DNA of 64,000 nt from an uncultured Clostridia bacterium (GTDB lineage: Bacteria; Bacillota; Clostridia; Christensenellales; Borkfalkiaceae), in assembly GCA_947589085.1 (NCBI GenBank), contig CANPZD010000002.1, positions 1 through 64,000 on the forward strand, written 5' to 3'. Of this stretch, positions 1 to 64,000 are shown in pieces. The notes under the pieces were generated by a model. The model made no database searches, was not told the DNA's origin, and saw only the letters and a list, made by a program, of their open reading frames with translations. A program made the translations under genes and the position numbers. The stretch's first letter is position 1; the number at the start of each line of letters is the position of its first letter.

Positions 1-231
1 ATCACTTCCGTCGCCTGCGCGCTGATCCTCGGGATCCTCACGAATCTTCTCGTCAATATCAAACATAAGGATAAAAAAGCTTCCGAAACGCAAAATGCGG
101 ATACCATGTCCGAAGAACAGCTTTCCGATAACGTTGCCGCAGAGGGAGAGGCGGAACAGGATCCGGCCGTCTCCGAAGCCGCCGCCGCGCAGGATGAACC
201 CGCGCAGGAACATATCACGAAAGAGGAATAA
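1..231 (+). CDS. C-terminal end of a membrane protein, probably uracil/xanthine (NCS2) permease (partial)
   Basis: Frame 1 is open from the window edge to a TAA at 229-231, giving 76 residues of a protein whose start lies outside the window. It opens with a hydrophobic helix (motif [14 protein letters not shown]) and continues as a hydrophilic tail rich in Ala, Glu, Gln and Asp. This looks like a last transmembrane segment and a cytoplasmic tail. The stop codon is one base from the upp start, so the two are translationally close. A uracil permease is the usual partner of upp, and the helix would fit the end of an NCS2 permease. That assignment rests on context and one helix, so it is tentative. 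Confidence 0.5.
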
Positions 232-232
232 T

Positions 233-871
233 ATGAAAGACTATCCCAATATCTTTGTATTCGATCACCCTTTGATCAAGCATAAAGTTTCGATTTTGCG
301 CGATAAAAATACGGGCATGAAAGAATTCCGCGAACTCATCGAGGAGATCACGACGATCATGACCTATGAGAGCATGCGCGACGTGGAACTTGTCCCCGTC
401 GAAGTGGAGACGCCGCTCGAAAAGACGATGCAGCTCCGCATTCCCGAGGAGAGCGTTGCGATCGTTCCCATTCTGCGCGCCGGGCTGGGCATGGTAAACG
501 GCGTCCACAGAGTGTTTCCCACCGCACGGGTCGGGCATATCGGCATGTACCGCGACGAGGAAACGCTCGAACCGCAGGAATATTACTGCAAGCTGCCCGA
601 GGGGATCGAGCAGAAAACGGTCTTTCTCGTCGATCCCATGCTCGCAACGGGCGGATCCGCGTGCGACGCGCTGGCCGCTTTGAAGAAACGCGGCGTGAAA
701 AAGATCAAATTCATGGCGATCATCGCCGCGCCCGAGGGCATCCGCGCCGTCGCCGAAGCGCACCCGGACGTGCCGGTCTACGTTTCCACGGTGGATCGCT
801 GTCTCAACGAGCACGGATATATCCTGCCCGGTCTCGGCGACGCAGGCGATCGGCTGTTCGGCACCAAATAA
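233..871 (+). CDS. upp: Uracil phosphoribosyltransferase
   Basis: The 212-residue product makes UMP from uracil and PRPP in cytoplasmic pyrimidine salvage. It has the UPRTase PRPP-binding loop [10 protein letters not shown], the upstream ILRAGLGM segment, and the C-terminal [13 protein letters not shown] uracil-binding motif. The length is normal for the family. The ORF track begins this frame at 95, but the extra 46 residues are basic, low-complexity sequence that overlaps the preceding gene in another frame. The ATG at 233 follows a GAGGAA Shine-Dalgarno at 223-228 and gives the family N-terminus. It sits directly behind a probable uracil permease, as expected of a salvage operon, and is followed by a strong terminator. 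Confidence 0.96.
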
Positions 872-886
872 CCGCATATTCCACAG

Positions 887-913
887 ACGGCCGCGCCCGC
901 GGCCGTTCTTTTT
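887..913 (+). terminator. Rho-independent terminator after upp
   Basis: The sequence ACGGCCGC-GCCC-GCGGCCGT forms a perfect 8-bp stem with a 4-nt loop and is followed by TCTTTTT. It closes the permease-upp unit before the ruvC promoter. Confidence 0.85.
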
Positions 914-956
914 GCGATTCCGCGGCGATCCGGGGGCCGCAATCTGCGGATTTTCC

Positions 957-985
957 TTGACAGAATGCACGGTTTTCTGTAAAAT
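957..985 (+). promoter_or_regulatory. Sigma-A promoter of the ruvC operon, probably giving a leaderless transcript
   Basis: TTGACA (957-962) and TAAAAT (980-985) are separated by 17 bp. The ruvC ATG begins at 992, only 7 nt past the -10 box, and no Shine-Dalgarno lies upstream. Transcription should therefore begin at or within a base or two of the start codon. Confidence 0.8.
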
Positions 986-991
986 AATGCT

Positions 992-1489
992 ATGATTATT
1001 CTGGGACTCGACCCCGGTTACGGGACGATGGGATACGGCGTGATCGAAAAAGACGCGCGCGGGAATTGCTATCCCGTGGATTACGGCGCCGTCAAAACGC
1101 CCACGTCCGAAAATTTCGCCGTGCGGCTCTGCGTTCTCGAAGAACGGGTGAACGCGCTCTTCGATCGGTTTCATCCCGAGGAAGCCGCCATGGAGGAGCT
1201 GTTCTTCTCCAAAAACGTGACGACGGGGATCGCCGTTGCGCATGCGAGGGGGGTCATGCTGCTCACCTGCAACAAGCGCTGCGGCAGGATCTTCGAGTAT
1301 ACGCCGAACCAGATCAAACAGGCGCTCACGGGGTACGGCGGCGCGGATAAGGGGCAGATGCAGCGCGTAGTCGCGTCGCATCTTCGGCTCAAGAGCATTC
1401 CTCGCCCAGACGACGCGGCCGACGCGCTCGCAGTCGCGCTGTGCCACGCGTTCACGAGCCGTTTTTCCAATCTGTTCGGCATCCGGTAG
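992..1489 (+). CDS. ruvC: Crossover junction endodeoxyribonuclease RuvC
   Basis: RuvC is the dimeric nuclease that cuts Holliday junctions after RuvAB branch migration. The 165-residue product has the RNase H-fold acidic tetrad: D7 in GLDPGYG, E68 in AAMEELFF, and D141/D144 in DDAADALAVAL. The length is typical. It is the first gene of ruvC-ruvA-ruvB-queA-tgt, all on the same strand with short gaps. The ATG at 992 is the only sensible start because it gives the family N-terminus MIILGLDPG. It has no ribosome-binding site and lies where the promoter predicts transcript initiation, so it is probably translated from a leaderless mRNA. Confidence 0.96.
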   Translation: MIILGLDPGYGTMGYGVIEKDARGNCYPVDYGAVKTPTSENFAVRLCVLEERVNALFDRFHPEEAAMEELFFSKNVTTGIAVAHARGVMLLTCNKRCGRIFEYTPNQIKQALTGYGGADKGQMQRVVASHLRLKSIPRPDDAADALAVALCHAFTSRFSNLFGIR

Positions 1490-1522
1490 CGGCAGGCGCG
1501 GCCGCCGGTTCAGGGAGTGATT

Positions 1523-2125
1523 ATGATCGGTTATCTCAAAGGAAAAGTAAAATATCTCGCCCCCGAGTACGTTTTGCTCGAGGTGGGCGGCGTCGGATAC
1601 GAAGTGTACTGTTCCGGCGCGGCGTTTTCGTGCCTTTCCGGCGTAAAACCGGGAGAGGAGGGGGAAGTCTATACCTATCTGCAGGTCAAGGAGGACGGGT
1701 TTACGCTCTTCGGATTTGCGGATCCGCAGGAAAAATCCCTCTTTCTGCGGTTGACTTCGGTGCAGGGCGTCGGGGCGAAATCGGCGATCGCGATCCTTTC
1801 CTCGATGCGGCCGCAGGACGTTTCCGAGGCGATCGCCACGGCAGACGCAAAGCGGCTTTCCGCGGTGAAAGGCGTCGGGAAAAAGACTGCCGAGCGCATC
1901 ATTCTGGAACTTCACGGAAAAATTTCCGCGGACGAGCTGCTCGGAAGCGAATCGGTGGGCGGCAGGATCTCCGCGGAAACGCTTTCGGAGGACGACGACG
2001 CGGTCGCCGCGCTCATGGGATTGGGATTTACCAAACAGGAGAGCGCGCAGGCGGTGACCCGCGCGAAATCAACGGGCGCAAAGACGGCGGAAGAGATCAT
2101 TTCCGCGGCGCTCAGAGGAATGTGA
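1523..2125 (+). CDS. ruvA: Holliday junction branch migration protein RuvA
   Basis: RuvA binds four-way junctions as a tetramer and loads RuvB. The 200-residue product starts with the OB-fold domain (MIGYLKGKV), has tandem helix-hairpin-helix motifs in the middle (VQGVGAKSA and VKGVGKKTAERI), and ends with a small helical domain that contacts RuvB (LMGLGFTKQESAQAV). The track uses the GTG at 1517. That GTG falls inside the AGGGAG Shine-Dalgarno (1512-1517), so the ATG at 1523 is the better start and gives the usual N-terminus. ruvB follows after 3 nt. Confidence 0.95.
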   Translation: MIGYLKGKVKYLAPEYVLLEVGGVGYEVYCSGAAFSCLSGVKPGEEGEVYTYLQVKEDGFTLFGFADPQEKSLFLRLTSVQGVGAKSAIAILSSMRPQDVSEAIATADAKRLSAVKGVGKKTAERIILELHGKISADELLGSESVGGRISAETLSEDDDAVAALMGLGFTKQESAQAVTRAKSTGAKTAEEIISAALRGM

Positions 2126-2128
2126 TCT

Positions 2129-3181
2129 ATGTTTGACGACGAATTCAGAGACGACGAAAGGCTGCTTTCCGGCGCGCGCGGCGAGTACGACCTCGAAGAA
2201 AATATTCTCCGGCCCAAAACGATGGAGGAATACATCGGACAGGACAAGGTGAAAGAGAACCTTGCCGTGTATATCGCCGCGGCGAAGGCGCGCGGAGAGG
2301 CGCTCGACCACGTGCTCTTGTACGGCCCTCCCGGCCTCGGCAAGACGACGCTCGCCCATATCATTGCGAATACGATGGGCACGCAGATCAAGGTCACGAG
2401 CGGCCCTGCCATCGAGCGTTCGGGCGATCTGGCCGCGATCCTCACCAACCTCAACGAGGGGGACGTGCTGTTTATCGACGAGATCCACCGTCTCAACAAA
2501 CAGGTGGAGGAGATTTTGTATTCCGCGATGGAGGACTACGCGCTGGATATCATCGTGGGGAAAGGCCCCAGCGCGCGCAATATCCGGTTTTCGCTCAAAC
2601 GTTTTACGCTCATCGGCGCGACGACGCGCGCGGGCATGCTCTCGTCGCCGCTTCGCGACCGATTCGGGATCATCTGCAAGCTGGACATGTATACCCCGGA
2701 AGAGCTGAAACGCATTGTGGCGCGTTCGGCGCGCACGCTCGGGATCTCCGTGGAGGAGGAGGGCGGCTATGAGATCGCGCGCAGATCGCGCGGCACGCCC
2801 CGCATCGCCAACCGGCTTCTGAAGCGCGTGCGCGATTTTTCCGCCGTTTCGGGGAATACGGCCGTGACGAAGCGGGACGCGCAAAAGGCGCTTGCGCGCA
2901 TGGAGATCGACGAGCTGGGACTTGACGAAACGGACAGAAATCTGCTGCGCGCGCTGATCGAAAAATTCAACGGCGGCCCCGCGGGACTCGATACGCTGGC
3001 CGCGACCATCAACGAGGATGTGAACACGATCGAAGATATCTACGAACCCTATCTTCTGCAACTCGGCTTTATTGCAAGAACGCCGCGCGGAAGAGTGTGC
3101 CTCAAGGGCGGTTATGACCACATGGGGGTGAAAATGCCCGAGGCGGTGCGGCGGCAGATGAGCGTGTTCGACGAATCCTGA
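2129..3181 (+). CDS. ruvB: Holliday junction branch migration DNA helicase RuvB
   Basis: RuvB is the hexameric AAA+ motor that drives branch migration with RuvA. The 350-residue product carries Walker [10 protein letters not shown], Walker [10 protein letters not shown], sensor-1 GATTRAG, and the C-terminal winged-helix domain (residues about 260-335) that ends in the conserved PRGR segment. The acidic N-terminus and total length are normal for Firmicutes. It begins 3 nt after ruvA, consistent with translational coupling, and queA follows within 30 nt. Confidence 0.97.
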
Positions 3182-3207
3182 GCGAGCTTGCGGTCTGCGG
3201 AGATCTC

Positions 3208-4227
3208 ATGAAAACATCGGATTTTTATTACAAACTCCCGGAGGAGCTGATCGCACAGACGCCCGCGGAGCCGCGCGACGCTTCGCGGCTCCTCGTGTAT
3301 CACAGGAAAGACCGTACCGTCGAGCATACGGTTTTTCATCATATTCCGGAATATCTGCGCGCCGGGGATGTGTTGGTGCTCAACCGCACGCGTGTTCTGC
3401 CCGCGCGCCTGTATGCGACGACGGAGCATGGCGGAAGCGTGGAGGTGCTTCTCTTGAAGCGTCTCAATCTCGACGAATGGGAAGTTCTTGTCCGTCCCGG
3501 AAAGAAGTGCCGGCCCGGTGTGAAGCTGTATGTCAACGACGAGCTTTCGCTGGAAATCAAGGGCGTTACGCCCTCGGGCGAACGGCAGATCGTATTTTTT
3601 TACAAGGGCGCGTTCGAAGATGTGCTTTCCCGTGCGGGCAGCATGCCGCTACCGCCCTATATCCATGAAAAACTGCGTGATCCCGAACGCTATCAGACCG
3701 TCTATTCCAAAGAGACCGGTTCGGCGGCGGCGCCCACGGCGGGGCTGCATTTTACGCCCGCGTTGCTGAACGAACTGCGCGCAAAGGGCGTGGAGATCGC
3801 GGAAGTCCTGCTGCATGTAGGGTTGGGGACGTTCCGTCCCGTAAAGGTGGAGAACGTCGAAACACACGTCATGCACAGCGAATATTACGAGGTTTCGGAG
3901 GAGGCCGCCGCAATCATCAACCGCGCGAAGCGGGAGGGGCGGCGCGTCGTCTGCGTCGGCACGACTTCGGTGCGCACGTTGGAAACCGTCGCGGACATGG
4001 ATGGCTTTGTTCACGCCGGAAAGGGGGAGACGAGCATTTTCATCTACCCGCCTTACCGTTTCAGATGCGTGGACGCGCTGATCACGAATTTTCATCTTCC
4101 GGAAAGCACGCTGCTCATGCTGGTTTCCGCCTTCTGCTCGCGGGAAGAGATGCTTGCGGTCTATGAGACGGCCGTACGGGAAAAATACCGTTTCTTCTCG
4201 TTCGGGGACGCGATGTTTATCGAGTGA
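3208..4227 (+). CDS. queA: S-adenosylmethionine:tRNA ribosyltransferase-isomerase
   Basis: QueA transfers the ribosyl group of SAM onto preQ1 in tRNA, giving epoxyqueuosine in the anticodon. The 339-residue protein shows the family landmarks: N-terminal DFYYKLPEELIAQTPAEPRDASRLL, central TAGLHFTPALL, HVGLGTFRPVK, and the C-terminal TNFHLPESTLLMLVSAF. The length is standard. It sits between ruvB and tgt, a common arrangement that places it directly before the enzyme that inserts its substrate base. Confidence 0.96.
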   Translation: MKTSDFYYKLPEELIAQTPAEPRDASRLLVYHRKDRTVEHTVFHHIPEYLRAGDVLVLNRTRVLPARLYATTEHGGSVEVLLLKRLNLDEWEVLVRPGKKCRPGVKLYVNDELSLEIKGVTPSGERQIVFFYKGAFEDVLSRAGSMPLPPYIHEKLRDPERYQTVYSKETGSAAAPTAGLHFTPALLNELRAKGVEIAEVLLHVGLGTFRPVKVENVETHVMHSEYYEVSEEAAAIINRAKREGRRVVCVGTTSVRTLETVADMDGFVHAGKGETSIFIYPPYRFRCVDALITNFHLPESTLLMLVSAFCSREEMLAVYETAVREKYRFFSFGDAMFIE

Positions 4228-5382
<1,155 letters not shown>

Positions 5383-5439
5383 TTCCCGTTTATTCGAAGA
5401 TGAAATTCTCGTGAAAGCGAAAAATGTGTCCGAAATCGC

Positions 5440-5468
5440 TTGCCAAATTTTTCCGGATAGAGTATCAT
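5440..5468 (+). promoter_or_regulatory. Sigma-A promoter for yajC
   Basis: TTGCCA (5440-5445) and TATCAT (5463-5468) are spaced by 17 bp. The leader of about 60 nt contains CCGC-CTTT-GCGG (5492-5503) and TTTCCG (5482-5487), which can pair with CGGAAA (5515-5520) beside the yajC ribosome-binding site. Confidence 0.65.
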
Positions 5469-5531
5469 ACAAGGGAACGAATTTCCGTGTTCCGCCTTTG
5501 CGGGCGCGGAGTTCCGGAAAGGAGATAAAAA

Positions 5532-6065
5532 ATGGGTTGGAATTTTTGGGCGTTGCTCAGTAACGATTCCGGAGACAAGACCGGAGAAACGGGCGGCGGC
5601 GGTGCGCAGAACTGGATCGTTTGGGTCGTGCTTGCCGTTGCGGTGGTGCTGATTATCGTCTGGTTCATCTTTTCGAACAGAAAGAACAAGTCCCGCCAAA
5701 AGGAATATGCGGAGCAGATGGAAGCGATCCGTCCCGGCAACAAGGTCAAGTCGACGGGCGGATTGTGCGGCGTCGTCGTGGAAGTGTGCGACGATAACAC
5801 CGTGATCATCGAAACGGGAAGCGAAACGACCGGGAAGTCCTATTTCAAGCTGGACAAGGACTCCATTTATCAGACGGACGCAAAAGGCGCGACGCAGATC
5901 GCGCGCGAGCAGGCGGAAGCGGCCAAGAATGCCGAAAAAGCGACCAAGGCAGAAGGCGCCGCGCCCGAAAAATCCGAGGCGCCCGAAAAAGCCGAAGCGC
6001 CCGAAAAACCGGCGGAAGATGCGCCAGAGGCGCCCGCGGAAACGCCCGTGCAGAAAGACGAATAA
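5532..6065 (+). CDS. yajC: Preprotein translocase subunit YajC
   Basis: YajC is a small inner-membrane partner of SecDF and SecYEG. The 177-residue product has one transmembrane helix (about residues 21-42, WIVWVVLAVAVVLIIVWFI), then the cytoplasmic YajC domain with MEAIRPGNKVKSTGGLCGVV. It is longer than the usual ~100 residues because of a C-terminal tail of about 60 residues made of Ala-Pro-Glu-Lys repeats (APEKSEAPEKAEAPEKP), which is probably disordered. The ATG follows GGAGAT. Its position upstream of scfA, scfB and secDF matches Clostridial gene order. Confidence 0.9.
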   Translation: MGWNFWALLSNDSGDKTGETGGGGAQNWIVWVVLAVAVVLIIVWFIFSNRKNKSRQKEYAEQMEAIRPGNKVKSTGGLCGVVVEVCDDNTVIIETGSETTGKSYFKLDKDSIYQTDAKGATQIAREQAEAAKNAEKATKAEGAAPEKSEAPEKAEAPEKPAEDAPEAPAETPVQKDE

Positions 6066-6092
6066 GTTTTCGGAAAGTCATAATCGGAATTT

Positions 6093-6125
6093 CCTCCGCA
6101 TACGTTACGCATGCGGAGGTTTTTT
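6093..6125 (+). promoter_or_regulatory. Terminator-like hairpin whose 3' arm is the Shine-Dalgarno of the next gene
   Basis: CCTCCGCAT (6093-6101), a 9-nt loop, and ATGCGGAGG (6111-6119) form a perfect 9-bp stem. T6 (6120-6125) follows and then the ATG at 6126. The stem contains the GGAGG ribosome-binding site of the downstream gene, so the fold would both terminate transcription after yajC and hide the start site. This is seen directly in the sequence; the regulatory consequence is inferred. Confidence 0.75.
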
Positions 6126-6506
6126 ATGAAAAAAGAATGGAAAAAAGCGACGCTCGAAGTGGCGTTGGCCGGCGTCGCGGCCACGGTATTTTATCTCTTT
6201 GCCGCGGCGATTTTCGCGGCGATCGTGAAGGCATGCGCGCCCTCTCAAAAGGTCGTTTCCGCAGTGAATTGGGTGCTGAAAGGGATCGGTTCGTTTGCGT
6301 TTTCCCTCATTTTTGTGCGCAAGGGGCGCGCGCTGTTCAAGGGCGCGGCGGCGGGGGCGCTCGCATGCGTGCTCTCCATGCTGCTGTTCGCGGCCATCGG
6401 CGGATTCCATATCACAGTCTTTTTCCCGCTTGAATTGATTTTCTGTGCGGTTTTGGGCGGTCTCGGAGCCGCGCTCGGCGTAAAATTGCGCAAAGAGGAA
6501 GCGTAA
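6126..6506 (+). CDS. TIGR04086-like small integral membrane protein
   Basis: The 126-residue protein has about four hydrophobic segments (residues about 10-35, 45-65, 72-95 and 97-118) and a short basic N-terminus (MKKEWKKA). Its position between yajC and scfA is typical of the TIGR04086 family, whose function is not known. The track starts at 6111, but that ATG lies inside the terminator-like stem. The ATG at 6126 has GGAGG at 6115-6119 with a 6-nt spacer and is preferred. Family membership is judged from context, size and topology, not from a search. Confidence 0.7.
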   Translation: MKKEWKKATLEVALAGVAATVFYLFAAAIFAAIVKACAPSQKVVSAVNWVLKGIGSFAFSLIFVRKGRALFKGAAAGALACVLSMLLFAAIGGFHITVFFPLELIFCAVLGGLGAALGVKLRKEEA

Positions 6507-6511
6507 AACGC

Positions 6512-6540
6512 TTGCAAAATTCTTTCATGCGTTGTATAAT
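6512..6540 (+). promoter_or_regulatory. Sigma-A promoter for scfA
   Basis: TTGCAA (6512-6517) and TATAAT (6535-6540) have 17-bp spacing, just after the stop codon of the upstream gene. scfA and scfB therefore probably have their own transcript. Confidence 0.8.
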
Positions 6541-6567
6541 GGAAAAAAAGCATTCAGGAGTACATTC

Positions 6568-6723
6568 ATGATCAAAACGATCGCAAAACCCGCCGAGAAA
6601 AAAACGACAGGCTGCGGCGAATGCAGGAGCACCTGCCAGTCCGCATGCAAAACGAGTTGCACCGTAGGCAATCAATCCTGCGAGCGCGTCACGCGCGAGC
6701 AGAAAATCGAAGAGCGGAAATAA
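6568..6723 (+). CDS. scfA: SCIFF (six-cysteines-in-forty-five) ribosomal precursor peptide
   Basis: This 51-residue peptide has six cysteines clustered in the second half: C-x2-C, then TCQ, ACK, SCT and SCE (TTGCGECRSTCQSACKTSC and QSCE). That is the defining pattern of SCIFF, a precursor found across Clostridia whose cysteines are cross-linked by the neighbouring radical SAM enzyme. The N-terminal leader MIKTIAKPAEKK would be the recognition segment. The track start at 6532 overlaps the -10 box. The ATG at 6568 has AGGAG upstream and yields the expected size. The biological role of mature SCIFF is unknown. Confidence 0.93.
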   Translation: MIKTIAKPAEKKTTGCGECRSTCQSACKTSCTVGNQSCERVTREQKIEERK

Positions 6724-6786
6724 AGCGTTCAAGCACGATCGGGAAGCGGCGCGATGCGTCGCTTTTTCCCGTGTTTGCCGAGTCTT

Positions 6787-8094
6787 ATGATCCACGTATT
6801 TTCTTTTCACGATACATATTATCTCTATGATACGGGCAGCGGCAGTCTGCATCTGTGCGACGAGAAAACGGCGCGTTACTTTTCCGGCGAGCCCGTAACG
6901 CTCACGGAAGAAGAACTTGCGCAGATCGCGGAACTTGAACGTCAAGGTCTGCTCAATGCGCCCGAAACGCAGGCGCGCCCGATCAAGTCGAACGAGATGA
7001 AGGCGCTGTGCCTGCACGTGTCGCACGATTGCAATCTGCGTTGCCGCTATTGCTTTGCAGACGAAGGCGCATACCATTCCGTTCGGGAAGTGATGAACTT
7101 TCAGACGGCAAAAGCCGCCATCGACTTTCTGTTGGAACAGAGCGGAAAACGCCGCGTCCTCGAAGTCGACTTTTTCGGCGGCGAACCCCTCATGAATCTC
7201 GACGTCGTAAAAAAGACGGTGTATTATGCCAAGGAAGAGGGGGCGAAGCGCGGCAAGAAATTTTTATTCACCACGACGACGAACGGACTTCTGCTCGACG
7301 ACGAGACCATTCGTTTTTTCAACGAAGAGATGGAAAACGTCGTTCTCTCCCTCGACGGCAGGAAGGAGATCCACGACGCCGTGCGCAAAACCGTGAACGG
7401 CAGGGGAAGTTTCGACGCCGTCATCGAAAAGGTCAAAAAATTCGTCAGGGCGCGCGGGGACAAGCACTACTATGTCCGCGGCACGTTTACGGCGAAGAAT
7501 CTCGATTTTTCCAAAGACGTGCTCTTTCTTGCGGACAACGGATTCGACAGCATCTCTCTGGAACCCGTCGTCACCGAGATCCCCGATCTTCAGATTAAAG
7601 AGGAGCATCTGCCCGCGATCGCAAAGGAGTACGAAACGCTCTGCGAAGAATACGTCAGGCGCGAGGCTGAGGGAAAGGGCTTTTTGTTCTTTCATTTTCA
7701 GATCGATCTCGAAGGCGGGCCGTGCCTTGCCAAGCGCGTTTCGGCGTGCGGCGCGGGAAACGAATATTTCTCGGTCGTCCCGAACGGCGACATCTATCCC
7801 TGCCACCAGTTCGCGGGGGACAAAGACTTCCGCATGGGCAACGTGTTCGAAGGGAAGATCGATCCCGTTCTGCGCGCGAAATTTGCGTCGAGCTGCCTGT
7901 TCACGCGCAAAAAATGCGGCGACTGTTTCGCCAAATTCATCTGCTCGGGCGGGTGCAGCGCAAACAATTACCACTACTGCGGCGATATCGACGAACCCTA
8001 CCCCATGACGTGCGCGATGATGAAAAAGCGCATCGAATGCGCGATGCATGTTCTTGCCGAACGCAAAGCGCGCGAAAAAACGCAGAAAAATTAA
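6787..8094 (+). CDS. scfB: SCIFF maturase, six-Cys SPASM-type radical SAM protein
   Basis: The 435-residue enzyme is expected to form thioether links from the ScfA cysteines. An N-terminal region (residues about 1-70, HVFSFHDTYYLYDTGSGSLHLCDE) resembles a precursor-recognition domain. The radical SAM motif CNLRCRYC follows and then FFGGEPL. The C-terminus holds the auxiliary-cluster cysteines (CGAGNEYF, YPCHQF, KKCGDCFAKFICSGGC and MTCAMM). The ATG at 6787 gives the family start (MIH), while the track start at 6754 adds 11 atypical residues. It lies 63 nt after scfA. A family-standard length and intact motifs suggest it is active. Confidence 0.95.
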   Translation: MIHVFSFHDTYYLYDTGSGSLHLCDEKTARYFSGEPVTLTEEELAQIAELERQGLLNAPETQARPIKSNEMKALCLHVSHDCNLRCRYCFADEGAYHSVREVMNFQTAKAAIDFLLEQSGKRRVLEVDFFGGEPLMNLDVVKKTVYYAKEEGAKRGKKFLFTTTTNGLLLDDETIRFFNEEMENVVLSLDGRKEIHDAVRKTVNGRGSFDAVIEKVKKFVRARGDKHYYVRGTFTAKNLDFSKDVLFLADNGFDSISLEPVVTEIPDLQIKEEHLPAIAKEYETLCEEYVRREAEGKGFLFFHFQIDLEGGPCLAKRVSACGAGNEYFSVVPNGDIYPCHQFAGDKDFRMGNVFEGKIDPVLRAKFASSCLFTRKKCGDCFAKFICSGGCSANNYHYCGDIDEPYPMTCAMMKKRIECAMHVLAERKAREKTQKN

Positions 8095-8124
8095 AGAAAA
8101 TTAAGAGAAGCGGCGCAATTCGGC

Positions 8125-8153
8125 TTGACGTGCGCGCGCTTTTCCTATATAAT
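8125..8153 (+). promoter_or_regulatory. Sigma-A promoter for secDF
   Basis: TTGACG (8125-8130) and TATAAT (8148-8153) are separated by 17 bp. Transcription is predicted to begin near 8160. Confidence 0.8.
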
Positions 8154-8160
8154 GAAGAAA

Positions 8161-8210
8161 GTGAGTTTTTCCGTAACGGAACAGCTTAAAGGCGGGACTT
8201 TCCCGCTCAC
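8161..8210 (+). promoter_or_regulatory. Structured 5' leader of secD
   Basis: The predicted mRNA begins about here. GTGA (8161-8164) pairs with TCAC (8207-8210) and encloses TTCCG-TAA-CGGAA (8169-8181) and GCGGGA-CTT-TCCCGC (8192-8206). The result is a small three-way junction that ends just before the AGGAGGAGG Shine-Dalgarno. It does not match a riboswitch class I recognise. Confidence 0.45.
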
Positions 8211-8227
8211 GATACAGGAGGAGGCTA

Positions 8228-9826
8228 ATGGGCAAGAAGAAATCGGCACTGTTTCTCGTGTTGGTCACCGTATTGCTTTTGGGGCTGTGCTTTATGTGCA
8301 CGACGTCCTTTTTGTACGGCGGCTACAAGGGATTCTATTCCGTACCGAGTATGACGCAGAAAGACGCGCTGTTGGGCAACGGATTTGCGGAGGGGTATCG
8401 CACCCAAGGCAATTCGATCTCCTATTACGGCGGCGGCTACACCACGGTGTACTATCCCGAAGGCGTGATCACCGAAAAAGAATATCAGGATAGTCTCGCT
8501 TCGCTGCAGGCAGCGGCGGATGAATCCGGAAAAGGCTCCGGCGACGAGACGCCCGAGGAGAAGGCGCTCCGCGAGTACCGGGATTCTTATATCAAGATCG
8601 ACGGCAGCACGTTCCGCTTCAAGGCGGCCAAGAAATACGATCCCGACGACGCGGAAAACAGCGGCGCCGTGACTTCCGACGGCGCGGTGATCGAGGAATT
8701 CCAAACCGCGTTCGACAATGCGGTCGCGCAGCTCAAACAGCGCGTAAGCGAACTCGATCTCGAACACGCGCGCATCGACGTCGTGAACGGCTATGGCGTA
8801 CAGGTGTTTGTTCCCACGCTTTCCAGCAAGGCCGCGCAGGTGAGCGTGTTTGATTCCCTCGGGCACGTCGGTGAAGTTACCGTGAGCTACGGGAGCGATG
8901 AAGCGAGCGCGACGCCTCTTGCGATCGCCAAAGACGAAACCGTCCGCGACTATGTGAAGGGCGCTTATGCGATCTCGAACGCGGGCACGACTGCGGTCGC
9001 CCTGCGCTTGACCAAGGCCGGCCAGAAGGCGATCTCCGATTGGACTTCCGCAAACGACGGTTCGCTGTACATCAGCGTCGGCGGAAAGGCGATCGTCAAT
9101 CCTTCCTATCAGACGTCGGACAGCGCTACGATCGGCAGCACGCTGTACATTACCCGCACCGATTTTACGAAAGATTCCGCCAAGGCCATCGCCCTGACGA
9201 TCGATTCCGCCCTCAACGGCAAACAGACCGATCTTACTTTCTCGATGGGCGACGTCTACCGTCAGAACGCGCTCTTCGGCGATCTGGCTCTTACCCTTTG
9301 CTATGCGGCGTTCGGCGTTGTGACCCTTGCGATGCTGGTGTTCTTCTTCGTCCGCTATCGCCGGCTCGGATTCGTGCATCTCTACACGTTTCTCATTTAT
9401 CTGTTTCCGATGATCCTCCTTATCTGGGGAATTCCTTTCCTGCATATCGGGATCGAGACGTTCCTTGCGGTCCTTCTCGGCATGGTGCTGCTTTCGGTTT
9501 CCAATATCGTCACCTACGAGAGCGCGCGGCGCGACGTCTTTCAGGGCAAAACCGTGGCGACAAGTATCAAGAACGGCTACAAGAAGTGTTTCTGGGGACT
9601 GTTCGATCTGCACATCATTGCCGCGCTGGCCGCCTTTGTCACGTATTTCATCGCAACGACCCAACTTGCGACGTTCGCGTTCACGTTCGGGATCGCCGCC
9701 GTTCTTTCGGGACTTTGCTCGCTTGCGATCGGCCGCTTCCTTTGGGCGACGATGATGTCTTTCTCCAAGAAAAAAGCAGAGTTCTGTCATTTCAAAGTCG
9801 ATGAGGGGGCGCAGAACAATGACTAA
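8228..9826 (+). CDS. secD: Divergent protein translocase subunit SecD
   Basis: The 532-residue protein has SecD topology: one N-terminal helix (residues about 6-28), a large extracytoplasmic domain (about 30-350), then a cluster of five C-terminal helices. The segment NIVTYESARRDVFQGKT (N426 on) aligns with the SecD TM4-loop motif NVIIFERIREEL..GKS, which identifies the family. Two hallmarks are lost. The N-terminal GLDLQGG motif is not recognisable, and the VDAN motif reads SVSN (423-426), which replaces the proton-path aspartate (D340 in Thermus SecDF) with V424. It overlaps secF by 8 nt and has a strong AGGAGGAGG ribosome-binding site. It may be a PMF-independent or specialised SecD. Confidence 0.82.
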   Translation: MGKKKSALFLVLVTVLLLGLCFMCTTSFLYGGYKGFYSVPSMTQKDALLGNGFAEGYRTQGNSISYYGGGYTTVYYPEGVITEKEYQDSLASLQAAADESGKGSGDETPEEKALREYRDSYIKIDGSTFRFKAAKKYDPDDAENSGAVTSDGAVIEEFQTAFDNAVAQLKQRVSELDLEHARIDVVNGYGVQVFVPTLSSKAAQVSVFDSLGHVGEVTVSYGSDEASATPLAIAKDETVRDYVKGAYAISNAGTTAVALRLTKAGQKAISDWTSANDGSLYISVGGKAIVNPSYQTSDSATIGSTLYITRTDFTKDSAKAIALTIDSALNGKQTDLTFSMGDVYRQNALFGDLALTLCYAAFGVVTLAMLVFFFVRYRRLGFVHLYTFLIYLFPMILLIWGIPFLHIGIETFLAVLLGMVLLSVSNIVTYESARRDVFQGKTVATSIKNGYKKCFWGLFDLHIIAALAAFVTYFIATTQLATFAFTFGIAAVLSGLCSLAIGRFLWATMMSFSKKKAEFCHFKVDEGAQNND

Positions 9827-10862
9827 ATTGAGATCCAACAAAGTATTTGCAATCTTCGTTGCGCTGTCCGTCGCGGTCATTGCCGCGGGAATCATCTTGT
9901 ACGCGCTCATGGGATTCAACTATGCGCAGGACAAGCCCAAGGCATATGTTGTGGAAATTTCTTACGGCGCCACCGTGGTGAACGGCGAGGTCTCCGACGG
10001 CGTTTCCGCCGAGGATTATTTGCAGGAAAAATGCGAAGAGATCTTCGAACAGCAGGGGCTTCGCTATACGGATAAAACTTCGCTGGAAGGCGTTTCCGAC
10101 AGCGGCTCGGGATTCAGTCCCAACGAAAACGGCGGCGTGCGCTACACGTTCTCCGCCGACAGCGACGTGGAAAAATTCGGCGCCGCGCAGACGGCCGTGG
10201 AAGCGTTCCTTGCCGCCGAGACCGCGCCCGCCGTTGCAAACGGAATGGTCGTCGTAAGTTATGCGCCCGTTTCCAATCTGGCTTTGACGAAAGCCGCATG
10301 GCGCGGCGCGATCGCGATCGCCGTCGGCGCGATCGTGGCGCTTGCGTATCTTACCATACGCTTCGGCGTCAGCTGCGGCGTGGCCGGCCTTGTGTGCTGC
10401 GCGCACGACGCGCTGTTTACCGCGGCGTTCTTTGCCTTGACGCGCATTCCTCTGTTCTCGTTCGCGCCGCTACTCTATGCGGCGGTTGCGGCTCTGCTCT
10501 CCGTGATCCTTTGGACGATCGTTTGCATTGTGTACCGTACGGGCAAAAAGGATCCCGCAAACGCGGGACTGAACGCTTCAGCGCTCACCGACAAGGCGCT
10601 GTCATCTTGCTGGAAATACGTGCTCTGTGCGGCGGCGGCCGTGATGGCGGTGATTGCGGTTCTGGGCCTTGTGGCGGTTGCGGGAACGCGTTCCCTCGTC
10701 CTGCCCGCGCTGATCGCGGCGCTTGCGCCCGTGTATTCGTCGCTCGTGCTCGGGCCGCGCGTATTTGTGCCGTTGCGCACGAAGTTCGATCGGCGGCGCG
10801 CCGATAAGAAAGGCGGCTATTTTGCGAGGAAGAAGAAAGCGGAAACCCAAACCAAGGAGTGA
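9819..10862 (+). CDS. secF: Divergent protein translocase subunit SecF
   Basis: The 347-residue protein has an N-terminal helix (residues about 9-31), an extracytoplasmic domain (about 35-160), and five C-terminal helices. The stretch AYLTIRFG...AHDALFTAAFFAL (about 177-207) matches the SecF TM2-TM3 region and supports the assignment. The TM10-type motif SLNDTIVVFDR is degenerate (SVILWTIVCIVYR), so the conserved Asp is W232, and the TLSRT arginine position is Ser/Cys (263-264). The ATG at 9819 overlaps secD and has GAGGGGG upstream. The track's 9801 start would run through that site. The tail is strongly basic. Confidence 0.8.
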   Translation: MTKLRSNKVFAIFVALSVAVIAAGIILYALMGFNYAQDKPKAYVVEISYGATVVNGEVSDGVSAEDYLQEKCEEIFEQQGLRYTDKTSLEGVSDSGSGFSPNENGGVRYTFSADSDVEKFGAAQTAVEAFLAAETAPAVANGMVVVSYAPVSNLALTKAAWRGAIAIAVGAIVALAYLTIRFGVSCGVAGLVCCAHDALFTAAFFALTRIPLFSFAPLLYAAVAALLSVILWTIVCIVYRTGKKDPANAGLNASALTDKALSSCWKYVLCAAAAVMAVIAVLGLVAVAGTRSLVLPALIAALAPVYSSLVLGPRVFVPLRTKFDRRRADKKGGYFARKKKAETQTKE

Positions 10863-10882
10863 CCGCCAAACCGAATACTATG

Positions 10883-10907
10883 AACGGCGGGGTATCCCGC
10901 CGTTTTT
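10883..10907 (+). terminator. Terminator after secF
   Basis: AACGGCGGG-GTAT-CCCGCCGTT is a 9-bp perfect stem with a 4-nt loop, followed by TTTTT. It separates secDF from recJ. Confidence 0.8.
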
Positions 10908-10921
10908 GATAGGATAAAATC

Positions 10922-13225
10922 ATGAAGAAACTCGTCCGGGAATTTGAATTTTCTCCCGAACAACTCGATACCGTAAGGGAACTTTCCCGCGCCGTGGGGA
11001 TCACGGAAACCACGGCGGGGATCCTGTATGCGCGCGGACTGGATACGGCGGAGAAGATCCGCGTTTTTCTGCACCCGTCCGAGCAAAACTATCTCTCACC
11101 CTTTCTGATGAGCGGCATGAAAGAGGCCGTGGAACTCATCGGCCGCGCCAAGGAAGAGGGGTGGCGGGTAGCAGTGTTCGGAGATTACGACGCCGACGGG
11201 ATCGGCGCCTGCGCCGTGCTTTCGCGCGCGCTCGGCGCGTACGGCATCGAGCCGTATGTGTTTGTTCCCGAACGCGCGGAAGGGTACGGCCTTACGGTCT
11301 CTTCGATCGACCGGATCTTCGACGAATTTCTTCCCGATCTCATCATTACGGTGGATTGCGGTATTTCCAACAAAAAAGAAGTCGAATATATCAAGGAACA
11401 GGGCAGCTATGTCATTGTGACGGACCATCACGAGCTTCCCGAAGAGCTTCCGGATTGCATTCTGATCAATCCCAAGATCCACGACGATTATCCTTACGAC
11501 AATCTCTGCGGCGCGGGCGTGGCGTTCAAGCTTGCGCAGGCGCTCATCGGGAAGCGGGCGAACGACCTTGTGGATTTTGCCGCGATCTCTACGGTGGCGG
11601 ACAGCGTTCCTCTCACGGGAGAAAACCGCGATATCGTGGCGGAGGGATTGAAGCGCATCGAACGCGATCCCCGGCCCGCGTTTTCGGCGCTGCTCGGAAA
11701 GACGGGCGAGATCACGGCGCAGACGATTTCCTTTACGATCGCGCCGCGCATCAATGCCGCCGGCAGAATGGGAGACGCGCGCGCCGCGCTCGATCTCTTT
11801 ACGAGCGAGAACGAGCGCGAGATCTATGACCTTGCCGTTCGGCTCAACGCATATAATATGGAGCGGCAAAAGGCCTGCGACGAGCTGTATGCCCGCGTGC
11901 TTGCGGAAATTGCCGAGGAAGGCCCTTACGGCAATGTGGTCATGCTTGCGGGCGAAGATTGGAACGCGGGGTTTGTGGGCATCGTGGCGGCGCGGATCGC
12001 CGAGGAATTCGCCCGTCCGGCGCTGTTGTTTGTCCGCCGCGGCGACCAGCTGAAAGGCAGCGCGCGGAGCATCGAGAATGTGAATATTTTCGACGCGCTC
12101 AAAGGTTGTTCGGCCTATATCTCCGAATTCGGCGGGCACGCGCAGGCGGCGGGGATCAATGTATCCGAGGAAAATTTCGGGAACCTCAAGCATGCGCTCA
12201 ACGAGTATATCGGCTCGAAATATGCGCGGGAGGATTTTATTCCCGTCGTGTATATCTCGGGCGAATGCACCGAAGATTTCAAGACGATCGCCAAGGAACT
12301 GACGCTTCTGGAACCCTGCGGCATAGGGAACCGGCGGCCTCTGTTCACGGTGGAGGCGGAACGGGTGGACGCCGCGCCCGTCAAGCCGCTCTCGCCGCAT
12401 CTTTCCATGAAGGTCGGCGGCGTGGATTTTGTGTATTTCGGGGGCGCCAAGGATCTTCCGATCCTGAAAAGCGACCTCAAAAAACATATCGTATTCGAGT
12501 ACAACGTATCCCATTTCAAGGGAAGGGAATACGTAAAAGGCTTTGTGCGCACGGTCGTATACGACGGCATGAGCGGCAAAGACGCGGAACTCAACGCATT
12601 TGAAAATCTGCTGCGCCTTTTGCCCGATACGCGCGAGAGCGAAGCGCTTTCGTCCGAACAGCTCGACGGATTCCTGCGCGAGAGGATCGGTTCCTGCGCA
12701 TACGGTCTTCTGGTCGTCGTGCACGACAGAGAGACACTTGCGAAATTTCCCGCGCTGAACGGTCTGGATACGAATGTATTCCGATTGAGTTCGAGGAGCG
12801 CGACGAACGCCGTGCTCTTCGCCCCGGATCCCGAATACGATCTCTCCGAATACCGTGAGATCGTCGTGCTGGACGGGCCGGCCGCACTGCCGCCCACGGG
12901 CAACGCGCGCATTTTTTCCAACAGGGATCTTCCGGACATGGTCGGCCTTGACGACGTTTCGTGCGGCCGCGAAGAGCTTCTTCGGGTGTTTTCCGCCCTC
13001 AAACGCAAAGAGGGCGAGGAGACGGGCATGGGGTATGCCGAAGCCGCGCGCGTATTGCAGCTTGCGGAAAAACCCGCGCAGACGGTATTTGCGCTTGCGG
13101 TGTTCGAGGAGCTTGAACTCATCTCTCTTTCGGATGGGAGACTGAAAATTTTCCGCGGCAAAAAAACGGAGCTTTCCGATTCTGCGATCTATTCGGCGGT
13201 CCTGCGCTTGAAGGAGGGACGGTAA
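10922..13225 (+). CDS. recJ: Single-stranded-DNA-specific exonuclease RecJ
   Basis: RecJ is a 5'-3' ssDNA exonuclease in recombination and repair. The 767-residue protein has DHH-family metal-binding motifs FGDYDADGIGA, TVDCGIS and TDHHELPE, then the DHHA1 domain with GGHAQAAGI (about residue 405), and an OB-like domain. A C-terminal part of about 200 residues is typical of longer Firmicute RecJ proteins. The ATG is preceded by AGGA. The stop codon abuts the GTG of rel, so the two are likely co-translated. Confidence 0.95.
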   Translation: MKKLVREFEFSPEQLDTVRELSRAVGITETTAGILYARGLDTAEKIRVFLHPSEQNYLSPFLMSGMKEAVELIGRAKEEGWRVAVFGDYDADGIGACAVLSRALGAYGIEPYVFVPERAEGYGLTVSSIDRIFDEFLPDLIITVDCGISNKKEVEYIKEQGSYVIVTDHHELPEELPDCILINPKIHDDYPYDNLCGAGVAFKLAQALIGKRANDLVDFAAISTVADSVPLTGENRDIVAEGLKRIERDPRPAFSALLGKTGEITAQTISFTIAPRINAAGRMGDARAALDLFTSENEREIYDLAVRLNAYNMERQKACDELYARVLAEIAEEGPYGNVVMLAGEDWNAGFVGIVAARIAEEFARPALLFVRRGDQLKGSARSIENVNIFDALKGCSAYISEFGGHAQAAGINVSEENFGNLKHALNEYIGSKYAREDFIPVVYISGECTEDFKTIAKELTLLEPCGIGNRRPLFTVEAERVDAAPVKPLSPHLSMKVGGVDFVYFGGAKDLPILKSDLKKHIVFEYNVSHFKGREYVKGFVRTVVYDGMSGKDAELNAFENLLRLLPDTRESEALSSEQLDGFLRERIGSCAYGLLVVVHDRETLAKFPALNGLDTNVFRLSSRSATNAVLFAPDPEYDLSEYREIVVLDGPAALPPTGNARIFSNRDLPDMVGLDDVSCGREELLRVFSALKRKEGEETGMGYAEAARVLQLAEKPAQTVFALAVFEELELISLSDGRLKIFRGKKTELSDSAIYSAVLRLKEGR

Positions 13226-15355
13226 GTGGAAGACATTCTCATGAAAATCTACGAGTACTATTCCGGGTCCGACCGGGATATGCTGCTCCGCGCGTACGAT
13301 TTCGCAAAGCAGGCGCACAAAAATCAGAAGCGCGCTTCCGGCGAACCGTACTTTATCCATCCCTGCGCCGTCGCGGGGATCCTCGTCGAACTCGGGCTGG
13401 ACGCCGAGACGATTGCGGCCGCGCTTCTGCACGACGTGATCGAGGATACTCCCGCGACCGAGGAGGATATCCGTCAGAATTTCGGCGACGGCGTGCTCAC
13501 GCTTGTTTCGGGCGTGACCAAGCTCGATAAGATCGTATTCAAATCGCAGGAAGAAGAGGAGGCGGAAAATTTCCGCAAGATCTTCATTGCGATGGCGAAG
13601 GACATCCGCGTTATCATCATCAAACTTGCCGATCGGCTGCACAATATGCGTTCGCTGAACTATCTTTCGCCGGAGCGCCAGCAGAAGATGGCGAAGGAAA
13701 CGCTGGATATCTATGCGCCGATCGCAGGGCGGTTGGGTATCAGTCAGGTCAAATGCGAGCTGGAAGATCTCTGTCTGAAATATCTCGATCCCGCGGCGTT
13801 CGAATATCTTGTGGAGAACATTCATCAGAAGTTGGAGGAGCGCACGCGGTTTGTGAATTTTGTCGTGGAGGAGATCAACGATATTCTCGTCGAATCCAAT
13901 ATCCACGGCGAAGTGTTCGGCCGTCCCAAGCACTTTTACTCCATCTACAAAAAGATGAAAACGAAGCACCGCACGCTCGATCAGATCTACGATCTTACGG
14001 CCGTGCGCGTGATCGTGGGCACGATCGACGAGTGTTACGAGGTATTCGGCAAGATCCACAAGAAATGGAAACCCGTTCCCGGGCGGATCAAAGACTACAT
14101 CGCCACGCCCAAACCCAACCTGTACCAATCCCTGCACACGACGGTCGTGACCGACTTCGGCCAGCCGTTCGAGATCCAGATCCGCACCGAGGAGATGCAC
14201 CGCACCGCCGAATATGGTATCGCGGCGCACTGGAAATATAAGGAGCAGCGCGAAAACGAGACTTCGTTGGATCAGCGCATCTCGTGGATCCGCGAAATGA
14301 TGGAATTGCAGGGCGGGTTCAAGGATTCGAAAGAATTCATGAACACCGTAAAAGAGGAGCTTTACAGCACCGAACTTCTCGTATTTACGCCGCAGAGCAA
14401 GGTGATCTCGCTGCCCGAGGGGGCCACGCCGGTCGATTTCGCGTATGCGATCCATTCGGAAGTGGGCAATCACTGTACGGGCGCAAAAGTCAACGGAAAG
14501 ATCGTTCCGCTCAATTCCACCCTTGCGCTCGGGGACGTGGTGGAGATCATCACCTCGCCCACGAGCAAAGGCCCCTCGCGCGACTGGCTGAAATTCATCA
14601 AATCCTCGTCGGCGAAAGCGAAGATCAAACAGTTTTATAAAAAAGAGACCAAGGAAGAGAACATTCGCACGGGGCGCAGCTTGCTGGAAGAAGCCGCCAA
14701 GCGCAAGGGATACGCGCTCGGCGAGATCCTGACGGCGGAGAGCTTCAAAAAGATCTCCGAAAAACTGAATCTCGACTCCCAGGAAGAGATGTTTGCCGCG
14801 GTCGGCTACGGCGCGATCACGGTCAATCAGGTTCTTTTCAAGCTCATCGACTATTTCCGCAAAGAGATCCCCGAAACGCCCGCGCTTCGACCGTTCAAAC
14901 AGAAAAATGCGGGCGGCACAGTCTCGGTCAAGGGACTTACGGGATTGCTCGTCTCCTTTGCGGGATGCTGTTCGCCCGTCCCCGGCGACGATATCATCGG
15001 ATTTGTCACGCGGGGCAGAGGCGTTGTGATCCACAGGCGGGATTGTTCCAACATGAAGAACGTGGAAGCCGAGCGGCTGCTGCCCGCGGAGTGGATCGTA
15101 AAGGAGGGGGATACCCGCTTTAAGGCGACGATCGTCGTGTATGCGGAAGAACAGGGCGCGGCGCTCTCGGCCATCTCGCACGCGACGACGGATATGAAGC
15201 TCTCGATCACCTCGATCAACGGCAGGTACGATAAGAACGACGCGGCGATCGTCGAAGTCACCGTGAGCTTGTTGAGCCGGCAGGACGTGGAAGTGCTGAT
15301 CGGCAAGATCAAGGCGAACGAAAAGATCCTCGACGTTCACCGCATGAGCAACTGA
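13226..15355 (+). CDS. rel: Bifunctional (p)ppGpp synthetase/hydrolase, RelA/SpoT (Rel) family
   Basis: Rel makes and degrades the stringent-response alarmones. The 709-residue enzyme has an HD hydrolase domain (HPCAVAGIL, LLHDVIEDT), the synthetase domain (RPKHFYSIYKKMK, YQSLHTTV), a TGS domain (FTPQSKVISLPEGATPVDFAY), a Cys-containing zinc-finger/helical region (CCSPVPGDDIIG), and a C-terminal ACT domain. Both catalytic domains look intact. The GTG start directly follows the recJ stop and has GGAGGG 6 nt upstream. The ATG at 13241 is an alternative. It stands next to recJ and hemZ as in many Clostridia. Confidence 0.96.
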   Translation: MEDILMKIYEYYSGSDRDMLLRAYDFAKQAHKNQKRASGEPYFIHPCAVAGILVELGLDAETIAAALLHDVIEDTPATEEDIRQNFGDGVLTLVSGVTKLDKIVFKSQEEEEAENFRKIFIAMAKDIRVIIIKLADRLHNMRSLNYLSPERQQKMAKETLDIYAPIAGRLGISQVKCELEDLCLKYLDPAAFEYLVENIHQKLEERTRFVNFVVEEINDILVESNIHGEVFGRPKHFYSIYKKMKTKHRTLDQIYDLTAVRVIVGTIDECYEVFGKIHKKWKPVPGRIKDYIATPKPNLYQSLHTTVVTDFGQPFEIQIRTEEMHRTAEYGIAAHWKYKEQRENETSLDQRISWIREMMELQGGFKDSKEFMNTVKEELYSTELLVFTPQSKVISLPEGATPVDFAYAIHSEVGNHCTGAKVNGKIVPLNSTLALGDVVEIITSPTSKGPSRDWLKFIKSSSAKAKIKQFYKKETKEENIRTGRSLLEEAAKRKGYALGEILTAESFKKISEKLNLDSQEEMFAAVGYGAITVNQVLFKLIDYFRKEIPETPALRPFKQKNAGGTVSVKGLTGLLVSFAGCCSPVPGDDIIGFVTRGRGVVIHRRDCSNMKNVEAERLLPAEWIVKEGDTRFKATIVVYAEEQGAALSAISHATTDMKLSITSINGRYDKNDAAIVEVTVSLLSRQDVEVLIGKIKANEKILDVHRMSN

Positions 15356-15375
15356 CGCGCGGGATTATAGCGACG

Positions 15376-15975
15376 ATGAAGATCATTCCCGTATTTCCGA
15401 AAGGCTTTGCCGCCAACAGTTATCTCGTTACGGCGGACGGCGCGAACGCCGTTGCGATCGACCCCGGGCAGGCGCGCGTCTTGCAAGAGGCGAAAAAGCT
15501 GGGACTTGCCGTAAAATATATACTTCTCACGCACGGACATTTCGATCATATCGTCGGCTGCGCCGCGCTGCAGGCGGCGGGCGCGAAAGTGGGGTGCCTT
15601 TATGCCGAAAAGGCGTTGGCGCTCTCAAATGACAACATGGGGGCGTTTTTCGGCGTGCCTGTTCCGCCGTTTCAAGTGGATTTTACGTTTCGGGACGGCG
15701 AACCTCTCTCGCTCTGCGGGATCGCGTTCGAGGTGAAGGCAACGCCCGGCCACACCGCGGGCAGCTGCTGTTTTCTCACGGAAAACGAGATTTTTACGGG
15801 CGATACTCTGTTTGCCGGCGATCGGGGCCGTACCGATCTGCCCACCGGGAGCGAGGCCGCCATGCAGGAGAGCCTCCGCCTTTTGGCGGGACTGCAAAAC
15901 AGAACGGTCTATCCCGGACATGGTAGTGCCACAACGCTTGAAGAGGAGAAATTATATGGTATCTTGCGCTTCTGA
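15376..15975 (+). CDS. MBL-fold metallohydrolase, glyoxalase II-like (YqgX type)
   Basis: The 199-residue metallo-beta-lactamase-fold protein has the binuclear metal motif THGHFDH (about residue 55) plus downstream PGHTAG, GDTLFAGDRGR and the final PGHG. These fit the small YqgX/hydroxyacylglutathione hydrolase-like group. The physiological substrate is unknown. Its end overlaps hemZ by 20 nt, so the two are probably translationally coupled. The rel-MBL-hemZ order occurs in several Firmicutes. Confidence 0.88.
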   Translation: MKIIPVFPKGFAANSYLVTADGANAVAIDPGQARVLQEAKKLGLAVKYILLTHGHFDHIVGCAALQAAGAKVGCLYAEKALALSNDNMGAFFGVPVPPFQVDFTFRDGEPLSLCGIAFEVKATPGHTAGSCCFLTENEIFTGDTLFAGDRGRTDLPTGSEAAMQESLRLLAGLQNRTVYPGHGSATTLEEEKLYGILRF

Positions 15976-17335
15976 ATGGCTTGCCCAAGAGCTTATGGAC
16001 GTGGTACGCCTCTTCGAGGGCGCGGATGCGCTGGAAATTTCCCATTCCTGCAAGGACGACGGTACGCATTTTTCGGGCAGTTTTCGAATCGATGGGCGCG
16101 AATATCCCTATGCCTATGAGGAAAACGCGCGCTCTCAGACGGAGAGAAAGAGCCTTGTCAAGCGCTTTGCCAAACTTGCCCTCTACAACATTCTTTCGGA
16201 ACGGTATCAAAAAAAGCTGCCGTGGGGGTCGCTCACGGGCATTCGTCCGACGCGCCTTGCCTATGCGCGGCTGGAAAAGAACGGAGAATTCGAAGGGTTT
16301 TTCCGGGAGTTGGGCGTTTCGGAAGAGAATATCGAACTCACGGCGCGGGTGATCGCGGGGCAGGCGGGCGTCTATGAAAAAGAAGAGGGCAACTGCGATC
16401 TGTTTGTTGCGCTGCCGTTCTGCCCGACGAAGTGCGTCTATTGCTCGTTTATCACCGCGCCGATCGCGGGGACGCGCAAATACATGCCCGCCTATCTTGC
16501 GGCGCTCGAAGAGGAGCTGAAAACCGCCGCGCCCCTCATAAAAAATCTGCGATCCGTCTACATCGGCGGGGGAACGCCCTTTGTGTTGGAGCCGGAGAAA
16601 CTCGGGCGCGTATTCCGGGCGGTTGCGCCGCTTCGGGGGAACGGCTGCGAGTATACCGTGGAAGCGGGGCGGCCCGACGTATTCACCGAAGAGAAGCTCG
16701 ATCTCTGCAAGGAATACGGTGTAACGAGGCTGTGCGTCAATGCGCAGAGTTTTTCGGATAAAACGCTCGCCGCGATCGGCAGGAAGCATTCCGCCGAGGA
16801 CGTCGTGAAGGCCTTTGAAATGGCAAAACCATACGGGTTCGATATCAACTGCGATCTCATCGCGGGGCTGACGGGGGAATCGCTCGAAGAATTTCAGAAC
16901 AGCGTCGATACGGCGATTGCGCTTTCTCCCGAAAACATCACCGTACATACCCTTTGTCTCAAAAAGGGCGCGAAGCTCAAAGAGGAGACGGAGACGCTCT
17001 CCGCGGGGGGCATGTCTGCGATGATCGCCTACTCGCGCGAGAAACTCACGGCGGCGGGGTACGAACCGTATTATCTCTACCGGCAAAAGTATATGGCTGG
17101 CGCGCACGAAAACGTCGGCTGGACGAAGAAAGGGCACGCGTGCGTCTATAATGTAGACGTGATGGAAGAGAGTGCAAACAACCTCGCCGTCGGCGCGAAC
17201 GCGATCTCCAAACGCGTGTATCCGAGCGAAGGCAGGATCGAACGGATCGGCAGTCCGAAGGATATCCCGACCTATCTTGAAAAGGTTGAAAAACTCATCG
17301 AAGAAAAAAACAAGCTGTTCGGCTCGCGCGGGTAG
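15956..17335 (+). CDS. hemZ: Coproporphyrinogen dehydrogenase HemZ-like radical SAM protein
   Basis: The 459-residue protein belongs to the HemN/HemZ radical SAM family. The cluster motif is CPTKCVYCSF, followed by YIGGGTPF, EAGRPD and NCDLIAGLTGE. It has the HemZ-type N-terminal extension (about 150 residues, including WGSLTGIRPTRL). HemZ proteins are annotated in anaerobic heme synthesis, but many Clostridia keep the gene without a complete pathway, so the substrate is uncertain. The track start at 15812 lies in the previous gene. The ATG at 15956 has GAGGAG at 15944-15949. No terminator follows immediately; the repeat cluster begins after the stop. Confidence 0.92.
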   Translation: MVSCASEWLAQELMDVVRLFEGADALEISHSCKDDGTHFSGSFRIDGREYPYAYEENARSQTERKSLVKRFAKLALYNILSERYQKKLPWGSLTGIRPTRLAYARLEKNGEFEGFFRELGVSEENIELTARVIAGQAGVYEKEEGNCDLFVALPFCPTKCVYCSFITAPIAGTRKYMPAYLAALEEELKTAAPLIKNLRSVYIGGGTPFVLEPEKLGRVFRAVAPLRGNGCEYTVEAGRPDVFTEEKLDLCKEYGVTRLCVNAQSFSDKTLAAIGRKHSAEDVVKAFEMAKPYGFDINCDLIAGLTGESLEEFQNSVDTAIALSPENITVHTLCLKKGAKLKEETETLSAGGMSAMIAYSREKLTAAGYEPYYLYRQKYMAGAHENVGWTKKGHACVYNVDVMEESANNLAVGANAISKRVYPSEGRIERIGSPKDIPTYLEKVEKLIEEKNKLFGSRG

Positions 17336-17377
17336 GATCCCCGTGTTCGGTCAGCATTACGCACCGCTTTCCCCACT

Positions 17378-17463
17378 GTCATTCCGAGCACGCGGAAGAG
17401 TGGCGAGAGAATCCCCCCGGGCGAAGAAAAGGGGCGAGATACACTCGCTCCGCTCGGTATGAC
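17378..17463. repeat. Hairpin repeat copy 1
   Basis: This is the first copy of the core. Its inverted ends are GTCATTCCGAGC/GCTCGGTATGAC, and it has lost part of the inner GCCACGC/GCGTGGC stem. The tandem 24-bp copies follow to about 17525, one with a TATTACAATG variant. Confidence 0.85.
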
Positions 17464-17634
17464 AATGAGGAGGGACTTCGGTATTACAATGAGGAGGAAC
17501 TTCGGTATGACAATGAGGAGGGACTATTTCGCCCTTTGCACGAGTAAATGTAGTGAGAAATCTCGATCTCAATACGTCAGTACGCATTGCTTTCCCCACA
17601 TCTCAATACGTCATTACGCACCGCTTTCCCCACT

Positions 17635-17721
17635 GTCATTCCGAGCCACGCGGAAGCGTGGCGAGAGAATCCCCTCGGTCGAAGAAAAGGGGCGAGATAC
17701 ACTCGCTCCGCTCGGTATGAC
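17635..17721. repeat. Hairpin repeat copy 2
   Basis: This copy is complete, with the inner GCCACGCGGAAGCGTGGC stem-loop and both outer inverted ends. Tandem 24-bp copies follow to about 17791. Confidence 0.85.
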
Positions 17722-17860
17722 AATGGGGAGGGACTTCGGTATGACAATGAGGAGGGACTTCGGTATGACAATGGGGGAGGGACTATTTCGCCCTTTGCGC
17801 GAAGTAATGTCGTGAGAAATCCCGATCTCAAATACGTCATTACGCGCCGCTTTCCCCACT

Positions 17861-17948
17861 GTCATTCCGAGCCACGCGGAAGCGTGGCGAGAGAATCCCC
17901 CCCGGTTGAAGAAAAGGGGCGAGATACACTCGCTCCGCTCGGTATGAC
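17861..17948. repeat. Hairpin repeat copy 3
   Basis: This copy is complete and followed by four tandem 24-bp copies to about 18040. Its tail diverges from the other two after the shared GACTATTTCG. Confidence 0.85.
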
Positions 17949-18143
17949 AATGGGGAGGGATTTCGGTATGACAATGAGGAGAGACTTCGGTATGACAATG
18001 GGGAGGGATTTCGGTATGAAAATGGGGAGTGACTATTTCGCACTGTGCGCGCGTGCCTCGTTTGAATAAACAATAGAAGCCTCGCGCGAGGCAAATGGGC
18101 AGTAAGAGGGCAAAAAACGCGGCGAAACATATTCCGTAAAAAA

Positions 18144-18184
18144 GCCGCGCGCCGTGCAAGTTGCACGGCGCGCGGCGCTTTTTT
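18144..18184. terminator. Bidirectional terminator between the repeat cluster and the XRE gene
   Basis: GCCGCGCGCCGTGCAA (18144-18159) and TTGCACGGCGCGCGGC (18161-18176) form a perfect 16-bp stem. TTTTTT follows on the plus strand, and A6 precedes it, giving a T-run on the minus strand. It ends just past the stop codon of the minus-strand XRE gene. Confidence 0.88.
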
Positions 18185-18186
18185 CG

Positions 18187-18423
18187 TTATTCCGGCTTTA
18201 CCTTTGCGCCCGTTTCGTCCTCCAACCCGAGGAGATAATCGGTCGTCACTTCAAAATACAGGGCGAGCAATATAAGCTCATCCAAACTCGGCTCATTGTA
18301 TCCCGTTTTCCATCTTGTTAATCTTTGTTTGGAGATATGCAAGTCTGCACTGATATCTTTTTGCAATTTTCCGCTTTCCGCAATCAGTCCTCGCAATCTT
18401 TCCGTAAAAATATTTTGCATCAT
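18187..18423 (-). CDS. XRE-family helix-turn-helix transcriptional regulator
   Basis: The 78-residue protein is a single Cro/CI-type HTH domain (RLRGLIAESGKLQKDISADL, then HISKQRLTRWKTGYNEPS) with a short acidic tail that ends DYLLGLEDE. It has no other domain, so it probably dimerises and binds a palindrome. It is divergent from the lipoprotein gene across 115 nt that holds two matching palindromes, the likely operators. The unit is AT-richer than the surrounding genes. The product is probably a repressor of the lipoprotein and of itself. Confidence 0.9.
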   Translation of the reverse strand: MMQNIFTERLRGLIAESGKLQKDISADLHISKQRLTRWKTGYNEPSLDELILLALYFEVTTDYLLGLEDETGAKVKPE

Positions 18424-18459
18424 TTCAATATAATAGTATCAAAAATAGGAACCAAATGC

Positions 18460-18488
18460 TTGACAATTCCTATTTTAGGAATTATACT
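18460..18488 (+). promoter_or_regulatory. Consensus sigma-A promoter of the lipoprotein gene
   Basis: TTGACA (18460-18465) and TATACT (18483-18488) have a 17-bp spacer. The spacer is filled by operator 1, so a bound regulator would block RNA polymerase. Confidence 0.88.
18465..18483. promoter_or_regulatory. Operator 1: palindrome inside the promoter spacer
   Basis: AATTCCTA-TTT-TAGGAATT is a perfect inverted repeat centred at 18474. It shares the consensus TTYCTAWWTTAGRAA with operator 2, 31 bp away and so on nearly the same helix face. Confidence 0.75.
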
Positions 18489-18494
18489 GTATGA

Positions 18495-18515
18495 TAGTTT
18501 CTAAATTAGAAACTA
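18495..18515. promoter_or_regulatory. Operator 2: palindrome at the predicted transcription start
   Basis: TAGTTTCTAA-A-TTAGAAACTA is a perfect 10-bp inverted repeat centred at 18505, just after the -10 box. A weaker related copy (TTCCTATTTTTGATA on the minus strand, about 18438-18452) lies near the XRE start. Confidence 0.75.
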
Positions 18516-18538
18516 AAAATACACAGAGAGGTAATTTT

Positions 18539-19345
18539 ATGAAAAAATGTTTCACCATGCTCCTTTCCGTCGGACTGGCGGGAATTTGTGCGATCGGGAT
18601 CGCGGCTTGCGGCGGCGGTTCGAGCGTGAAGAATATCGTATCGGATATTGTGACGCAAGAGGAGTGGGAGGCCGCCTTCGCGGAAGAAAATTTTGAAAAT
18701 TTCAAGTTGGAGGCTACTTGTAATCTTACACAAGAATGGTTGGGAAGTGCGACAGTGCAATGTAAATATATTATCGTTTGCGAAAACGAAAAAATATATC
18801 AAAAGACGGAATATATTGGTCGAGCTAACGATGGTTCCGTCCTTTACGGGCCGCGCGTAGTTGAACGTTATTACGATCCTTCCAACGGGCTTGAATATGT
18901 AAAGGACGAAAACAATCAATGGGTTCTATCGGATAATTACGATAACTTAGTGGAATTTATTGAAGGTCCTATTGGCAGTAAGTCTGAAGTTTTGAGTAAT
19001 TTTTTGAATCGGACTATTTATATTCAATTTGGTAATTTCTATGGTGATGATATAGATTTCGCCGATAGCTTTGATCTGTTTGAGTACAGCGAAGAGGAGA
19101 AAGGCTATCTTTATGAATATCGGGGACAAGATGAAAACGGGCACGAGGTTTCTCGATATATCTTAAAATTCAAAAAAGGGAAATTTGCAGGGTACTATAC
19201 AAGCGTCGATTCTTTGGAGTATGATGTATCCACAGGAGATTATGATTATGAACAGGCGGACCTGCTTACAAAATCGTACATCGACAGTGTCGTTACCTAC
19301 GGCGGGCAACATGTGACGCTGCCCGAGGTGAGCGAAGCGGAGTAA
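18539..19345 (+). CDS. Lipoprotein of unknown function
   Basis: The 268-residue protein has a lipoprotein signal (MKKCFTMLLS, lipobox IGIAAC with C24), so it should be anchored to the outer face of the membrane. The mature part is acidic, rich in aromatic residues and beta-prone (for example QCKYIIVCENEKIYQKTEYIG and ENGHEVSRYILKFKKGKFAGYY). I do not recognise a domain. The track start at 18491 lies within operator 2. The ATG at 18539 has GAGAGG upstream and starts the signal peptide. The gene is AT-richer than its neighbours, especially in its centre. It is probably controlled by the divergent XRE protein. Confidence 0.85.
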   Translation: MKKCFTMLLSVGLAGICAIGIAACGGGSSVKNIVSDIVTQEEWEAAFAEENFENFKLEATCNLTQEWLGSATVQCKYIIVCENEKIYQKTEYIGRANDGSVLYGPRVVERYYDPSNGLEYVKDENNQWVLSDNYDNLVEFIEGPIGSKSEVLSNFLNRTIYIQFGNFYGDDIDFADSFDLFEYSEEEKGYLYEYRGQDENGHEVSRYILKFKKGKFAGYYTSVDSLEYDVSTGDYDYEQADLLTKSYIDSVVTYGGQHVTLPEVSEAE

Positions 19346-19397
19346 ACCGCACTGCGCTTGGAACGGTTCTCGGCCTGCACTGCGCAAGGCGTTTTTG

Positions 19398-19425
19398 CCG
19401 CCCCCTCTTCGGGGGCGGTTTGAAT
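19398..19425 (+). terminator. Terminator after the lipoprotein gene
   Basis: CCGCCCCC-TCTTC-GGGGGCGG is followed by TTTGAATTTT. The stem is strong and the T-tract is interrupted. Confidence 0.65.
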
Positions 19426-19475
19426 TTTCCGCCGAAAATTCTTTTGCTAAAAATTGCCGCGGGGGGCAAAAATCT

Positions 19476-19504
19476 TTGACATTTCTTCCGGAATATGCTA
19501 TTCT
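19476..19504 (+). promoter_or_regulatory. Sigma-A promoter of rpsO-pnp
   Basis: TTGACA (19476-19481) and TATTCT (19499-19504) are spaced by 17 bp, about 75 nt upstream of rpsO. Confidence 0.85.
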
Positions 19505-19515
19505 ATATCCCGACG

Positions 19516-19554
19516 TACGCGAGGAACTGCGCTCTCCACGCACCTCTTGGCGTA
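19516..19554 (+). ncRNA. Structured rpsO leader, possible S15 autoregulatory element
   Basis: TACGC (19516-19520) pairs with GCGTA (19550-19554), GAGG (19521-19524) with CCTC (19543-19546), and TGCG (19528-19531) with CGCA (19539-19542). The stem has an AAC internal bulge, a TTG bulge and a CTCTCCA loop. S15 is known to repress its own mRNA through different leader folds in different bacteria. This one lies in the right place but does not match a fold I can name. Confidence 0.4.
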
Positions 19555-19586
19555 TCGCAAATCGTTCCATAGGAGGATAAACGCAA

Positions 19587-19841
19587 ATGGAAAAGAGTGA
19601 AATCATCGCAAAATTCGCGGCTCACGAAGGGGATACGGGGTCTCCCGAGGTGCAGATCGCGCTGCTTACGGAGCGCATCAACCACCTCAACGAGCACCTC
19701 AAACTGCACACGCACGACAATCATTCCCGCCGCGGACTTCTGAAGATGGTCGGCCGCCGTCGCGGTCTTTTGGATTATCTCAAAGCAAAAGACATCGAAC
19801 GCTACCGTGCGGTCGTTGCGGCGCTGGAACTTCGTAAGTAA
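19587..19841 (+). CDS. rpsO: 30S ribosomal protein S15
   Basis: The 84-residue protein binds 16S rRNA early in 30S assembly. It shows the S15 signature: [32 protein letters not shown] and [10 protein letters not shown]. The ATG follows AGGAGG. It is slightly shorter than the usual 88-89 residues at the N-terminus ([11 protein letters not shown]) but complete. pnp follows, a widely conserved pairing. Confidence 0.97.
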
Positions 19842-19852
19842 CGAACTTGAAA

Positions 19853-19880
19853 AGGGCGGGGTTTTCTTCCGCTCTTTTTT
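19853..19880 (+). terminator. Weak terminator or processing hairpin between rpsO and pnp
   Basis: AGGGCGG (19853-19859) pairs with CCGCTCT (19869-19875), including one G-T wobble, and TTTTT follows. The short stem would allow partial readthrough into pnp. Confidence 0.5.
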
Positions 19881-19952
19881 GTTGAAAAACCGCTTCTCCG
19901 GCCACGGGGCCGGGGGGCAAAGAATCAAGGAGCAGAAAGGAGAAACGATTTT

Positions 19953-22049
19953 ATGACACCCAATTACAAAGAATTCAAATTCGAGATCGGCGGAAGAGAA
20001 GTTATCGTCGAAACGGGCAAGTATGCCGAACAGACCAACGGCAGCTGCGTCGTCCGCTGCGGCGAAACAGTCGTCATGGTCAACGTCTGCATGTCCGAAA
20101 AACCCAGAGACGGCATGGATTTCTTCCCCCTTCAGGTCGATTACGAAGAAAAAATGTTCGCGGTCGGCAAGATCCCCGGCGGATTCAAGAGAAGAGAGGG
20201 AAGAGCTTCGGATAAGGCGATCCTCACTTCCCGCCTCATCGACCGTCCGCTTCGCCCGCTCTTCCCGAAGGGACTTTTCAACGACGTCGTTGTGATCGCA
20301 ACGGCGCTCTCCGTCGAACCCGACGTCAGCCCCGAACCGCTCGCCATGGTGGGATCCTCCATTGCGCTCGCGATCTCGGATATCCCGTGGGCCGGTCCTA
20401 CGGGCAGCGTGGTCGTCGGTCTCGTGGACGGGCAGTACGTCATCAACCCCGACGCAAAACAGCGCGAAAAGAGCGTGATCCATCTCAATCTTGCCGGCAC
20501 GAAAGACGCGATCCTCATGATCGAAGCGGGCGCCGACGAGGTCACGAACGACGAGATGGTGGGCGCCATTATGTTCGGCCACAAGGAGATCGCAAAGATC
20601 TGCAAGTATATCGAAGAGGTCATCGTGCCCGCCGTCGGCAAGCCCAAGCGCGAGATCGAACTCTATCACGTTCCCGAAAATATCGACGCCGACGTGCGCG
20701 CGTTCGCTTCGGACAAGCTCGACTGGGCGCTGGACACGTTCGACCGCGAAGAGCGCCAGAACCGTCAGGATCAGGTCGACGCGGAAACCGTCGAACATTT
20801 CAAAGACGTCTATCCGGAGAATATCCGCGAAATCAAAGACAGCCTCTACTATCTCACAAAAGAGAAAGTGCGCGCGAAGATCTTCGATAAGGGCATCCGC
20901 CCCGATGGAAGAGGTCTCAAAGACGTGCGCCCCATCTGGTGCGAAAGATCCGTTCTTCCCCGCGCCCACGGCAGCGCCGTGTTCACGAGAGGGCAGACTC
21001 AGACGCTCACGACCTGCACGCTCGATATGCTCGCCGCCGCGCAGAAGCTCGAAGGCCTCGACGACGAGACGGAAAAACGCTATATGCACCAGTACAACTT
21101 CCCCGGCTATTGCACGGGCGAAGCGAAGGCGCTCCGTAGCCCCGGCCGCCGCGAGATCGGCCACGGCGCTCTTGCCGAACGCGCGCTCCTTCCCGTGATT
21201 CCTTCCATCGAAGAATTCCCTTACGCGATCCGCGTGGTAAACGATATTCTTTCTTCGAACGGCTCCTCGTCGATGGCATCCGTCTGCGGTTCGACCATGG
21301 CCCTCATGGATGCGGGCGTTCCCATCAAGGCGCCCGTTGCCGGCGTTGCCATGGGCCTCATCAAAAATGCGGAGACGGGGGAATTCCGCGTGCTCACCGA
21401 TATCCAGGGCCTTGAGGACTTCCTCGGCGATATGGATTTCAAGGTCGCCGGCACCACCAAGGGGATCACCGCCATCCAGATGGATATCAAGATTAAGGGC
21501 ATTTCCGAAGAGATCATGCATACCGCGATCGAACAGGCCAACGAGGGCAGGAAATTCATTCTCTCCAAAATGCTCGCCTGCGTGCCCGAAGTTTCTCCCG
21601 AACTTTCCAAGTACGCGCCGAGGATCATTTCGTTTAAGATCGATCCCGAAAAGATCGGCGACGTCGTCGGCAAACAGGGCAAGGTCATCAATTCGATCAT
21701 CGCCGAGACGGGAACCAAGATCGATATCGAAGAGGACGGCACGGTCTGCATCGCTTCTTACGGCGATCCCGTCGGCGCCGAAAAGGCAAAGGCGATCGTC
21801 GAATCCATCGTGCACGATCCCGAAGTCGGCGATATGTTCATCGGCCGCGTCGTGCGCATTCTTTCCCAGACGGGCGCGTTCGTCGAGTTCGCCCCCGGCA
21901 AAGACGGCATGATCCACATTTCCAAGATGAGCGATCACCGGATCGACAAAGTGGAGGATGTGCTCGCGCTCGGCGACGTCGTGAAAGTGCGCATCATCAA
22001 GATCGGCGAAAAGGGCATCGACTTCAAGCTGCTCGAAAAACTTTCCTGA
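19953..22049 (+). CDS. pnp: Polyribonucleotide nucleotidyltransferase (PNPase)
   Basis: PNPase is the trimeric 3'-5' phosphorolytic exoribonuclease. The 698-residue protein has two RNase PH-like domains (first about 1-220; second about 310-540, with MASVCGSTMALMDAGVP), a linking helical domain, a KH domain (KIGDVVGKQGKVINSI, about 570), and an S1 domain (about 625-695, VVRILSQTGAFVEFAPGKDGMIH). The usual long acidic or basic tail after S1 is missing, so it ends right at the S1 fold. The RBS is AGAAAGGAG and a strong terminator follows. Confidence 0.97.
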   Translation: MTPNYKEFKFEIGGREVIVETGKYAEQTNGSCVVRCGETVVMVNVCMSEKPRDGMDFFPLQVDYEEKMFAVGKIPGGFKRREGRASDKAILTSRLIDRPLRPLFPKGLFNDVVVIATALSVEPDVSPEPLAMVGSSIALAISDIPWAGPTGSVVVGLVDGQYVINPDAKQREKSVIHLNLAGTKDAILMIEAGADEVTNDEMVGAIMFGHKEIAKICKYIEEVIVPAVGKPKREIELYHVPENIDADVRAFASDKLDWALDTFDREERQNRQDQVDAETVEHFKDVYPENIREIKDSLYYLTKEKVRAKIFDKGIRPDGRGLKDVRPIWCERSVLPRAHGSAVFTRGQTQTLTTCTLDMLAAAQKLEGLDDETEKRYMHQYNFPGYCTGEAKALRSPGRREIGHGALAERALLPVIPSIEEFPYAIRVVNDILSSNGSSSMASVCGSTMALMDAGVPIKAPVAGVAMGLIKNAETGEFRVLTDIQGLEDFLGDMDFKVAGTTKGITAIQMDIKIKGISEEIMHTAIEQANEGRKFILSKMLACVPEVSPELSKYAPRIISFKIDPEKIGDVVGKQGKVINSIIAETGTKIDIEEDGTVCIASYGDPVGAEKAKAIVESIVHDPEVGDMFIGRVVRILSQTGAFVEFAPGKDGMIHISKMSDHRIDKVEDVLALGDVVKVRIIKIGEKGIDFKLLEKLS

Positions 22050-22064
22050 AAAAACTCATGCAAA

Positions 22065-22093
22065 AACGCCTTCGCACAGCGGAGGCGTTTTTT
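22065..22093 (+). terminator. Terminator after pnp
   Basis: AACGCCTTCGC-ACA-GCGGAGGCGTT forms an 11-bp stem with one T-G wobble, followed by a T6 run. Confidence 0.9.
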
Positions 22094-22213
22094 ATTCTTT
22101 TATTTGGGGTCTGTGGAACGCCGATCGGCAAAAATACGACCCCGTGTGCGCAAAACAGACGCATGGATCAAAAAAATCCGCAAAACACAAACGCGGGGGC
22201 GCGCCCGGATCCG

Positions 22214-22251
22214 AAAAGCCGGGGACGCCCGCAGAGGCGGCTTACCGGCTT
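22214..22251 (-). terminator. Possible terminator of ndoA (minus strand)
   Basis: On the minus strand AAGCCGG (22251-22245) and CCGGCTT (22222-22216) pair across a 22-nt loop and are followed by TT. The long loop makes this only moderately convincing. Confidence 0.4.
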
Positions 22252-22256
22252 GTTTT

Positions 22257-22604
22257 TCAGGCGTCGCCGAAACCGAGGCTGATGAGGATCGCCTTGTTCA
22301 CCCGCGACATGGTAGAGGCCGGCAGTTCGCCGATCCGCGCCATGAGCCGTTTTTTGTCGATCGTGCGGATCTGTTCGAGAAGGATCACCGAATCTTTCTG
22401 CAATCCGAACGCCTGCGGAAGCTCGATATGCGTGGGCAGCCGGGCCTTGTGGATCTTGCTCGTCACGGCGGCGGCGATCACGGTGGGAGAGTATTTGTTG
22501 CCCGTATCGTTCTGCACGACCAGAACGGGACGAACGCCCCCCTGTTCGCTTCCCACCACGGGGGAGAGATCGGCATAATAGAGTTCGCCGCGTTTTACCG
22601 TCAT
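22257..22604 (-). CDS. ndoA: Type II toxin endoribonuclease NdoA/MazF family
   Basis: The 115-residue protein closely follows the Bacillus EndoA/MazF pattern: [48 protein letters not shown] and [17 protein letters not shown]. These toxins cut single-stranded mRNA at short sequences. The track start at 22637 adds 11 residues. The ATG at 22604 has AAGGAG 7 nt upstream and gives the family N-terminus. The antitoxin gene (ndoAI), normally just upstream, is not present. The 530 nt upstream on the same strand hold no credible ORF, so the toxin appears solitary here. Confidence 0.93.
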
Positions 22605-23137
22605 ACTTTTCTCCTTCGTGAGCTGTTCCGCTATCATTTTATGTATCGGAGCGGAAAGATGCTCACGCAGGGATATTCGACCGTTTCGGCGCGCTTTATA
22701 CCTGTTTTGTCCGCAGACCGAAAAAATGAATAATTTTTCTCGAAAATTTGCAAATATACATTTTTTCGAAAAATTTTCCGAGCAAATTTTTCGAATTTTT
22801 TTCCGTGAAAAGAAAAATCCGCCGGACGGAATATCCCTTAAAAATGATGTTCACGCTATAAATAGTGAACGTAATGAAAAAAAACGGCCCCCACGAACGG
22901 TAAGAATTGACCAAAACTTTTTTGAAATGATAAATTCTTACAAAATCGTGTAAATCGAAAGCGGCGCCGAATATGATTGACAAAAATACAATTTGCGTGA
23001 TATAATTCATTCATGGATTTCGGCACGGCACGTGCTAATTTTTTTCGCGCGCTCAAATCGCGCCCGGTTTTTGCGTGGAAAAGAATCGGAAATCCGGTCA
23101 CGCAATGCATGTCAAATAACTGATCGAGGATAAAATC
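22605..23137. other. AT-rich intergenic region between ndoA and the subtilase, with several inverted repeats
   Basis: No protein-coding gene is supported. The region holds TCGAAAAA...TTTTTCGA (about 22766-22794), GTTCAC-N10-GTGAAC (22849-22870) and GTAAGAATT-N24-AATTCTTAC (22900-22941), then the promoter at 22977. The ORF at 22696-23010 (minus) has no ribosome-binding site and an implausible composition. Confidence 0.7.
22977..23006 (+). promoter_or_regulatory. Sigma-A promoter of the subtilase-opp unit
   Basis: TTGACA (22977-22982) and TATAAT (23001-23006) have an 18-bp spacer. Both hexamers match the consensus. The leader is about 125 nt. Confidence 0.85.
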
Positions 23138-26100
23138 ATGACAAAAACCAGAAAATCGTTGCGGAACGCGGCCGTTTGCGCGACGGCGGCGCTCATGGCG
23201 GGGACGTTGTTCGCATCTCAGCTCGTTTCCATTCCCGGCAAGGGGGAGACGGTCTCCTCTGCTTCGGGCGAGGCTGCGATCACCGACGTCACCGGAAAAG
23301 TCGCATCAGACTTCACTTCGGCATTCGATCCCAATACGGTGCGGAAACTCCCGGAGGGGATCGACGGCGCACGCGAACTTTCGGTCATCGTGCAGACGAC
23401 GGACAACGCGCTGCTCTCCGCATTCGAAGCGCAGGGCGGAAAATTCGATGACATTGCGGATTTTGCAAGTTCCGCCGCGGGAGCGAAGGTCTCCTCCGCG
23501 ATCGAAGCCGCAAACGGCAGCGCGCTCAAACGTCTCAAAGACGCCGGCGTGCGCTATACCCGCGGCGTTTCGTACGATACGCTCATCGGCGGGTTCGAGA
23601 TTGTCATCAAGGCCAAAGAATACGATAAGATCGTCTCCGCTTTGGCGGGAACGGATGCGGCCGCGTATATCAGCGAGGAGTACGCCCCCGCCGAGGCCAA
23701 ACTCGTCGAGAACGACGTCAACGTGTACGAGACGGGTATTTTCGACAGTCACGATTCCGAATTTCAGGGCGAGGGCACGCTGATCGCCGTGCTCGATACC
23801 GGGTTGGATTACACGCACTCCGTGTTTGATCCCGATGTGTTCGAAGCGGAAGTGGACGCTTCTCAATACGCGATGACGCGTTCCCGTCTCGAGGGGATCG
23901 TCGGCGGTCTCGAAGCCGCCAAATACACCCGCGGCCTTTCCGCCGAAAAGGTGTTCGTCAACAATAAAGTTCCCTATGCCTACGACTATGCGGACAAGGA
24001 TACCGACGTCTATCCGCTTGACAGCGAACACGGGACGCACGTCTCCGGCGTTATCCTCGGCGACAACCGCGGCTCCCTGAAAAACAAGGAGGGCGATCCC
24101 GAGATCGTCGGCGTGGCGCCCAAGGCGCAGCTCGCGATGATGAAAGTGTTCTCGGATACTTCCAGCGGCGCGAAACAGTCGTGGATGCTCGCCGCCCTCG
24201 AGGACTGCGTCAAGCTCGGCGTAGACGTCGTCAACATGTCGCTCGGCATGTCCGCCGGCTTCACCGAAGAGACGGGCGACGATTTCCGCGAGAGCGTATA
24301 CGAAAAAGTGGGCCGGGCGGGCATCAGCCTCGTCTGCGCCGCTTCCAACGACTATAATTCGACCTTCGGTTCCGAGAAGAACGGCAATCTGGGACTGACT
24401 TCCAATCCGGATTCCGCGACCGTGGGTTCTCCTTCCACCTATGAGAGCGCGCTTTCCGTCGCCTCGATCAGCGGCGTGAAAACGCCCTATCTCAAATACG
24501 GGAAAACGATCATGTACTTCACCGAGGCCTCGGACGCCGCTTCCGAGCCGAAGGACTTCGTGAACGATATCCTGCCCTTCGGCGTCGAGTCGAAAGAGTT
24601 CGAGTACGTCACCGTTCCCGGCATCGGCCGCAATGCCGACTACACCGGACTTGACGTTACGGGCAAGATCGCGCTCGTGCGCAGAGGTTCCAATACTTTC
24701 GAGGAAAAGGCCCGCATCGCGATCGAAGATTACCATGCCGCGGGCGTGATCATCTACAACAACGTCTCGGGCGATATCTCGATGACGGTCGGCAGCACCG
24801 ACGGCGCCGTGTGCTCCATTTCGCAGGACAACGGCGAGATCCTTGCCGCGCACCCCACGGGAAAACTGATGATCAGCCGCAAACAGATCGCCGGCCCGTT
24901 CATGTCCGCGTTCTCGTCGTGGGGGCCTACGCCCGATCTTCGCATCAAGCCGGAGATCACGGCGCACGGCGGAGAGATCCTTTCCGCGGTCCCGGGGCAG
25001 GATTACGACCGTCTTTCGGGTACGTCGATGGCCTCTCCCAACCAGGCCGGCGTGACCGCGATCGTGCGCCAATACGTCAAGCAGAAGTTCGGCCTCAACG
25101 GCAGCGACGAGGCGACGAGACTCAAAGTCAACGCGATGGTCAATCAGCTCATGATGTCCACGGCGGATATCGCTTACAACATCAACGGCCTGCCTTACTC
25201 CGTGAGAAAGCAGGGATCCGGGCTTGCCAATCTCGCCGAGGCGACTTCCACGCCCGCATACATTACGACTTACGAGCGCAACGACGGGGATCTCTACGGG
25301 AACGGCGCTTCGCGCTTCCTCGTCGACGACGCCCATGAAATGGATAAAGCAAAGATCGAATACGGCGACGACCGCAACAAGACGGGCGTGTACGATCTTG
25401 TATTCAGCGTCAACAATATTTCCGACGAAGCGCTCTCCTATGAAGTCGGGGCGATCGTCATGACGGAGGGCGTGAGCGAAACCAAGACGGCGCGCGGCGA
25501 CACCACCGTGACCGAAGAGGGATATTTGCTCAGCCCGAAATTCTCGGTCGTGAAAGCGGAAGGGGACGGCACTTTCAACGGAAAGACGGTCTCCGTCAAG
25601 GGCAACGGCAAACTCACCGTTACCGTGCGCATCGAGCTTACCGATTCCGACAAACAGTACTTGGATCGTTCGTTCGCAAACGGCATGTACGTCGAGGGAT
25701 TTATCACGCTGAACGCCAAAAACAAGAAAGCGGTCTCTCTCAACGTGCCCTATCTCTCGTTTTACGGCGACTGGACGAAAGCGCCCATCTTCGATCTCGA
25801 TTACTTCGACACCAACAAGGACGAACTTAACAACGCCATCGATCAGGACGACAAGACCATGGCCGACGCGATCGCGACGCGTGCGATCGGCGGACTGTAC
25901 GACGACTATATCGTCTATCTCGGCGCATATCCGTATCGCCAGAATCCTTCCGCGACGCCCATTGCCGCCGACCGGAAATATATCGCGCTCTCCAACCAGA
26001 GAAGTTCCGCAAACAGCGTGAACGCCGTATGGGCGGGCATGCTGCGCGCCGCGAAGCGCGTGGTCACGACGATCACCGACACTTCGACGGGCGAGGTCGT

Positions 26101-29100
26101 ATGGAGCAAAGAGGATTGGAACCAGCGGAAATCCTATAACTACGGCGGAGCCATTTCAAGCTCGACGATCGACATCGGCTTCTCCGTTCCGGAACACGAT
26201 CTGAAAAACAATACACAATATAACGTACGCGTGGAAGCGTTCGTCGACTACGGAGACGAGAATGAACAGAAGAACGTGAAGAATGTGTTCGAATTCCCGT
26301 TCGTCACCGACTTCCAGGCGCCCGTCGTCACGGATGTGGACTTCTATACCGAATATGACAGAACGTCCCAAAAGACCAAGATCTTTGCGCGCCTGTCCAT
26401 CTTCGACAATCATTATACCTGCGCTTCCTTCTTCGGAAAGATCGTCTATAATACCGATCCCGCCGAGAACGCAAGATATGTGATGAAAACGTTCTCGCCG
26501 TATCCGACGCCCGTCTATTCTTCGTTCAATTCCACGACCGAAGTGACGTATGAGCTGACCGACTATATGTCGCAGCTCACGGATTCCGTCAACCCGAATA
26601 CGTTTATCGTGCAGCTCGTCGACTATGCGCAGAACATCTCCACGTTCGAGATCCGCATCCCGGACAACGCGCAGCTCGTCAACTTCACGGGCAACAAGAT
26701 CAAAACGGATGAGGCAACGGGCCGCCAGACCGTCACGCTCAGTCCCAACGAGATCTACAACCTCGATCCCGAGGTATGGCCCTCCGACCAGTGGGCCGCT
26801 GGTCTCACCTATCGCGTGAACGATTCCTCTGTCGCGCGGATCGTGAACGGGAAACTTCTTGCGGTGACGAGCGGCAATACGCAGCTTACGGTCACGAATG
26901 CTTCGGGCAAGCAGCTTTCCACGCTGGACGTCGTCGTGCTCTCGGAAACCGACGAGGGGTATGTAAAATACACCAGTCCGCAGGTGGACGTGTTCCGCCT
27001 CACGGGATATACCACGGATAAGGCGTTCTATTACCTTTCGAACGACGACCGCGATATCGGCATCACGGGCAGTAAGATGAAATTCTCCGCCAATGCGACG
27101 TCGTACGATCTCTCGATGTTCCCCTCCGAACAGGTCACTCTCGAATATTTTCTTGTGGCCTACAGCGACGCAAAAGTCACGTTCCGCAGCAACAACCCGG
27201 AGATCGTCACGGTCTCCGAAAACGGACAGATCACGGCGGTTGCGGAGGGCTTCGGCTCGGTATCCGTTTCCGTCAGCGTGAACGGACAGTCTACGCTGTA
27301 CGACGCCACCGTCTCCGTCACCGTCAAAAATCCCTATGAACGCAACGGCCCCTATCTGATGGGCTACCGCGGACTGGGCGGCACGGTGGATATCGGCAAA
27401 GACGTGGGCGAGAATCACGGATTTACGCAGGTCTATCAATACGCGTTCTCGCACTACGACTATGTTCCCAAAGATCTCAACGCGGGCGACGTCATCGACG
27501 AGGAAGATCCTTATTACAGCAAGATCTGGTATCTCGGCGAAAACGAGACCGTGGAGAAAGTCATCATTCCCGAGGGCGTGGAGATCATCGGCGCCTATGC
27601 GTTTGCGGGCATGACCGGCCTCAAAGAGGTCGTGCTGCCTTCCACACTCAAACAGATCTCCACGGGAGCGTTCTATAACTGCACGAACCTGCAGACGGTC
27701 ACGGGACTGAAATATGTGAAATTCATCAACCAGGACGCGTTCTATAATACGCGCCTGACGCAAGTGGATCTCTCCGGGATCATCGCGATCGGCAACAATG
27801 CGTTCCGCGGGACGCAGATCGTCGTGCTCTCGCTGCCCGCAACGGCGCAGTCCATCGGCACATATGCCTTTGCGGAGTGCACGGGACTTCAACAGCTCTC
27901 CGTCGCCGCGAGCAACGTTAAACTCGGCGCGGGCGCCTTTGCAGGCTGCACATCGCTGAGTACCGTCACCACGATCAACGCGTACGCCATTCCGGAAGGC
28001 CTGTTCGAACACTGCAGAGCGTTGACGAACGTCACGGTGGGCGCGGCCGTCGAAAGCATCGACCGCAACGCGTTCTCCGGCACGTCGGTCAGCCAGCTCT
28101 CGGTCGCTGCCGGCAACCGGACGTTCGAGGCCTCCGCAGACGGAAAGGTCCTGTACCGTGCGAATGCGGAAGAGGGCGTGAAAGAGATCCTCTATGCGCT
28201 TCCCACGCTCAGCGGCACCTATACGGATGCTGCCGCCACCAAGGTGGGGGCGAGCGCATTCTCGGGCATTGAGAATCTGACGGGCGTATCCCTTCCCAAC
28301 GTCGACGAGATCGGCGAAAACGCTTTCTACGATTGCGAACGCCTTTCCAACGTGAAGCTGGGCAACATTTCGGCGATCCCCGAATATGCCTTCTTCAATA
28401 CGGGCGTCACGTCGTTTGACTTCAAAGGCATCGAGACGATCGGCTCCTATGCGTTCAGCGGCAGCCGTCTGCGCACGGTAACTTTGCCCGCAAACGTAGA
28501 AGTCGGGCTGGCTGCGTTCGAAGTTTGCCCCAACCTTACGAGCGTCACCGTGGGCGCCGGCGCGAAGATCGGCGCGTACGCGTTTACGGGCGCGGGCACT
28601 TCCTATTATCCGTTGTATCGCTACACCGTGAGATTCTCCGACGGCAGTACGTCCGACATGTACAAGGTCGGCTATTATGCCGTATCTATGCTCACCACGC
28701 TGAATCTCGGCGCGGACGTCGAACTCGGCGACAACGCGTTCTCCTATAACCCGAGACTTTCCACGGTCACGCTCGGCGACAACGTAAAGATCGGCTCGTC
28801 CGCATTCTTCTTCTGCACGTCGCTCTCGTCCGTGAACCTCTCCAAGGTGCAGTCGATCGGCGACTATGCGTTCGCCGGCGTTCCGAACTCCCTCATCGCT
28901 CTGGACGAAGACGGGGTCACGACGTACTCGTCCGATTTTGACGAGCCGCAGTCGAACAAACTCACGAGCGTGGATCTCTCTTCGGCGACGAGCATCGGCG
29001 AACATGCCTTTGCTTTGAATACGAAGCTCACGTCCGTCAAACTCGGCGCCGGACTTAAAGAGATCCCCGCGTATGCGTTCTACGGCACCGTGATCTCCGA

Positions 29101-30640
29101 CATAGATCTCTCCCATGTGGAAAAGATCGGCGCGTATGCGTTCGGCGCAAGCATCACGGATAGCTTCTTCGATAACGACGTTCCCTACGAATCCCGCTTC
29201 TCCGCAAGCACGCTCGACCTCGGCGCGGCGACCGAAATCGGCGCATACGCCTTCTCGGGCAGCAACAAGCTCACGCGCCTCACGCTCAACGCGGGCGTGA
29301 CGGAAGAGGCCGGAGAGGAGGGCGGAGACGCGCAGACCACCGCCGTTCTGAACATCGGCGAGGGCGCTTTCTCGGGCAGCACGCTGCTTGCGGAAGTGGA
29401 GCATCTCAATATGGCAAAGACGATCGGCGGGCATGCATTCGACAACGCCTCGCTCTCCGGCGTGCTCGATCTTTCCTCGGCCGCCGAAATCGGAGAGCTT
29501 GCCTTTGCGGGCAACGAATTCACGAGCGTGAAGTTCGGCGACGCGCTGGTCGCGATCGGCGACAATCCCTTCGCGGGCAGTCTGCTCTCGCCGTTCGGGT
29601 ATGCCGTGGACGTGTACTTCCCCGAGGGATCCGATCATGTGGTCGGAACGGAATTCGTCGATACCTATGACATCAGCGAGACGGTCGTCGTGATCGACGG
29701 CGCGCTGTACCGCAAGATCGAATCCGCAAGCGGAGATCTGCGCGGCGTGCGCACGGTGAACGGCAAGAAGCAGTACTATCTGTACGCGCTCGAACTGATC
29801 AGCTATCCCGCCGCGTCGGAGAAAGAGGAATTCAAGGTCGCAGACGGCACGGTCCGCATCGCTGCGGGCGCGTTCATGAACGCAAAGCTTGCGCGCGTCG
29901 AATTGCCCGTATCGCTCAAAGCCATCGGCGACAAGGCGTTCTACGGCTGCTCCGATCTGAAGATCGTCGTATTCAACAGCTTGCAGGCGCCCATCCTCGA
30001 AGAACAGTACGACGCGACGTATGCTGACACACGCAAGAATCTTCCCGGACCTTTAACGTCGTCCAATAATCCCGATCTCGGCATCATCAAATATACGATG
30101 TGGTATCCTTCCTCGGTGAACTATTTCTACGGCGCGAACTTCGATAATTATATCGGACGCGCGGGAGGAGATATCGTAATCGTACGTCCCAGAAACGGCG
30201 CCGGATATGAGAATTTCATCTATGAGCAATACTTCGGTCCGGTCATCGACGGAGCGGTTGCGCCCGACGAAGCGACGGCGGCGGTCATCCGCGCCATCAC
30301 GCTGCTTCCCGACGCCGACTTCACGAAAGAGGACCTTGCGCAGATCCGGCCGTTGGTCAACCGCGCCCGTTCGCTCTACAATGCGATCTCCTCGGATGAG
30401 CAGCGCGCTCTCGTGACAAACTACAACAAGCTCACCGAGACGGAAGCATATATGGAATGGCTCAATTTGAACGGCAGCGATAATCCCTTGCCTCCGGCAG
30501 ACGACGGCGGCAGCGATACGCTCACGATCGCGCTGAGCGTTGTGGGCGGCGTGCTCGGCGCGGCGCTCATCGTAGCGGGAGTATTCCTGTATTTCCGCGG
30601 GAAAAAGAAGAACGACGATCAGAACGACGCTGCGGAATAA
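23138..30640 (+). CDS. Giant membrane-anchored subtilisin-like (S8) protease with PA, Ig-like and BspA-type LRR domains
   Basis: The protein has 2500 residues. A signal peptide lies in the first ~45 and an I9-like propeptide region at about 75-205. The S8 catalytic triad is intact: D220 (LDTGLDYTH), H298 (HGTHVSG) and S630 (GTSMASP), with oxyanion N404 (AASND). A protease-associated domain (about 485-570) is inserted before the serine, as in C5a-peptidase/lactocepin-type subtilases. Fn3-like sheets (about 700-1170), two Big_2-like domains (about 1180-1270 and 1320-1400) and many LRR_5 repeats (about 1475-2285) follow. The C-terminus has a helical stretch, a DDGGSD linker, one transmembrane helix (about 2461-2485) and a KKK stop-transfer, with no LPxTG motif. 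It probably digests extracellular proteins and feeds the downstream peptide importer. Confidence 0.93.
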   Translation: MTKTRKSLRNAAVCATAALMAGTLFASQLVSIPGKGETVSSASGEAAITDVTGKVASDFTSAFDPNTVRKLPEGIDGARELSVIVQTTDNALLSAFEAQGGKFDDIADFASSAAGAKVSSAIEAANGSALKRLKDAGVRYTRGVSYDTLIGGFEIVIKAKEYDKIVSALAGTDAAAYISEEYAPAEAKLVENDVNVYETGIFDSHDSEFQGEGTLIAVLDTGLDYTHSVFDPDVFEAEVDASQYAMTRSRLEGIVGGLEAAKYTRGLSAEKVFVNNKVPYAYDYADKDTDVYPLDSEHGTHVSGVILGDNRGSLKNKEGDPEIVGVAPKAQLAMMKVFSDTSSGAKQSWMLAALEDCVKLGVDVVNMSLGMSAGFTEETGDDFRESVYEKVGRAGISLVCAASNDYNSTFGSEKNGNLGLTSNPDSATVGSPSTYESALSVASISGVKTPYLKYGKTIMYFTEASDAASEPKDFVNDILPFGVESKEFEYVTVPGIGRNADYTGLDVTGKIALVRRGSNTFEEKARIAIEDYHAAGVIIYNNVSGDISMTVGSTDGAVCSISQDNGEILAAHPTGKLMISRKQIAGPFMSAFSSWGPTPDLRIKPEITAHGGEILSAVPGQDYDRLSGTSMASPNQAGVTAIVRQYVKQKFGLNGSDEATRLKVNAMVNQLMMSTADIAYNINGLPYSVRKQGSGLANLAEATSTPAYITTYERNDGDLYGNGASRFLVDDAHEMDKAKIEYGDDRNKTGVYDLVFSVNNISDEALSYEVGAIVMTEGVSETKTARGDTTVTEEGYLLSPKFSVVKAEGDGTFNGKTVSVKGNGKLTVTVRIELTDSDKQYLDRSFANGMYVEGFITLNAKNKKAVSLNVPYLSFYGDWTKAPIFDLDYFDTNKDELNNAIDQDDKTMADAIATRAIGGLYDDYIVYLGAYPYRQNPSATPIAADRKYIALSNQRSSANSVNAVWAGMLRAAKRVVTTITDTSTGEVVWSKEDWNQRKSYNYGGAISSSTIDIGFSVPEHDLKNNTQYNVRVEAFVDYGDENEQKNVKNVFEFPFVTDFQAPVVTDVDFYTEYDRTSQKTKIFARLSIFDNHYTCASFFGKIVYNTDPAENARYVMKTFSPYPTPVYSSFNSTTEVTYELTDYMSQLTDSVNPNTFIVQLVDYAQNISTFEIRIPDNAQLVNFTGNKIKTDEATGRQTVTLSPNEIYNLDPEVWPSDQWAAGLTYRVNDSSVARIVNGKLLAVTSGNTQLTVTNASGKQLSTLDVVVLSETDEGYVKYTSPQVDVFRLTGYTTDKAFYYLSNDDRDIGITGSKMKFSANATSYDLSMFPSEQVTLEYFLVAYSDAKVTFRSNNPEIVTVSENGQITAVAEGFGSVSVSVSVNGQSTLYDATVSVTVKNPYERNGPYLMGYRGLGGTVDIGKDVGENHGFTQVYQYAFSHYDYVPKDLNAGDVIDEEDPYYSKIWYLGENETVEKVIIPEGVEIIGAYAFAGMTGLKEVVLPSTLKQISTGAFYNCTNLQTVTGLKYVKFINQDAFYNTRLTQVDLSGIIAIGNNAFRGTQIVVLSLPATAQSIGTYAFAECTGLQQLSVAASNVKLGAGAFAGCTSLSTVTTINAYAIPEGLFEHCRALTNVTVGAAVESIDRNAFSGTSVSQLSVAAGNRTFEASADGKVLYRANAEEGVKEILYALPTLSGTYTDAAATKVGASAFSGIENLTGVSLPNVDEIGENAFYDCERLSNVKLGNISAIPEYAFFNTGVTSFDFKGIETIGSYAFSGSRLRTVTLPANVEVGLAAFEVCPNLTSVTVGAGAKIGAYAFTGAGTSYYPLYRYTVRFSDGSTSDMYKVGYYAVSMLTTLNLGADVELGDNAFSYNPRLSTVTLGDNVKIGSSAFFFCTSLSSVNLSKVQSIGDYAFAGVPNSLIALDEDGVTTYSSDFDEPQSNKLTSVDLSSATSIGEHAFALNTKLTSVKLGAGLKEIPAYAFYGTVISDIDLSHVEKIGAYAFGASITDSFFDNDVPYESRFSASTLDLGAATEIGAYAFSGSNKLTRLTLNAGVTEEAGEEGGDAQTTAVLNIGEGAFSGSTLLAEVEHLNMAKTIGGHAFDNASLSGVLDLSSAAEIGELAFAGNEFTSVKFGDALVAIGDNPFAGSLLSPFGYAVDVYFPEGSDHVVGTEFVDTYDISETVVVIDGALYRKIESASGDLRGVRTVNGKKQYYLYALELISYPAASEKEEFKVADGTVRIAAGAFMNAKLARVELPVSLKAIGDKAFYGCSDLKIVVFNSLQAPILEEQYDATYADTRKNLPGPLTSSNNPDLGIIKYTMWYPSSVNYFYGANFDNYIGRAGGDIVIVRPRNGAGYENFIYEQYFGPVIDGAVAPDEATAAVIRAITLLPDADFTKEDLAQIRPLVNRARSLYNAISSDEQRALVTNYNKLTETEAYMEWLNLNGSDNPLPPADDGGSDTLTIALSVVGGVLGAALIVAGVFLYFRGKKKNDDQNDAAE

Positions 30641-30669
30641 TCGAACGAAAACAAGTTTCGGAGTTCACC

Positions 30670-32352
30670 ATGAAAAACAGGACGAAAGCAATCATCATCC
30701 TCTCCTGCGCTCTGGGCGCGACGCTCTCGCTCGCGCTTGCGGGGTGCTCGAGCGCGCACACGCTGGAAAATACGCTCGATCGGTTGGGGAAAAACGGCGT
30801 AAATGTCGTTGTGCATTACGATAAGAACGGCGGCATTTTCGCGGATAAGGAAAACCAGATCTTCACCGACGCGTTCAAATATTCCGATGTGGAAAACGGA
30901 GGGGTCAGGCTTCTTGCGCCCGGCGATCAGGCCCGCGGCGACCGGAATGCCACGAACAGCACGGCCTCGCGCAGCGGGTACGACCTCGTCGGCTGGTACC
31001 GCAACGTGACGCTTCGCGTGGACGACGCGGGGAATCCGCTCGACGACGAGGGCAATCTCTGCCATATCCGCCGCGCCGTTACGGACGACAAAGGCAATCC
31101 GGTGCTCGACGACGAGGGGAACGCAGTGTACGAACTCGTCTCCGAGGCGGGCAAGCCGCAGGCGCAGATGTTCAGCGGACTGTGGGATTTCTCTCCGGAC
31201 GGCGACGTTCTCCGGAAAGAGGATCTCGGCGAGCCGGAAGAAGAATACGGGGACGGCAAAACGGTATACTCGTTTACGCTCTATGCGGCGTGGGCGCCCC
31301 GCTATTCCTATGATTTCTATGTGCAGGACGAGGCGGGCAGCTGGCAGAAGTATGCGAGCGTCACCAAGCCCGTAACGCTGGATTCCATCGCTGTCCCCGT
31401 GTGGGACGCCGCGACCGGAAAGATCGATTACGATTCCGTGCCCGTGTATTCCGTGGAAGAGGACCCGGAAGCGGGGATCGAAAAACAGGATTTTTCGCTC
31501 ACGGGCATCTATGCGGACGCCGAACTCAAACATCCGTATGCCGACGGGAATCTGCTCTGTGTATACGAGAGCCGGATCCCGCACTACGGCGTGACCGACG
31601 TCGAGACGGGCACCTCCGTCAACTCCGTCTGCAGGATCTATACGACCTGGCGAAAGGGGACGTGGTTCCGCGTGAGTACGGCGGCGCAGTTGGTCGACAA
31701 TGCGACGGGCGGCGCCTGCTTTGAGATCCTCGCCGATCTCGATTGTTCCCAAATCGTCGGATGGCCGTATTCGAACCTCGCCTATTCCGGAACGATCGAA
31801 GGGAACGGACACACGATCTCGAATATCTCGGCGAACCAATCGAATGCGAACGATCAGATCGTCTACGGCGGCGTGTTCGGCAGCATTACCGAGAAAGCAT
31901 ATTTTCACGATGTGCACTTCGAAAACGTCACGCTGACGGTCGCAGCCGGCGCGCGGGCGAGCAAGAACGCCACCTACGGGTTGCTCGCAGGATCCATCTC
32001 GGAAAACGCGACGGCCGCGAACTTCGAGAACATGACAATTACCGGGAATTTAACGGTGGGCGGAGAGAACCTCATCGCCATCGCGAAATATCCCGCGGGC
32101 GGGGAATCTATCACGACCTTTACGGTGGGGATCCTCTGCGGCAATCTCTTCGGGAATGCGCTTGTTGCGCTCGGGATCCCGACCGAGAATATCACCGTCG
32201 GCCCTGCCGTGTACGCATACAAATACGACGCGTGGGGGAACCCTACTTTGGGATATACGCTCGACGTCGTCGGGAACTTCCAGAACGCTTCGGAAAATTA
32301 CGGAAGAGTGAGCATTACCGTGCTTGCGGAAGCCGTTGAGGTTGAAATGTGA
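30670..32352 (+). CDS. Large lipoprotein with D-x-x-G-N turns and a GLUG-like segment
   Basis: The 560-residue protein has a lipoprotein signal with lipobox ALAGC (C26). It includes an InlB/Listeria-Bacteroides-repeat-like part (YDKNGGIFADKENQIF and SGYDLVGWYRNVTL) and four tandem turns of the form DDxGNPL at about residues 117-157. A further WYR/AWAP-type segment follows. Near the C-terminus, RVSTAAQLVDN...GTIEGNGHTISN and YGGVFGSI resemble GLUG-type adhesin repeats. It starts 30 nt after the protease gene, so it is probably co-transcribed. A surface role in adhesion or substrate holding is likely, but no specific function can be assigned. Confidence 0.82.
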   Translation: MKNRTKAIIILSCALGATLSLALAGCSSAHTLENTLDRLGKNGVNVVVHYDKNGGIFADKENQIFTDAFKYSDVENGGVRLLAPGDQARGDRNATNSTASRSGYDLVGWYRNVTLRVDDAGNPLDDEGNLCHIRRAVTDDKGNPVLDDEGNAVYELVSEAGKPQAQMFSGLWDFSPDGDVLRKEDLGEPEEEYGDGKTVYSFTLYAAWAPRYSYDFYVQDEAGSWQKYASVTKPVTLDSIAVPVWDAATGKIDYDSVPVYSVEEDPEAGIEKQDFSLTGIYADAELKHPYADGNLLCVYESRIPHYGVTDVETGTSVNSVCRIYTTWRKGTWFRVSTAAQLVDNATGGACFEILADLDCSQIVGWPYSNLAYSGTIEGNGHTISNISANQSNANDQIVYGGVFGSITEKAYFHDVHFENVTLTVAAGARASKNATYGLLAGSISENATAANFENMTITGNLTVGGENLIAIAKYPAGGESITTFTVGILCGNLFGNALVALGIPTENITVGPAVYAYKYDAWGNPTLGYTLDVVGNFQNASENYGRVSITVLAEAVEVEM

Positions 32353-32408
32353 TGCGCCCGGTTGCGGCGGATCGTATGAAATAAAAAAATAAAACGGAGG
32401 AAACGTTT

Positions 32409-35183
32409 ATGAAAAAAAGCAAAAAGGCATTGCGGATCACAGCCGTAACGCTGGGCGCGGTGATCACATGCGGCGGTCTGGCGGGTTTTGCGGGCTGCGG
32501 CGGCAAAAAAGACGCGCTTGTCATCATGACAGAAGAGCTGAACGGACTCTTCAATCCCTTCTATTCGACGGCGGGAACCGATATGGACGTCGTCGGGCAG
32601 ACGCAGATCTCCATGCTCAGCACGGATAACAGCGGCGACATCGCTTACGGCGACGATGAGCCTGTCGTCGTCAAGGACTACATGGAAGAAACGGTCAACG
32701 GCGATACGCAGTACACCTTTGTCATCAAGAACGGGATCAAGTTCTCCGACGGCGTGCCGCTCACGATGAACGATATCCTGTTCAACATGTACGTCTACCT
32801 CGATCCCGCTTATACGGGATCCACGACGATGTATTCCACGAAGATCAAGGGTCTCTCCGAATACCGTTTGCAGCAGGCGCTTTCCGACGGCGGCTCTACG
32901 CTCGAGGATACGCTTTCGACGGCTGCCAACGGCCGCGTTTACAACCGTATGACCGAGCTGATCAACCTCTATCATACGACAGGCAAACAGAGCGGAAGCT
33001 CGACGAGCTATCATGCCGATCCGCAGGCCATGCGCGCGGCGATCGATAAGCATACGCCTTCGGCGGGATACAGAAACGCGATCGCGCCTTACGGCGACCA
33101 GGGCAACACGGAAAAGGGCTATACGGCGCTCACCGTTGCGGAAGCGAGAGCGCAGCTCCTTGCGGATTACAACCGCGTCGTGGGCGATCCCAACGCGGAG
33201 GACGAGGACGCGAAGAAGGGCCTCTTCATGCAGGAACTCGAAAACGACTTCGGTTCCGCGCTCAGCCAATACGCCGAAGCGCCCTACACCAACCAGAAGG
33301 GCAAGCCGGAGACGAACTTGTCCGGCGTGACGTTCAACGACGTCATCTCCTTCATGGCGTACGAGGGCTTTGTCACGATCGAATATAAGCGCGATCCTCA
33401 GACCAACAAAGAGGATAAGAACATGATCGAAAAGGTCACGCTCGATTATAACGCCGACGTCGTAAAGGATAAGGCCTCCGCGGTCAACTATGTTTACAAC
33501 GCCAAGATCAGCGACAGCCTCGACGAGATCCTCACGAGCTGGGCGACGGCAACGACGCTGCGCAACGAATTCACCGGTAAGGCAAAGGACGTCATTCTTC
33601 ACGAATCCGTGACGAAGGGCGAGCTGAACTACAAGAAGATCTCCGGTATCGTCTCCGTCGGACACGAACTTGCGGATGTTGCGCAGGTCACCGTACACGG
33701 CACGAACTACAACGTTTCTCACAGCTGGAACGACGACGGCACGCCCTCTGTTCCCAATACTTACGACGTGCTCCGTATCACCATCGACGGAACGGACCCC
33801 AAGGCCATCTGGAACTTCGGGTTCACGGTTGCGCCTTACCATTATTATTCCGATCCGAAGAGCGAGAGCGATACGGCCAAGAAGGAAAAATGGGATCTCA
33901 GCGTAGATATCAAAAACAATAAATTCGGCGTGGTCTGGAGCGATTTCGACTTCCACACCGAGATCGTGCAGGGCAACACGCCCGACGGCGTGAGCAAGAA
34001 CAAAGTTCCCATGGGCGCCGGCCCCTATGTGGCGACCGACCGCAGCAACCGGGATAATCCCCGCGCAAATGCGTTTTTGAGCGACAACATCGTCTACTAC
34101 AAGGCGAACGAAAACTTCTTCGACGGCGTGCAGGATAAGAGCGATTCGCTGCATGCTCCCTATATCAAGAAGATGCAGTATCAGGTCGTTTCCTCCTCCA
34201 ACGCGCTTCCCGCGCTCAAACAGGGGAACGTCGACTTCGTCGAACCCCAGCTCACGCAGGCGAACCTCACGACGGTGCAGGGTATGAAGAATACCGACTA
34301 CAAGACCACGTGGCAGCTCGGCTACGGCTATATCGGCATTAATGCGGGCAAAGTAAAGAATGTAAACATCCGGAGAGCGATCATGGCGGCCATGCAGACC
34401 TCTCAGGCGACCGACTATTACAGCGCCGGCACCGTTTCGACGATCTATTGGCCCATGTCCCTTGTCAGCTGGGCGTATCCGAGAACGGCGGGCAGCAGCT
34501 TTGACCCCAACCACCCCCTGGAAGGCAAGGACGACGACAACAAGCACGATTACGCAAAATTCGTAAACGACAACGTGGCGAAAGAAACGATCGCCAAATA
34601 TATGGAACTTGCGCATGTCGGCGCGGGCGATCCTTCCCTTACGATCACCTTCACGATCGCAGGTTCCAACCTGAGCGAGCACCCTTGCTATAACGTGTTC
34701 AAGCACGCCAAAGACCTGCTCGACAGCATGGGATGGAACATCACGCTCACGGCGGATACGAACGCGCTCATCAAACTTGCGACGGGTTCGCTCACCGTGT
34801 GGGCGGCAGCGTGGGGCTCGACGATCGATCCCGATATGTATCAGGTCTACCATAAGAATTCCACCGCAAGCTCCGTGCTGGCATGGGGCTACCGCGAGAT
34901 CCTTGCGGATACCACGACCTACGCATATGAAAACGGCATCCTCAACTCGCTCTCCGACCTCATCGACGACGCGCGCGAGACGACCGATCACACCACCCGC
35001 GCCAACCTTTACAAAAACGCCATGAGCTATGTGCTCGATCTTGCCATCGAGCTTCCCGTCTACCAGAGACAGGTGCTCTACGCATACAACACGAAAGTAC
35101 TCGACACTTCTTCGCTTCCCACGAATATCAATTCGTACACGTCTCCGCTTTCGAAGATCTGGGAAGTCAAGTTCGCCGGCTGA
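32409..35183 (+). CDS. oppA: Oligopeptide ABC transporter substrate-binding lipoprotein, enlarged
   Basis: The protein is a family-5 (OppA/DppA) extracellular solute-binding protein, anchored by a lipoprotein signal (GFAGC, C30). Family landmarks include NGLFNPFYST, FVIKNGIKFSDGVPLTMNDI, GAGPYVATD, NVNIRRAIMAAM and the C-terminal LYKNAMSYVLDLAIELPVYQ. It is 924 residues against the usual ~540. Most of the excess is one insertion of roughly 250 residues between about 145 and 445, which separates the early DILFNMYVYLDP segment from LRITIDGTDPKAIW. Two hairpins follow before oppB. Confidence 0.93.
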   Translation: MKKSKKALRITAVTLGAVITCGGLAGFAGCGGKKDALVIMTEELNGLFNPFYSTAGTDMDVVGQTQISMLSTDNSGDIAYGDDEPVVVKDYMEETVNGDTQYTFVIKNGIKFSDGVPLTMNDILFNMYVYLDPAYTGSTTMYSTKIKGLSEYRLQQALSDGGSTLEDTLSTAANGRVYNRMTELINLYHTTGKQSGSSTSYHADPQAMRAAIDKHTPSAGYRNAIAPYGDQGNTEKGYTALTVAEARAQLLADYNRVVGDPNAEDEDAKKGLFMQELENDFGSALSQYAEAPYTNQKGKPETNLSGVTFNDVISFMAYEGFVTIEYKRDPQTNKEDKNMIEKVTLDYNADVVKDKASAVNYVYNAKISDSLDEILTSWATATTLRNEFTGKAKDVILHESVTKGELNYKKISGIVSVGHELADVAQVTVHGTNYNVSHSWNDDGTPSVPNTYDVLRITIDGTDPKAIWNFGFTVAPYHYYSDPKSESDTAKKEKWDLSVDIKNNKFGVVWSDFDFHTEIVQGNTPDGVSKNKVPMGAGPYVATDRSNRDNPRANAFLSDNIVYYKANENFFDGVQDKSDSLHAPYIKKMQYQVVSSSNALPALKQGNVDFVEPQLTQANLTTVQGMKNTDYKTTWQLGYGYIGINAGKVKNVNIRRAIMAAMQTSQATDYYSAGTVSTIYWPMSLVSWAYPRTAGSSFDPNHPLEGKDDDNKHDYAKFVNDNVAKETIAKYMELAHVGAGDPSLTITFTIAGSNLSEHPCYNVFKHAKDLLDSMGWNITLTADTNALIKLATGSLTVWAAAWGSTIDPDMYQVYHKNSTASSVLAWGYREILADTTTYAYENGILNSLSDLIDDARETTDHTTRANLYKNAMSYVLDLAIELPVYQRQVLYAYNTKVLDTSSLPTNINSYTSPLSKIWEVKFAG

Positions 35184-35215
35184 TTTCAATCACCGATCCG
35201 ATCCTGTTCTCCGCA

Positions 35216-35280
35216 CCCACCCCGAGAGGGGTGGGCACGCGGGGATTTACGGCTTCCTTTGCGGATGCGGAAGGGAAGCC
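35216..35280 (+). promoter_or_regulatory. Two hairpins between oppA and oppB
   Basis: CCCACCCC-GAGA-GGGGTGGG (35216-35235) is perfect, and GGCTTCC...GGGAAGCC (about 35251-35280) follows. Neither has a T-tract. They are placed to stabilise or separate the abundant oppA message from the rest of the operon. Confidence 0.5.
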
Positions 35281-35335
35281 GGCTTAACGGCACGTTTCCG
35301 CGCATGTGCGGAAAATAACCTCACGGAGCAGTCTT

Positions 35336-36325
35336 ATGCTGAAATACATCTTAAAAAGACTCGGACTTGCGATCCTCATTTTGCTCGGCGCCTCGCTGAT
35401 CCTCTACTTTCTTGTCCGCCTGATGCCCGTGGACTTCGTCACGGCGCAGATCGCGGCGATGAATCAGGGGAATCAGATCCCGCAGGAAACCGTGGACGCC
35501 ATGTATAAAATGTACGGGCTTGGGGACAACAGTTTCATGGGGATCCTGTCCGGCTACGGGAACTGGCTTTGGAGCCTCTGCCGGCTCGATCTCGGAACGA
35601 GCTTCCTCTATCGGGAAAAGGTGCTCGACGTTATCGCCGACCACATGACGGTTTCGTTTGTCATCGCGTTTATCGCAATCATTTTCGAATACCTCATTGC
35701 GATCCCGCTCGGCGTTACGGCGGCGACCCATCAGTATTCCATCCGGGACTATGTGGTCACCGTGATCGTCATGCTCGGAATTTCGCTCCCGTCCTTCTTC
35801 TTCGGGCGCGTGCTTCAGAGCGTCTTTGCCCAACAGCTCAACTGGTTCCCCAACAACGGAATTCTAACGCCCGGCGTCACAATGAGCGGGTTCGACTTCC
35901 TCGTGGATTATCTCTGGCATATTTTCCTGCCTCTGCTCGTCATGGTATTTTTGAGCATCGGCGGCACGATGCGCTACATGCGAACGAATATGCTCGAAGT
36001 ACTCAATTCCGATTATATCCGAACGGCGCGAGCAAAGGGACTGAGCGAGAAAAAAGTCATCTACAAACACGCTTTCCGCAATACGATGATCCCCATCGTC
36101 ACCATGCTGGCGGGCGTGCTTCCCACGCTGTTCTCCGGCGCCATGATCACCGAGCAGGTGTTCGACTTGCCCGGGATCGGAAACATTGCGCTGCGCGCCA
36201 TGATGAGTGCGGATATCCCGTTCATCATGGGTTACAATATGTTCCTGGCCATGCTGGGCGTCATCGGCGTGCTGCTCACGGACCTCATGTACGCACTGGT
36301 CGATCCGCGCGTCAAACTTTACTGA
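35336..36325 (+). CDS. oppB: Oligopeptide ABC transporter permease OppB
   Basis: The 329-residue permease has six predicted helices: an N-terminal helix (YILKRLGLAILILLGASLILYFL), then the BPD_transp_1 core with the EAA loop YIRTARAKGLSEKKVIYKHAFRN and the TEQVFDLPGIGNIAL motif. The ATG at 35336 (MLKYILKR) has GGAG upstream. The track's earlier start adds ten atypical residues. Together with OppC it forms the channel. oppC follows 13 nt after its stop. Confidence 0.95.
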   Translation: MLKYILKRLGLAILILLGASLILYFLVRLMPVDFVTAQIAAMNQGNQIPQETVDAMYKMYGLGDNSFMGILSGYGNWLWSLCRLDLGTSFLYREKVLDVIADHMTVSFVIAFIAIIFEYLIAIPLGVTAATHQYSIRDYVVTVIVMLGISLPSFFFGRVLQSVFAQQLNWFPNNGILTPGVTMSGFDFLVDYLWHIFLPLLVMVFLSIGGTMRYMRTNMLEVLNSDYIRTARAKGLSEKKVIYKHAFRNTMIPIVTMLAGVLPTLFSGAMITEQVFDLPGIGNIALRAMMSADIPFIMGYNMFLAMLGVIGVLLTDLMYALVDPRVKLY

Positions 36326-36337
36326 GGAGGGAGAGGG

Positions 36338-37423
36338 ATGGAAGAGAATAAACAATTCGAAGAACTCGATCTCGACGCGATCCCCGCACAGGATGCGGAG
36401 GCCGTTGCGGCCGCGCAGGACGAAGAGGTTTCGCTCGATAAAAACGTGCGGCTGCTTTCGCCCGCCCGCATGGTTTTGCGCCGCTTCTTCCGCTCCAAAC
36501 TTTCCGTTGTGGGGCTTGTGATCATTGTCGCGCTCATTCTGTTTTCCTGGCTCGGGCCGGTCGTATACAACCGCTGGGGAGAGATCCAGGAGGATCGCGG
36601 CGGACGTATCGACTGCGAAGAGAATGTCATTACCTATTTCGACGAAAACGGCGAGGAGCACAGCTTTTATCAGCTGGTCGAAACGGAACATACCATCAAC
36701 GATCTCGGCTTGCCAGGCAAGGACCATCTTCTCGGCACGGATAAAGCGGGCATGGACGTGTTTACGCGCCTCATGTACGGCGGAAGGATCTCGCTTTCCA
36801 TCAGTTTCATCGCGGTGTTTGCCGTCACGTTCCTCGGCATGCTGTTCGGCGGGATCGCGGGATACTTCGGCGGAAAGATCGACGAGGTCATCATGCGTAT
36901 CTGCGATATCCTCATGTGTCTGCCCAGCCTTCCCATCATGCTCATTGTGGGTACGCTGTTCGATTCCTGGGGGATCGACTCGCAATACCGAATATATCTG
37001 CTCATGCTGTTTCTTACCGTCATATCATGGACGGGGACCGCGCGTCTCGTGCGAGGCCAGATCCTCTTCTTGCGAGAACAGGAATACATGGTCGCGGCGG
37101 AGGCAATGGGCTTTTCCACGTCGCGGAAAATTTTCAAGCATCTGATCCCCAACGTGTTGCCGCAGCTGATCGTCTCCATGACGCTTTCCCTCGGCAGCAT
37201 GATCCTCTCGGAGGCGACGCTCTCCTATCTCGGCCTCGGCGTACAGCCGCCCTATGCCGCATGGGGGACGATGATCAACATCGTGACCGAGGATACGAAT
37301 ATTCTCGCGCACTACTTCAACGTTTGGGGGCCTCCCGGGATCTGCATCATTCTCGCGGTTCTCGGATTCAACTTCATCGGCGACGGTCTCCGCGACGCGC
37401 TCGATCCCAAGGGGAGGAGGTAA
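36338..37423 (+). CDS. oppC: Oligopeptide ABC transporter permease OppC
   Basis: The 361-residue permease has an acidic cytoplasmic N-terminus of about 45 residues, an OppC-N helix (VVGLVIIVALILFSWLGPVVY), the HLLGTDKAGMDVFTRLMYGGR motif, and an EAA loop (AAEAMGFSTSRKIFKHLIPN). Between the first helix and HLLGTD there is a loop of ~35 extra residues (REDCEEN-type acidic sequence with FDENGEEHSF), somewhat longer than usual. The RBS is GAGGAGGGAGAGG. oppD begins 4 nt after the stop. Confidence 0.95.
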   Translation: MEENKQFEELDLDAIPAQDAEAVAAAQDEEVSLDKNVRLLSPARMVLRRFFRSKLSVVGLVIIVALILFSWLGPVVYNRWGEIQEDRGGRIDCEENVITYFDENGEEHSFYQLVETEHTINDLGLPGKDHLLGTDKAGMDVFTRLMYGGRISLSISFIAVFAVTFLGMLFGGIAGYFGGKIDEVIMRICDILMCLPSLPIMLIVGTLFDSWGIDSQYRIYLLMLFLTVISWTGTARLVRGQILFLREQEYMVAAEAMGFSTSRKIFKHLIPNVLPQLIVSMTLSLGSMILSEATLSYLGLGVQPPYAAWGTMINIVTEDTNILAHYFNVWGPPGICIILAVLGFNFIGDGLRDALDPKGRR

Positions 37424-37426
37424 GCC

Positions 37427-39070
37427 ATGAGCGAAGAAGTCAAGCTGCCCGAGAACAAGAATCAAAAAAAGAACAAGCACTATCTTTCGGGCAAAGAGAT
37501 CCGCGCGATCTCGAAATCGAACAATAAGATCACAAAAGTACTCGAAAAGAAAAAGAAACGCAAGGCCAAAGAGTCCGAATTCACGTCGGAACTCAAAGAC
37601 AATGCGAATATTCTCGAGATCGAGGATCTTCACACCTATTTCTTTACCGATCAGGGCGTTGTCAAGGCGGTCAACGGCGTTTCTTTCGAAGTGCCGCAAG
37701 GCTCCACGGTGGGTGTTGTCGGCGAGAGCGGCTGCGGCAAATCCGTCACGAGCATGTCGGTGATGCAATTATTGCAGGGTCCCGCGGGACAGATCTATTC
37801 CGGATCCATCCGCTTCAAATCGTACGATTTCAAGCTCGATCCCAAGGGGAATCCCATTCCCATTTGGGAAACGGACGCAGACGGGAATCCCATCATGGTC
37901 CCCGCCATGCAAAAGCGCAAGGCCTATCTTCCCATGACTGCGGAAGGCGTCGGCGCGGGCGTCAAGCACGGTAGGCTCGTGCCCGTCTGGGACGACGATA
38001 AAAACGGAAAGCCCGTTCGGATCCCCGCGCGCGACGCCGCCGGAAACGCCAAATATACGCGCAAGGGGAAGCTCGTCATGGAGCGGCGCCAGCTGCGCGA
38101 TCAAGAGGGGAACCGGATCTATAAAGAGAAAGTTCCCGCTGCGCAGGAAGCCGAAAACGACAATTTCAAACGCGACAAAGACGGTTGCAGATTCTTTGTG
38201 AAAGCGAGAGTCCCCCGTCTCGATAAAGAGGGCAACGAGATCCTCGAATTCAAACAGAAGCGCGACGAATACGGAACGCTGATGTACGAAATGGAGGAGA
38301 AGGTGTTCGATATCGCGCAGATGCCGATCAAAGAGATGTACCGTCTCCGCGGCCGGCAGATCGCGATGATCTTCCAGGAACCCATGACGTCGCTCAATCC
38401 CGTCTTTACGATCGGGAACCAGCTCGACGAAGTGACGCTCCTGCATTTCCCCGGCTCCACCAAGGCGGACGCGCGCCGGCGTTCCATCGAAATGCTCAAT
38501 CTCGTCGGCATCGCCATGCCGGAGCGGGTGTACCGCTCGTATCCCCACGAACTTTCGGGAGGCATGCGGCAGCGCGTCATGATCTCCATGGCGCTTGCGG
38601 GAAATCCCCGGCTGATCATCGCAGACGAACCTACGACCGCGCTCGACGTGACGATTCAGGCGCAGATCCTCGATCTTCTGCGCGATCTCAAAAAGCGGAT
38701 CAACGGCTCGATCCTACTCATCACGCACGATCTGGGGATCATTGCGGAAATGGCGGATTACGTGGTCGTCATGTATGCGGGCCGGATCATCGAAAAGGGC
38801 ACGGCTTCGGAGATTTTCCACCATCCCATGCACCCTTACACCATCGGTTTGCAGAAATCCAAACCCACGATGAACTCCAACGCGGAAACGCTGTTCAATA
38901 TCCCGGGCAATGTTCCGAATCCCATCGATATGCCCGATTACTGTTATTTCCGCGAGCGTTGTTCGGGTTGTATCAAGCGGTGCTTCGGTGATTATCCTCC
39001 CATGGTTCAGGTCAGTCCCACGCATTGGGTGGCGTGTCACCTCTACGGGGAAAAGGAGAAATCAGAATGA
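37427..39070 (+). CDS. oppD: Oligopeptide ABC transporter ATPase OppD with a large insertion in the nucleotide-binding domain
   Basis: The ATPase motifs are complete: Walker A GESGCGKS (99-106), Q-loop Q317, signature LSGGM (376-380), Walker B RLIIADEP (395-402), H-loop H434, and the Oligo_HPY C-terminus with C506, C512, C515 and C519, a possible Fe-S site seen in this family. The protein has 547 residues against ~340 normally. A Lys-rich N-terminal extension (about 1-60) precedes the domain. An insertion of about 160 residues (about 130-290) separates Walker A from the Q-loop and contains eight or nine D-x-x-G-N-type turns. The distance from the Walker lysine to the Q-loop is 212 residues, against roughly 50 in OppD. 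It overlaps oppF by 4 nt (ATGA). Confidence 0.93.
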   Translation: MSEEVKLPENKNQKKNKHYLSGKEIRAISKSNNKITKVLEKKKKRKAKESEFTSELKDNANILEIEDLHTYFFTDQGVVKAVNGVSFEVPQGSTVGVVGESGCGKSVTSMSVMQLLQGPAGQIYSGSIRFKSYDFKLDPKGNPIPIWETDADGNPIMVPAMQKRKAYLPMTAEGVGAGVKHGRLVPVWDDDKNGKPVRIPARDAAGNAKYTRKGKLVMERRQLRDQEGNRIYKEKVPAAQEAENDNFKRDKDGCRFFVKARVPRLDKEGNEILEFKQKRDEYGTLMYEMEEKVFDIAQMPIKEMYRLRGRQIAMIFQEPMTSLNPVFTIGNQLDEVTLLHFPGSTKADARRRSIEMLNLVGIAMPERVYRSYPHELSGGMRQRVMISMALAGNPRLIIADEPTTALDVTIQAQILDLLRDLKKRINGSILLITHDLGIIAEMADYVVVMYAGRIIEKGTASEIFHHPMHPYTIGLQKSKPTMNSNAETLFNIPGNVPNPIDMPDYCYFRERCSGCIKRCFGDYPPMVQVSPTHWVACHLYGEKEKSE

Positions 39071-40344
39071 AGAATTTGATTCTTGCCGCCGTCGGCGGCG
39101 GACAGATCGCGGCTGCGGCCGTGTTCGTCGTGCTCGTTGCCGCGCTCATCACGGCGGCGACCGTCCTGTTCCGGTTGATCCTCCGCAAGCGGCGCAAAGA
39201 GAGACAGGCCGTGATCGACCTCGTGAAAACGCAGGAAGAACTCGATGAGATCAACGCGCCCTATGTGCAATCCGGAGACTTTACCGGATTCGACGACGAA
39301 TTGCAGTCGCAGCGGGAACAGGCCGTGCGCGAAAGAAAGGCGCAAGAGGACCGGGAACTTCCCGCGGATCCCGACGCGCTTCTGGAAGTCCGCCATCTGA
39401 AAATGTACTTCCCGCTGAAAAAGACGATCACGGGCAAGGTGACGTTGGCGCTCCGCGCCGTAGACGACGTTTCCTTCCGGCTCAGACCGGGCGAAACGCT
39501 GGGCATCGTCGGCGAGAGCGGCTGCGGAAAAACCACGATGGGCCGCGCCGTTCTGAAACTGTATCAGCCGACGGGCGGACAGATCTTCTTCGAGGGGAAG
39601 GACATCGCGCAGTATAAACCCAAGAAAATGCGGCCGCTGCGCACCAAGATGCAGATCATTTTCCAGGATCCATATTCGTCGCTTCCGCCCCGCAGTACGG
39701 TCGGCGGCATTCTCTCCGAACCCGTCAAGGTGCATAAGATCGTTCCGCGCGGGCAAATCAAGGATTACGTGCTGAATATCATGGAGCAGTGCGGCCTGCG
39801 GGACTATTATTACGAACGGTATCCGCACGAGTTCTCGGGCGGTCAGCGCCAGCGTATCTGCATTGCGCGCGCCCTCTCCGTGAATCCCAAGCTCGTCATT
39901 TGCGACGAACCCGTTTCCGCGCTCGACGTGTCCATTCAGGCGCAGATCATCAATTTGCTGAAACGGCTGCAACAGCAATTAGGGCTGACGTATATGTTCA
40001 TCTCGCACGATCTCTCCGTCGTCAAGCATATTTCGGATAAGATCGGCGTCATGTATCTCGGCTCCATGGTGGAATTCGGCGATAAGCATGCGATCTTTAC
40101 CAATCCCATGCACCCGTATACGCAGGCGCTGTTCTCGGCGGTCCCCAATCCCAATCCGGACGTGAAAATGGACAGGATCGTGCTGAAAGGCGATATCCCT
40201 TCGCCGGCCAATCCGCCGAAGGGCTGCAAATTCAACACCCGGTGTCCGCACGCCATGGAAATCTGCAAGCACATCGCGCCCAAATATAAAGAATACGAAC
40301 CCGGACACTTTGTGGCTTGCCATTGCTATTCCCAGGAGGACTGA
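39067..40344 (+). CDS. oppF: Oligopeptide ABC transporter ATPase OppF with an N-terminal membrane anchor
   Basis: The 425-residue protein has intact ATPase motifs: Walker A GESGCGKT (149-156), Q200 (IIFQDPYSS), signature FSGGQ (256-260), Walker B LVICDEP with D280, and H-loop H314. The Oligo_HPY C-terminus follows (CKFNTRCPHAMEIC). It begins with a transmembrane helix (about 13-39, IAAAAVFVVLVAALITAATVLFRLIL), a basic stop-transfer KRRKER and a charged linker to about residue 100, which normal OppF lacks. The ATG at 39067 overlaps the oppD stop. The track's earlier start reads through oppD in another frame. Confidence 0.93.
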   Translation: MKNLILAAVGGGQIAAAAVFVVLVAALITAATVLFRLILRKRRKERQAVIDLVKTQEELDEINAPYVQSGDFTGFDDELQSQREQAVRERKAQEDRELPADPDALLEVRHLKMYFPLKKTITGKVTLALRAVDDVSFRLRPGETLGIVGESGCGKTTMGRAVLKLYQPTGGQIFFEGKDIAQYKPKKMRPLRTKMQIIFQDPYSSLPPRSTVGGILSEPVKVHKIVPRGQIKDYVLNIMEQCGLRDYYYERYPHEFSGGQRQRICIARALSVNPKLVICDEPVSALDVSIQAQIINLLKRLQQQLGLTYMFISHDLSVVKHISDKIGVMYLGSMVEFGDKHAIFTNPMHPYTQALFSAVPNPNPDVKMDRIVLKGDIPSPANPPKGCKFNTRCPHAMEICKHIAPKYKEYEPGHFVACHCYSQED

Positions 40345-40604
40345 TGAAGCGGCGCAAGGAACTTCCCGAAGAGAGGGAACCGGAGCAAAAAAAAGAGCAG
40401 AAGATCGTGTACATCGACGACGGCTCGACGATCGCGGATATGAGCGGGACCCGGCGCGGCGCGCCGCGCAAGAAATCCACCGCCCGCGAGAAAATACGCA
40501 CGTATTTTTCGGTCGTACGGCACATGCTTCTGCCCATGTTCTGCACCTTGCTGGCGTTTGGCATCATCTTTGTAATCATTCTCGCGGCGACGGGGCGGCT
40601 CTGA
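40344..40604 (+). CDS. Small single-pass membrane protein of unknown function
   Basis: The 86-residue protein overlaps the oppF stop (TGATG) and has a strong AGGAGG at 40334-40339, so it is clearly part of the operon. A charged N-terminus (MKRRKELPEEREPEQKKEQK) leads to IVYIDDGSTIADMSG, an R/K-rich segment, and a C-terminal helix (about 62-83, MLLPMFCTLLAFGIIFVIILAA). I do not recognise a named family. The topology is probably N-in with the tail outside. It might regulate or anchor the importer, but that is a guess from position only. Confidence 0.8.
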   Translation: MKRRKELPEEREPEQKKEQKIVYIDDGSTIADMSGTRRGAPRKKSTAREKIRTYFSVVRHMLLPMFCTLLAFGIIFVIILAATGRL

Positions 40605-40638
40605 TCCCGATCCGCAAACACATACAGGAGGAGACTCA

Positions 40639-42918
40639 ATGAAACGCAAACTTTTGCTTTGCGCAATCACGGCGGCGAGCGCGCTCTGTTTGGCGTGCGG
40701 CATCGCGGCCTGCGGCGGTAAAGAGGAGAAGAAAATCGGCCTCGCCTACGAATACAACGGAGAGAGGGGGGCATATGCCGTGACGGGGATCGAAAATCTG
40801 CCGTCGAAAGCGGAGGTCGAAAAGGATCCCACGCTCACCCGTCCGACGGAGATCGTCGTTCCCGGCAGCTATCGCAACCGTCCCGTGTTCGTGGAAAGCA
40901 ACGCGTTTTCCGGATATGATTTCGTTGAAACGTTGATTCTGGAAGAGGGCGTGCTCGCCGTCGACGACGGCGCGTTTGCCGGCTGCACGGCGCTCGCGTC
41001 GGTCACGCTTCCCGCAAGTCTCACCGGGATCGGCGCCGGCGCGTTTACAAACTGCACGGCGCTGACCGAACTTCTTCTCCCGGCAGGCGTTTCCGCCGTG
41101 GGAGACGAGGCTTTCTACGGCTGCACCGCGCTGAAAGAGATCGACGCGGCCGCGGGCAACGCCTCGTTCAGCAGTCTCGACGGCGTGCTCTACGACGCGG
41201 CGAAAACGCAGATCGTCTGCGCGCCCCTTGCGCTCGAAGGCGAAATTACGATCCCCGGCAGCGTGGCAACAGTCAAGGTCTCCGCGTTCCGCGGGTGCGG
41301 AAAGCTCGAAAAGGTTACGCTTTCCTCCGGGACGACGGCCGTCGGAACGTCCGCCTTCGCAGAGTGCGATTCGCTCAAATCGGTCGAACTTTGCGATACG
41401 CTCAAAACGATCGACGAGGGCGCCTTCTCCGGATGCGTTTCGCTCTCGGAGATCGCATTCCCCGCAACGCTTGAAAAGATCGGCCTTTCGGCGTTCTTCG
41501 GCTGCACGTCGCTGACCGCCGTTTCCGTTCCCGATCACGTGACCGAACTCGGCGCGCGCGCGTTTTCGGATTGCTCGGGTCTGATCTCCGCGTCGCTTCC
41601 CGCGGGTCTCGGGGAGATCTCCCGCGAACTGTTCCGAAATTGCGGGAAGCTCGCTTCGTTGGAGATCCCGGGCTCCGTCGCTGCGATCGGGGATTACGCC
41701 TTTATGAATTGCGTGAGCCTGCCGTCCATCCGTATTTCCGAGAATCTCAAAACGATCGGCGAACGCGCCTTTTTCGGGTGCAGCGCGCTTACTTCCGTGG
41801 AAGCGGATCCCGCAAACGAGCGGTATTACGGCAACGGCGCGGGGTTGTGTGAACGCGCGTCGGCGGGCGACGTTTTGCTCTACGGCGTCAATGCCGAAAC
41901 CGTGCAGGTTTCGGACGGCGTGAAGGAGATCGCGCCGTATGCCTTTTATTTCTGCGACAAGATCAAAGAAATCCAGCTTCCCGCGTCCGTTTCCGCGATC
42001 GGCGAGTGGGCTTTCGTCGGATGTTCCGCGCTCGAACGCATCGCGGTGGCAAAGGAGAATGCGTCCTTTATCGGCTCCGACGGCATTCTCTACCGCAAGG
42101 ACGGCGAAAATATTTCTTTTGCGCACATTCCTCTTTCGTTGAAAGGAACGGTGGAGATCCCCGAGGGGATCGAAGCGATCGGCGAAGTCGCGTTCCGCGG
42201 CTGTACGCAGCTGCAGGAGATCAAGTTGCCCGTATCGCTGAAAACGATCGGAGCCAATGCGTTCGAGGGCTGCGCCTCGCTCGTCTCCGTCTCGTTCCCT
42301 CCCGCGAAAGCCGAATCGCCCGAGCAAAACCAAGAAGAGGAGACCAAAACGGAAACATTCAAGGGGATCGAGATCGGCGCAAGCGCGTTTCTCGATTGCC
42401 TTGCGTTGGAGACGTTTACGATCCCCGACACGGAAACGGAAACGTCGCGCATCGGGGACAATGCGTTCCGCGGGTGCGTCTCTCTGCGGAAGGTCTCGCT
42501 CGGCAATCATGTTACCTGGGTCGGCACGAACGCATTCTCCGGTTGCGACGCGCTCGAGGAATTCACCGTTTCGAAGGACAACGCCGATTACGGCAGTCAG
42601 GATAAGATCCTTTACAATAAGAGCTTCACGGGACTTTCGGACATTTTCTACGTCCCCATGCGAATCTCCGGCAAGGTCGTGCTCCCCGAGACGTTGTCAA
42701 AGATCGAAGCGGCGGCGTTCTACGGCCGTGCGCTCCTCACCGAGATCACGATCCCGAGCGGCGTTGTTTCGATCGGCAGTTATGCGTTCTTCGGCTGCGA
42801 CAGCCTTGCCAAAGTCAATTACGGCGGCACGGAACAGCAGTGGAAAAACCTCTCCAAGAGCGCCGGAAACGAACCGCTCCGGCAAGCGGAATTCGCCCTG
42901 TACCAAGCGCAGAAATAA
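40639..42918 (+). CDS. BspA-type leucine-rich-repeat lipoprotein
   Basis: The 759-residue protein has a lipoprotein signal (GIAAC, C25). Almost all of the rest is LRR_5/BspA repeats of the form AFxGCxSLxxVxLPxxLxxIGxxAF, about 23 residues each, interrupted by short non-repeat strands (for example NASFSSLDGVLYD and NADYGSQDKILY). Related repeats occur in the upstream protease. BspA-like proteins bind host or bacterial surface molecules in some species. It ends the unit and is followed by a terminator. It may hold target proteins near the protease, which is inference from the operon. Confidence 0.9.
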   Translation: MKRKLLLCAITAASALCLACGIAACGGKEEKKIGLAYEYNGERGAYAVTGIENLPSKAEVEKDPTLTRPTEIVVPGSYRNRPVFVESNAFSGYDFVETLILEEGVLAVDDGAFAGCTALASVTLPASLTGIGAGAFTNCTALTELLLPAGVSAVGDEAFYGCTALKEIDAAAGNASFSSLDGVLYDAAKTQIVCAPLALEGEITIPGSVATVKVSAFRGCGKLEKVTLSSGTTAVGTSAFAECDSLKSVELCDTLKTIDEGAFSGCVSLSEIAFPATLEKIGLSAFFGCTSLTAVSVPDHVTELGARAFSDCSGLISASLPAGLGEISRELFRNCGKLASLEIPGSVAAIGDYAFMNCVSLPSIRISENLKTIGERAFFGCSALTSVEADPANERYYGNGAGLCERASAGDVLLYGVNAETVQVSDGVKEIAPYAFYFCDKIKEIQLPASVSAIGEWAFVGCSALERIAVAKENASFIGSDGILYRKDGENISFAHIPLSLKGTVEIPEGIEAIGEVAFRGCTQLQEIKLPVSLKTIGANAFEGCASLVSVSFPPAKAESPEQNQEEETKTETFKGIEIGASAFLDCLALETFTIPDTETETSRIGDNAFRGCVSLRKVSLGNHVTWVGTNAFSGCDALEEFTVSKDNADYGSQDKILYNKSFTGLSDIFYVPMRISGKVVLPETLSKIEAAAFYGRALLTEITIPSGVVSIGSYAFFGCDSLAKVNYGGTEQQWKNLSKSAGNEPLRQAEFALYQAQK

Positions 42919-42933
42919 TCGACATTTCGAGAA

Positions 42934-42959
42934 ATCCCCGCACGGCGGGGATTTTTTTT
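42934..42959 (+). terminator. Terminator at the end of the subtilase-opp-BspA unit
   Basis: ATCCCCG-CACGG-CGGGGAT is followed by an eight-T run. This is the first good terminator after 23138. Confidence 0.88.
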
Positions 42960-43031
42960 GCATGCGGGGAAAAAATCGATTTGTATGCTGCCGCAAGATT
43001 TAGATTTTTTTTGCAAATCCGCCTCAAAGTA

Positions 43032-43060
43032 TTGTGCTTTGTCCGAAAAAATGCTATAAT
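43032..43060 (+). promoter_or_regulatory. Sigma-A promoter for plsX
   Basis: TTGTGC (43032-43037) and TATAAT (43055-43060) are separated by 17 bp, 55 nt before plsX. Confidence 0.75.
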
Positions 43061-43115
43061 AACTACGTACGTTGCTTTGCACGTAATTCAGGCGCATCCG
43101 GCAGGAGATATCCAT

Positions 43116-44144
43116 ATGTTGAAAATCGTTGTAGACGCAATGGGCGGCGACAACGCCCCCGCTGAAATCGTGAAAGGCGCCCTAAAAGCGCTCAATGAAA
43201 GAGAGGATTTTGCGCTCGTTTTTACGGGGGATGAGAACCTCGTGGGACATGAGCTGGTCAAATATAAATACGACGCAAGCCGCGTCGAGATCGTACACTG
43301 CTCCGAAGCGATCACGGGAGACGACGTCCCCACGCAGGCCGTGAGAGCCAAGCGGGACAGCTCCCTCGTCGTGGGGCTGAGAATGCTGAAAGAAAACGAG
43401 GAAGTGGGAGCTTTGGTCTCCGCCGGCGCAACGGGCGCGGTCCTTGCGGGCGGGGTCATGCACATCGGCAGGATCAAGGGAGTTCTTCGTCCCGCGCTCT
43501 GTGCGTTTGTTCCCAACGTCAACGGAAAGAAAACGCTTCTCTGCGATTGCGGCGCCAATGCAGAATGCAAACCCGCCTATCTTGCGCAATTCGGCGTGAT
43601 GGCGGCGGCGTATACCAAGGCGACGTTCGGCGTGGAAGAACCCCGCGTGGGCCTTCTTTCGAACGGCACGGAAGATCACAAGGGGGATCCGCTTCATCAG
43701 GAGGCCCGCGCACTGCTTGCGGAGACCGCCGGCATTCGGTTTGCGGGCAACATCGAAGGGCGCGATCTCATGTTCGGCGATTACGACGTCGCGGTGGCGG
43801 ACGGCTTCTCGGGCAATATCGCGCTCAAAGCCGTGGAAGGATGCGGAAAAACGGTCTCCTCCGTTATGAAACGCGAATTTGCAGGTTCCGCGTCCGGCAA
43901 GATCGCCTATTTCTTCGCCAGAAAGCAGATCGCGCGCGTTGCGGCCATGCTCGACTACGCGAAGATGGGCGGGTCGGTCTTTCTCGGCTTAAAGAAAGTC
44001 GTCGTGAAATGCCACGGCGCTTCCATGGCAAAATCCGTCACGCCTTCCGTCGTACAGGCGGTGGACGCATATCGCGGGGATCTGATCGGGCGGATCACCC
44101 TCATGTTGCAGGAGGCGGGACTCTCCGCGGGGGAGAACGCGTGA
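43116..44144 (+). CDS. plsX: Phosphate acyltransferase PlsX
   Basis: PlsX converts acyl-ACP to acyl-phosphate for phospholipid synthesis. The 342-residue protein begins with the family N-terminus KIVVDAMGGDNAP and has SAGATGAVLAGG, CDCGANAECKP, LLSNGTEDHKGD and DGFSGNIALKAVEG. The track start at 42840 runs through the terminator and promoter. The ATG at 43116 has CAGGAGA upstream. Its TGA overlaps the GTG of rnc. acpP, often found between plsX and rnc, is absent here. Confidence 0.96.
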   Translation: MLKIVVDAMGGDNAPAEIVKGALKALNEREDFALVFTGDENLVGHELVKYKYDASRVEIVHCSEAITGDDVPTQAVRAKRDSSLVVGLRMLKENEEVGALVSAGATGAVLAGGVMHIGRIKGVLRPALCAFVPNVNGKKTLLCDCGANAECKPAYLAQFGVMAAAYTKATFGVEEPRVGLLSNGTEDHKGDPLHQEARALLAETAGIRFAGNIEGRDLMFGDYDVAVADGFSGNIALKAVEGCGKTVSSVMKREFAGSASGKIAYFFARKQIARVAAMLDYAKMGGSVFLGLKKVVVKCHGASMAKSVTPSVVQAVDAYRGDLIGRITLMLQEAGLSAGENA

Positions 44145-44806
44145 CCAACGGACAGGACTGGACGGAAAAGACTTACGCCGAAGCGGAGCGCACGCTCGGC
44201 TATACGTTCGGGGACCGGGCATTGCTTCTGAAAGCGTTTACGCATTCCTCCTATTCCGTGATCTCAGGCGAGGAAAACAACGAACGGCTGGAATTTCTCG
44301 GCGACGCGGTGCTGGAGCTTGTCGTCACGGAAATGCTTGTGAAGCGGAGCCGCGAGAATGAGGGAAAATTGACCGAACTCCGCAAACAGTATGTTTCGCA
44401 GACGGCATTGGAACGGGCGGAAGCAAAGATCGGACTGATGCGGTATCTTCGCTATTCGGGCGGGGAGAGCAACGTGGGCGGCAAGACGAACTCCAACCTG
44501 TTTGAGGCGGTCGTGGGAGCGATCTATCTCGACGGCGGGCTGGAAGCGGCGTCTGCGTTCATTTCCGCGCATCTCTCCGAAACGGAGACGGAAAACTATA
44601 AAACGCTCTTGCAGGAACTCACGCAGGAACGCGAACACGAAACGCCCGAATACCGCGTAAGAGAAAGAAACGGCAGATATGAATGCACCGTCTCTGCGCT
44701 CGAAACGAGCGCTTCGGGGCAGGGAGCGAGCAAAAAGGCCGCCGAAACGGCAGCCGCAAAGGCGCTCTATGAAAAGATCATGAAGGGGGGATCCCGTGAA
44801 TTTTAA
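44141..44806 (+). CDS. rnc: Ribonuclease III
   Basis: RNase III cuts double-stranded RNA in rRNA maturation and decay. The 221-residue protein has the signature NNERLEFLGDAVLEL (the catalytic Glu/Asp region), FEAVVGAIYLDGG, and a C-terminal dsRNA-binding domain (TPEYRVRERNGRYECTV, SKKAAETAAAKALYE). The GTG start overlaps the plsX stop (GTGA) and has GGGGGAG upstream. This short start removes the long spurious extension in the track. It overlaps smc by 11 nt, so translation is coupled along plsX-rnc-smc. Confidence 0.95.
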   Translation: MTNGQDWTEKTYAEAERTLGYTFGDRALLLKAFTHSSYSVISGEENNERLEFLGDAVLELVVTEMLVKRSRENEGKLTELRKQYVSQTALERAEAKIGLMRYLRYSGGESNVGGKTNSNLFEAVVGAIYLDGGLEAASAFISAHLSETETENYKTLLQELTQEREHETPEYRVRERNGRYECTVSALETSASGQGASKKAAETAAAKALYEKIMKGGSREF

Positions 44807-47800
44807 GGAAATACGGTTGGTCGGATTCAAATCCTTTGCGGACAAGACTTCCGTAAAATTCGAGGACGGCGTCACGTGCATCGTCGGCCCCAACGGCTGC
44901 GGAAAGAGCAATGTCGCAGACGCGGTCCGTTGGGTGCTCGGAGAACAGTCCGCCAAAACGCTGCGCGGCGGGACCATGCAGGACGTCATATTCGGCGGCA
45001 CGGAAACGCGGCGCCAGCTTTCGTTCTGCGAAGTGACGCTCATATTCGACAATTCCGAACGGCTCTTCGATATCGATTACGAAGAAGTCGCCATGACGCG
45101 CCGGCTCTACCGTTCGGGCGACAGCGAGTATCTGCTGAATATGCAGCCCTGCCGTCTCAAAGATATCACGGCGCTTCTGCACGGCGTCGGCATCGGGAAA
45201 GAGGGCTATTCGATCATCGGGCAGGGCAAGGTCGAGCAGATCATGAACGCGAAGCCGGAGGACAGGCGCGCCATCTTCGAGGAAGCCACGGGCGTGATGA
45301 AGTTCAAGACGCAAAAGGGCGAGATCGAGCGCAAGCTGGAGAGCGCGCGCGAGAATCTCACCGTGTTCATTCAGCGCATGGACGAGGCGGAAAAACAGCT
45401 TCATCCGCTGGAAAAACAGGCGGAAACGGCCAAAAAATACAGAGAATATTCCACCCAGCTCAAATACGAAGAAGTCAACGCATATCTCATCCGGAGCGAC
45501 AGCTTCGAATTCGAGACGGCAAAGTACCGCAAGATCATCGACGCGGCCGCCGAAGAACTTGCGCGCATCGAAGCGCGTCTTTCCGCGTTGGACGACGAGG
45601 AGGCGGGCGGAAAAGCCGAAATTGCCCGCGCGGACGAGGAGTTGCGTTCGCTCAACGAAAAGCTGCGCCTCTTCGAAGTCGGCATCGAACGCAAGAGCGG
45701 CGAAGCCAAGGTCATGAGCGAGAAGATCCGTTCGTATCGCAACCAGCTGGAACAGGCCGCCGAGGAGATCGCCTATTCCCAGCGCAGAACGGAAGAGATC
45801 GATTCGCTCGTCTCCGAGAGCGGAAAGAAGATGGAGAAAAGCGAGAAGCGCGCCAAGGAGATCGCCGAGGAGAGCACGCGGCTTGCGACCGCTCTGCAGG
45901 AGGCGGACGCCCGCGTTTCCGTGTATGAAAAGTTATCCGGCGAAAAGCGGGCGAGCGAGATTTCCTCCGTGGAAAATCTTGCGGACGTGCGCGCGAACGT
46001 CGGGAGTCTGAACGCCCGCCGCGACGCCGCGCAGGACCGGATCGGAGAAGTCCGCGAGGCGATCGCAAAGGCGGAGGCGAGAAAGCTCGAATACGAAACG
46101 CAGCTGAGGGATTGCCGCAAGGAAAAGCGCGCCTGCGAGACGTTTCTGGACGCGAAGCAGAAGAACGAAGAGGAACTTCTCTCCGCCGTGGAAGATCTCT
46201 CGGCGTCCTCGCGCAGGATCACGCAGGAGATCGTGGACTGCAACACTTCGATCGCAAATCTCACCAACAATCTCGAACTCTATCAGAATCTGAAAAATAA
46301 ATTCGACGGCTATCGGGATTCCGTGCGCCGTTTGCAGCTCGACGCACAGCACAATCCGGAGATCGGCAGGCGCATCAAAGGCGCGATCGCCGATATCGTG
46401 AGCACGGATAAAAAGTACGAGGTCGCCATTGAAACGACGTTCGGGGCCGCGATGCAGAATCTCGTCACGGCCACGGCAGACGACGCAAAGTACTTGATCG
46501 AATACCTCAAGCGCACGAACGGGGGGATCGTCACGTTCCTGCCCGTGGAGAGCATGCGGCCGCGTCCGGACACCCGCGAAGTGGAACGCGCGCTTTCGGA
46601 AAACGGCGCGTTGGGACTTGCGAACGACCTTGTGCGCTACGACGATTATTACGCGAACGTCATCAAGAACCTGTTGGGCAACACGCTCATCTGCGATACG
46701 ATCGCGAACGCAACGCTCATCGCAAAGCGATATCCGCGCGCGTTCCGCATCGTCACGCTCGACGGAGACAATATTGCGACGAGCGGCGCCATGACGGGCG
46801 GTTCCCGCAGAAAGGACAGCGGCAATCTGCTTGCGGGCGAGCGGCACATCAAGGAGTGCGAAGAGGGCATCGCGCGCAAAAAGGCGGCGGCCGAAAAACT
46901 CAAACGCGCCCTCGAGAGCTGCGAAAAAGAACTCGCGGACGCGCGCGCGGCGCAGGAGGCGTTCCGCGTCAAAGTGCAGGAGGAGACCAAAAATTTTGCC
47001 GTGCTTGCGCAGAAAGAGATCACCCTCGAGGGCATGATCGCGGAAACGGCCGCGAGCGTGGAGGAATACGGCGCGCTTGTGGACCGCCTTACGCGGCAGG
47101 CTTCCGATCTCGAGAGCGAGATGCTCACTTCGGCGGAAAATGAAGAATTGCTCAACAAGATCCGTGCGGAAGCGGCTTCGGAGGCGCAGGCCCGCGAGGC
47201 GGAGATCGGCAAGCTCAGAGAGCGGCGCGACGGGATCGCGGAACAGCTGCACGCCCTGCGCGTGGAGGGCGCGACCGTGGATTCCGTCCGTTCGGCGGAG
47301 GAGGAAAACGTCGCCCGTCTGAAAACGGAGCAGGCGGAACTTCTGCGGAAGATCGACGAGACCCGCGTGAAGATCGTACAGACGGAGCGCGTGATCGAAC
47401 AGCTCAAACGCGACGAAGAGAAGGTATCGCTCACGGAGGACGAACAGCGCACGGTGGGAGCCATCCGCGCCCGCCTCGAAGGGGTGGAGAGCGAAAAGCG
47501 TTCGGTCAACGAACAGCTTGCCAAACTTTCCGAAGAGAAGCGCACGCTGCTCACCGCGCAGATGACGAAGGGCGAGGATAAGCATAACGCGGAGCTGGAG
47601 ATCTCCAAAGCCGAAACAACGCTCGAAAACATGAAACAGCGGCTGGAAGAACAGTACGGCCTTACATACGAGAGCGCCAAGGAGCTGCGCGATCCCGATT
47701 ACGATTTTACGCAGGCAAATACGAATATCAATTCGCTTCGCCACAAGATCGCCGCGCTCGGGCTTGTGAACCAGCGCGCCGAAGAGGACTACGAGGAGCT

Positions 47801-48395
47801 TCTGGCGCGCTATACCGAGATGCAGACGCAGAAAGAGGATCTCGACAAGGGCATTGTCGATCTTACGGGCGTGCTCAACCAGCTGCGCGACGAAATGCAG
47901 AAACAGTTCGACGATGGGTTCAAGGAGATCAACGCCAATTTCACGACGATTTTCCGCGAACTGTTCGGCGGCGGCCATGCGGAAATGCAGCTCGACTATG
48001 AGGAGGGCGTCGATCCTCTCGAAGCGGGCGTGGAGATCATTGCCAGCCCGCCCGGGAAAAAACTCACCAAGATCTCTCTGCTTTCGGGCGGCGAGCGCGC
48101 CTTTACGGCGATTGCAATCCTTTTTGCGATTCTGAAAACGCGCCCCATGCCGTTCTGTATTCTCGACGAGATCGAGGCCGCGCTCGACGAAGCCAATGTC
48201 GACCGCTTCGCCAAATATCTCAAAAAGTTCTCCCGCGATACGCAGTTCATCGTCATCACGCACAGAAAACCGACGATGAACCAGGCGGATACGCTGTTCG
48301 GCGTGACGATGGAAGAAAAAGGCGTGAGCAAGATCGTCTCGGTCAAGCTCTCCGAAGTCGAATCCCGCCTCGGCGGCGATACCGTGATCGCCTGA
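44796..48395 (+). CDS. smc: Chromosome segregation protein SMC
   Basis: SMC is the ATPase of bacterial condensin. The 1199-residue protein has an N-terminal ATPase half with Walker A GPNGCGKSN, long coiled coils (about 165-500 and 670-1010), a hinge (about 510-645, with RIKGAIADIV and YEVAIETTFGAAMQN), and a C-terminal ATPase half with signature LSGGERAFTAIAILFAI and Walker B FCILDEIEAALDEAN. The GTG start lies inside rnc. Partners scpA and scpB are not in the window. The rnc-smc-ftsY order is typical of Firmicutes. Confidence 0.97.
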   Translation: MNFKEIRLVGFKSFADKTSVKFEDGVTCIVGPNGCGKSNVADAVRWVLGEQSAKTLRGGTMQDVIFGGTETRRQLSFCEVTLIFDNSERLFDIDYEEVAMTRRLYRSGDSEYLLNMQPCRLKDITALLHGVGIGKEGYSIIGQGKVEQIMNAKPEDRRAIFEEATGVMKFKTQKGEIERKLESARENLTVFIQRMDEAEKQLHPLEKQAETAKKYREYSTQLKYEEVNAYLIRSDSFEFETAKYRKIIDAAAEELARIEARLSALDDEEAGGKAEIARADEELRSLNEKLRLFEVGIERKSGEAKVMSEKIRSYRNQLEQAAEEIAYSQRRTEEIDSLVSESGKKMEKSEKRAKEIAEESTRLATALQEADARVSVYEKLSGEKRASEISSVENLADVRANVGSLNARRDAAQDRIGEVREAIAKAEARKLEYETQLRDCRKEKRACETFLDAKQKNEEELLSAVEDLSASSRRITQEIVDCNTSIANLTNNLELYQNLKNKFDGYRDSVRRLQLDAQHNPEIGRRIKGAIADIVSTDKKYEVAIETTFGAAMQNLVTATADDAKYLIEYLKRTNGGIVTFLPVESMRPRPDTREVERALSENGALGLANDLVRYDDYYANVIKNLLGNTLICDTIANATLIAKRYPRAFRIVTLDGDNIATSGAMTGGSRRKDSGNLLAGERHIKECEEGIARKKAAAEKLKRALESCEKELADARAAQEAFRVKVQEETKNFAVLAQKEITLEGMIAETAASVEEYGALVDRLTRQASDLESEMLTSAENEELLNKIRAEAASEAQAREAEIGKLRERRDGIAEQLHALRVEGATVDSVRSAEEENVARLKTEQAELLRKIDETRVKIVQTERVIEQLKRDEEKVSLTEDEQRTVGAIRARLEGVESEKRSVNEQLAKLSEEKRTLLTAQMTKGEDKHNAELEISKAETTLENMKQRLEEQYGLTYESAKELRDPDYDFTQANTNINSLRHKIAALGLVNQRAEEDYEELLARYTEMQTQKEDLDKGIVDLTGVLNQLRDEMQKQFDDGFKEINANFTTIFRELFGGGHAEMQLDYEEGVDPLEAGVEIIASPPGKKLTKISLLSGGERAFTAIAILFAILKTRPMPFCILDEIEAALDEANVDRFAKYLKKFSRDTQFIVITHRKPTMNQADTLFGVTMEEKGVSKIVSVKLSEVESRLGGDTVIA

Positions 48396-48437
48396 TCCGC
48401 GGCCGTCGCAAGATCTGGAAGAGAGTGGAGGTAATCC

Positions 48438-49334
48438 GTGGGATTTTTCGGTAAAATCAGAGACGCACTGAAAAAGACGAAGGAGAGCGTGTCGCAGAAA
48501 ATGCGGCAGCTGTTCCTCAAAAATAAGATCGGCGACGCGTTTTACGACGAGCTGGAAGAGATCCTGATCTCCGCGGATGTCTCCGTCCGGACGGCGGAAG
48601 AGGTCGTCGAACAGGTGAAAGAGGAGGCCATCGGCAACAAGATCAAAGACGAGGGATTTGTCGTCGATCTGCTCAAAGATATCCTCGAAGATACGCTCAA
48701 CGAGGCACCCATGCCCGAGATCAAGTATCCGTGCGTGATCATGCTTGTGGGCGTAAACGGCGTCGGAAAGACCACGACGATCGGAAAGATCGCGAGTTGG
48801 TTCGTCAAGAACAAGAAGTCCGTCACCGTGGCGGCGGCCGATACGTTCCGTGCGGCGGCGATCGATCAGCTCAACGTATGGGCGGATCGGGCGAAAGTGC
48901 GGATCGTCAAGCATGAAGAGGGGAGCGATCCCTCCGCTGTCGTATTCGACGCGGTCTCTTCCGCAAAGGCCCGCGGCACCGACGTCTTGCTCATCGATAC
49001 GGCGGGGCGCCTTCACGTCAAAGAAAATCTGATGAACGAACTCAGAAAAATGGACCGCGTGGTGGAACGGGAATATCCCGAGGCGCATTTCTATAAGTTT
49101 TTGGTGCTCGATGCGACCACGGGGCAAAACGCCTATACGCAGGCCCGCGTTTTCAAGGAGGCCGTGGATCTCGACGGCATCGTACTCACAAAGCTCGACG
49201 GCACGGCCAAGGGCGGGTTTGTGTTCTCGCTGTGCGGCGAACTTCGTATCCCCGTGGTATTTGCCGGGGTCGGCGAGAAGATCGAAGATCTCGAATGGTT
49301 CGACGCCGAGCAATTCGTCGAAGGGTTCTTTTGA
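48438..49334 (+). CDS. ftsY: Signal recognition particle receptor FtsY
   Basis: FtsY is the SRP receptor GTPase that docks Ffh-ribosome complexes at the membrane. The 298-residue protein has the NG domain only: N-domain helices (1-90), then G1 GVNGVGKTTTIGKIA, DTFRAAAIDQL, LLIDTAGRLH, TKLDGTAKGG and the closing FAGVGEKIEDLEWF. It lacks the long acidic A domain of proteobacterial FtsY, as usual in Firmicutes. The GTG start has GGAGG upstream. It precedes ylxM-ffh, so both halves of the targeting pathway are adjacent. Confidence 0.97.
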   Translation: MGFFGKIRDALKKTKESVSQKMRQLFLKNKIGDAFYDELEEILISADVSVRTAEEVVEQVKEEAIGNKIKDEGFVVDLLKDILEDTLNEAPMPEIKYPCVIMLVGVNGVGKTTTIGKIASWFVKNKKSVTVAAADTFRAAAIDQLNVWADRAKVRIVKHEEGSDPSAVVFDAVSSAKARGTDVLLIDTAGRLHVKENLMNELRKMDRVVEREYPEAHFYKFLVLDATTGQNAYTQARVFKEAVDLDGIVLTKLDGTAKGGFVFSLCGELRIPVVFAGVGEKIEDLEWFDAEQFVEGFF

Positions 49335-49382
49335 TGGTTGAGGCAACGTCACGGCTTTGAGAAATTGAAAGAATAATTTTTT

Positions 49383-49418
49383 GCCTGTCAAGTAAAAATG
49401 CTTGACGGGCGATTTTTT
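49383..49418 (+). terminator. Terminator after ftsY, overlapping the next promoter
   Basis: GCCTGTCAAG-TAAAAATG-CTTGACGGGC has one wobble pair and is followed by GATTTTTTTT. Its 3' arm contains the -35 box of the ylxM promoter. Confidence 0.75.
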
Positions 49419-49430
49419 TTCTGCTATAAT
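49402..49430 (+). promoter_or_regulatory. Sigma-A promoter of ylxM-ffh-rpsP
   Basis: TTGACG (49402-49407) and TATAAT (49425-49430) have 17-bp spacing. The -35 box lies inside the ftsY terminator stem. Confidence 0.8.
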
Positions 49431-49465
49431 TTACGCAAAAGTCCAAGGCGGCCGGGAGGCCTTTC

Positions 49466-49840
49466 ATGAAAGATCTCAAATATCTGCAGCTCTGGGACGC
49501 TTACGGCGCGCTTCTCACCGAGACCCAACGCGAGATCTGCGAACTTTACTTTCTGTGCGATCTCTCCCTTTCGGAGATCGCGGAGCAGAAGGAAATTTCC
49601 AAACAGGCCGTTTCGGACGCGCTGAAGAAGAGCCGCGAACTCATGGATTTTTATGAGGAAACGCTGCATTTCAACGAGATGAATCAGGCGTATTCGCTCG
49701 AAGTATCCGATATGATGACGCGGGTCGAACGAGCGCTCGAAGAATTTGCTGCCGCGCACCCCGAATTTTCCGGGGAGATGAAAAAGATCGCGGATCTGGT
49801 ATTTGTCGGTGAAAAGGTCGATCCCGACGGGGAGGAATAA
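49466..49840 (+). CDS. ylxM: YlxM-family helix-turn-helix protein (SRP-associated)
   Basis: The 124-residue protein has a sigma-70 region-4-like HTH in its N-terminal half (LTETQREICELYFLCDLSLSEI, EQKEISKQAVSDALKKS), as in YlxM/UPF0122 proteins encoded next to ffh. In Streptococcus, YlxM associates with SRP components. The usual family length is about 110, so the acidic C-terminal part is slightly extended. It has GGGAGG upstream, and its stop is immediately followed by the ffh ATG. Confidence 0.9.
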   Translation: MKDLKYLQLWDAYGALLTETQREICELYFLCDLSLSEIAEQKEISKQAVSDALKKSRELMDFYEETLHFNEMNQAYSLEVSDMMTRVERALEEFAAAHPEFSGEMKKIADLVFVGEKVDPDGEE

Positions 49841-51160
49841 ATGGCGCTGTTTTCTTCGCTTTCCGAGCGTCTCAACCATATATTTTCGAAGCTGACAAAG
49901 CGCGGAAGGCTCACCGAGCTTGAGATCCGTCAGGCCATGCGGGAAGTGCGCATCGCCCTTTTGGAAGCCGACGTCAACCTCAAGGTGGCCAAAAACTTCA
50001 TTGCCGAAGTGAGCGAAAAGGCCGTGGGCCAGCAAGTTCTTGCGAGCCTCAACCCCGCCCAGCAAGTCATCAAGATCGTCAACGAAGAGTTGATCGCGCT
50101 CATGGGGCCGGGCAACGTCAAACTCGAGGTCTCTTCCAGACTTCCGACCGTCATCATGATGTGCGGCCTTCAGGGAGCGGGCAAGACGACGATGTGCGCC
50201 AAGCTCGCCGTTCAGCTCAAAAAACAGGGGAAGAAGCCTCTGCTTGCGGCCTGCGATATCTACCGTCCCGCGGCGATCGACCAGCTGAAAGTCGTCGGCG
50301 CAAAGGCGGGCGCGGAAATGTTCGAAAAGGGCACGCAGGATCCCGTAAAAACCGCAAAACAGGCCGTGGAATACGCGCGCAAGATGGGCTTCGATACCGT
50401 CGTCATCGATACGGCCGGGCGGCTGCATATCGACGAAAAGCTCATGCAGGAGCTTGAAAACATCACGAAAGAAGTGGATGTGACCGAGATCCTGCTCACC
50501 GTGGATTCCATGACGGGACAGGACGCCGTCAATGTGGCGGAAGCGTTCAACAACCGGTTGAGCATCACGGGCGTCATTCTCACCAAGCTGGACGGCGATA
50601 CCCGCGGCGGCGCTTGCCTTTCCATCAAGGCGGTCACGGGAAAACCCATCAAATTCATCGGCGTGGGGGAGAAGCTTACCGACCTCGAACCGTTTTATCC
50701 CGACCGTATGGCGAGCCGGATCCTCGGCATGGGCGACGTTCTGACTCTCATCGAAAAGGCGCAGGAAGCCGTTACGGAGCAGCAGGCGAAGGAACTTGAA
50801 CGCAAGATGCGCGAAAATTCCTTTACGCTTACCGATTATCTCATGCAGTTCGAGGCGCTCAAAAAAATGGGCGGCGCCGGCGCGCTGATGAATATGCTTC
50901 CCGGCATGGGGGGAAAGCTGAAATTGCGCGAGGGCGATTTTGACGAAAAGAAGATCGAGCGCATCCGCGCGATCATCCTCTCCATGACGCGGAAAGAACG
51001 GGACAATCCCCAGATCATCAACTCTTCGAGAAAGCGCAGGATCGCGCTCGGCTCGGGAACGACGATCCAGGATATCAATCAGCTGCTCAAACAGTTCGAA
51101 CAGACCAAACAGTTCATGAAGCAGATGAAGGGCGGAAAGGGCAAACGGCTTCCCTTTTAA
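49841..51160 (+). CDS. ffh: Signal recognition particle protein Ffh
   Basis: Ffh binds SRP RNA and signal sequences and forms a GTPase pair with FtsY. The 439-residue protein has the N domain, a G domain (GLQGAGKTTMCAKLA, DIYRPAAIDQLK, DTAGRLHIDEKLM, TKLDGDTRGG), and a methionine-rich M domain with the RNA-binding segment SSRKRRIALGSGTTIQDINQLL. Its start is the base after the ylxM stop, with GGGGAGG upstream, which indicates tight coupling. Confidence 0.97.
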   Translation: MALFSSLSERLNHIFSKLTKRGRLTELEIRQAMREVRIALLEADVNLKVAKNFIAEVSEKAVGQQVLASLNPAQQVIKIVNEELIALMGPGNVKLEVSSRLPTVIMMCGLQGAGKTTMCAKLAVQLKKQGKKPLLAACDIYRPAAIDQLKVVGAKAGAEMFEKGTQDPVKTAKQAVEYARKMGFDTVVIDTAGRLHIDEKLMQELENITKEVDVTEILLTVDSMTGQDAVNVAEAFNNRLSITGVILTKLDGDTRGGACLSIKAVTGKPIKFIGVGEKLTDLEPFYPDRMASRILGMGDVLTLIEKAQEAVTEQQAKELERKMRENSFTLTDYLMQFEALKKMGGAGALMNMLPGMGGKLKLREGDFDEKKIERIRAIILSMTRKERDNPQIINSSRKRRIALGSGTTIQDINQLLKQFEQTKQFMKQMKGGKGKRLPF

Positions 51161-51217
51161 GCCGGATCTTTGAAAAAATAAAAAAAATCAGGAATGATAT
51201 ATCGGAGGTAACGAACA

Positions 51218-51511
51218 ATGGTTAAAATGAGATTGGTGAGAATGGGCGATAAAAAATCTCCCGTCTACCGTATCGTGGTCGTGGACGCGCGCAAGGCGGC
51301 GACGGGCGAGTATATCGAGAAGATCGGCTTTTACGATCCGAAATCCGAACCCGTAACGCTCACCTTAGACGCGGACAAGGCGAAGGAATGGCTCGCAAAG
51401 GGCGTTCAGCCCACCGAGACCGTGAAGAGTCTGCTCGTGAAAGCGGGCGCGCTCGAAAAGAGCGAAAAACTCTCCCCTTCCAAGACCAAGGGCAAGAAAA
51501 AGAAGAAGTGA
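51218..51511 (+). CDS. rpsP: 30S ribosomal protein S16
   Basis: The 97-residue protein shows S16 motifs: KMRLVRMGDKKSPVYRIVVVD, IEKIGFYDPKSEP and AKEWLAKGVQPTETVKSLL. It ends in a Lys-rich tail. It has a strong GGAGGT site. It is expected in the ffh-rpsP-khpA-rimM-trmD-rplS series, but here the series stops after khpA. Confidence 0.97.
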   Translation: MVKMRLVRMGDKKSPVYRIVVVDARKAATGEYIEKIGFYDPKSEPVTLTLDADKAKEWLAKGVQPTETVKSLLVKAGALEKSEKLSPSKTKGKKKKK

Positions 51512-51568
51512 TCGGGACAGGATATCCTCTGATTCCCGAATACGACCCATTGCAAGGAGGAAATCATC

Positions 51569-51808
51569 ATGTTGGAACTCATCAAATATATTGTCGGGCA
51601 GTTTGCCGAGGATAAGGAACATATCGAGTATCTCACGGAGGAGACCGAGGACGCGATCAACGTCACCGTGCTTCTCTCCGATTCGGATATGGGCAAGGTC
51701 ATCGGCAAGCAGGGCAAGATCGCCAAGGCGCTCCGCACGCTCGTGCGCGCCGCCACGCCCAAGGGCAGCAAGAAGTACAACATCGAGATCAAAGAGCGCG
51801 AAGAATAA
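51569..51808 (+). CDS. khpA: KH-domain RNA-binding protein KhpA (YlqC)
   Basis: The 79-residue single KH domain has the GxxG loop (KVIGKQGKIAKALRTLVRAA) and the family C-terminus KKYNIEIKE. KhpA proteins, often with KhpB, bind RNA globally and influence cell size and division in Gram-positive bacteria. It has AAGGAGG upstream and lies 57 nt after rpsP. A strong terminator follows directly, so rimM, trmD and rplS are located elsewhere or are missing. Confidence 0.95.
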   Translation: MLELIKYIVGQFAEDKEHIEYLTEETEDAINVTVLLSDSDMGKVIGKQGKIAKALRTLVRAATPKGSKKYNIEIKEREE

Positions 51809-51821
51809 AGCGCGTTTTCGG

Positions 51822-51849
51822 CGGCGGCAGAAGATCTGCCGCCGTTTTT
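51822..51849 (+). terminator. Terminator after khpA
   Basis: CGGCGGCAGA-AGA-TCTGCCGCCG is a perfect 10-bp stem followed by TTTTT. Confidence 0.9.
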
Positions 51850-51910
51850 CCATGCAACAAAAGCGGCGGAACGCACTTGTTCCGCCGCGCATGTTTTCGC
51901 ATATGCGCCC

Positions 51911-51932
51911 CGCGCCATCCGGCGCGTTTTTT
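51911..51932 (+). terminator. Second downstream terminator
   Basis: CGCGCC-ATCC-GGCGCG is followed by TTTTTT. It may back up the first terminator or end a short independent RNA. Confidence 0.65.
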
Positions 51933-52070
51933 CGCGTCCGGTCAATATGCGCGCAGATGCCTTGCGGGACATATGAAGCCAACTTCCCGTGTCCCGAGAA
52001 GCATGTTTTTTCATAAAAATTCCGGCGCTTCGGAACGTTTTCCGTTCCCCATGTGCGCATAACGATCCGT

Positions 52071-52103
52071 AAAAAAGAAAAGGGAGACGTCGCGTCTCCC
52101 TTT
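52071..52103 (-). terminator. Terminator of pgi
   Basis: On the minus strand AAAGGGAGACG and CGTCTCCCTTT form an 11-bp stem (52079-52103), followed by TCTTTTTT. Confidence 0.85.
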
Positions 52104-52147
52104 CGTCTTTGCCGGCAGGCGCCCGTTTTTGAGGGCAACCGTGAATT

Positions 52148-53575
52148 TTATACGATATAATCGGGATCGGGGGAAGCCTTTGCGAGATCGTTCCGCTGAA
52201 GCTCATAGCCGGGTTTGCCGAGAAGCGCGAACGTCGCCTTTTTGCCCGCCTCCACGCCGGGTTGATTGTAGGTGTCGATATTGTACATGGCGCCCGCGTA
52301 AGCCGTCTGCAATTCGAAGAAGAAGAGGAGCTGGCCGAGCGTGAATTCGTTGACTTCGGGCAGGTTGATCGTATAATTGAGCCGTCCCGCCTTCGTGAGC
52401 GCGTAAGCGGTCGCTTTATTTTCCGCCTGAATGAGTTCTTCCATGGTGTGTCCGCCGAGGAAAGCGACGTCGGGGATATTCTCGCAGCCGTGCGGAATGG
52501 GCGTTTTTTCCTTATAGGAACCCACGGAGAGGAAGGTTACGACCTTGTCGTAAGGCCCCTCGGTGTAAAGCTGTACCTGCGAATGCTGGTCGGTCACGCC
52601 GAGCGCTTTTACGGGCGTCTGGCCGACATGGCAGGGCTTTTTGTCGAGCGTGACGTTCTTGCCGAGCGATTCCGCCCAGAGTTGGGCATACCAATCGGAG
52701 ACATAGCGCAGGTTATCCGAATACGGCATGAGGACGCCGATATTCTTTCCGTCCTCCATGGCGATATATTGCAGCGTTGCGCTGAGAAGCGCGGGATTTT
52801 TGGCGAGATCGGAGGATTTGCAGAGTTTATCCATATAGGCCGCGCCTTTGAGAAGCGCTTTGATGTCGATCCCGACGACCGCCGCAGGCAGAAGTCCGAC
52901 GGGAGAGAGTTCGGAAAATCTTCCGCCCACGCCGTCGGAGAGCACATAGGATTTCACGCCCCCGAGTTCTTTGGAGATCTTGACGAGATTGCCGCGCTTT
53001 GCGTCCGTCGTGAAGATCACGTTTTCGCGGATATTCACGCCCGCTTTTTTCAGCAGGTCGGAGATGATGAGATACTGCGCCATCGTCTCGCTCGTCGCGC
53101 CCGATTTGGAAATGACGTTGAAACAGGTCTTGGTGACGTCGATGACGTCGAGGAGTTCCTTCATCCGAACGGGGTCGACGTTGTCCTCCACATAGAATTT
53201 GGGGCCTTTCCGTTTGGATTTGGGCAGATCGTTGTAATGAAGATGGCAGAGCGCGGTGAACGCCATCGAGGGGCCGAGCGCGGATCCGCCGATGCCGAGC
53301 ACCACGAACGCATCGAATTTCTTGCGGATGAGTTTGGCCGTTTCGAGGATATCGGCGACGATCTCGTTCTGATTGTAGGGGAGTTCCGTCCAACCCATAA
53401 AGAGTTCGTCCTTGCCGCGGTTGGCGTTTACGTACGCATGGGCGGATTTGGCAAGTTTTTTGTTTGCGGACAGCGTTTTTTCGGAGATCCCTTTGTCTCC
53501 GAGATATTTATCCGTCATGTTTGTGTAGTCCACCGTGATACGCAATGCTTTGCGCCGTTCTTCCGTCAGTTTCAT
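52148..53575 (-). CDS. pgi: Glucose-6-phosphate isomerase
   Basis: Pgi interconverts glucose-6-phosphate and fructose-6-phosphate in glycolysis. The 475-residue protein has the SIS-fold motifs GIGGSALGPSM, NVISKSGATSETMAQYLI and DGVGGRFSELSPVGLLPA, and the C-terminal FFELQTAYAG...YNQPGVEAGKK signature. The length suits the shorter Firmicute Pgi. The ATG has GGAGGAAT upstream. It has its own promoter and terminator and so is a single-gene unit. Confidence 0.96.
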   Translation of the reverse strand: MKLTEERRKALRITVDYTNMTDKYLGDKGISEKTLSANKKLAKSAHAYVNANRGKDELFMGWTELPYNQNEIVADILETAKLIRKKFDAFVVLGIGGSALGPSMAFTALCHLHYNDLPKSKRKGPKFYVEDNVDPVRMKELLDVIDVTKTCFNVISKSGATSETMAQYLIISDLLKKAGVNIRENVIFTTDAKRGNLVKISKELGGVKSYVLSDGVGGRFSELSPVGLLPAAVVGIDIKALLKGAAYMDKLCKSSDLAKNPALLSATLQYIAMEDGKNIGVLMPYSDNLRYVSDWYAQLWAESLGKNVTLDKKPCHVGQTPVKALGVTDQHSQVQLYTEGPYDKVVTFLSVGSYKEKTPIPHGCENIPDVAFLGGHTMEELIQAENKATAYALTKAGRLNYTINLPEVNEFTLGQLLFFFELQTAYAGAMYNIDTYNQPGVEAGKKATFALLGKPGYELQRNDLAKASPDPDYIV

Positions 53576-53605
53576 AGATTCCTCCGTAATGAAAATTCAG
53601 CTCTT

Positions 53606-53634
53606 ATTATACCATGTTCAGAGCGCAATGGCAA
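53606..53634 (-). promoter_or_regulatory. Sigma-A promoter of pgi
   Basis: On the minus strand TTGCCA (53634-53629) and TATAAT (53611-53606) are separated by 17 bp, about 30 nt before the pgi start. Confidence 0.8.
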
Positions 53635-53745
53635 CCAACGGAACGAAGATTTTCAAAATAATTCCTGCGGGATCGCGCGCAAAACGGGAAGAAAGGCGTA
53701 GGCCGGAGGCAAGAACGCCGCGTGCGGGATCTTTCATGCGGGGGA

Positions 53746-55293
53746 TCATTCCCGTGCGCGCGCGCCGCGAAGGGAACGGTTCCGCGGCTTTTCGGCTCTC
53801 TTCCGCTTGCCGAAAAATTTGCGCAGAAACGCGGCCGGATCGAAGAGCCGCAGAATGCGGAACGCAGCGAGTTCCAGAATGCCGAGAACGAACAGAACGA
53901 GGAGGTGGGCCAGAATGTAATTGAGGCACATCATGAGCAGCCTGCGCAGAACGACGCCGATCAGCGAGAGCGCCGCGGTCACGCAGCACAGTTTGAAGAA
54001 ATACATGCCCGAGCGCAGCTTTCCCGTCTTTTTCACGAGAAGCACGAGCGAGCAGACCGCCGTTACGGTATATTCGGCCGCGGTCCCCGCGAGGAGCGCC
54101 GCGCTTCCGAGATAGCGCGGGAGAAACCACACGCACGCGAGCATGCTCGCCGCGCCGAGCAGGAAAAAGACGAGCGTATGACGTTCGCATCCCATGGAAT
54201 TGAGCATACTTGTCGCGATCAGCGTGACGCTCATGGGCAGAAGGATCAGCGCGCTGCTTCCGATGAGTTTTCCGCTCTCGGCGTTTCCGAACAGGAAGAT
54301 CCCCACGCCTTCTCCGCAGGCGACGAAGAGGGGGATCAAGGCTCCCGCGATCAGAAGCGCCGCGTTCAGCGCCTTCTTGACAAGTTCGGCAAGTTTTTCG
54401 CGTTCTTTCTTATAGTAGCACTCCGAAAGTTCGGGAACGAGCACTAAAGAGATGGAACCGATCAGAGAGTTGGGGATCATGAGCACGGGCATCACCATGC
54501 CGCCCACGACGCCGTATGCGCTCATCGCCCGCGTCGCCGACATTCCCGCCGCCATCAGGCGCATGGGGAACAGAACGGAGATCAGCGATCCCGCGAGCGA
54601 AGAGAAAGTGCGCATCGTCGTGACGGGGACGGAAGATTTCAGCAGCGGAGCAAGTTCGCCCCGCGGAGACCGCAGCCGTCCGCCCTTTGCGGTAAAATAT
54701 ACGACGGAGATCGTAAACGAACAGAGATAGGAGATCAGCACCGCGATCGCCGCCTTGTTCACGTCTGCGATGCCCGAGCTTGCGAACATCAGGAGGAATA
54801 CGCCGACCACGATCATGACGATCTCTTCGACGAGTTCGATGAGAGAATATGCGAAGAACCGCTTGTTGCCCCAGAAACTTCCGCGGATGATCGCATAGAC
54901 CGAGGTGAACGAAAGCCCGACTAAAATGATATAGAATACATCCGCGCAGCGCGGGTCGGAGAAGATTTTCGAAAACGGCGCGCGGATCGCAAACAGCACG
55001 ACGGTAATGGACACGCTGACGGCGGCGGCGATGAGAATGGCGGCGGACGTCGCTTTGTGCACCCCGATACGGGAATTCTGCGCGCGGTGTTTGGATATGA
55101 CGCGCGACAGCGTGATGGGAAGTCCCGAGGAAGAGATCGTCAGAAATACCGCAAATACGGTGAGCGCGACCTGATAGACGCCCAGACCTTCCGGCCCCAG
55201 CATGCGGGATAAGATGATCCGGTAAACAAATCCGAGCGCATGCTCGAAGATCGTAAACACTGTGACGATCGCCGTTGTTTTGTACAAGTTCAT
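53746..55293 (-). CDS. MATE/MVF-family flippase, SpoVB/MurJ-like
   Basis: The 515-residue protein has 12-14 hydrophobic helices. It begins with the polysaccharide-biosynthesis/MviN pattern AIVTVFTIFEHALGFVYRIILSRMLGPEGLGVYQVA. Later family features are SGLPITLSRVISKH, SLVLVPELSECYYKKE and the internal repeat around GSISLVLVPE. The SpoVB group in Firmicutes moves lipid-linked cell-wall or spore-cortex precursors across the membrane. Which lipid this one moves cannot be told. The track start at 55338 adds 15 residues; the ATG at 55293 (MNLYKTT) fits better although its ribosome-binding site is weak. It ends in a basic tail. Confidence 0.85.
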   Translation of the reverse strand: MNLYKTTAIVTVFTIFEHALGFVYRIILSRMLGPEGLGVYQVALTVFAVFLTISSSGLPITLSRVISKHRAQNSRIGVHKATSAAILIAAAVSVSITVVLFAIRAPFSKIFSDPRCADVFYIILVGLSFTSVYAIIRGSFWGNKRFFAYSLIELVEEIVMIVVGVFLLMFASSGIADVNKAAIAVLISYLCSFTISVVYFTAKGGRLRSPRGELAPLLKSSVPVTTMRTFSSLAGSLISVLFPMRLMAAGMSATRAMSAYGVVGGMVMPVLMIPNSLIGSISLVLVPELSECYYKKEREKLAELVKKALNAALLIAGALIPLFVACGEGVGIFLFGNAESGKLIGSSALILLPMSVTLIATSMLNSMGCERHTLVFFLLGAASMLACVWFLPRYLGSAALLAGTAAEYTVTAVCSLVLLVKKTGKLRSGMYFFKLCCVTAALSLIGVVLRRLLMMCLNYILAHLLVLFVLGILELAAFRILRLFDPAAFLRKFFGKRKRAEKPRNRSLRGARARE

Positions 55294-55308
55294 GTCGTAT
55301 TGTATTCT
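55280..55308 (+). promoter_or_regulatory. Promoter of the LysM gene
   Basis: TTGTAC (55280-55285) and TATTCT (55303-55308) have 17-bp spacing. They overlap the 5' end of the divergent flippase gene. Confidence 0.6.
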
Positions 55309-55348
55309 TCCGCGGCACGTTTTTATGAGCGTGCGCATAGAATGAAGC

Positions 55349-55633
55349 GTGAAACTTTCGTTGTACAGGCGGAAATCTTACCGCGTAAAAAAGGGACAGT
55401 CGCTTGCGGACGTCGCAAGTACGTTCGGACTTCCCGTGCGGCTGCTCGCGCAGGAAAACGCTCTGACGGAGGAGATCTTCGAGGGGCAGATCCTTTCGAT
55501 CCCCGCATGCGAGGGAAATCTCTACGTCGTTTCCGGCGGAGAAAGCAAGACGCTGCTGTGCGGATCCCGGGAAAATTTCGAAAAGAAAAACCGGACCAAA
55601 CTGCTGTATATCGGTCAGGTCGTCGTCTTATGA
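55349..55633 (+). CDS. Small LysM-domain protein
   Basis: The 94-residue protein carries a LysM domain (about 10-55, YRVKKGQSLADVASTFGLPVRLLAQENAL, then EGQILSIP), followed by a short beta-rich end. It has no signal peptide or transmembrane helix, so how it reaches peptidoglycan is unclear. Cytoplasmic or sporulation-related LysM proteins of this size also exist in Clostridia. It starts with GTG without a clear ribosome-binding site. Its proximity to a SpoVB-like flippase suggests a cell-envelope role. Confidence 0.8.
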   Translation: MKLSLYRRKSYRVKKGQSLADVASTFGLPVRLLAQENALTEEIFEGQILSIPACEGNLYVVSGGESKTLLCGSRENFEKKNRTKLLYIGQVVVL

Positions 55634-55710
55634 GAGCGTCGCCGAACGCTTCGCGGCCGTTCCGCATACAATGGAATAAACCGATAAGGTTTTTTATACG
55701 GAGGTAACCA

Positions 55711-56364
55711 ATGTCATTTTTTTCCAATTTTTCATCGGATCACTGCCCCGGCACCATTACGGGCAATCCCTTGAACGGTCTTTGCGAAAAGGTATGCATC
55801 CAGGCGGAGAAGATCTTCGACGCGGGCATCATCCAGACGCGCCTCGAAAATTATACCGCCGTGCCCGTAAATCCCGTCCCCGCAAATCCTACATATCCGC
55901 TCACGTTCGTGAGCGCGCGCTCCACGACCTCGACGGGAACGGTCTCCAATGTGAACGTAGAGCGGCAGGCGGAAGGTTGTTGCGCCCGCGTTCAGGCAAC
56001 GATCACGCTTCCCATTGAGATCGCCTATGTCGACGCAAACGGCGTCGAGGGCATTGCGGAAAGCTCCATCGTGCTCAACGAGGATGTTCTGATGTACGTA
56101 CCGCCCGCATCCGTCATGCCTTTCCAGGTGACGAGCGTCGCTTCCTGCGTTTCCCCCGAGGGAACGTTCGACGCCGCGACCGGCGCGTTTGTCATCAGCG
56201 CGTGCGTCACTTGCATCCTGAAAATCGCAATGCAGGTGGAACTTCTCGTTCCCAGCTACGGCTACTGCGCGATCCCGCCCGCACAGGAGTTTTCGCAGGA
56301 AGTCTGCACGGGCTTCTTCGAACTTCCTCTCTACCCGCAGGGCAAGGCTTGCAGCAGAAAATAA
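55711..56364 (+). CDS. Conserved-looking Cys-containing protein of unknown function
   Basis: The 217-residue protein has no signal peptide and no strong membrane helix. It begins with SDHCPGTITGNPLNGLCEKVCIQAEKIFDAGI and has a Pro/Asn stretch (PVNPVPANPTYP). A beta-rich body contains about ten cysteines, including GCC, CVTC and YGYC. I recall similar uncharacterised Clostridial proteins with a LCEKVCIQ start, but I cannot name a family. The even beta-strand pattern and cysteines suggest a structural or coat-like protein. It has a clear GGAGG site and its own terminator. Confidence 0.8.
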   Translation: MSFFSNFSSDHCPGTITGNPLNGLCEKVCIQAEKIFDAGIIQTRLENYTAVPVNPVPANPTYPLTFVSARSTTSTGTVSNVNVERQAEGCCARVQATITLPIEIAYVDANGVEGIAESSIVLNEDVLMYVPPASVMPFQVTSVASCVSPEGTFDAATGAFVISACVTCILKIAMQVELLVPSYGYCAIPPAQEFSQEVCTGFFELPLYPQGKACSRK

Positions 56365-56406
56365 TCCCCGGAACTTTCCGGCAAACAACTCTACGGAATC
56401 GGAATA

Positions 56407-56431
56407 AAACGACCCCTTGCGGGTCGTTTTT
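56407..56431 (+). terminator. Terminator after the Cys-containing protein
   Basis: AAACGACCC-CTTGC-GGGTCGTTT is followed by a T-run. Confidence 0.85.
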
Positions 56432-56470
56432 ATCGCGGCTTTGTCCCGTCGGAGAACTCCGCGCCGACGC

Positions 56471-56499
56471 TTGACAATTTGCGCAAGCGAACATATAAT
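56471..56499 (+). promoter_or_regulatory. Sigma-A promoter of cysK
   Basis: TTGACA (56471-56476) and TATAAT (56494-56499) have 17-bp spacing, a full consensus match. No T-box or SAM-type leader is seen in the 45-nt leader. Confidence 0.88.
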
Positions 56500-56543
56500 G
56501 AAGAAAAATGGGTCGGGAGACATCTCCCGGAAGGAGAATAATT

Positions 56544-57467
56544 ATGGCGCTCGTTCATTCCGTCACGCAGACGATCGGCGGCACGCCTCTCATTGAGCTT
56601 GTCAATTACGAAAAAGCGCACGAGCTTCGCGCAAAAATCTATGCAAAAGCGGAATTTTTCAACCCCGCCGGAAGCGTGAAGGACCGGATCGCCCTTGCCA
56701 TGATCGAGGACGCCGAGCGAAGCGGAATCCTGCATGCGGGCGCAACGATCATCGAGCCGACTTCGGGAAACACGGGGATCGGTCTTGCCGCGATCGGAGC
56801 GGCAAAGGGGTACCGCGTGGTGCTCACAATGCCCGAGACGATGAGCGTGGAGCGCAGAAAACTCATCAAGGCCTACGGCGCGGAGATCGTGCTGACGAAT
56901 GGCGCAAAGGGCATGAAAGGGGCCGTCGAGGCGGCGGAAACTTTGCGGGCGCAGATCCCCGGCGGCGTGATTCTGGGGCAGTTCACGAATCCCGCCAATC
57001 CCGCCGCGCACAGGGCTACGACCGGGCCGGAGATCTGGAACGATACGCAGGGAAAGGTGGATATCTTCGTGGCGGGCGTCGGCACGGGCGGCACTCTGAC
57101 GGGCACGGGCGGCTATCTCAAAGAAAAAAATCCTTCGATCAAAATCGTTGCCGTGGAGCCGGCCGGCTCTCCCGTTCTCTCGGAGGGGCGCGCGGGATCG
57201 CACAAAATCCAGGGGATCGGCGCGGGATTCGTGCCGGAAGTTCTCGACCGTTCCGTCTACGACGAAGTGATCGCCGTGGAGGACGGTGAGGCCTTTGCGG
57301 CGGCAAGGGAGGTCGGAAAAGAGGGGTTTTTGGTCGGCATTTCCTCGGGTGCGGCGCTCGCAGCCGCGCGGGCGGTCGCAGAGCAGCCGGAAAACTTCGG
57401 AAAGACGATCGTCGTCATCTTTCCGGACGGAGGAGAAAAATATTTGTCGACGGATCTCTTTGCATAA
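56544..57467 (+). CDS. cysK: Cysteine synthase (O-acetylserine sulfhydrylase)
   Basis: This PLP enzyme makes cysteine from O-acetylserine and sulfide. The 307-residue protein has the PLP lysine in NPAGSVKDR, the substrate loop EPTSGNTGIGLA, the phosphate-binding GVGTGGTLTGTGGYLKE, and the C-terminal VGISSGAAL and VVIFPDGGEKYLST. The ATG at 56544 has AAGGAG upstream. The track start at 56508 adds 12 residues inside the leader. It is monocistronic, with a promoter and a terminator. Confidence 0.96.
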   Translation: MALVHSVTQTIGGTPLIELVNYEKAHELRAKIYAKAEFFNPAGSVKDRIALAMIEDAERSGILHAGATIIEPTSGNTGIGLAAIGAAKGYRVVLTMPETMSVERRKLIKAYGAEIVLTNGAKGMKGAVEAAETLRAQIPGGVILGQFTNPANPAAHRATTGPEIWNDTQGKVDIFVAGVGTGGTLTGTGGYLKEKNPSIKIVAVEPAGSPVLSEGRAGSHKIQGIGAGFVPEVLDRSVYDEVIAVEDGEAFAAAREVGKEGFLVGISSGAALAAARAVAEQPENFGKTIVVIFPDGGEKYLSTDLFA

Positions 57468-57471
57468 CGAA

Positions 57472-57500
57472 ACGCCTTCCCGTTTGCGGGAAGGCGTCTT
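57472..57500. terminator. Terminator between convergent cysK and rqcH
   Basis: ACGCCTTCCCG-TTTG-CGGGAAGGCGT is a perfect 11-bp stem followed by CTTTC. It may act in both directions, though neither T-tract is strong. Confidence 0.75.
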
Positions 57501-57520
57501 TCGGCAATGCGATATAATTT

Positions 57521-59167
57521 TCAGACGGGCGCTTTTGCCGGATCTCCGGAGAGCGTCGTAAAATCGGTGTAAATCACGAATCCCGCCTTGCTTTTGGGCG
57601 GTTTTTTTACGAATTTGATGCGCGTGCAGTCCACGGGGATACGTTCGCCGCGGGCGTCGGAATATTTTGCGCACACGTTGGCGGCAAAGGCGAGCACATC
57701 GTCGGGGACCTTTCTGCCTTCCGTATGCACGACGACGTGGCAGGAATGATACCGCTGCGCGTGCAGCCAGAGATCTTCGGGCGAAGATCGGCGCACCAGC
57801 AGGTCGTTTTGCAGATTGTTGCGCCCCGCATGGATCGTAAAGCCGCCAAACGCATAGCTGCGGAAGGGGATCTCCCGCCTTGCCTTTTTCCGCGGCTGCT
57901 GCGGCGCCTTCAAAAGTCCCGCCGCTTCCAGCTCTTCTTCGCAGGAGAGCAGATCTTCCCGCGACTCCGCCACTTCCGCCGCCGACAGCAGACTTTGGAG
58001 ATATTCGAGTTCGGCGCGCGTTTCGGCCTCTTGCGGGGCAAGCATTTCAAGCGTGCGTTTCTGTTTGCGGTACCGTTTGAAATAGCTCTGCGCATTCTGA
58101 GAGGGGGAGAGCTGCGGGTCGAGCGCGATTTTCAGCGTGCCGCCCGCTTCGTCGTAAAAATTCGGAAGTTCGCAGCCGGACATGCCGCGCGAGAGCATGT
58201 GGAGATTTGCGGTCAGCAATTCTCCCTTGACGCGGAGCGTTTCGCAGTCCTCGCAAAGCGCCCGCTTTTCCAGCGTTTGCGAAAGCCGTTTTTCCTGTTT
58301 TTTCAGGGCGGCGCGCACCGCGGACGTCAGCCTGCGCTTTGCGTTTTCCGCGGCCTTGGCGGTTTTGCGCGCCGTATAATAATAGGTTTGCGCTTCGGCG
58401 ATCGTGGCAAACGGGATCGCTCCCGGAACTCTGCGCGCAAAAAAATCGCAGGGTTTGCCGTCCCGCTCGACGACGCAGGGAGAAATTTCGTCGGAAAAGA
58501 GAAAGTTCCGAACATGCGCCGTGAGATCTCCGCCGCGGTAGCACGCTGCGATTTGTTCCGCGGTGGAGGGAGCAAGGCCCGCAACGCGCGTAAAGAGGAA
58601 CCGCCCCGGATCTCCCTCCATCTCCCCGAGCACGGCGCGCAGCGCGGCTTCGTCGGAGGGATCGACCTTGTCCTGTTTGGCGGGCAGGGTATACAAAACG
58701 CCGGGGAACACGGTGCGGCGCACGGAGTCGTCGAGCGTCGTCGTTTTCATGGCCCCGAGGATCACGCCGTTTTCCGTAAGCACGAGGTTGGAGTATTTGC
58801 CCATGACTTCGAGATACAGCTTGCGTTCGCTTGCGGAAAAATCCGACGCGGACCGCAGAGAAAAGCACAGAATGCGTTCGAATCCCACGAGCCGCACGCC
58901 GAGGATCTCCGCGCCCTGCACGCGCTTGCGGAGCAGCATGCAGAAATTCGGCGCAACGAGAGGCGCTTTTTCCTCCCGTTCGTCGAAATATGCGCCGCAA
59001 TCCTGCGCATTTGTATTCAAAACGAGTTTCACCGTGCTTTTTTTGGTGTATATAAGAAGAGAGACTTCGTCTTTCCCGGGCTGTACGATCTTGTTGATCC
59101 GTCCGCCCGCAAGCATGGAATCGAGTTCCCGGGCGATCAATCTCAAGGTAAAAGCGTCCTGCGGCAT
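57521..59167 (-). CDS. rqcH: NFACT-family ribosome quality control protein RqcH
   Basis: RqcH binds split 50S subunits and adds alanine tails to stalled chains. The 548-residue protein has the NFACT-N domain (ARELDSMLAGGRINKIVQP, and APNFCMLLRKRVQGAEI), a coiled-coil middle (about 270-420) and the NFACT-R domain (PSDGFTIHAGRNN-type motif, seen as GGFTIHAGRNNLQNDLL, then DLWLHAQ and SCHVVV). The functional Asp-Arg pair at 97-98 in Bacillus RqcH is Glu-Arg here (E97 R98). The start at 59167 has AAGGAG upstream; the track's 59188 adds seven residues. Confidence 0.93.
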   Translation of the reverse strand: MPQDAFTLRLIARELDSMLAGGRINKIVQPGKDEVSLLIYTKKSTVKLVLNTNAQDCGAYFDEREEKAPLVAPNFCMLLRKRVQGAEILGVRLVGFERILCFSLRSASDFSASERKLYLEVMGKYSNLVLTENGVILGAMKTTTLDDSVRRTVFPGVLYTLPAKQDKVDPSDEAALRAVLGEMEGDPGRFLFTRVAGLAPSTAEQIAACYRGGDLTAHVRNFLFSDEISPCVVERDGKPCDFFARRVPGAIPFATIAEAQTYYYTARKTAKAAENAKRRLTSAVRAALKKQEKRLSQTLEKRALCEDCETLRVKGELLTANLHMLSRGMSGCELPNFYDEAGGTLKIALDPQLSPSQNAQSYFKRYRKQKRTLEMLAPQEAETRAELEYLQSLLSAAEVAESREDLLSCEEELEAAGLLKAPQQPRKKARREIPFRSYAFGGFTIHAGRNNLQNDLLVRRSSPEDLWLHAQRYHSCHVVVHTEGRKVPDDVLAFAANVCAKYSDARGERIPVDCTRIKFVKKPPKSKAGFVIYTDFTTLSGDPAKAPV

Positions 59168-59197
59168 ACGGTCTCCTTTGCAAATCAAGCTATCTGC

Positions 59198-59226
59198 ATT
59201 ATAGCGGAAAAACCGAAAAATGTAAA
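59198..59226 (-). promoter_or_regulatory. Sigma-A promoter of rqcH
   Basis: On the minus strand TTTACA (59226-59221) and TATAAT (59203-59198) are spaced by 17 bp. Confidence 0.75.
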
Positions 59227-59230
59227 CAAA

Positions 59231-59254
59231 ATCGCTTTTCTTTTCAAAAGCGAT
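59231..59254. promoter_or_regulatory. Palindrome between the divergent rqcH and tig promoters
   Basis: ATCGCTTTT-CTTTTC-AAAAGCGAT is a perfect 9-bp inverted repeat. It covers the tig -35 region and lies just upstream of the rqcH -35 box, so it is a candidate operator shared by both. Confidence 0.5.
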
Positions 59255-59269
59255 ATGGTAAAATATAAT
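59241..59269 (+). promoter_or_regulatory. Promoter of tig-clpP
   Basis: TATAAT (59264-59269) is exact, and the -35 at 17 bp is TTTTCA (59241-59246), inside the palindrome. A weak -35 would suit an activator or other control. Confidence 0.6.
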
Positions 59270-59300
59270 CGCAAAAGAATTGCTATTCAGGAGTTAAGAT

Positions 59301-60608
59301 ATGAAATACGAAGTTGTACCCGCAGAAAAGAGCACGGTCAAAATCACGATGACATTCAGTCCCGAAGAGTGGACCGCCGCCAACGACAGAGCGTACCGCG
59401 AAAACCGCCATAAGTATGCGGTGAACGGATTCCGCAAGGGCAAAGCGCCCAAGTATATCCTCGAAACGTTCTACGGCAAGGGCCTTTTCTACGAAGCAGC
59501 TCTCAATATTCTCTTTCAGGATCATTACGACAAAGTTCTCGAAACCGAGAAAGAGAATTTCACCGCCGTGGGCGATCCCGCGCTTTCGCTCGTCGACGAC
59601 TTTTCCGAAACCAACGTCGGGATCGTCGCCGTGACGCCCGTCAAACCCGACGTTTCGCTCGGCGCCTACAAGGGTATAAAAATTCCCCGCTATGAGTATA
59701 CTGTTACGGACGCCGACGTGGAGAAAGAGATCGAAAACATCCGCGAACGCATTGCGGAGAGCGTCGATGTGACCGACCGTCCCGCCGCGCTCAAAGATAC
59801 CGTCAAGATCGATTTCGTCGGCAAGGCGGACGGCAAGGAGTTCGAAGGCGGCTCCGCGACGGGCTTCGATCTCACGCTCGGTTCCGGGCAATTCATTCCG
59901 GGATTCGAGGACGGCGTCGCAGGCATGCGGATCGGGGAGACGAAGGACATCGAGGTCGTATTCCCCGAGGACTATCAGGCGGAAGATCTCAAGGGGAAGC
60001 CTGCCGTATTCACGGTGACGCTCCATAAGATCACGGGGAAGAACGTTCCCGCGCTCGATGAGGAGTTTGCCAAAAAGATGGGGGCGGAGAGCGTGGAGGC
60101 GTACGTCGCAAAGGTGAAAGAGCGCCTCGTGAAGAACGCCGAAAACCGCAGCCGCAACGCAACGGAAAACGCCATTCTTACCGAGATCGCAAAGACCTCT
60201 TCCGCGGAGATCCCCGACGCCATGGTGGAGAGCCAGGAGGACTACTCTCTGCAAAAAATGGAGTATAACTTCATGTATCAGGGCGTAAAGCTCGACGATT
60301 ATCTCGCCTATATCGGCACGACGCGCGAAGAATACAAGAAACAGTTCGAACCGGAAGCGAGAACGGCCGTGCTGCATCAGCTCATTCTGGAAAAGCTCAT
60401 CGAAACGGAAAAGATCGAGGCGACCGAAGAAGAGGTGGAAGCGAAGATCGCGGAACAGGCGGCAAGCGTCGGCAAGGAACCCGAGGAATATAAAAAGACG
60501 ATGGATCCCCGCCAGCGCGAATATCTTGCGAACGACATCAAGGTCACGAAGATCTTTGATTTCCTGATGGCGAATAACGAAATGGTGAAAGCGGAGGAAA
60601 ACGTATGA
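59301..60608 (+). CDS. tig: Trigger factor, ribosome-associated chaperone
   Basis: The trigger factor binds nascent chains at the exit tunnel. The 435-residue protein has the ribosome-binding domain with GFRKGKAPK, the FKBP-type prolyl isomerase domain (about 160-245, [28 protein letters not shown]), and the C-terminal helical chaperone domain. The length is normal. The ATG has CAGGAG upstream. Its stop overlaps the clpP ATG (ATGA), giving the tig-clpP-clpX order common in bacteria and linking folding to proteolysis. Confidence 0.97.
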
Positions 60609-61198
60609 ACGAAAAGAACGTGCTCATCCCCTATGTCGTCGAGAGAACGTCCGGCGGCGAAAGAAGCTACGACTTATATTCCAGACTTTTGGAGGACAGG
60701 ATCATCTTTTTGAGCGGAGAGATCGACGACGCCACCGCCAATACCGTCGTGGCGCAGCTCATCTACCTCGAAGGGAAGGATCCCGCGAAAGACGTCATGC
60801 TCTATATCAACAGTCCCGGCGGTTCCGTGACGGCGGGTATGGCGATCTATGATACGATGAATTACATCAAATGCGACGTTTCGACGATCTGCATCGGCCT
60901 TGCGGCGTCCATGGGCGCGTTTTTGCTCGCCGCGGGCGCCAAGGGCAAGCGGTATGCACTCAAAAACAGCGAGATCATGATCCATCAGCCCCTCGGCGGC
61001 GCGCAGGGTCAGGCAAGCGACATCAAGATCCAGGCAGAGCATATCCTCAGGATCAAGGATAAGATGACGCATATTCTTGCGGAAAACACGGGCAAGTCCT
61101 ATGAAACGATCGCGCGCGACACGGATAGGGACAATTATCTCTCTGCGGACGAGGCGCTCACCTACGGGCTTATCGACCGCGTATATACGAAGAGATAA
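60605..61198 (+). CDS. clpP: ATP-dependent Clp protease proteolytic subunit
   Basis: ClpP forms the tetradecameric proteolytic chamber. The 197-residue protein has catalytic S102 ([11 protein letters not shown]) and H127 ([12 protein letters not shown]), with the later Asp in [12 protein letters not shown], and oligomerisation motifs typical of the family. It starts inside the tig stop codon and is followed 88 nt later by its unfoldase clpX. Confidence 0.97.
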
Positions 61199-61286
61199 CG
61201 GGAAATATTTTTCCCGAAGCTTTCGCGCAACCGGAGAACGCCGCTGCGCATCTGTTCGCGATCATGGTTTGAAAACGGAGAATTAT

Positions 61287-62519
61287 ATGGCGAAATATGA
61301 ACAGCGCTGCTCTTTCTGCGGGAAAGAGAAGGCAAAAACGAAGAAACTCATTGCGGGTCCGGACGGGATCTTTATCTGCGACGAGTGCGTCGAGCTGTGC
61401 AACGACATGATGGCAAAGACGCCCGCGAATGCGCCCGCGCAGGAAGTGGAACTCAAAAAACCCGCGGAGATCAAACAGGAGCTTGACGAATATATCATCG
61501 GGCAGGACAAGGCGAAGCGGGTGCTTTCCGTCGCCGTGTACAACCACTATAAGCGCATCAATGCCATGTCGGTCGGCAAAAAAGACGACGACGTGGAGAT
61601 CGAGAAGAGCAATATCCTGCTTCTCGGGCCCACGGGGAGCGGAAAGACGCTGCTCGCAAGAACGCTTGCCAAGATCCTCAACGTGCCCTTTGCCACTTCC
61701 GACGCGACCACGCTCACCGAGGCGGGGTATGTCGGCGAGGACGTCGAGAATATCCTTCTGAAGCTCATTCAGAATGCGGATTACGACATCGAGCGGGCGC
61801 AGCGCGGGATCATCTATATCGACGAGATCGATAAGATCGCGCGGAAGGGCGAAAACGTTTCCATCACCCGCGACGTCTCCGGCGAAGGGGTGCAGCAGGC
61901 GCTTCTTAAGATCATCGAGAGCACGGTCGCCAACGTGCCTCCGCAGGGCGGCAGGAAACATCCCCAACAGGATTGCATGCGCATCGATACGACGAACATT
62001 CTCTTTATCTGCGGCGGCGCGTTTGTCGGGCTGGACCGCATCGTCGGCGCGCGCAAAGACGATTCCGGCCTCGGGTTCGGCGGCAAGGTCAAGCTCGGAG
62101 AGCACGAGGTGGATTACTCGCTGTTGGAGGACGTCAAACCGCAGGATCTCACGAAGTTCGGCCTCATTCCGGAATTTGTGGGCCGCGTTCCCATTGTCGT
62201 GAGCTTGCAGGCGCTCGATGAAAACGCGCTCGTCAACATTCTCACGCAGCCGAGAAACGCCATCATCAAGCAATATCAGAAGCTGGTGGGCATGGACGGC
62301 GTAAAGCTCACGGTGGAGGACGAAGCGGTGCGCGAGATCGCCAATACCGCCATTCGCCTGAAAACGGGCGCGCGCGGACTTCGCACGATCATCGAGGGAC
62401 TCATGACGGACGTGATGTTCGAACTTCCCAGCCAGAAGAACGTGGAAGAAGTCATCATTACGCGCGACTGCGTCGCCTCCGGCGCCAAACCCACGCTGAT
62501 CTATAAAAAGACGGCATAA
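61287..62519 (+). CDS. clpX: ATP-dependent Clp protease ATP-binding subunit ClpX
   Basis: ClpX unfolds tagged proteins and feeds ClpP. The 410-residue protein has the N-terminal C4 zinc finger (CSFCGKEK and CDECVELC), Walker [12 protein letters not shown], the GYVGEDVE pore-1 loop, Walker [12 protein letters not shown], and the ClpP-docking IGF-type loop, seen around GLDRIVG/LGFGG. The ATG at 61287 (MAKYEQRC) has GGAG upstream. The track's 61077 start lies inside clpP. Confidence 0.97.
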
Positions 62520-62532
62520 ATTCAATTCTTCG

Positions 62533-62568
62533 CGCCCCGCTGCGGTCTGCAGCGAGGCGTATTTTTTT
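62533..62568 (+). terminator. Terminator after clpX
   Basis: CGCCCCGCTGC-GGTCT-GCAGCGAGGCG has one mismatch and is followed by TATTTTTTT. Confidence 0.8.
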
Positions 62569-62624
62569 GTAAAGCGCCGCATTTCCGCGCGAGAAACAAT
62601 TTTCGGCGAAAGGGCGGATTCCCG

Positions 62625-62653
62625 TTGCAATTTTTTGCTTTTTGTTGTAAAAT
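62625..62653 (+). promoter_or_regulatory. Promoter of the ABC ATPase gene
   Basis: TTGCAA (62625-62630) and TAAAAT (62648-62653) have 17-bp spacing. Confidence 0.7.
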
Positions 62654-62683
62654 AGATTCATAGAATCCTCAACGGAGTTTTTT

Positions 62684-63964
62684 ATGGCAGATTTACTTCT
62701 CAAAGACGTCAACGAAGTGTATCCCGGCGGGACCCGCGCCCTGTTCGATTTGAATCTTACGGTACGGGATCGGGAACTGCTCGTGCTCGTCGGCCCCGCG
62801 GAATGCGGAAAATCCACCGTGCTGCGGCTCATCGCAGGTCTGGAAGAGATCACTTCCGGCGAGATCTATATCGAAGGCAAACTTGTGAACGGCGTCGCGC
62901 CCAAAGACAGGGATATCGCGATGGTATTTCAGAACAACGCGCCATTTCCGCAGCTCAACGTCTATGATAATATGGCGTTCAGCCTGAAAATGCGCAAACT
63001 GCCCGCGGAGATCATCGACGCCCGCGTCAAGCAAGCGGCCGTGCTGTTGGGGCTTTCCGATTGCCTCAACCGCAAGACGAAGTCTCTTACCGCCCTGCAA
63101 AAACAGCGCGTCGCGCTGGGACGCACCGTCGTGCGGGAGCCAAAGGTGATCCTTCTGGACGAGCCGTTCTCCAATCTCGACGCAAAACTCCGCGCACAGA
63201 TGCGCGAGGAGGTCTGCAAACTTCACGCCCGCGTCAACCGCACGTTTATTTTCGCCACGGAAAATCAGGCGGAAGCCATGACCATGGCGACCCGCATTGT
63301 CGTCATGAAGGACGGGTTTATGCAGCAGGCGGATACGCCGCGCAATCTCTATGATTATCCCGTCAACCTCTTTGTGGCGGATTTCATCGGCTCTCCCTCG
63401 ATGAATCTGTTCCGGGGAGCCTCCCTTGCGCAGGGGGAGAACGGCGTGAGCATCCGCTGCGGGGAAACGGAATTGCCCCTGCCGGAGGAGATCGTCTCCC
63501 GCATCAAAAACCGCGAAGCGTATGCGGATCCGCAGAAAAAAATTGTTTTCGGCATTCGGCCGGAGGATGTCCGCGTGACCGCCGACCCCGACGCCGCGGG
63601 CACGCTGCCCGCGCAGGTCGCGCAGCTTGAACCGTACGGCGCGCAGACGCTTGTCACCTGCGACTGCGATTTGGGAAAGGTCACGGCGTTTGTCCCTACG
63701 CGGGAAGGCGTACGGGAGGGCGACCGCGTGGCGTTGACGTTCGACGTCGCCCGCGCACATCTCTTCGATGAAGAGACGGATTATACGATGCTCGAACGAG
63801 ACGCAAATTACGAACGTCTTGCGGAAAACGCGGAGGCCGATTATCTTCCGCCCACGCCGCAGGAAATGCGGCGGCTGATCTCGGCGGCGGGCGCAAAAGA
63901 AAAACGTGCGGCCGGGCACGGCAAAACGAAGCGGAACGGCGTTCCGTCCGAGAAAAATCCATAA
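62684..63964 (+). CDS. MsmK/UgpC-type ABC transporter ATP-binding protein with degenerate catalytic motifs
   Basis: The 426-residue protein has the fold of the carbohydrate ABC ATPases (MalK, MsmK, UgpC): an NBD to about 240 and a C-terminal OB/TOBE region (KIVFGIRPEDVRV, ALTFDVARAHLFDEET). Walker A (GPAECGKST, 37-45), Q83 and Walker B (VILLDEP, 155-161) are kept. The signature LSGGQ reads LTALQ (135-139), and the switch His of THDQ is E193 in TENQ. It therefore looks unable to hydrolyse ATP as a homodimer. A tail of about 50 residues (LPPTPQEMRRLISAAG and a basic end) is extra. It has its own promoter. No permease is in the window. Confidence 0.88.
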   Translation: MADLLLKDVNEVYPGGTRALFDLNLTVRDRELLVLVGPAECGKSTVLRLIAGLEEITSGEIYIEGKLVNGVAPKDRDIAMVFQNNAPFPQLNVYDNMAFSLKMRKLPAEIIDARVKQAAVLLGLSDCLNRKTKSLTALQKQRVALGRTVVREPKVILLDEPFSNLDAKLRAQMREEVCKLHARVNRTFIFATENQAEAMTMATRIVVMKDGFMQQADTPRNLYDYPVNLFVADFIGSPSMNLFRGASLAQGENGVSIRCGETELPLPEEIVSRIKNREAYADPQKKIVFGIRPEDVRVTADPDAAGTLPAQVAQLEPYGAQTLVTCDCDLGKVTAFVPTREGVREGDRVALTFDVARAHLFDEETDYTMLERDANYERLAENAEADYLPPTPQEMRRLISAAGAKEKRAAGHGKTKRNGVPSEKNP

Positions 63965-63969
63965 CGATA

Positions 63970-64000
63970 CCAAAGAGCGTTTCCCGGCGGGAGACGCTCT
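63970..64000 (+). terminator. Probable terminator after the ABC ATPase (cut by the window edge)
   Basis: AGAGCGT...ACGCTCT encloses TCCC-GGC-GGGA, forming a long stem that ends at the window edge. The T-tract, if any, is outside. Confidence 0.6.

Follow-up and report, generated by a model that had tools for sequence, protein, structure and literature searches.

The window (the whole stretch of DNA that was analysed, 64,000 nucleotides) carries secD and secF as adjacent genes on the + strand, in the order tgt-yajC-(membrane protein)-SCIFF peptide-SCIFF maturase-secD-secF-recJ-relA. SecD (8228-9826, +; 532 aa) comprises an N-terminal transmembrane helix (TM), an extracytoplasmic P1 domain and five C-terminal TMs, and lacks the proton-relay Asp. 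SecF (9819-10862, +) is 347 aa long when read from MTKLRS, with a start that overlaps the end of secD; an alternative in-frame ATG lies upstream, at 9801. YajC, a known partner of SecDF, is encoded in the same gene neighbourhood (5532-6065, +; PF02699, 51 bits, over the cut-off), and its C-terminal tail is long and rich in Ala, Pro, Glu and Lys. The neighbourhood also holds a SCIFF-type Cys-rich peptide, GCGECRSTCQSACKTSCTVGNQSCE, at 6532-6723 (+), and the radical SAM maturase of this peptide at 6754-8094 (+; TIGR03974, 552.7 bits, over the cut-off), which lies directly 5' of secD.

Descriptions of SecDF present it as a proton-driven motor with essential relay residues, which pulls exported proteins out of the cell. 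The window SecD matched the NCBIfam model TIGR01129 (E 3.7e-18, under the model cut-off), NF046001 and SecDF models, the latter two also under the NCBIfam cut-offs, and phmmer matched it to E. coli SecD (5MG3) and Thermus SecDF (3AQP). SecF matched PF02355 with 39.1 bits, over the cut-off, and TIGR00966 with E 6.1e-12, under the cut-off. The two structure models, which AlphaFold built from three-sequence alignments, were poor (pLDDT 52 and 58), so residue depth was inferred from the alignment and no residue distances were used. Foldseek searches with these low-confidence models placed SecDF 5XAN/5YHF on top for SecD (best E 3.6e-10) and ranked SecDF first for SecF. A topology of one N-terminal TM, an extracytoplasmic domain and five C-terminal TMs per subunit was consistent with hydropathy and with the secondary structure of the same models. 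By homology, topology and gene adjacency, the window pair belongs to the SecD/SecF family.

The relay residues in E. coli and Thermus numbering are D519/D340 in SecD, and D213/D637 and R247/R671 in SecF; we checked the numbering in PDB alignments, where Thermus D340 is the Asp of VDGN, D637 the Asp of SIND and R671 the Arg of TLSRT. SecDF proton transport and conformational change, including the P1 movements, depend on D519 and R247 (review PMC8669966; see also PMC9508474). As D519 is needed for proton transport, a SecDF without it would most simply be uncoupled. In the literature that we searched, which did not extend to the primary Tsukazaki papers, we found nothing that directly describes a natural relay loss.

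A reading made from the sequence alone (hereafter the sequence-only reading) had reported that all three relay residues were lost together. For SecD, the change of Asp to V424 (GTT, 9497-9499, +) was borne out: V424 aligned with E. coli D519 in a MAFFT alignment of family SecDs, and phmmer and profile alignments matched the part of TM4 in which it lies to the Thermus D340 region. For SecF, the helix stretch ALLSVILWTIVC contains no acidic residue, and D637 therefore has no replacement in any register; this part of the earlier claim stood, but the assignment to W232 did not stand alone, since L231 or W232 (10509-10514, +) occupies the register of D637 (E. coli D213) depending on the alignment. 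The placement of Ser/Cys 263-264 at the R671 site was not upheld. The basic residue K266 (10614-10616, +) occupies this site (E. coli R247) in the phmmer alignment against 3AQP (WKYVL), or stands just before it in the MAFFT alignment, which puts Y267 there. The K266 position was basic in all nine SecFs compared (seven genus genomes and the two closest MAGs). Of the residues that mark a proton-driven motor, the SecD relay Asp is replaced by V424 and the SecF relay Asp is absent, though the latter is absent from canonical relatives too.

Several other residues are conserved in the clade of the window genus (clade A, described below). D460 (9605-9607, +), an acidic TM5 residue that the sequence-only reading had left out, corresponds to E. 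coli D555 and is D or E in 37/37 clade-A SecDs. H462 (9611-9613, +) is specific to clade A (H in 30, Y in 6 and C in 1 of the 37), the site being Asn in 28/28 canonical SecDs of the family. K448 (9569-9571, +), in the TM4-TM5 cytoplasmic loop, is newly fixed in clade A (K in 36, R in 1 of 37) and variable in canonical relatives, as is the SecF motif R209-I-P211 (10443-10451, +; R in 37/37, P in 36/37). E410, which sits where SecD TM4 reaches its outer end and is kept in eight of nine genus-level SecDs, does not occupy the relay position.

The MAFFT, phmmer and profile alignments ruled out a misalignment masking an acidic residue in SecD TM4 or the SecF helix; none of them placed an acidic residue in the SecF helix or at the SecD TM4 relay site, an outcome that had been named as grounds for refutation. 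Sequencing error was likewise ruled out by the identical state in independent assemblies. The same state was found in the seven genus genomes and two further MAGs, which is more than chance or sequencing error would give, and the earlier view of a lineage change instead of a misassignment held. Alignment of related SecDs and SecFs, one of the checks proposed at that stage, confirmed the SecD Asp loss as a lineage feature. Another, a search of the genome for a second canonical secDF, gave a single PF02355 (SecD/SecF C-terminal family) match in the whole genome (1.38 Mb, 96.4% complete), namely the window SecF; the window SecD is too divergent for this model. This ruled out a second copy, and the window SecDF is the only one of the organism.

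The comparison of SecD and SecF covered 79 family genomes from 18 genera and, in addition, two MAGs, with a species tree built by FastTree from 21 proteins of the ribosomal-protein region. The SecD relay Asp was kept in 35/79 family genomes and lost in 44/79. It was lost in all seven genera of clade A (g1, g3, g5, g8, g10, g11 and g12; the window genus and six others), with V, I, A, L, G, S, F or T in its place, and kept in all six genera of clade B; clade C was mixed. Assuming canonical outgroup families and no regain, this corresponds to about four SecD Asp losses in the family, a number counted by inspection on a tree with some weakly supported deep nodes. In four clade-A SecDs, the N426 column or its neighbour is acidic, near the lost relay Asp.

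The SecF D637 site was A, N or S in every clade-B member. In the other families of the order, the 30 canonical SecFs that scored best, which do not form a random sample, had N at this site in 17 cases and D in 13; the 17 with this natural D637N state retain the SecD Asp, FDR and R671. SecF D637 is a poor marker. Because the site is already A, N or S in relatives with otherwise canonical SecDF, the SecF change preceded the SecD loss. The three residues were accordingly not lost together as first proposed, given this earlier replacement and the basic residue that persists at or beside R671.

Within the order, canonical and weak or degenerate SecDFs are both present in families f4, f11, f17, f23 and f25, and probably f27, and family f9 has degenerate SecDFs only, within the sample. 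In family f10, no SecD or SecF was found in 11/11 genomes, each at least 93% complete; the few weak PF02355 or SecF-profile matches there were other RND-like proteins, such as a 1403-aa frame, and the entire family is apparently without SecDF. Across the class, 38/195 genomes had no PF02355 match.

Evolutionary rate was taken as the distance between members of a genus, scaled to that of the ribosomal proteins and summarized as the median of genera, and clades A+C were compared with clade B by the Mann-Whitney test. The relative distance in A+C was higher than in B for the SecD TM region (5.75 vs 2.07, 2.8-fold, P = 0.0007), SecF (9.78 vs 3.65, 2.7-fold, P = 0.0007) and SecD P1 (2.2-fold, P = 0.0007). 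SecY showed no difference (1.67 vs 1.52, P = 0.21). The dN/dS values (Nei-Gojobori) were 0.13-0.27 in clade A, 0.18-0.38 in clade C and 0.04-0.24 in clade B, and are approximate because dS exceeded 0.5 in all pairs and often 1 (>0.7 in every A or C pair). Values of 0.13-0.38 in A and C indicate that the genes are still under selection, and the reading frames were uninterrupted in the family genomes. Constraint on SecD and SecF is relaxed yet still present.

The conservation of individual sites was also redistributed. In clade A, the V424 column (the old D340 site) ranked 144 of 169 TM columns, and the top-ranked SecD columns were G440, K448, Y451, R503, T442, D460 and H462. Fixed or nearly fixed in A but variable in B were SecD K448 and SecF R209, P211, P313 and R162 (MTKL numbering; 215, 217, 319 and 168 from the upstream ATG). 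Constraint in clade A has shifted to other sites and has not simply eroded.

Since the SecD Asp loss is real, is a feature of the lineage and is accompanied by no second canonical copy, the pair is best read as a SecDF that lacks the known proton relay. We lean, at slightly better than even chances, towards an uncoupled SecDF retained as an accessory factor, its Asp-Asp-Arg relay having been dismantled in its clade. The residue losses and their recurrence, the single copy, the faster evolution with remaining selection and the shift of conserved sites are observed directly. In this account, the SecF Asp was lost first, in an ancestor with the SecD Asp still intact; the SecD Asp then went at the base of the seven-genus clade to which the window genome belongs, with several further losses elsewhere. 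Most likely, the protein has stopped acting as a proton-driven motor, and we infer that it works without proton flow. The P1 and P4 domains are kept, and contacts with SecYEG, YajC and YidC presumably so. Its role might be passive, with the emerging substrate held and released by thermal motion and SecA action instead of proton-driven P1 swings. Such an accessory SecDF would persist under purifying selection, and this path can end in gene loss. However, the invariantly acidic D460 and nearly invariant H462 of clade A leave a protonatable pair in the membrane, a basic residue persists at or beside R671, and the newly fixed residues suggest a specific function over simple passivity. It is conceivable, at somewhat less than an even chance, that this is a clade-specific SecDF with shifted key residues that is selected across seven genera and exports by another mechanism, either without ion flow or by a new TM5 Asp-x-His path.

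A rewired relay would carry protons (or sodium) via SecD TM5 Asp460-x-His462, and SecF Lys266 might stand in for Arg671. D460 (acidic 37/37) and H462 (His or Tyr 36/37) hold ranks 6 and 7 of 169 in clade A despite fast evolution elsewhere, the H462 site is N in all 28 canonical family members, and K or R stands at or beside the R671 column in 26/35 clade-A SecFs. We nevertheless regard this rewiring as unlikely: D460 is conserved in canonical SecDs as well and does not have to represent a new relay, the Asp loss in clade C members came without a gained His, D460 and K266 lie near predicted cytoplasmic helix ends, where basic residues are common, and the structure models are of low confidence. 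Gene decay, in which SecDF is dispensable in these anaerobes and the proteins are stages before loss, would fit the acceleration of both subunits, the repeated Asp losses in the family with further ones in other families of the order, the absence of both proteins from f10 and the genomes of the class without a PF02355 match. It is doubtful all the same, as the intact reading frames, dN/dS well below 1 and newly fixed clade-A sites speak for a gene that has stayed functional in all seven genera. The two- to threefold acceleration and the SecDF-free family argue for relaxed constraint no less than for a machine built to run without PMF. The earlier proposal of a SecDF that works without proton flow therefore stood in part: the known SecD relay Asp is gone and there is no second copy, but relaxed constraint is at least as well supported.

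A low proton motive force in the organism is a very improbable cause of the loss of proton coupling. The window genus is apparently mostly without rotary ATPase: the window genome and five of its six genus relatives (G000, G027, G042, G055, G066 and G075 in all) gave no hit for F-type subunit a, V-type subunit I or the rotary c subunit. Of these six genomes, all but G075 also have no Rnf match, and all have a membrane pyrophosphatase; in the genus as a whole, 6/7 genomes lack Rnf. That pyrophosphatase, present in all seven genus genomes, speaks against the explanation. Rotary ATPases occurred in 25/44 Asp-lost vs 25/35 Asp-kept family genomes (P = 0.24), and Rnf was commoner where the Asp was lost (27/44 vs 12/35; P = 0.02, relatedness ignored). 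Loss of the PMF machinery as the cause thus found no support, its family-wide presence failing to track the SecD Asp loss.

Among relatives, the relay Asp was lost repeatedly and independently, yet the gene was mostly retained, which provides a natural test of the need of SecDF for proton flow. Lineages without the central Asp but with a selected gene may serve as natural variants that separate proton-driven from proton-independent roles, and the canonical SecDFs of the order with Asn or Ala at SecF D637 suggest that not every SecDF needs the SecF Asp.

Compared with known systems, the clade-B sister genera resemble the window in family, single copy and adjacent secD-secF. They differ in keeping SecD VDAN in 26/28 and the Asp in 28/28, SecF FDR, and R or K at R671 in 25/28, with only SecF D637 replaced (A/S/N). 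Among characterized proteins, Thermus thermophilus SecDF (3AQP), the 5XAM/5XAN SecDF and the E. coli protein (5MG3) are the top fold and sequence matches. They share with the window pair the RND-type 6+6 TM topology, the P1 and P4 domains, adjacent secD-secF with yajC nearby, the GKT...GYK cytoplasmic loop and the TM5 Asp. In contrast to them, the window proteins have Val for the SecD relay Asp, no SecF relay Asp, a Lys or shifted basic residue at the Arg site and His for the TM5 Asn, and their scores fall far under the SecD and SecF model cut-offs. To the divergent SecDFs of NCBIfam NF037998 ('SecDF, variant type'; E 6.8e-13) and the MPN396 family NF045752 (E 1.3e-4), the window SecD showed weak matches, far under the cut-offs.
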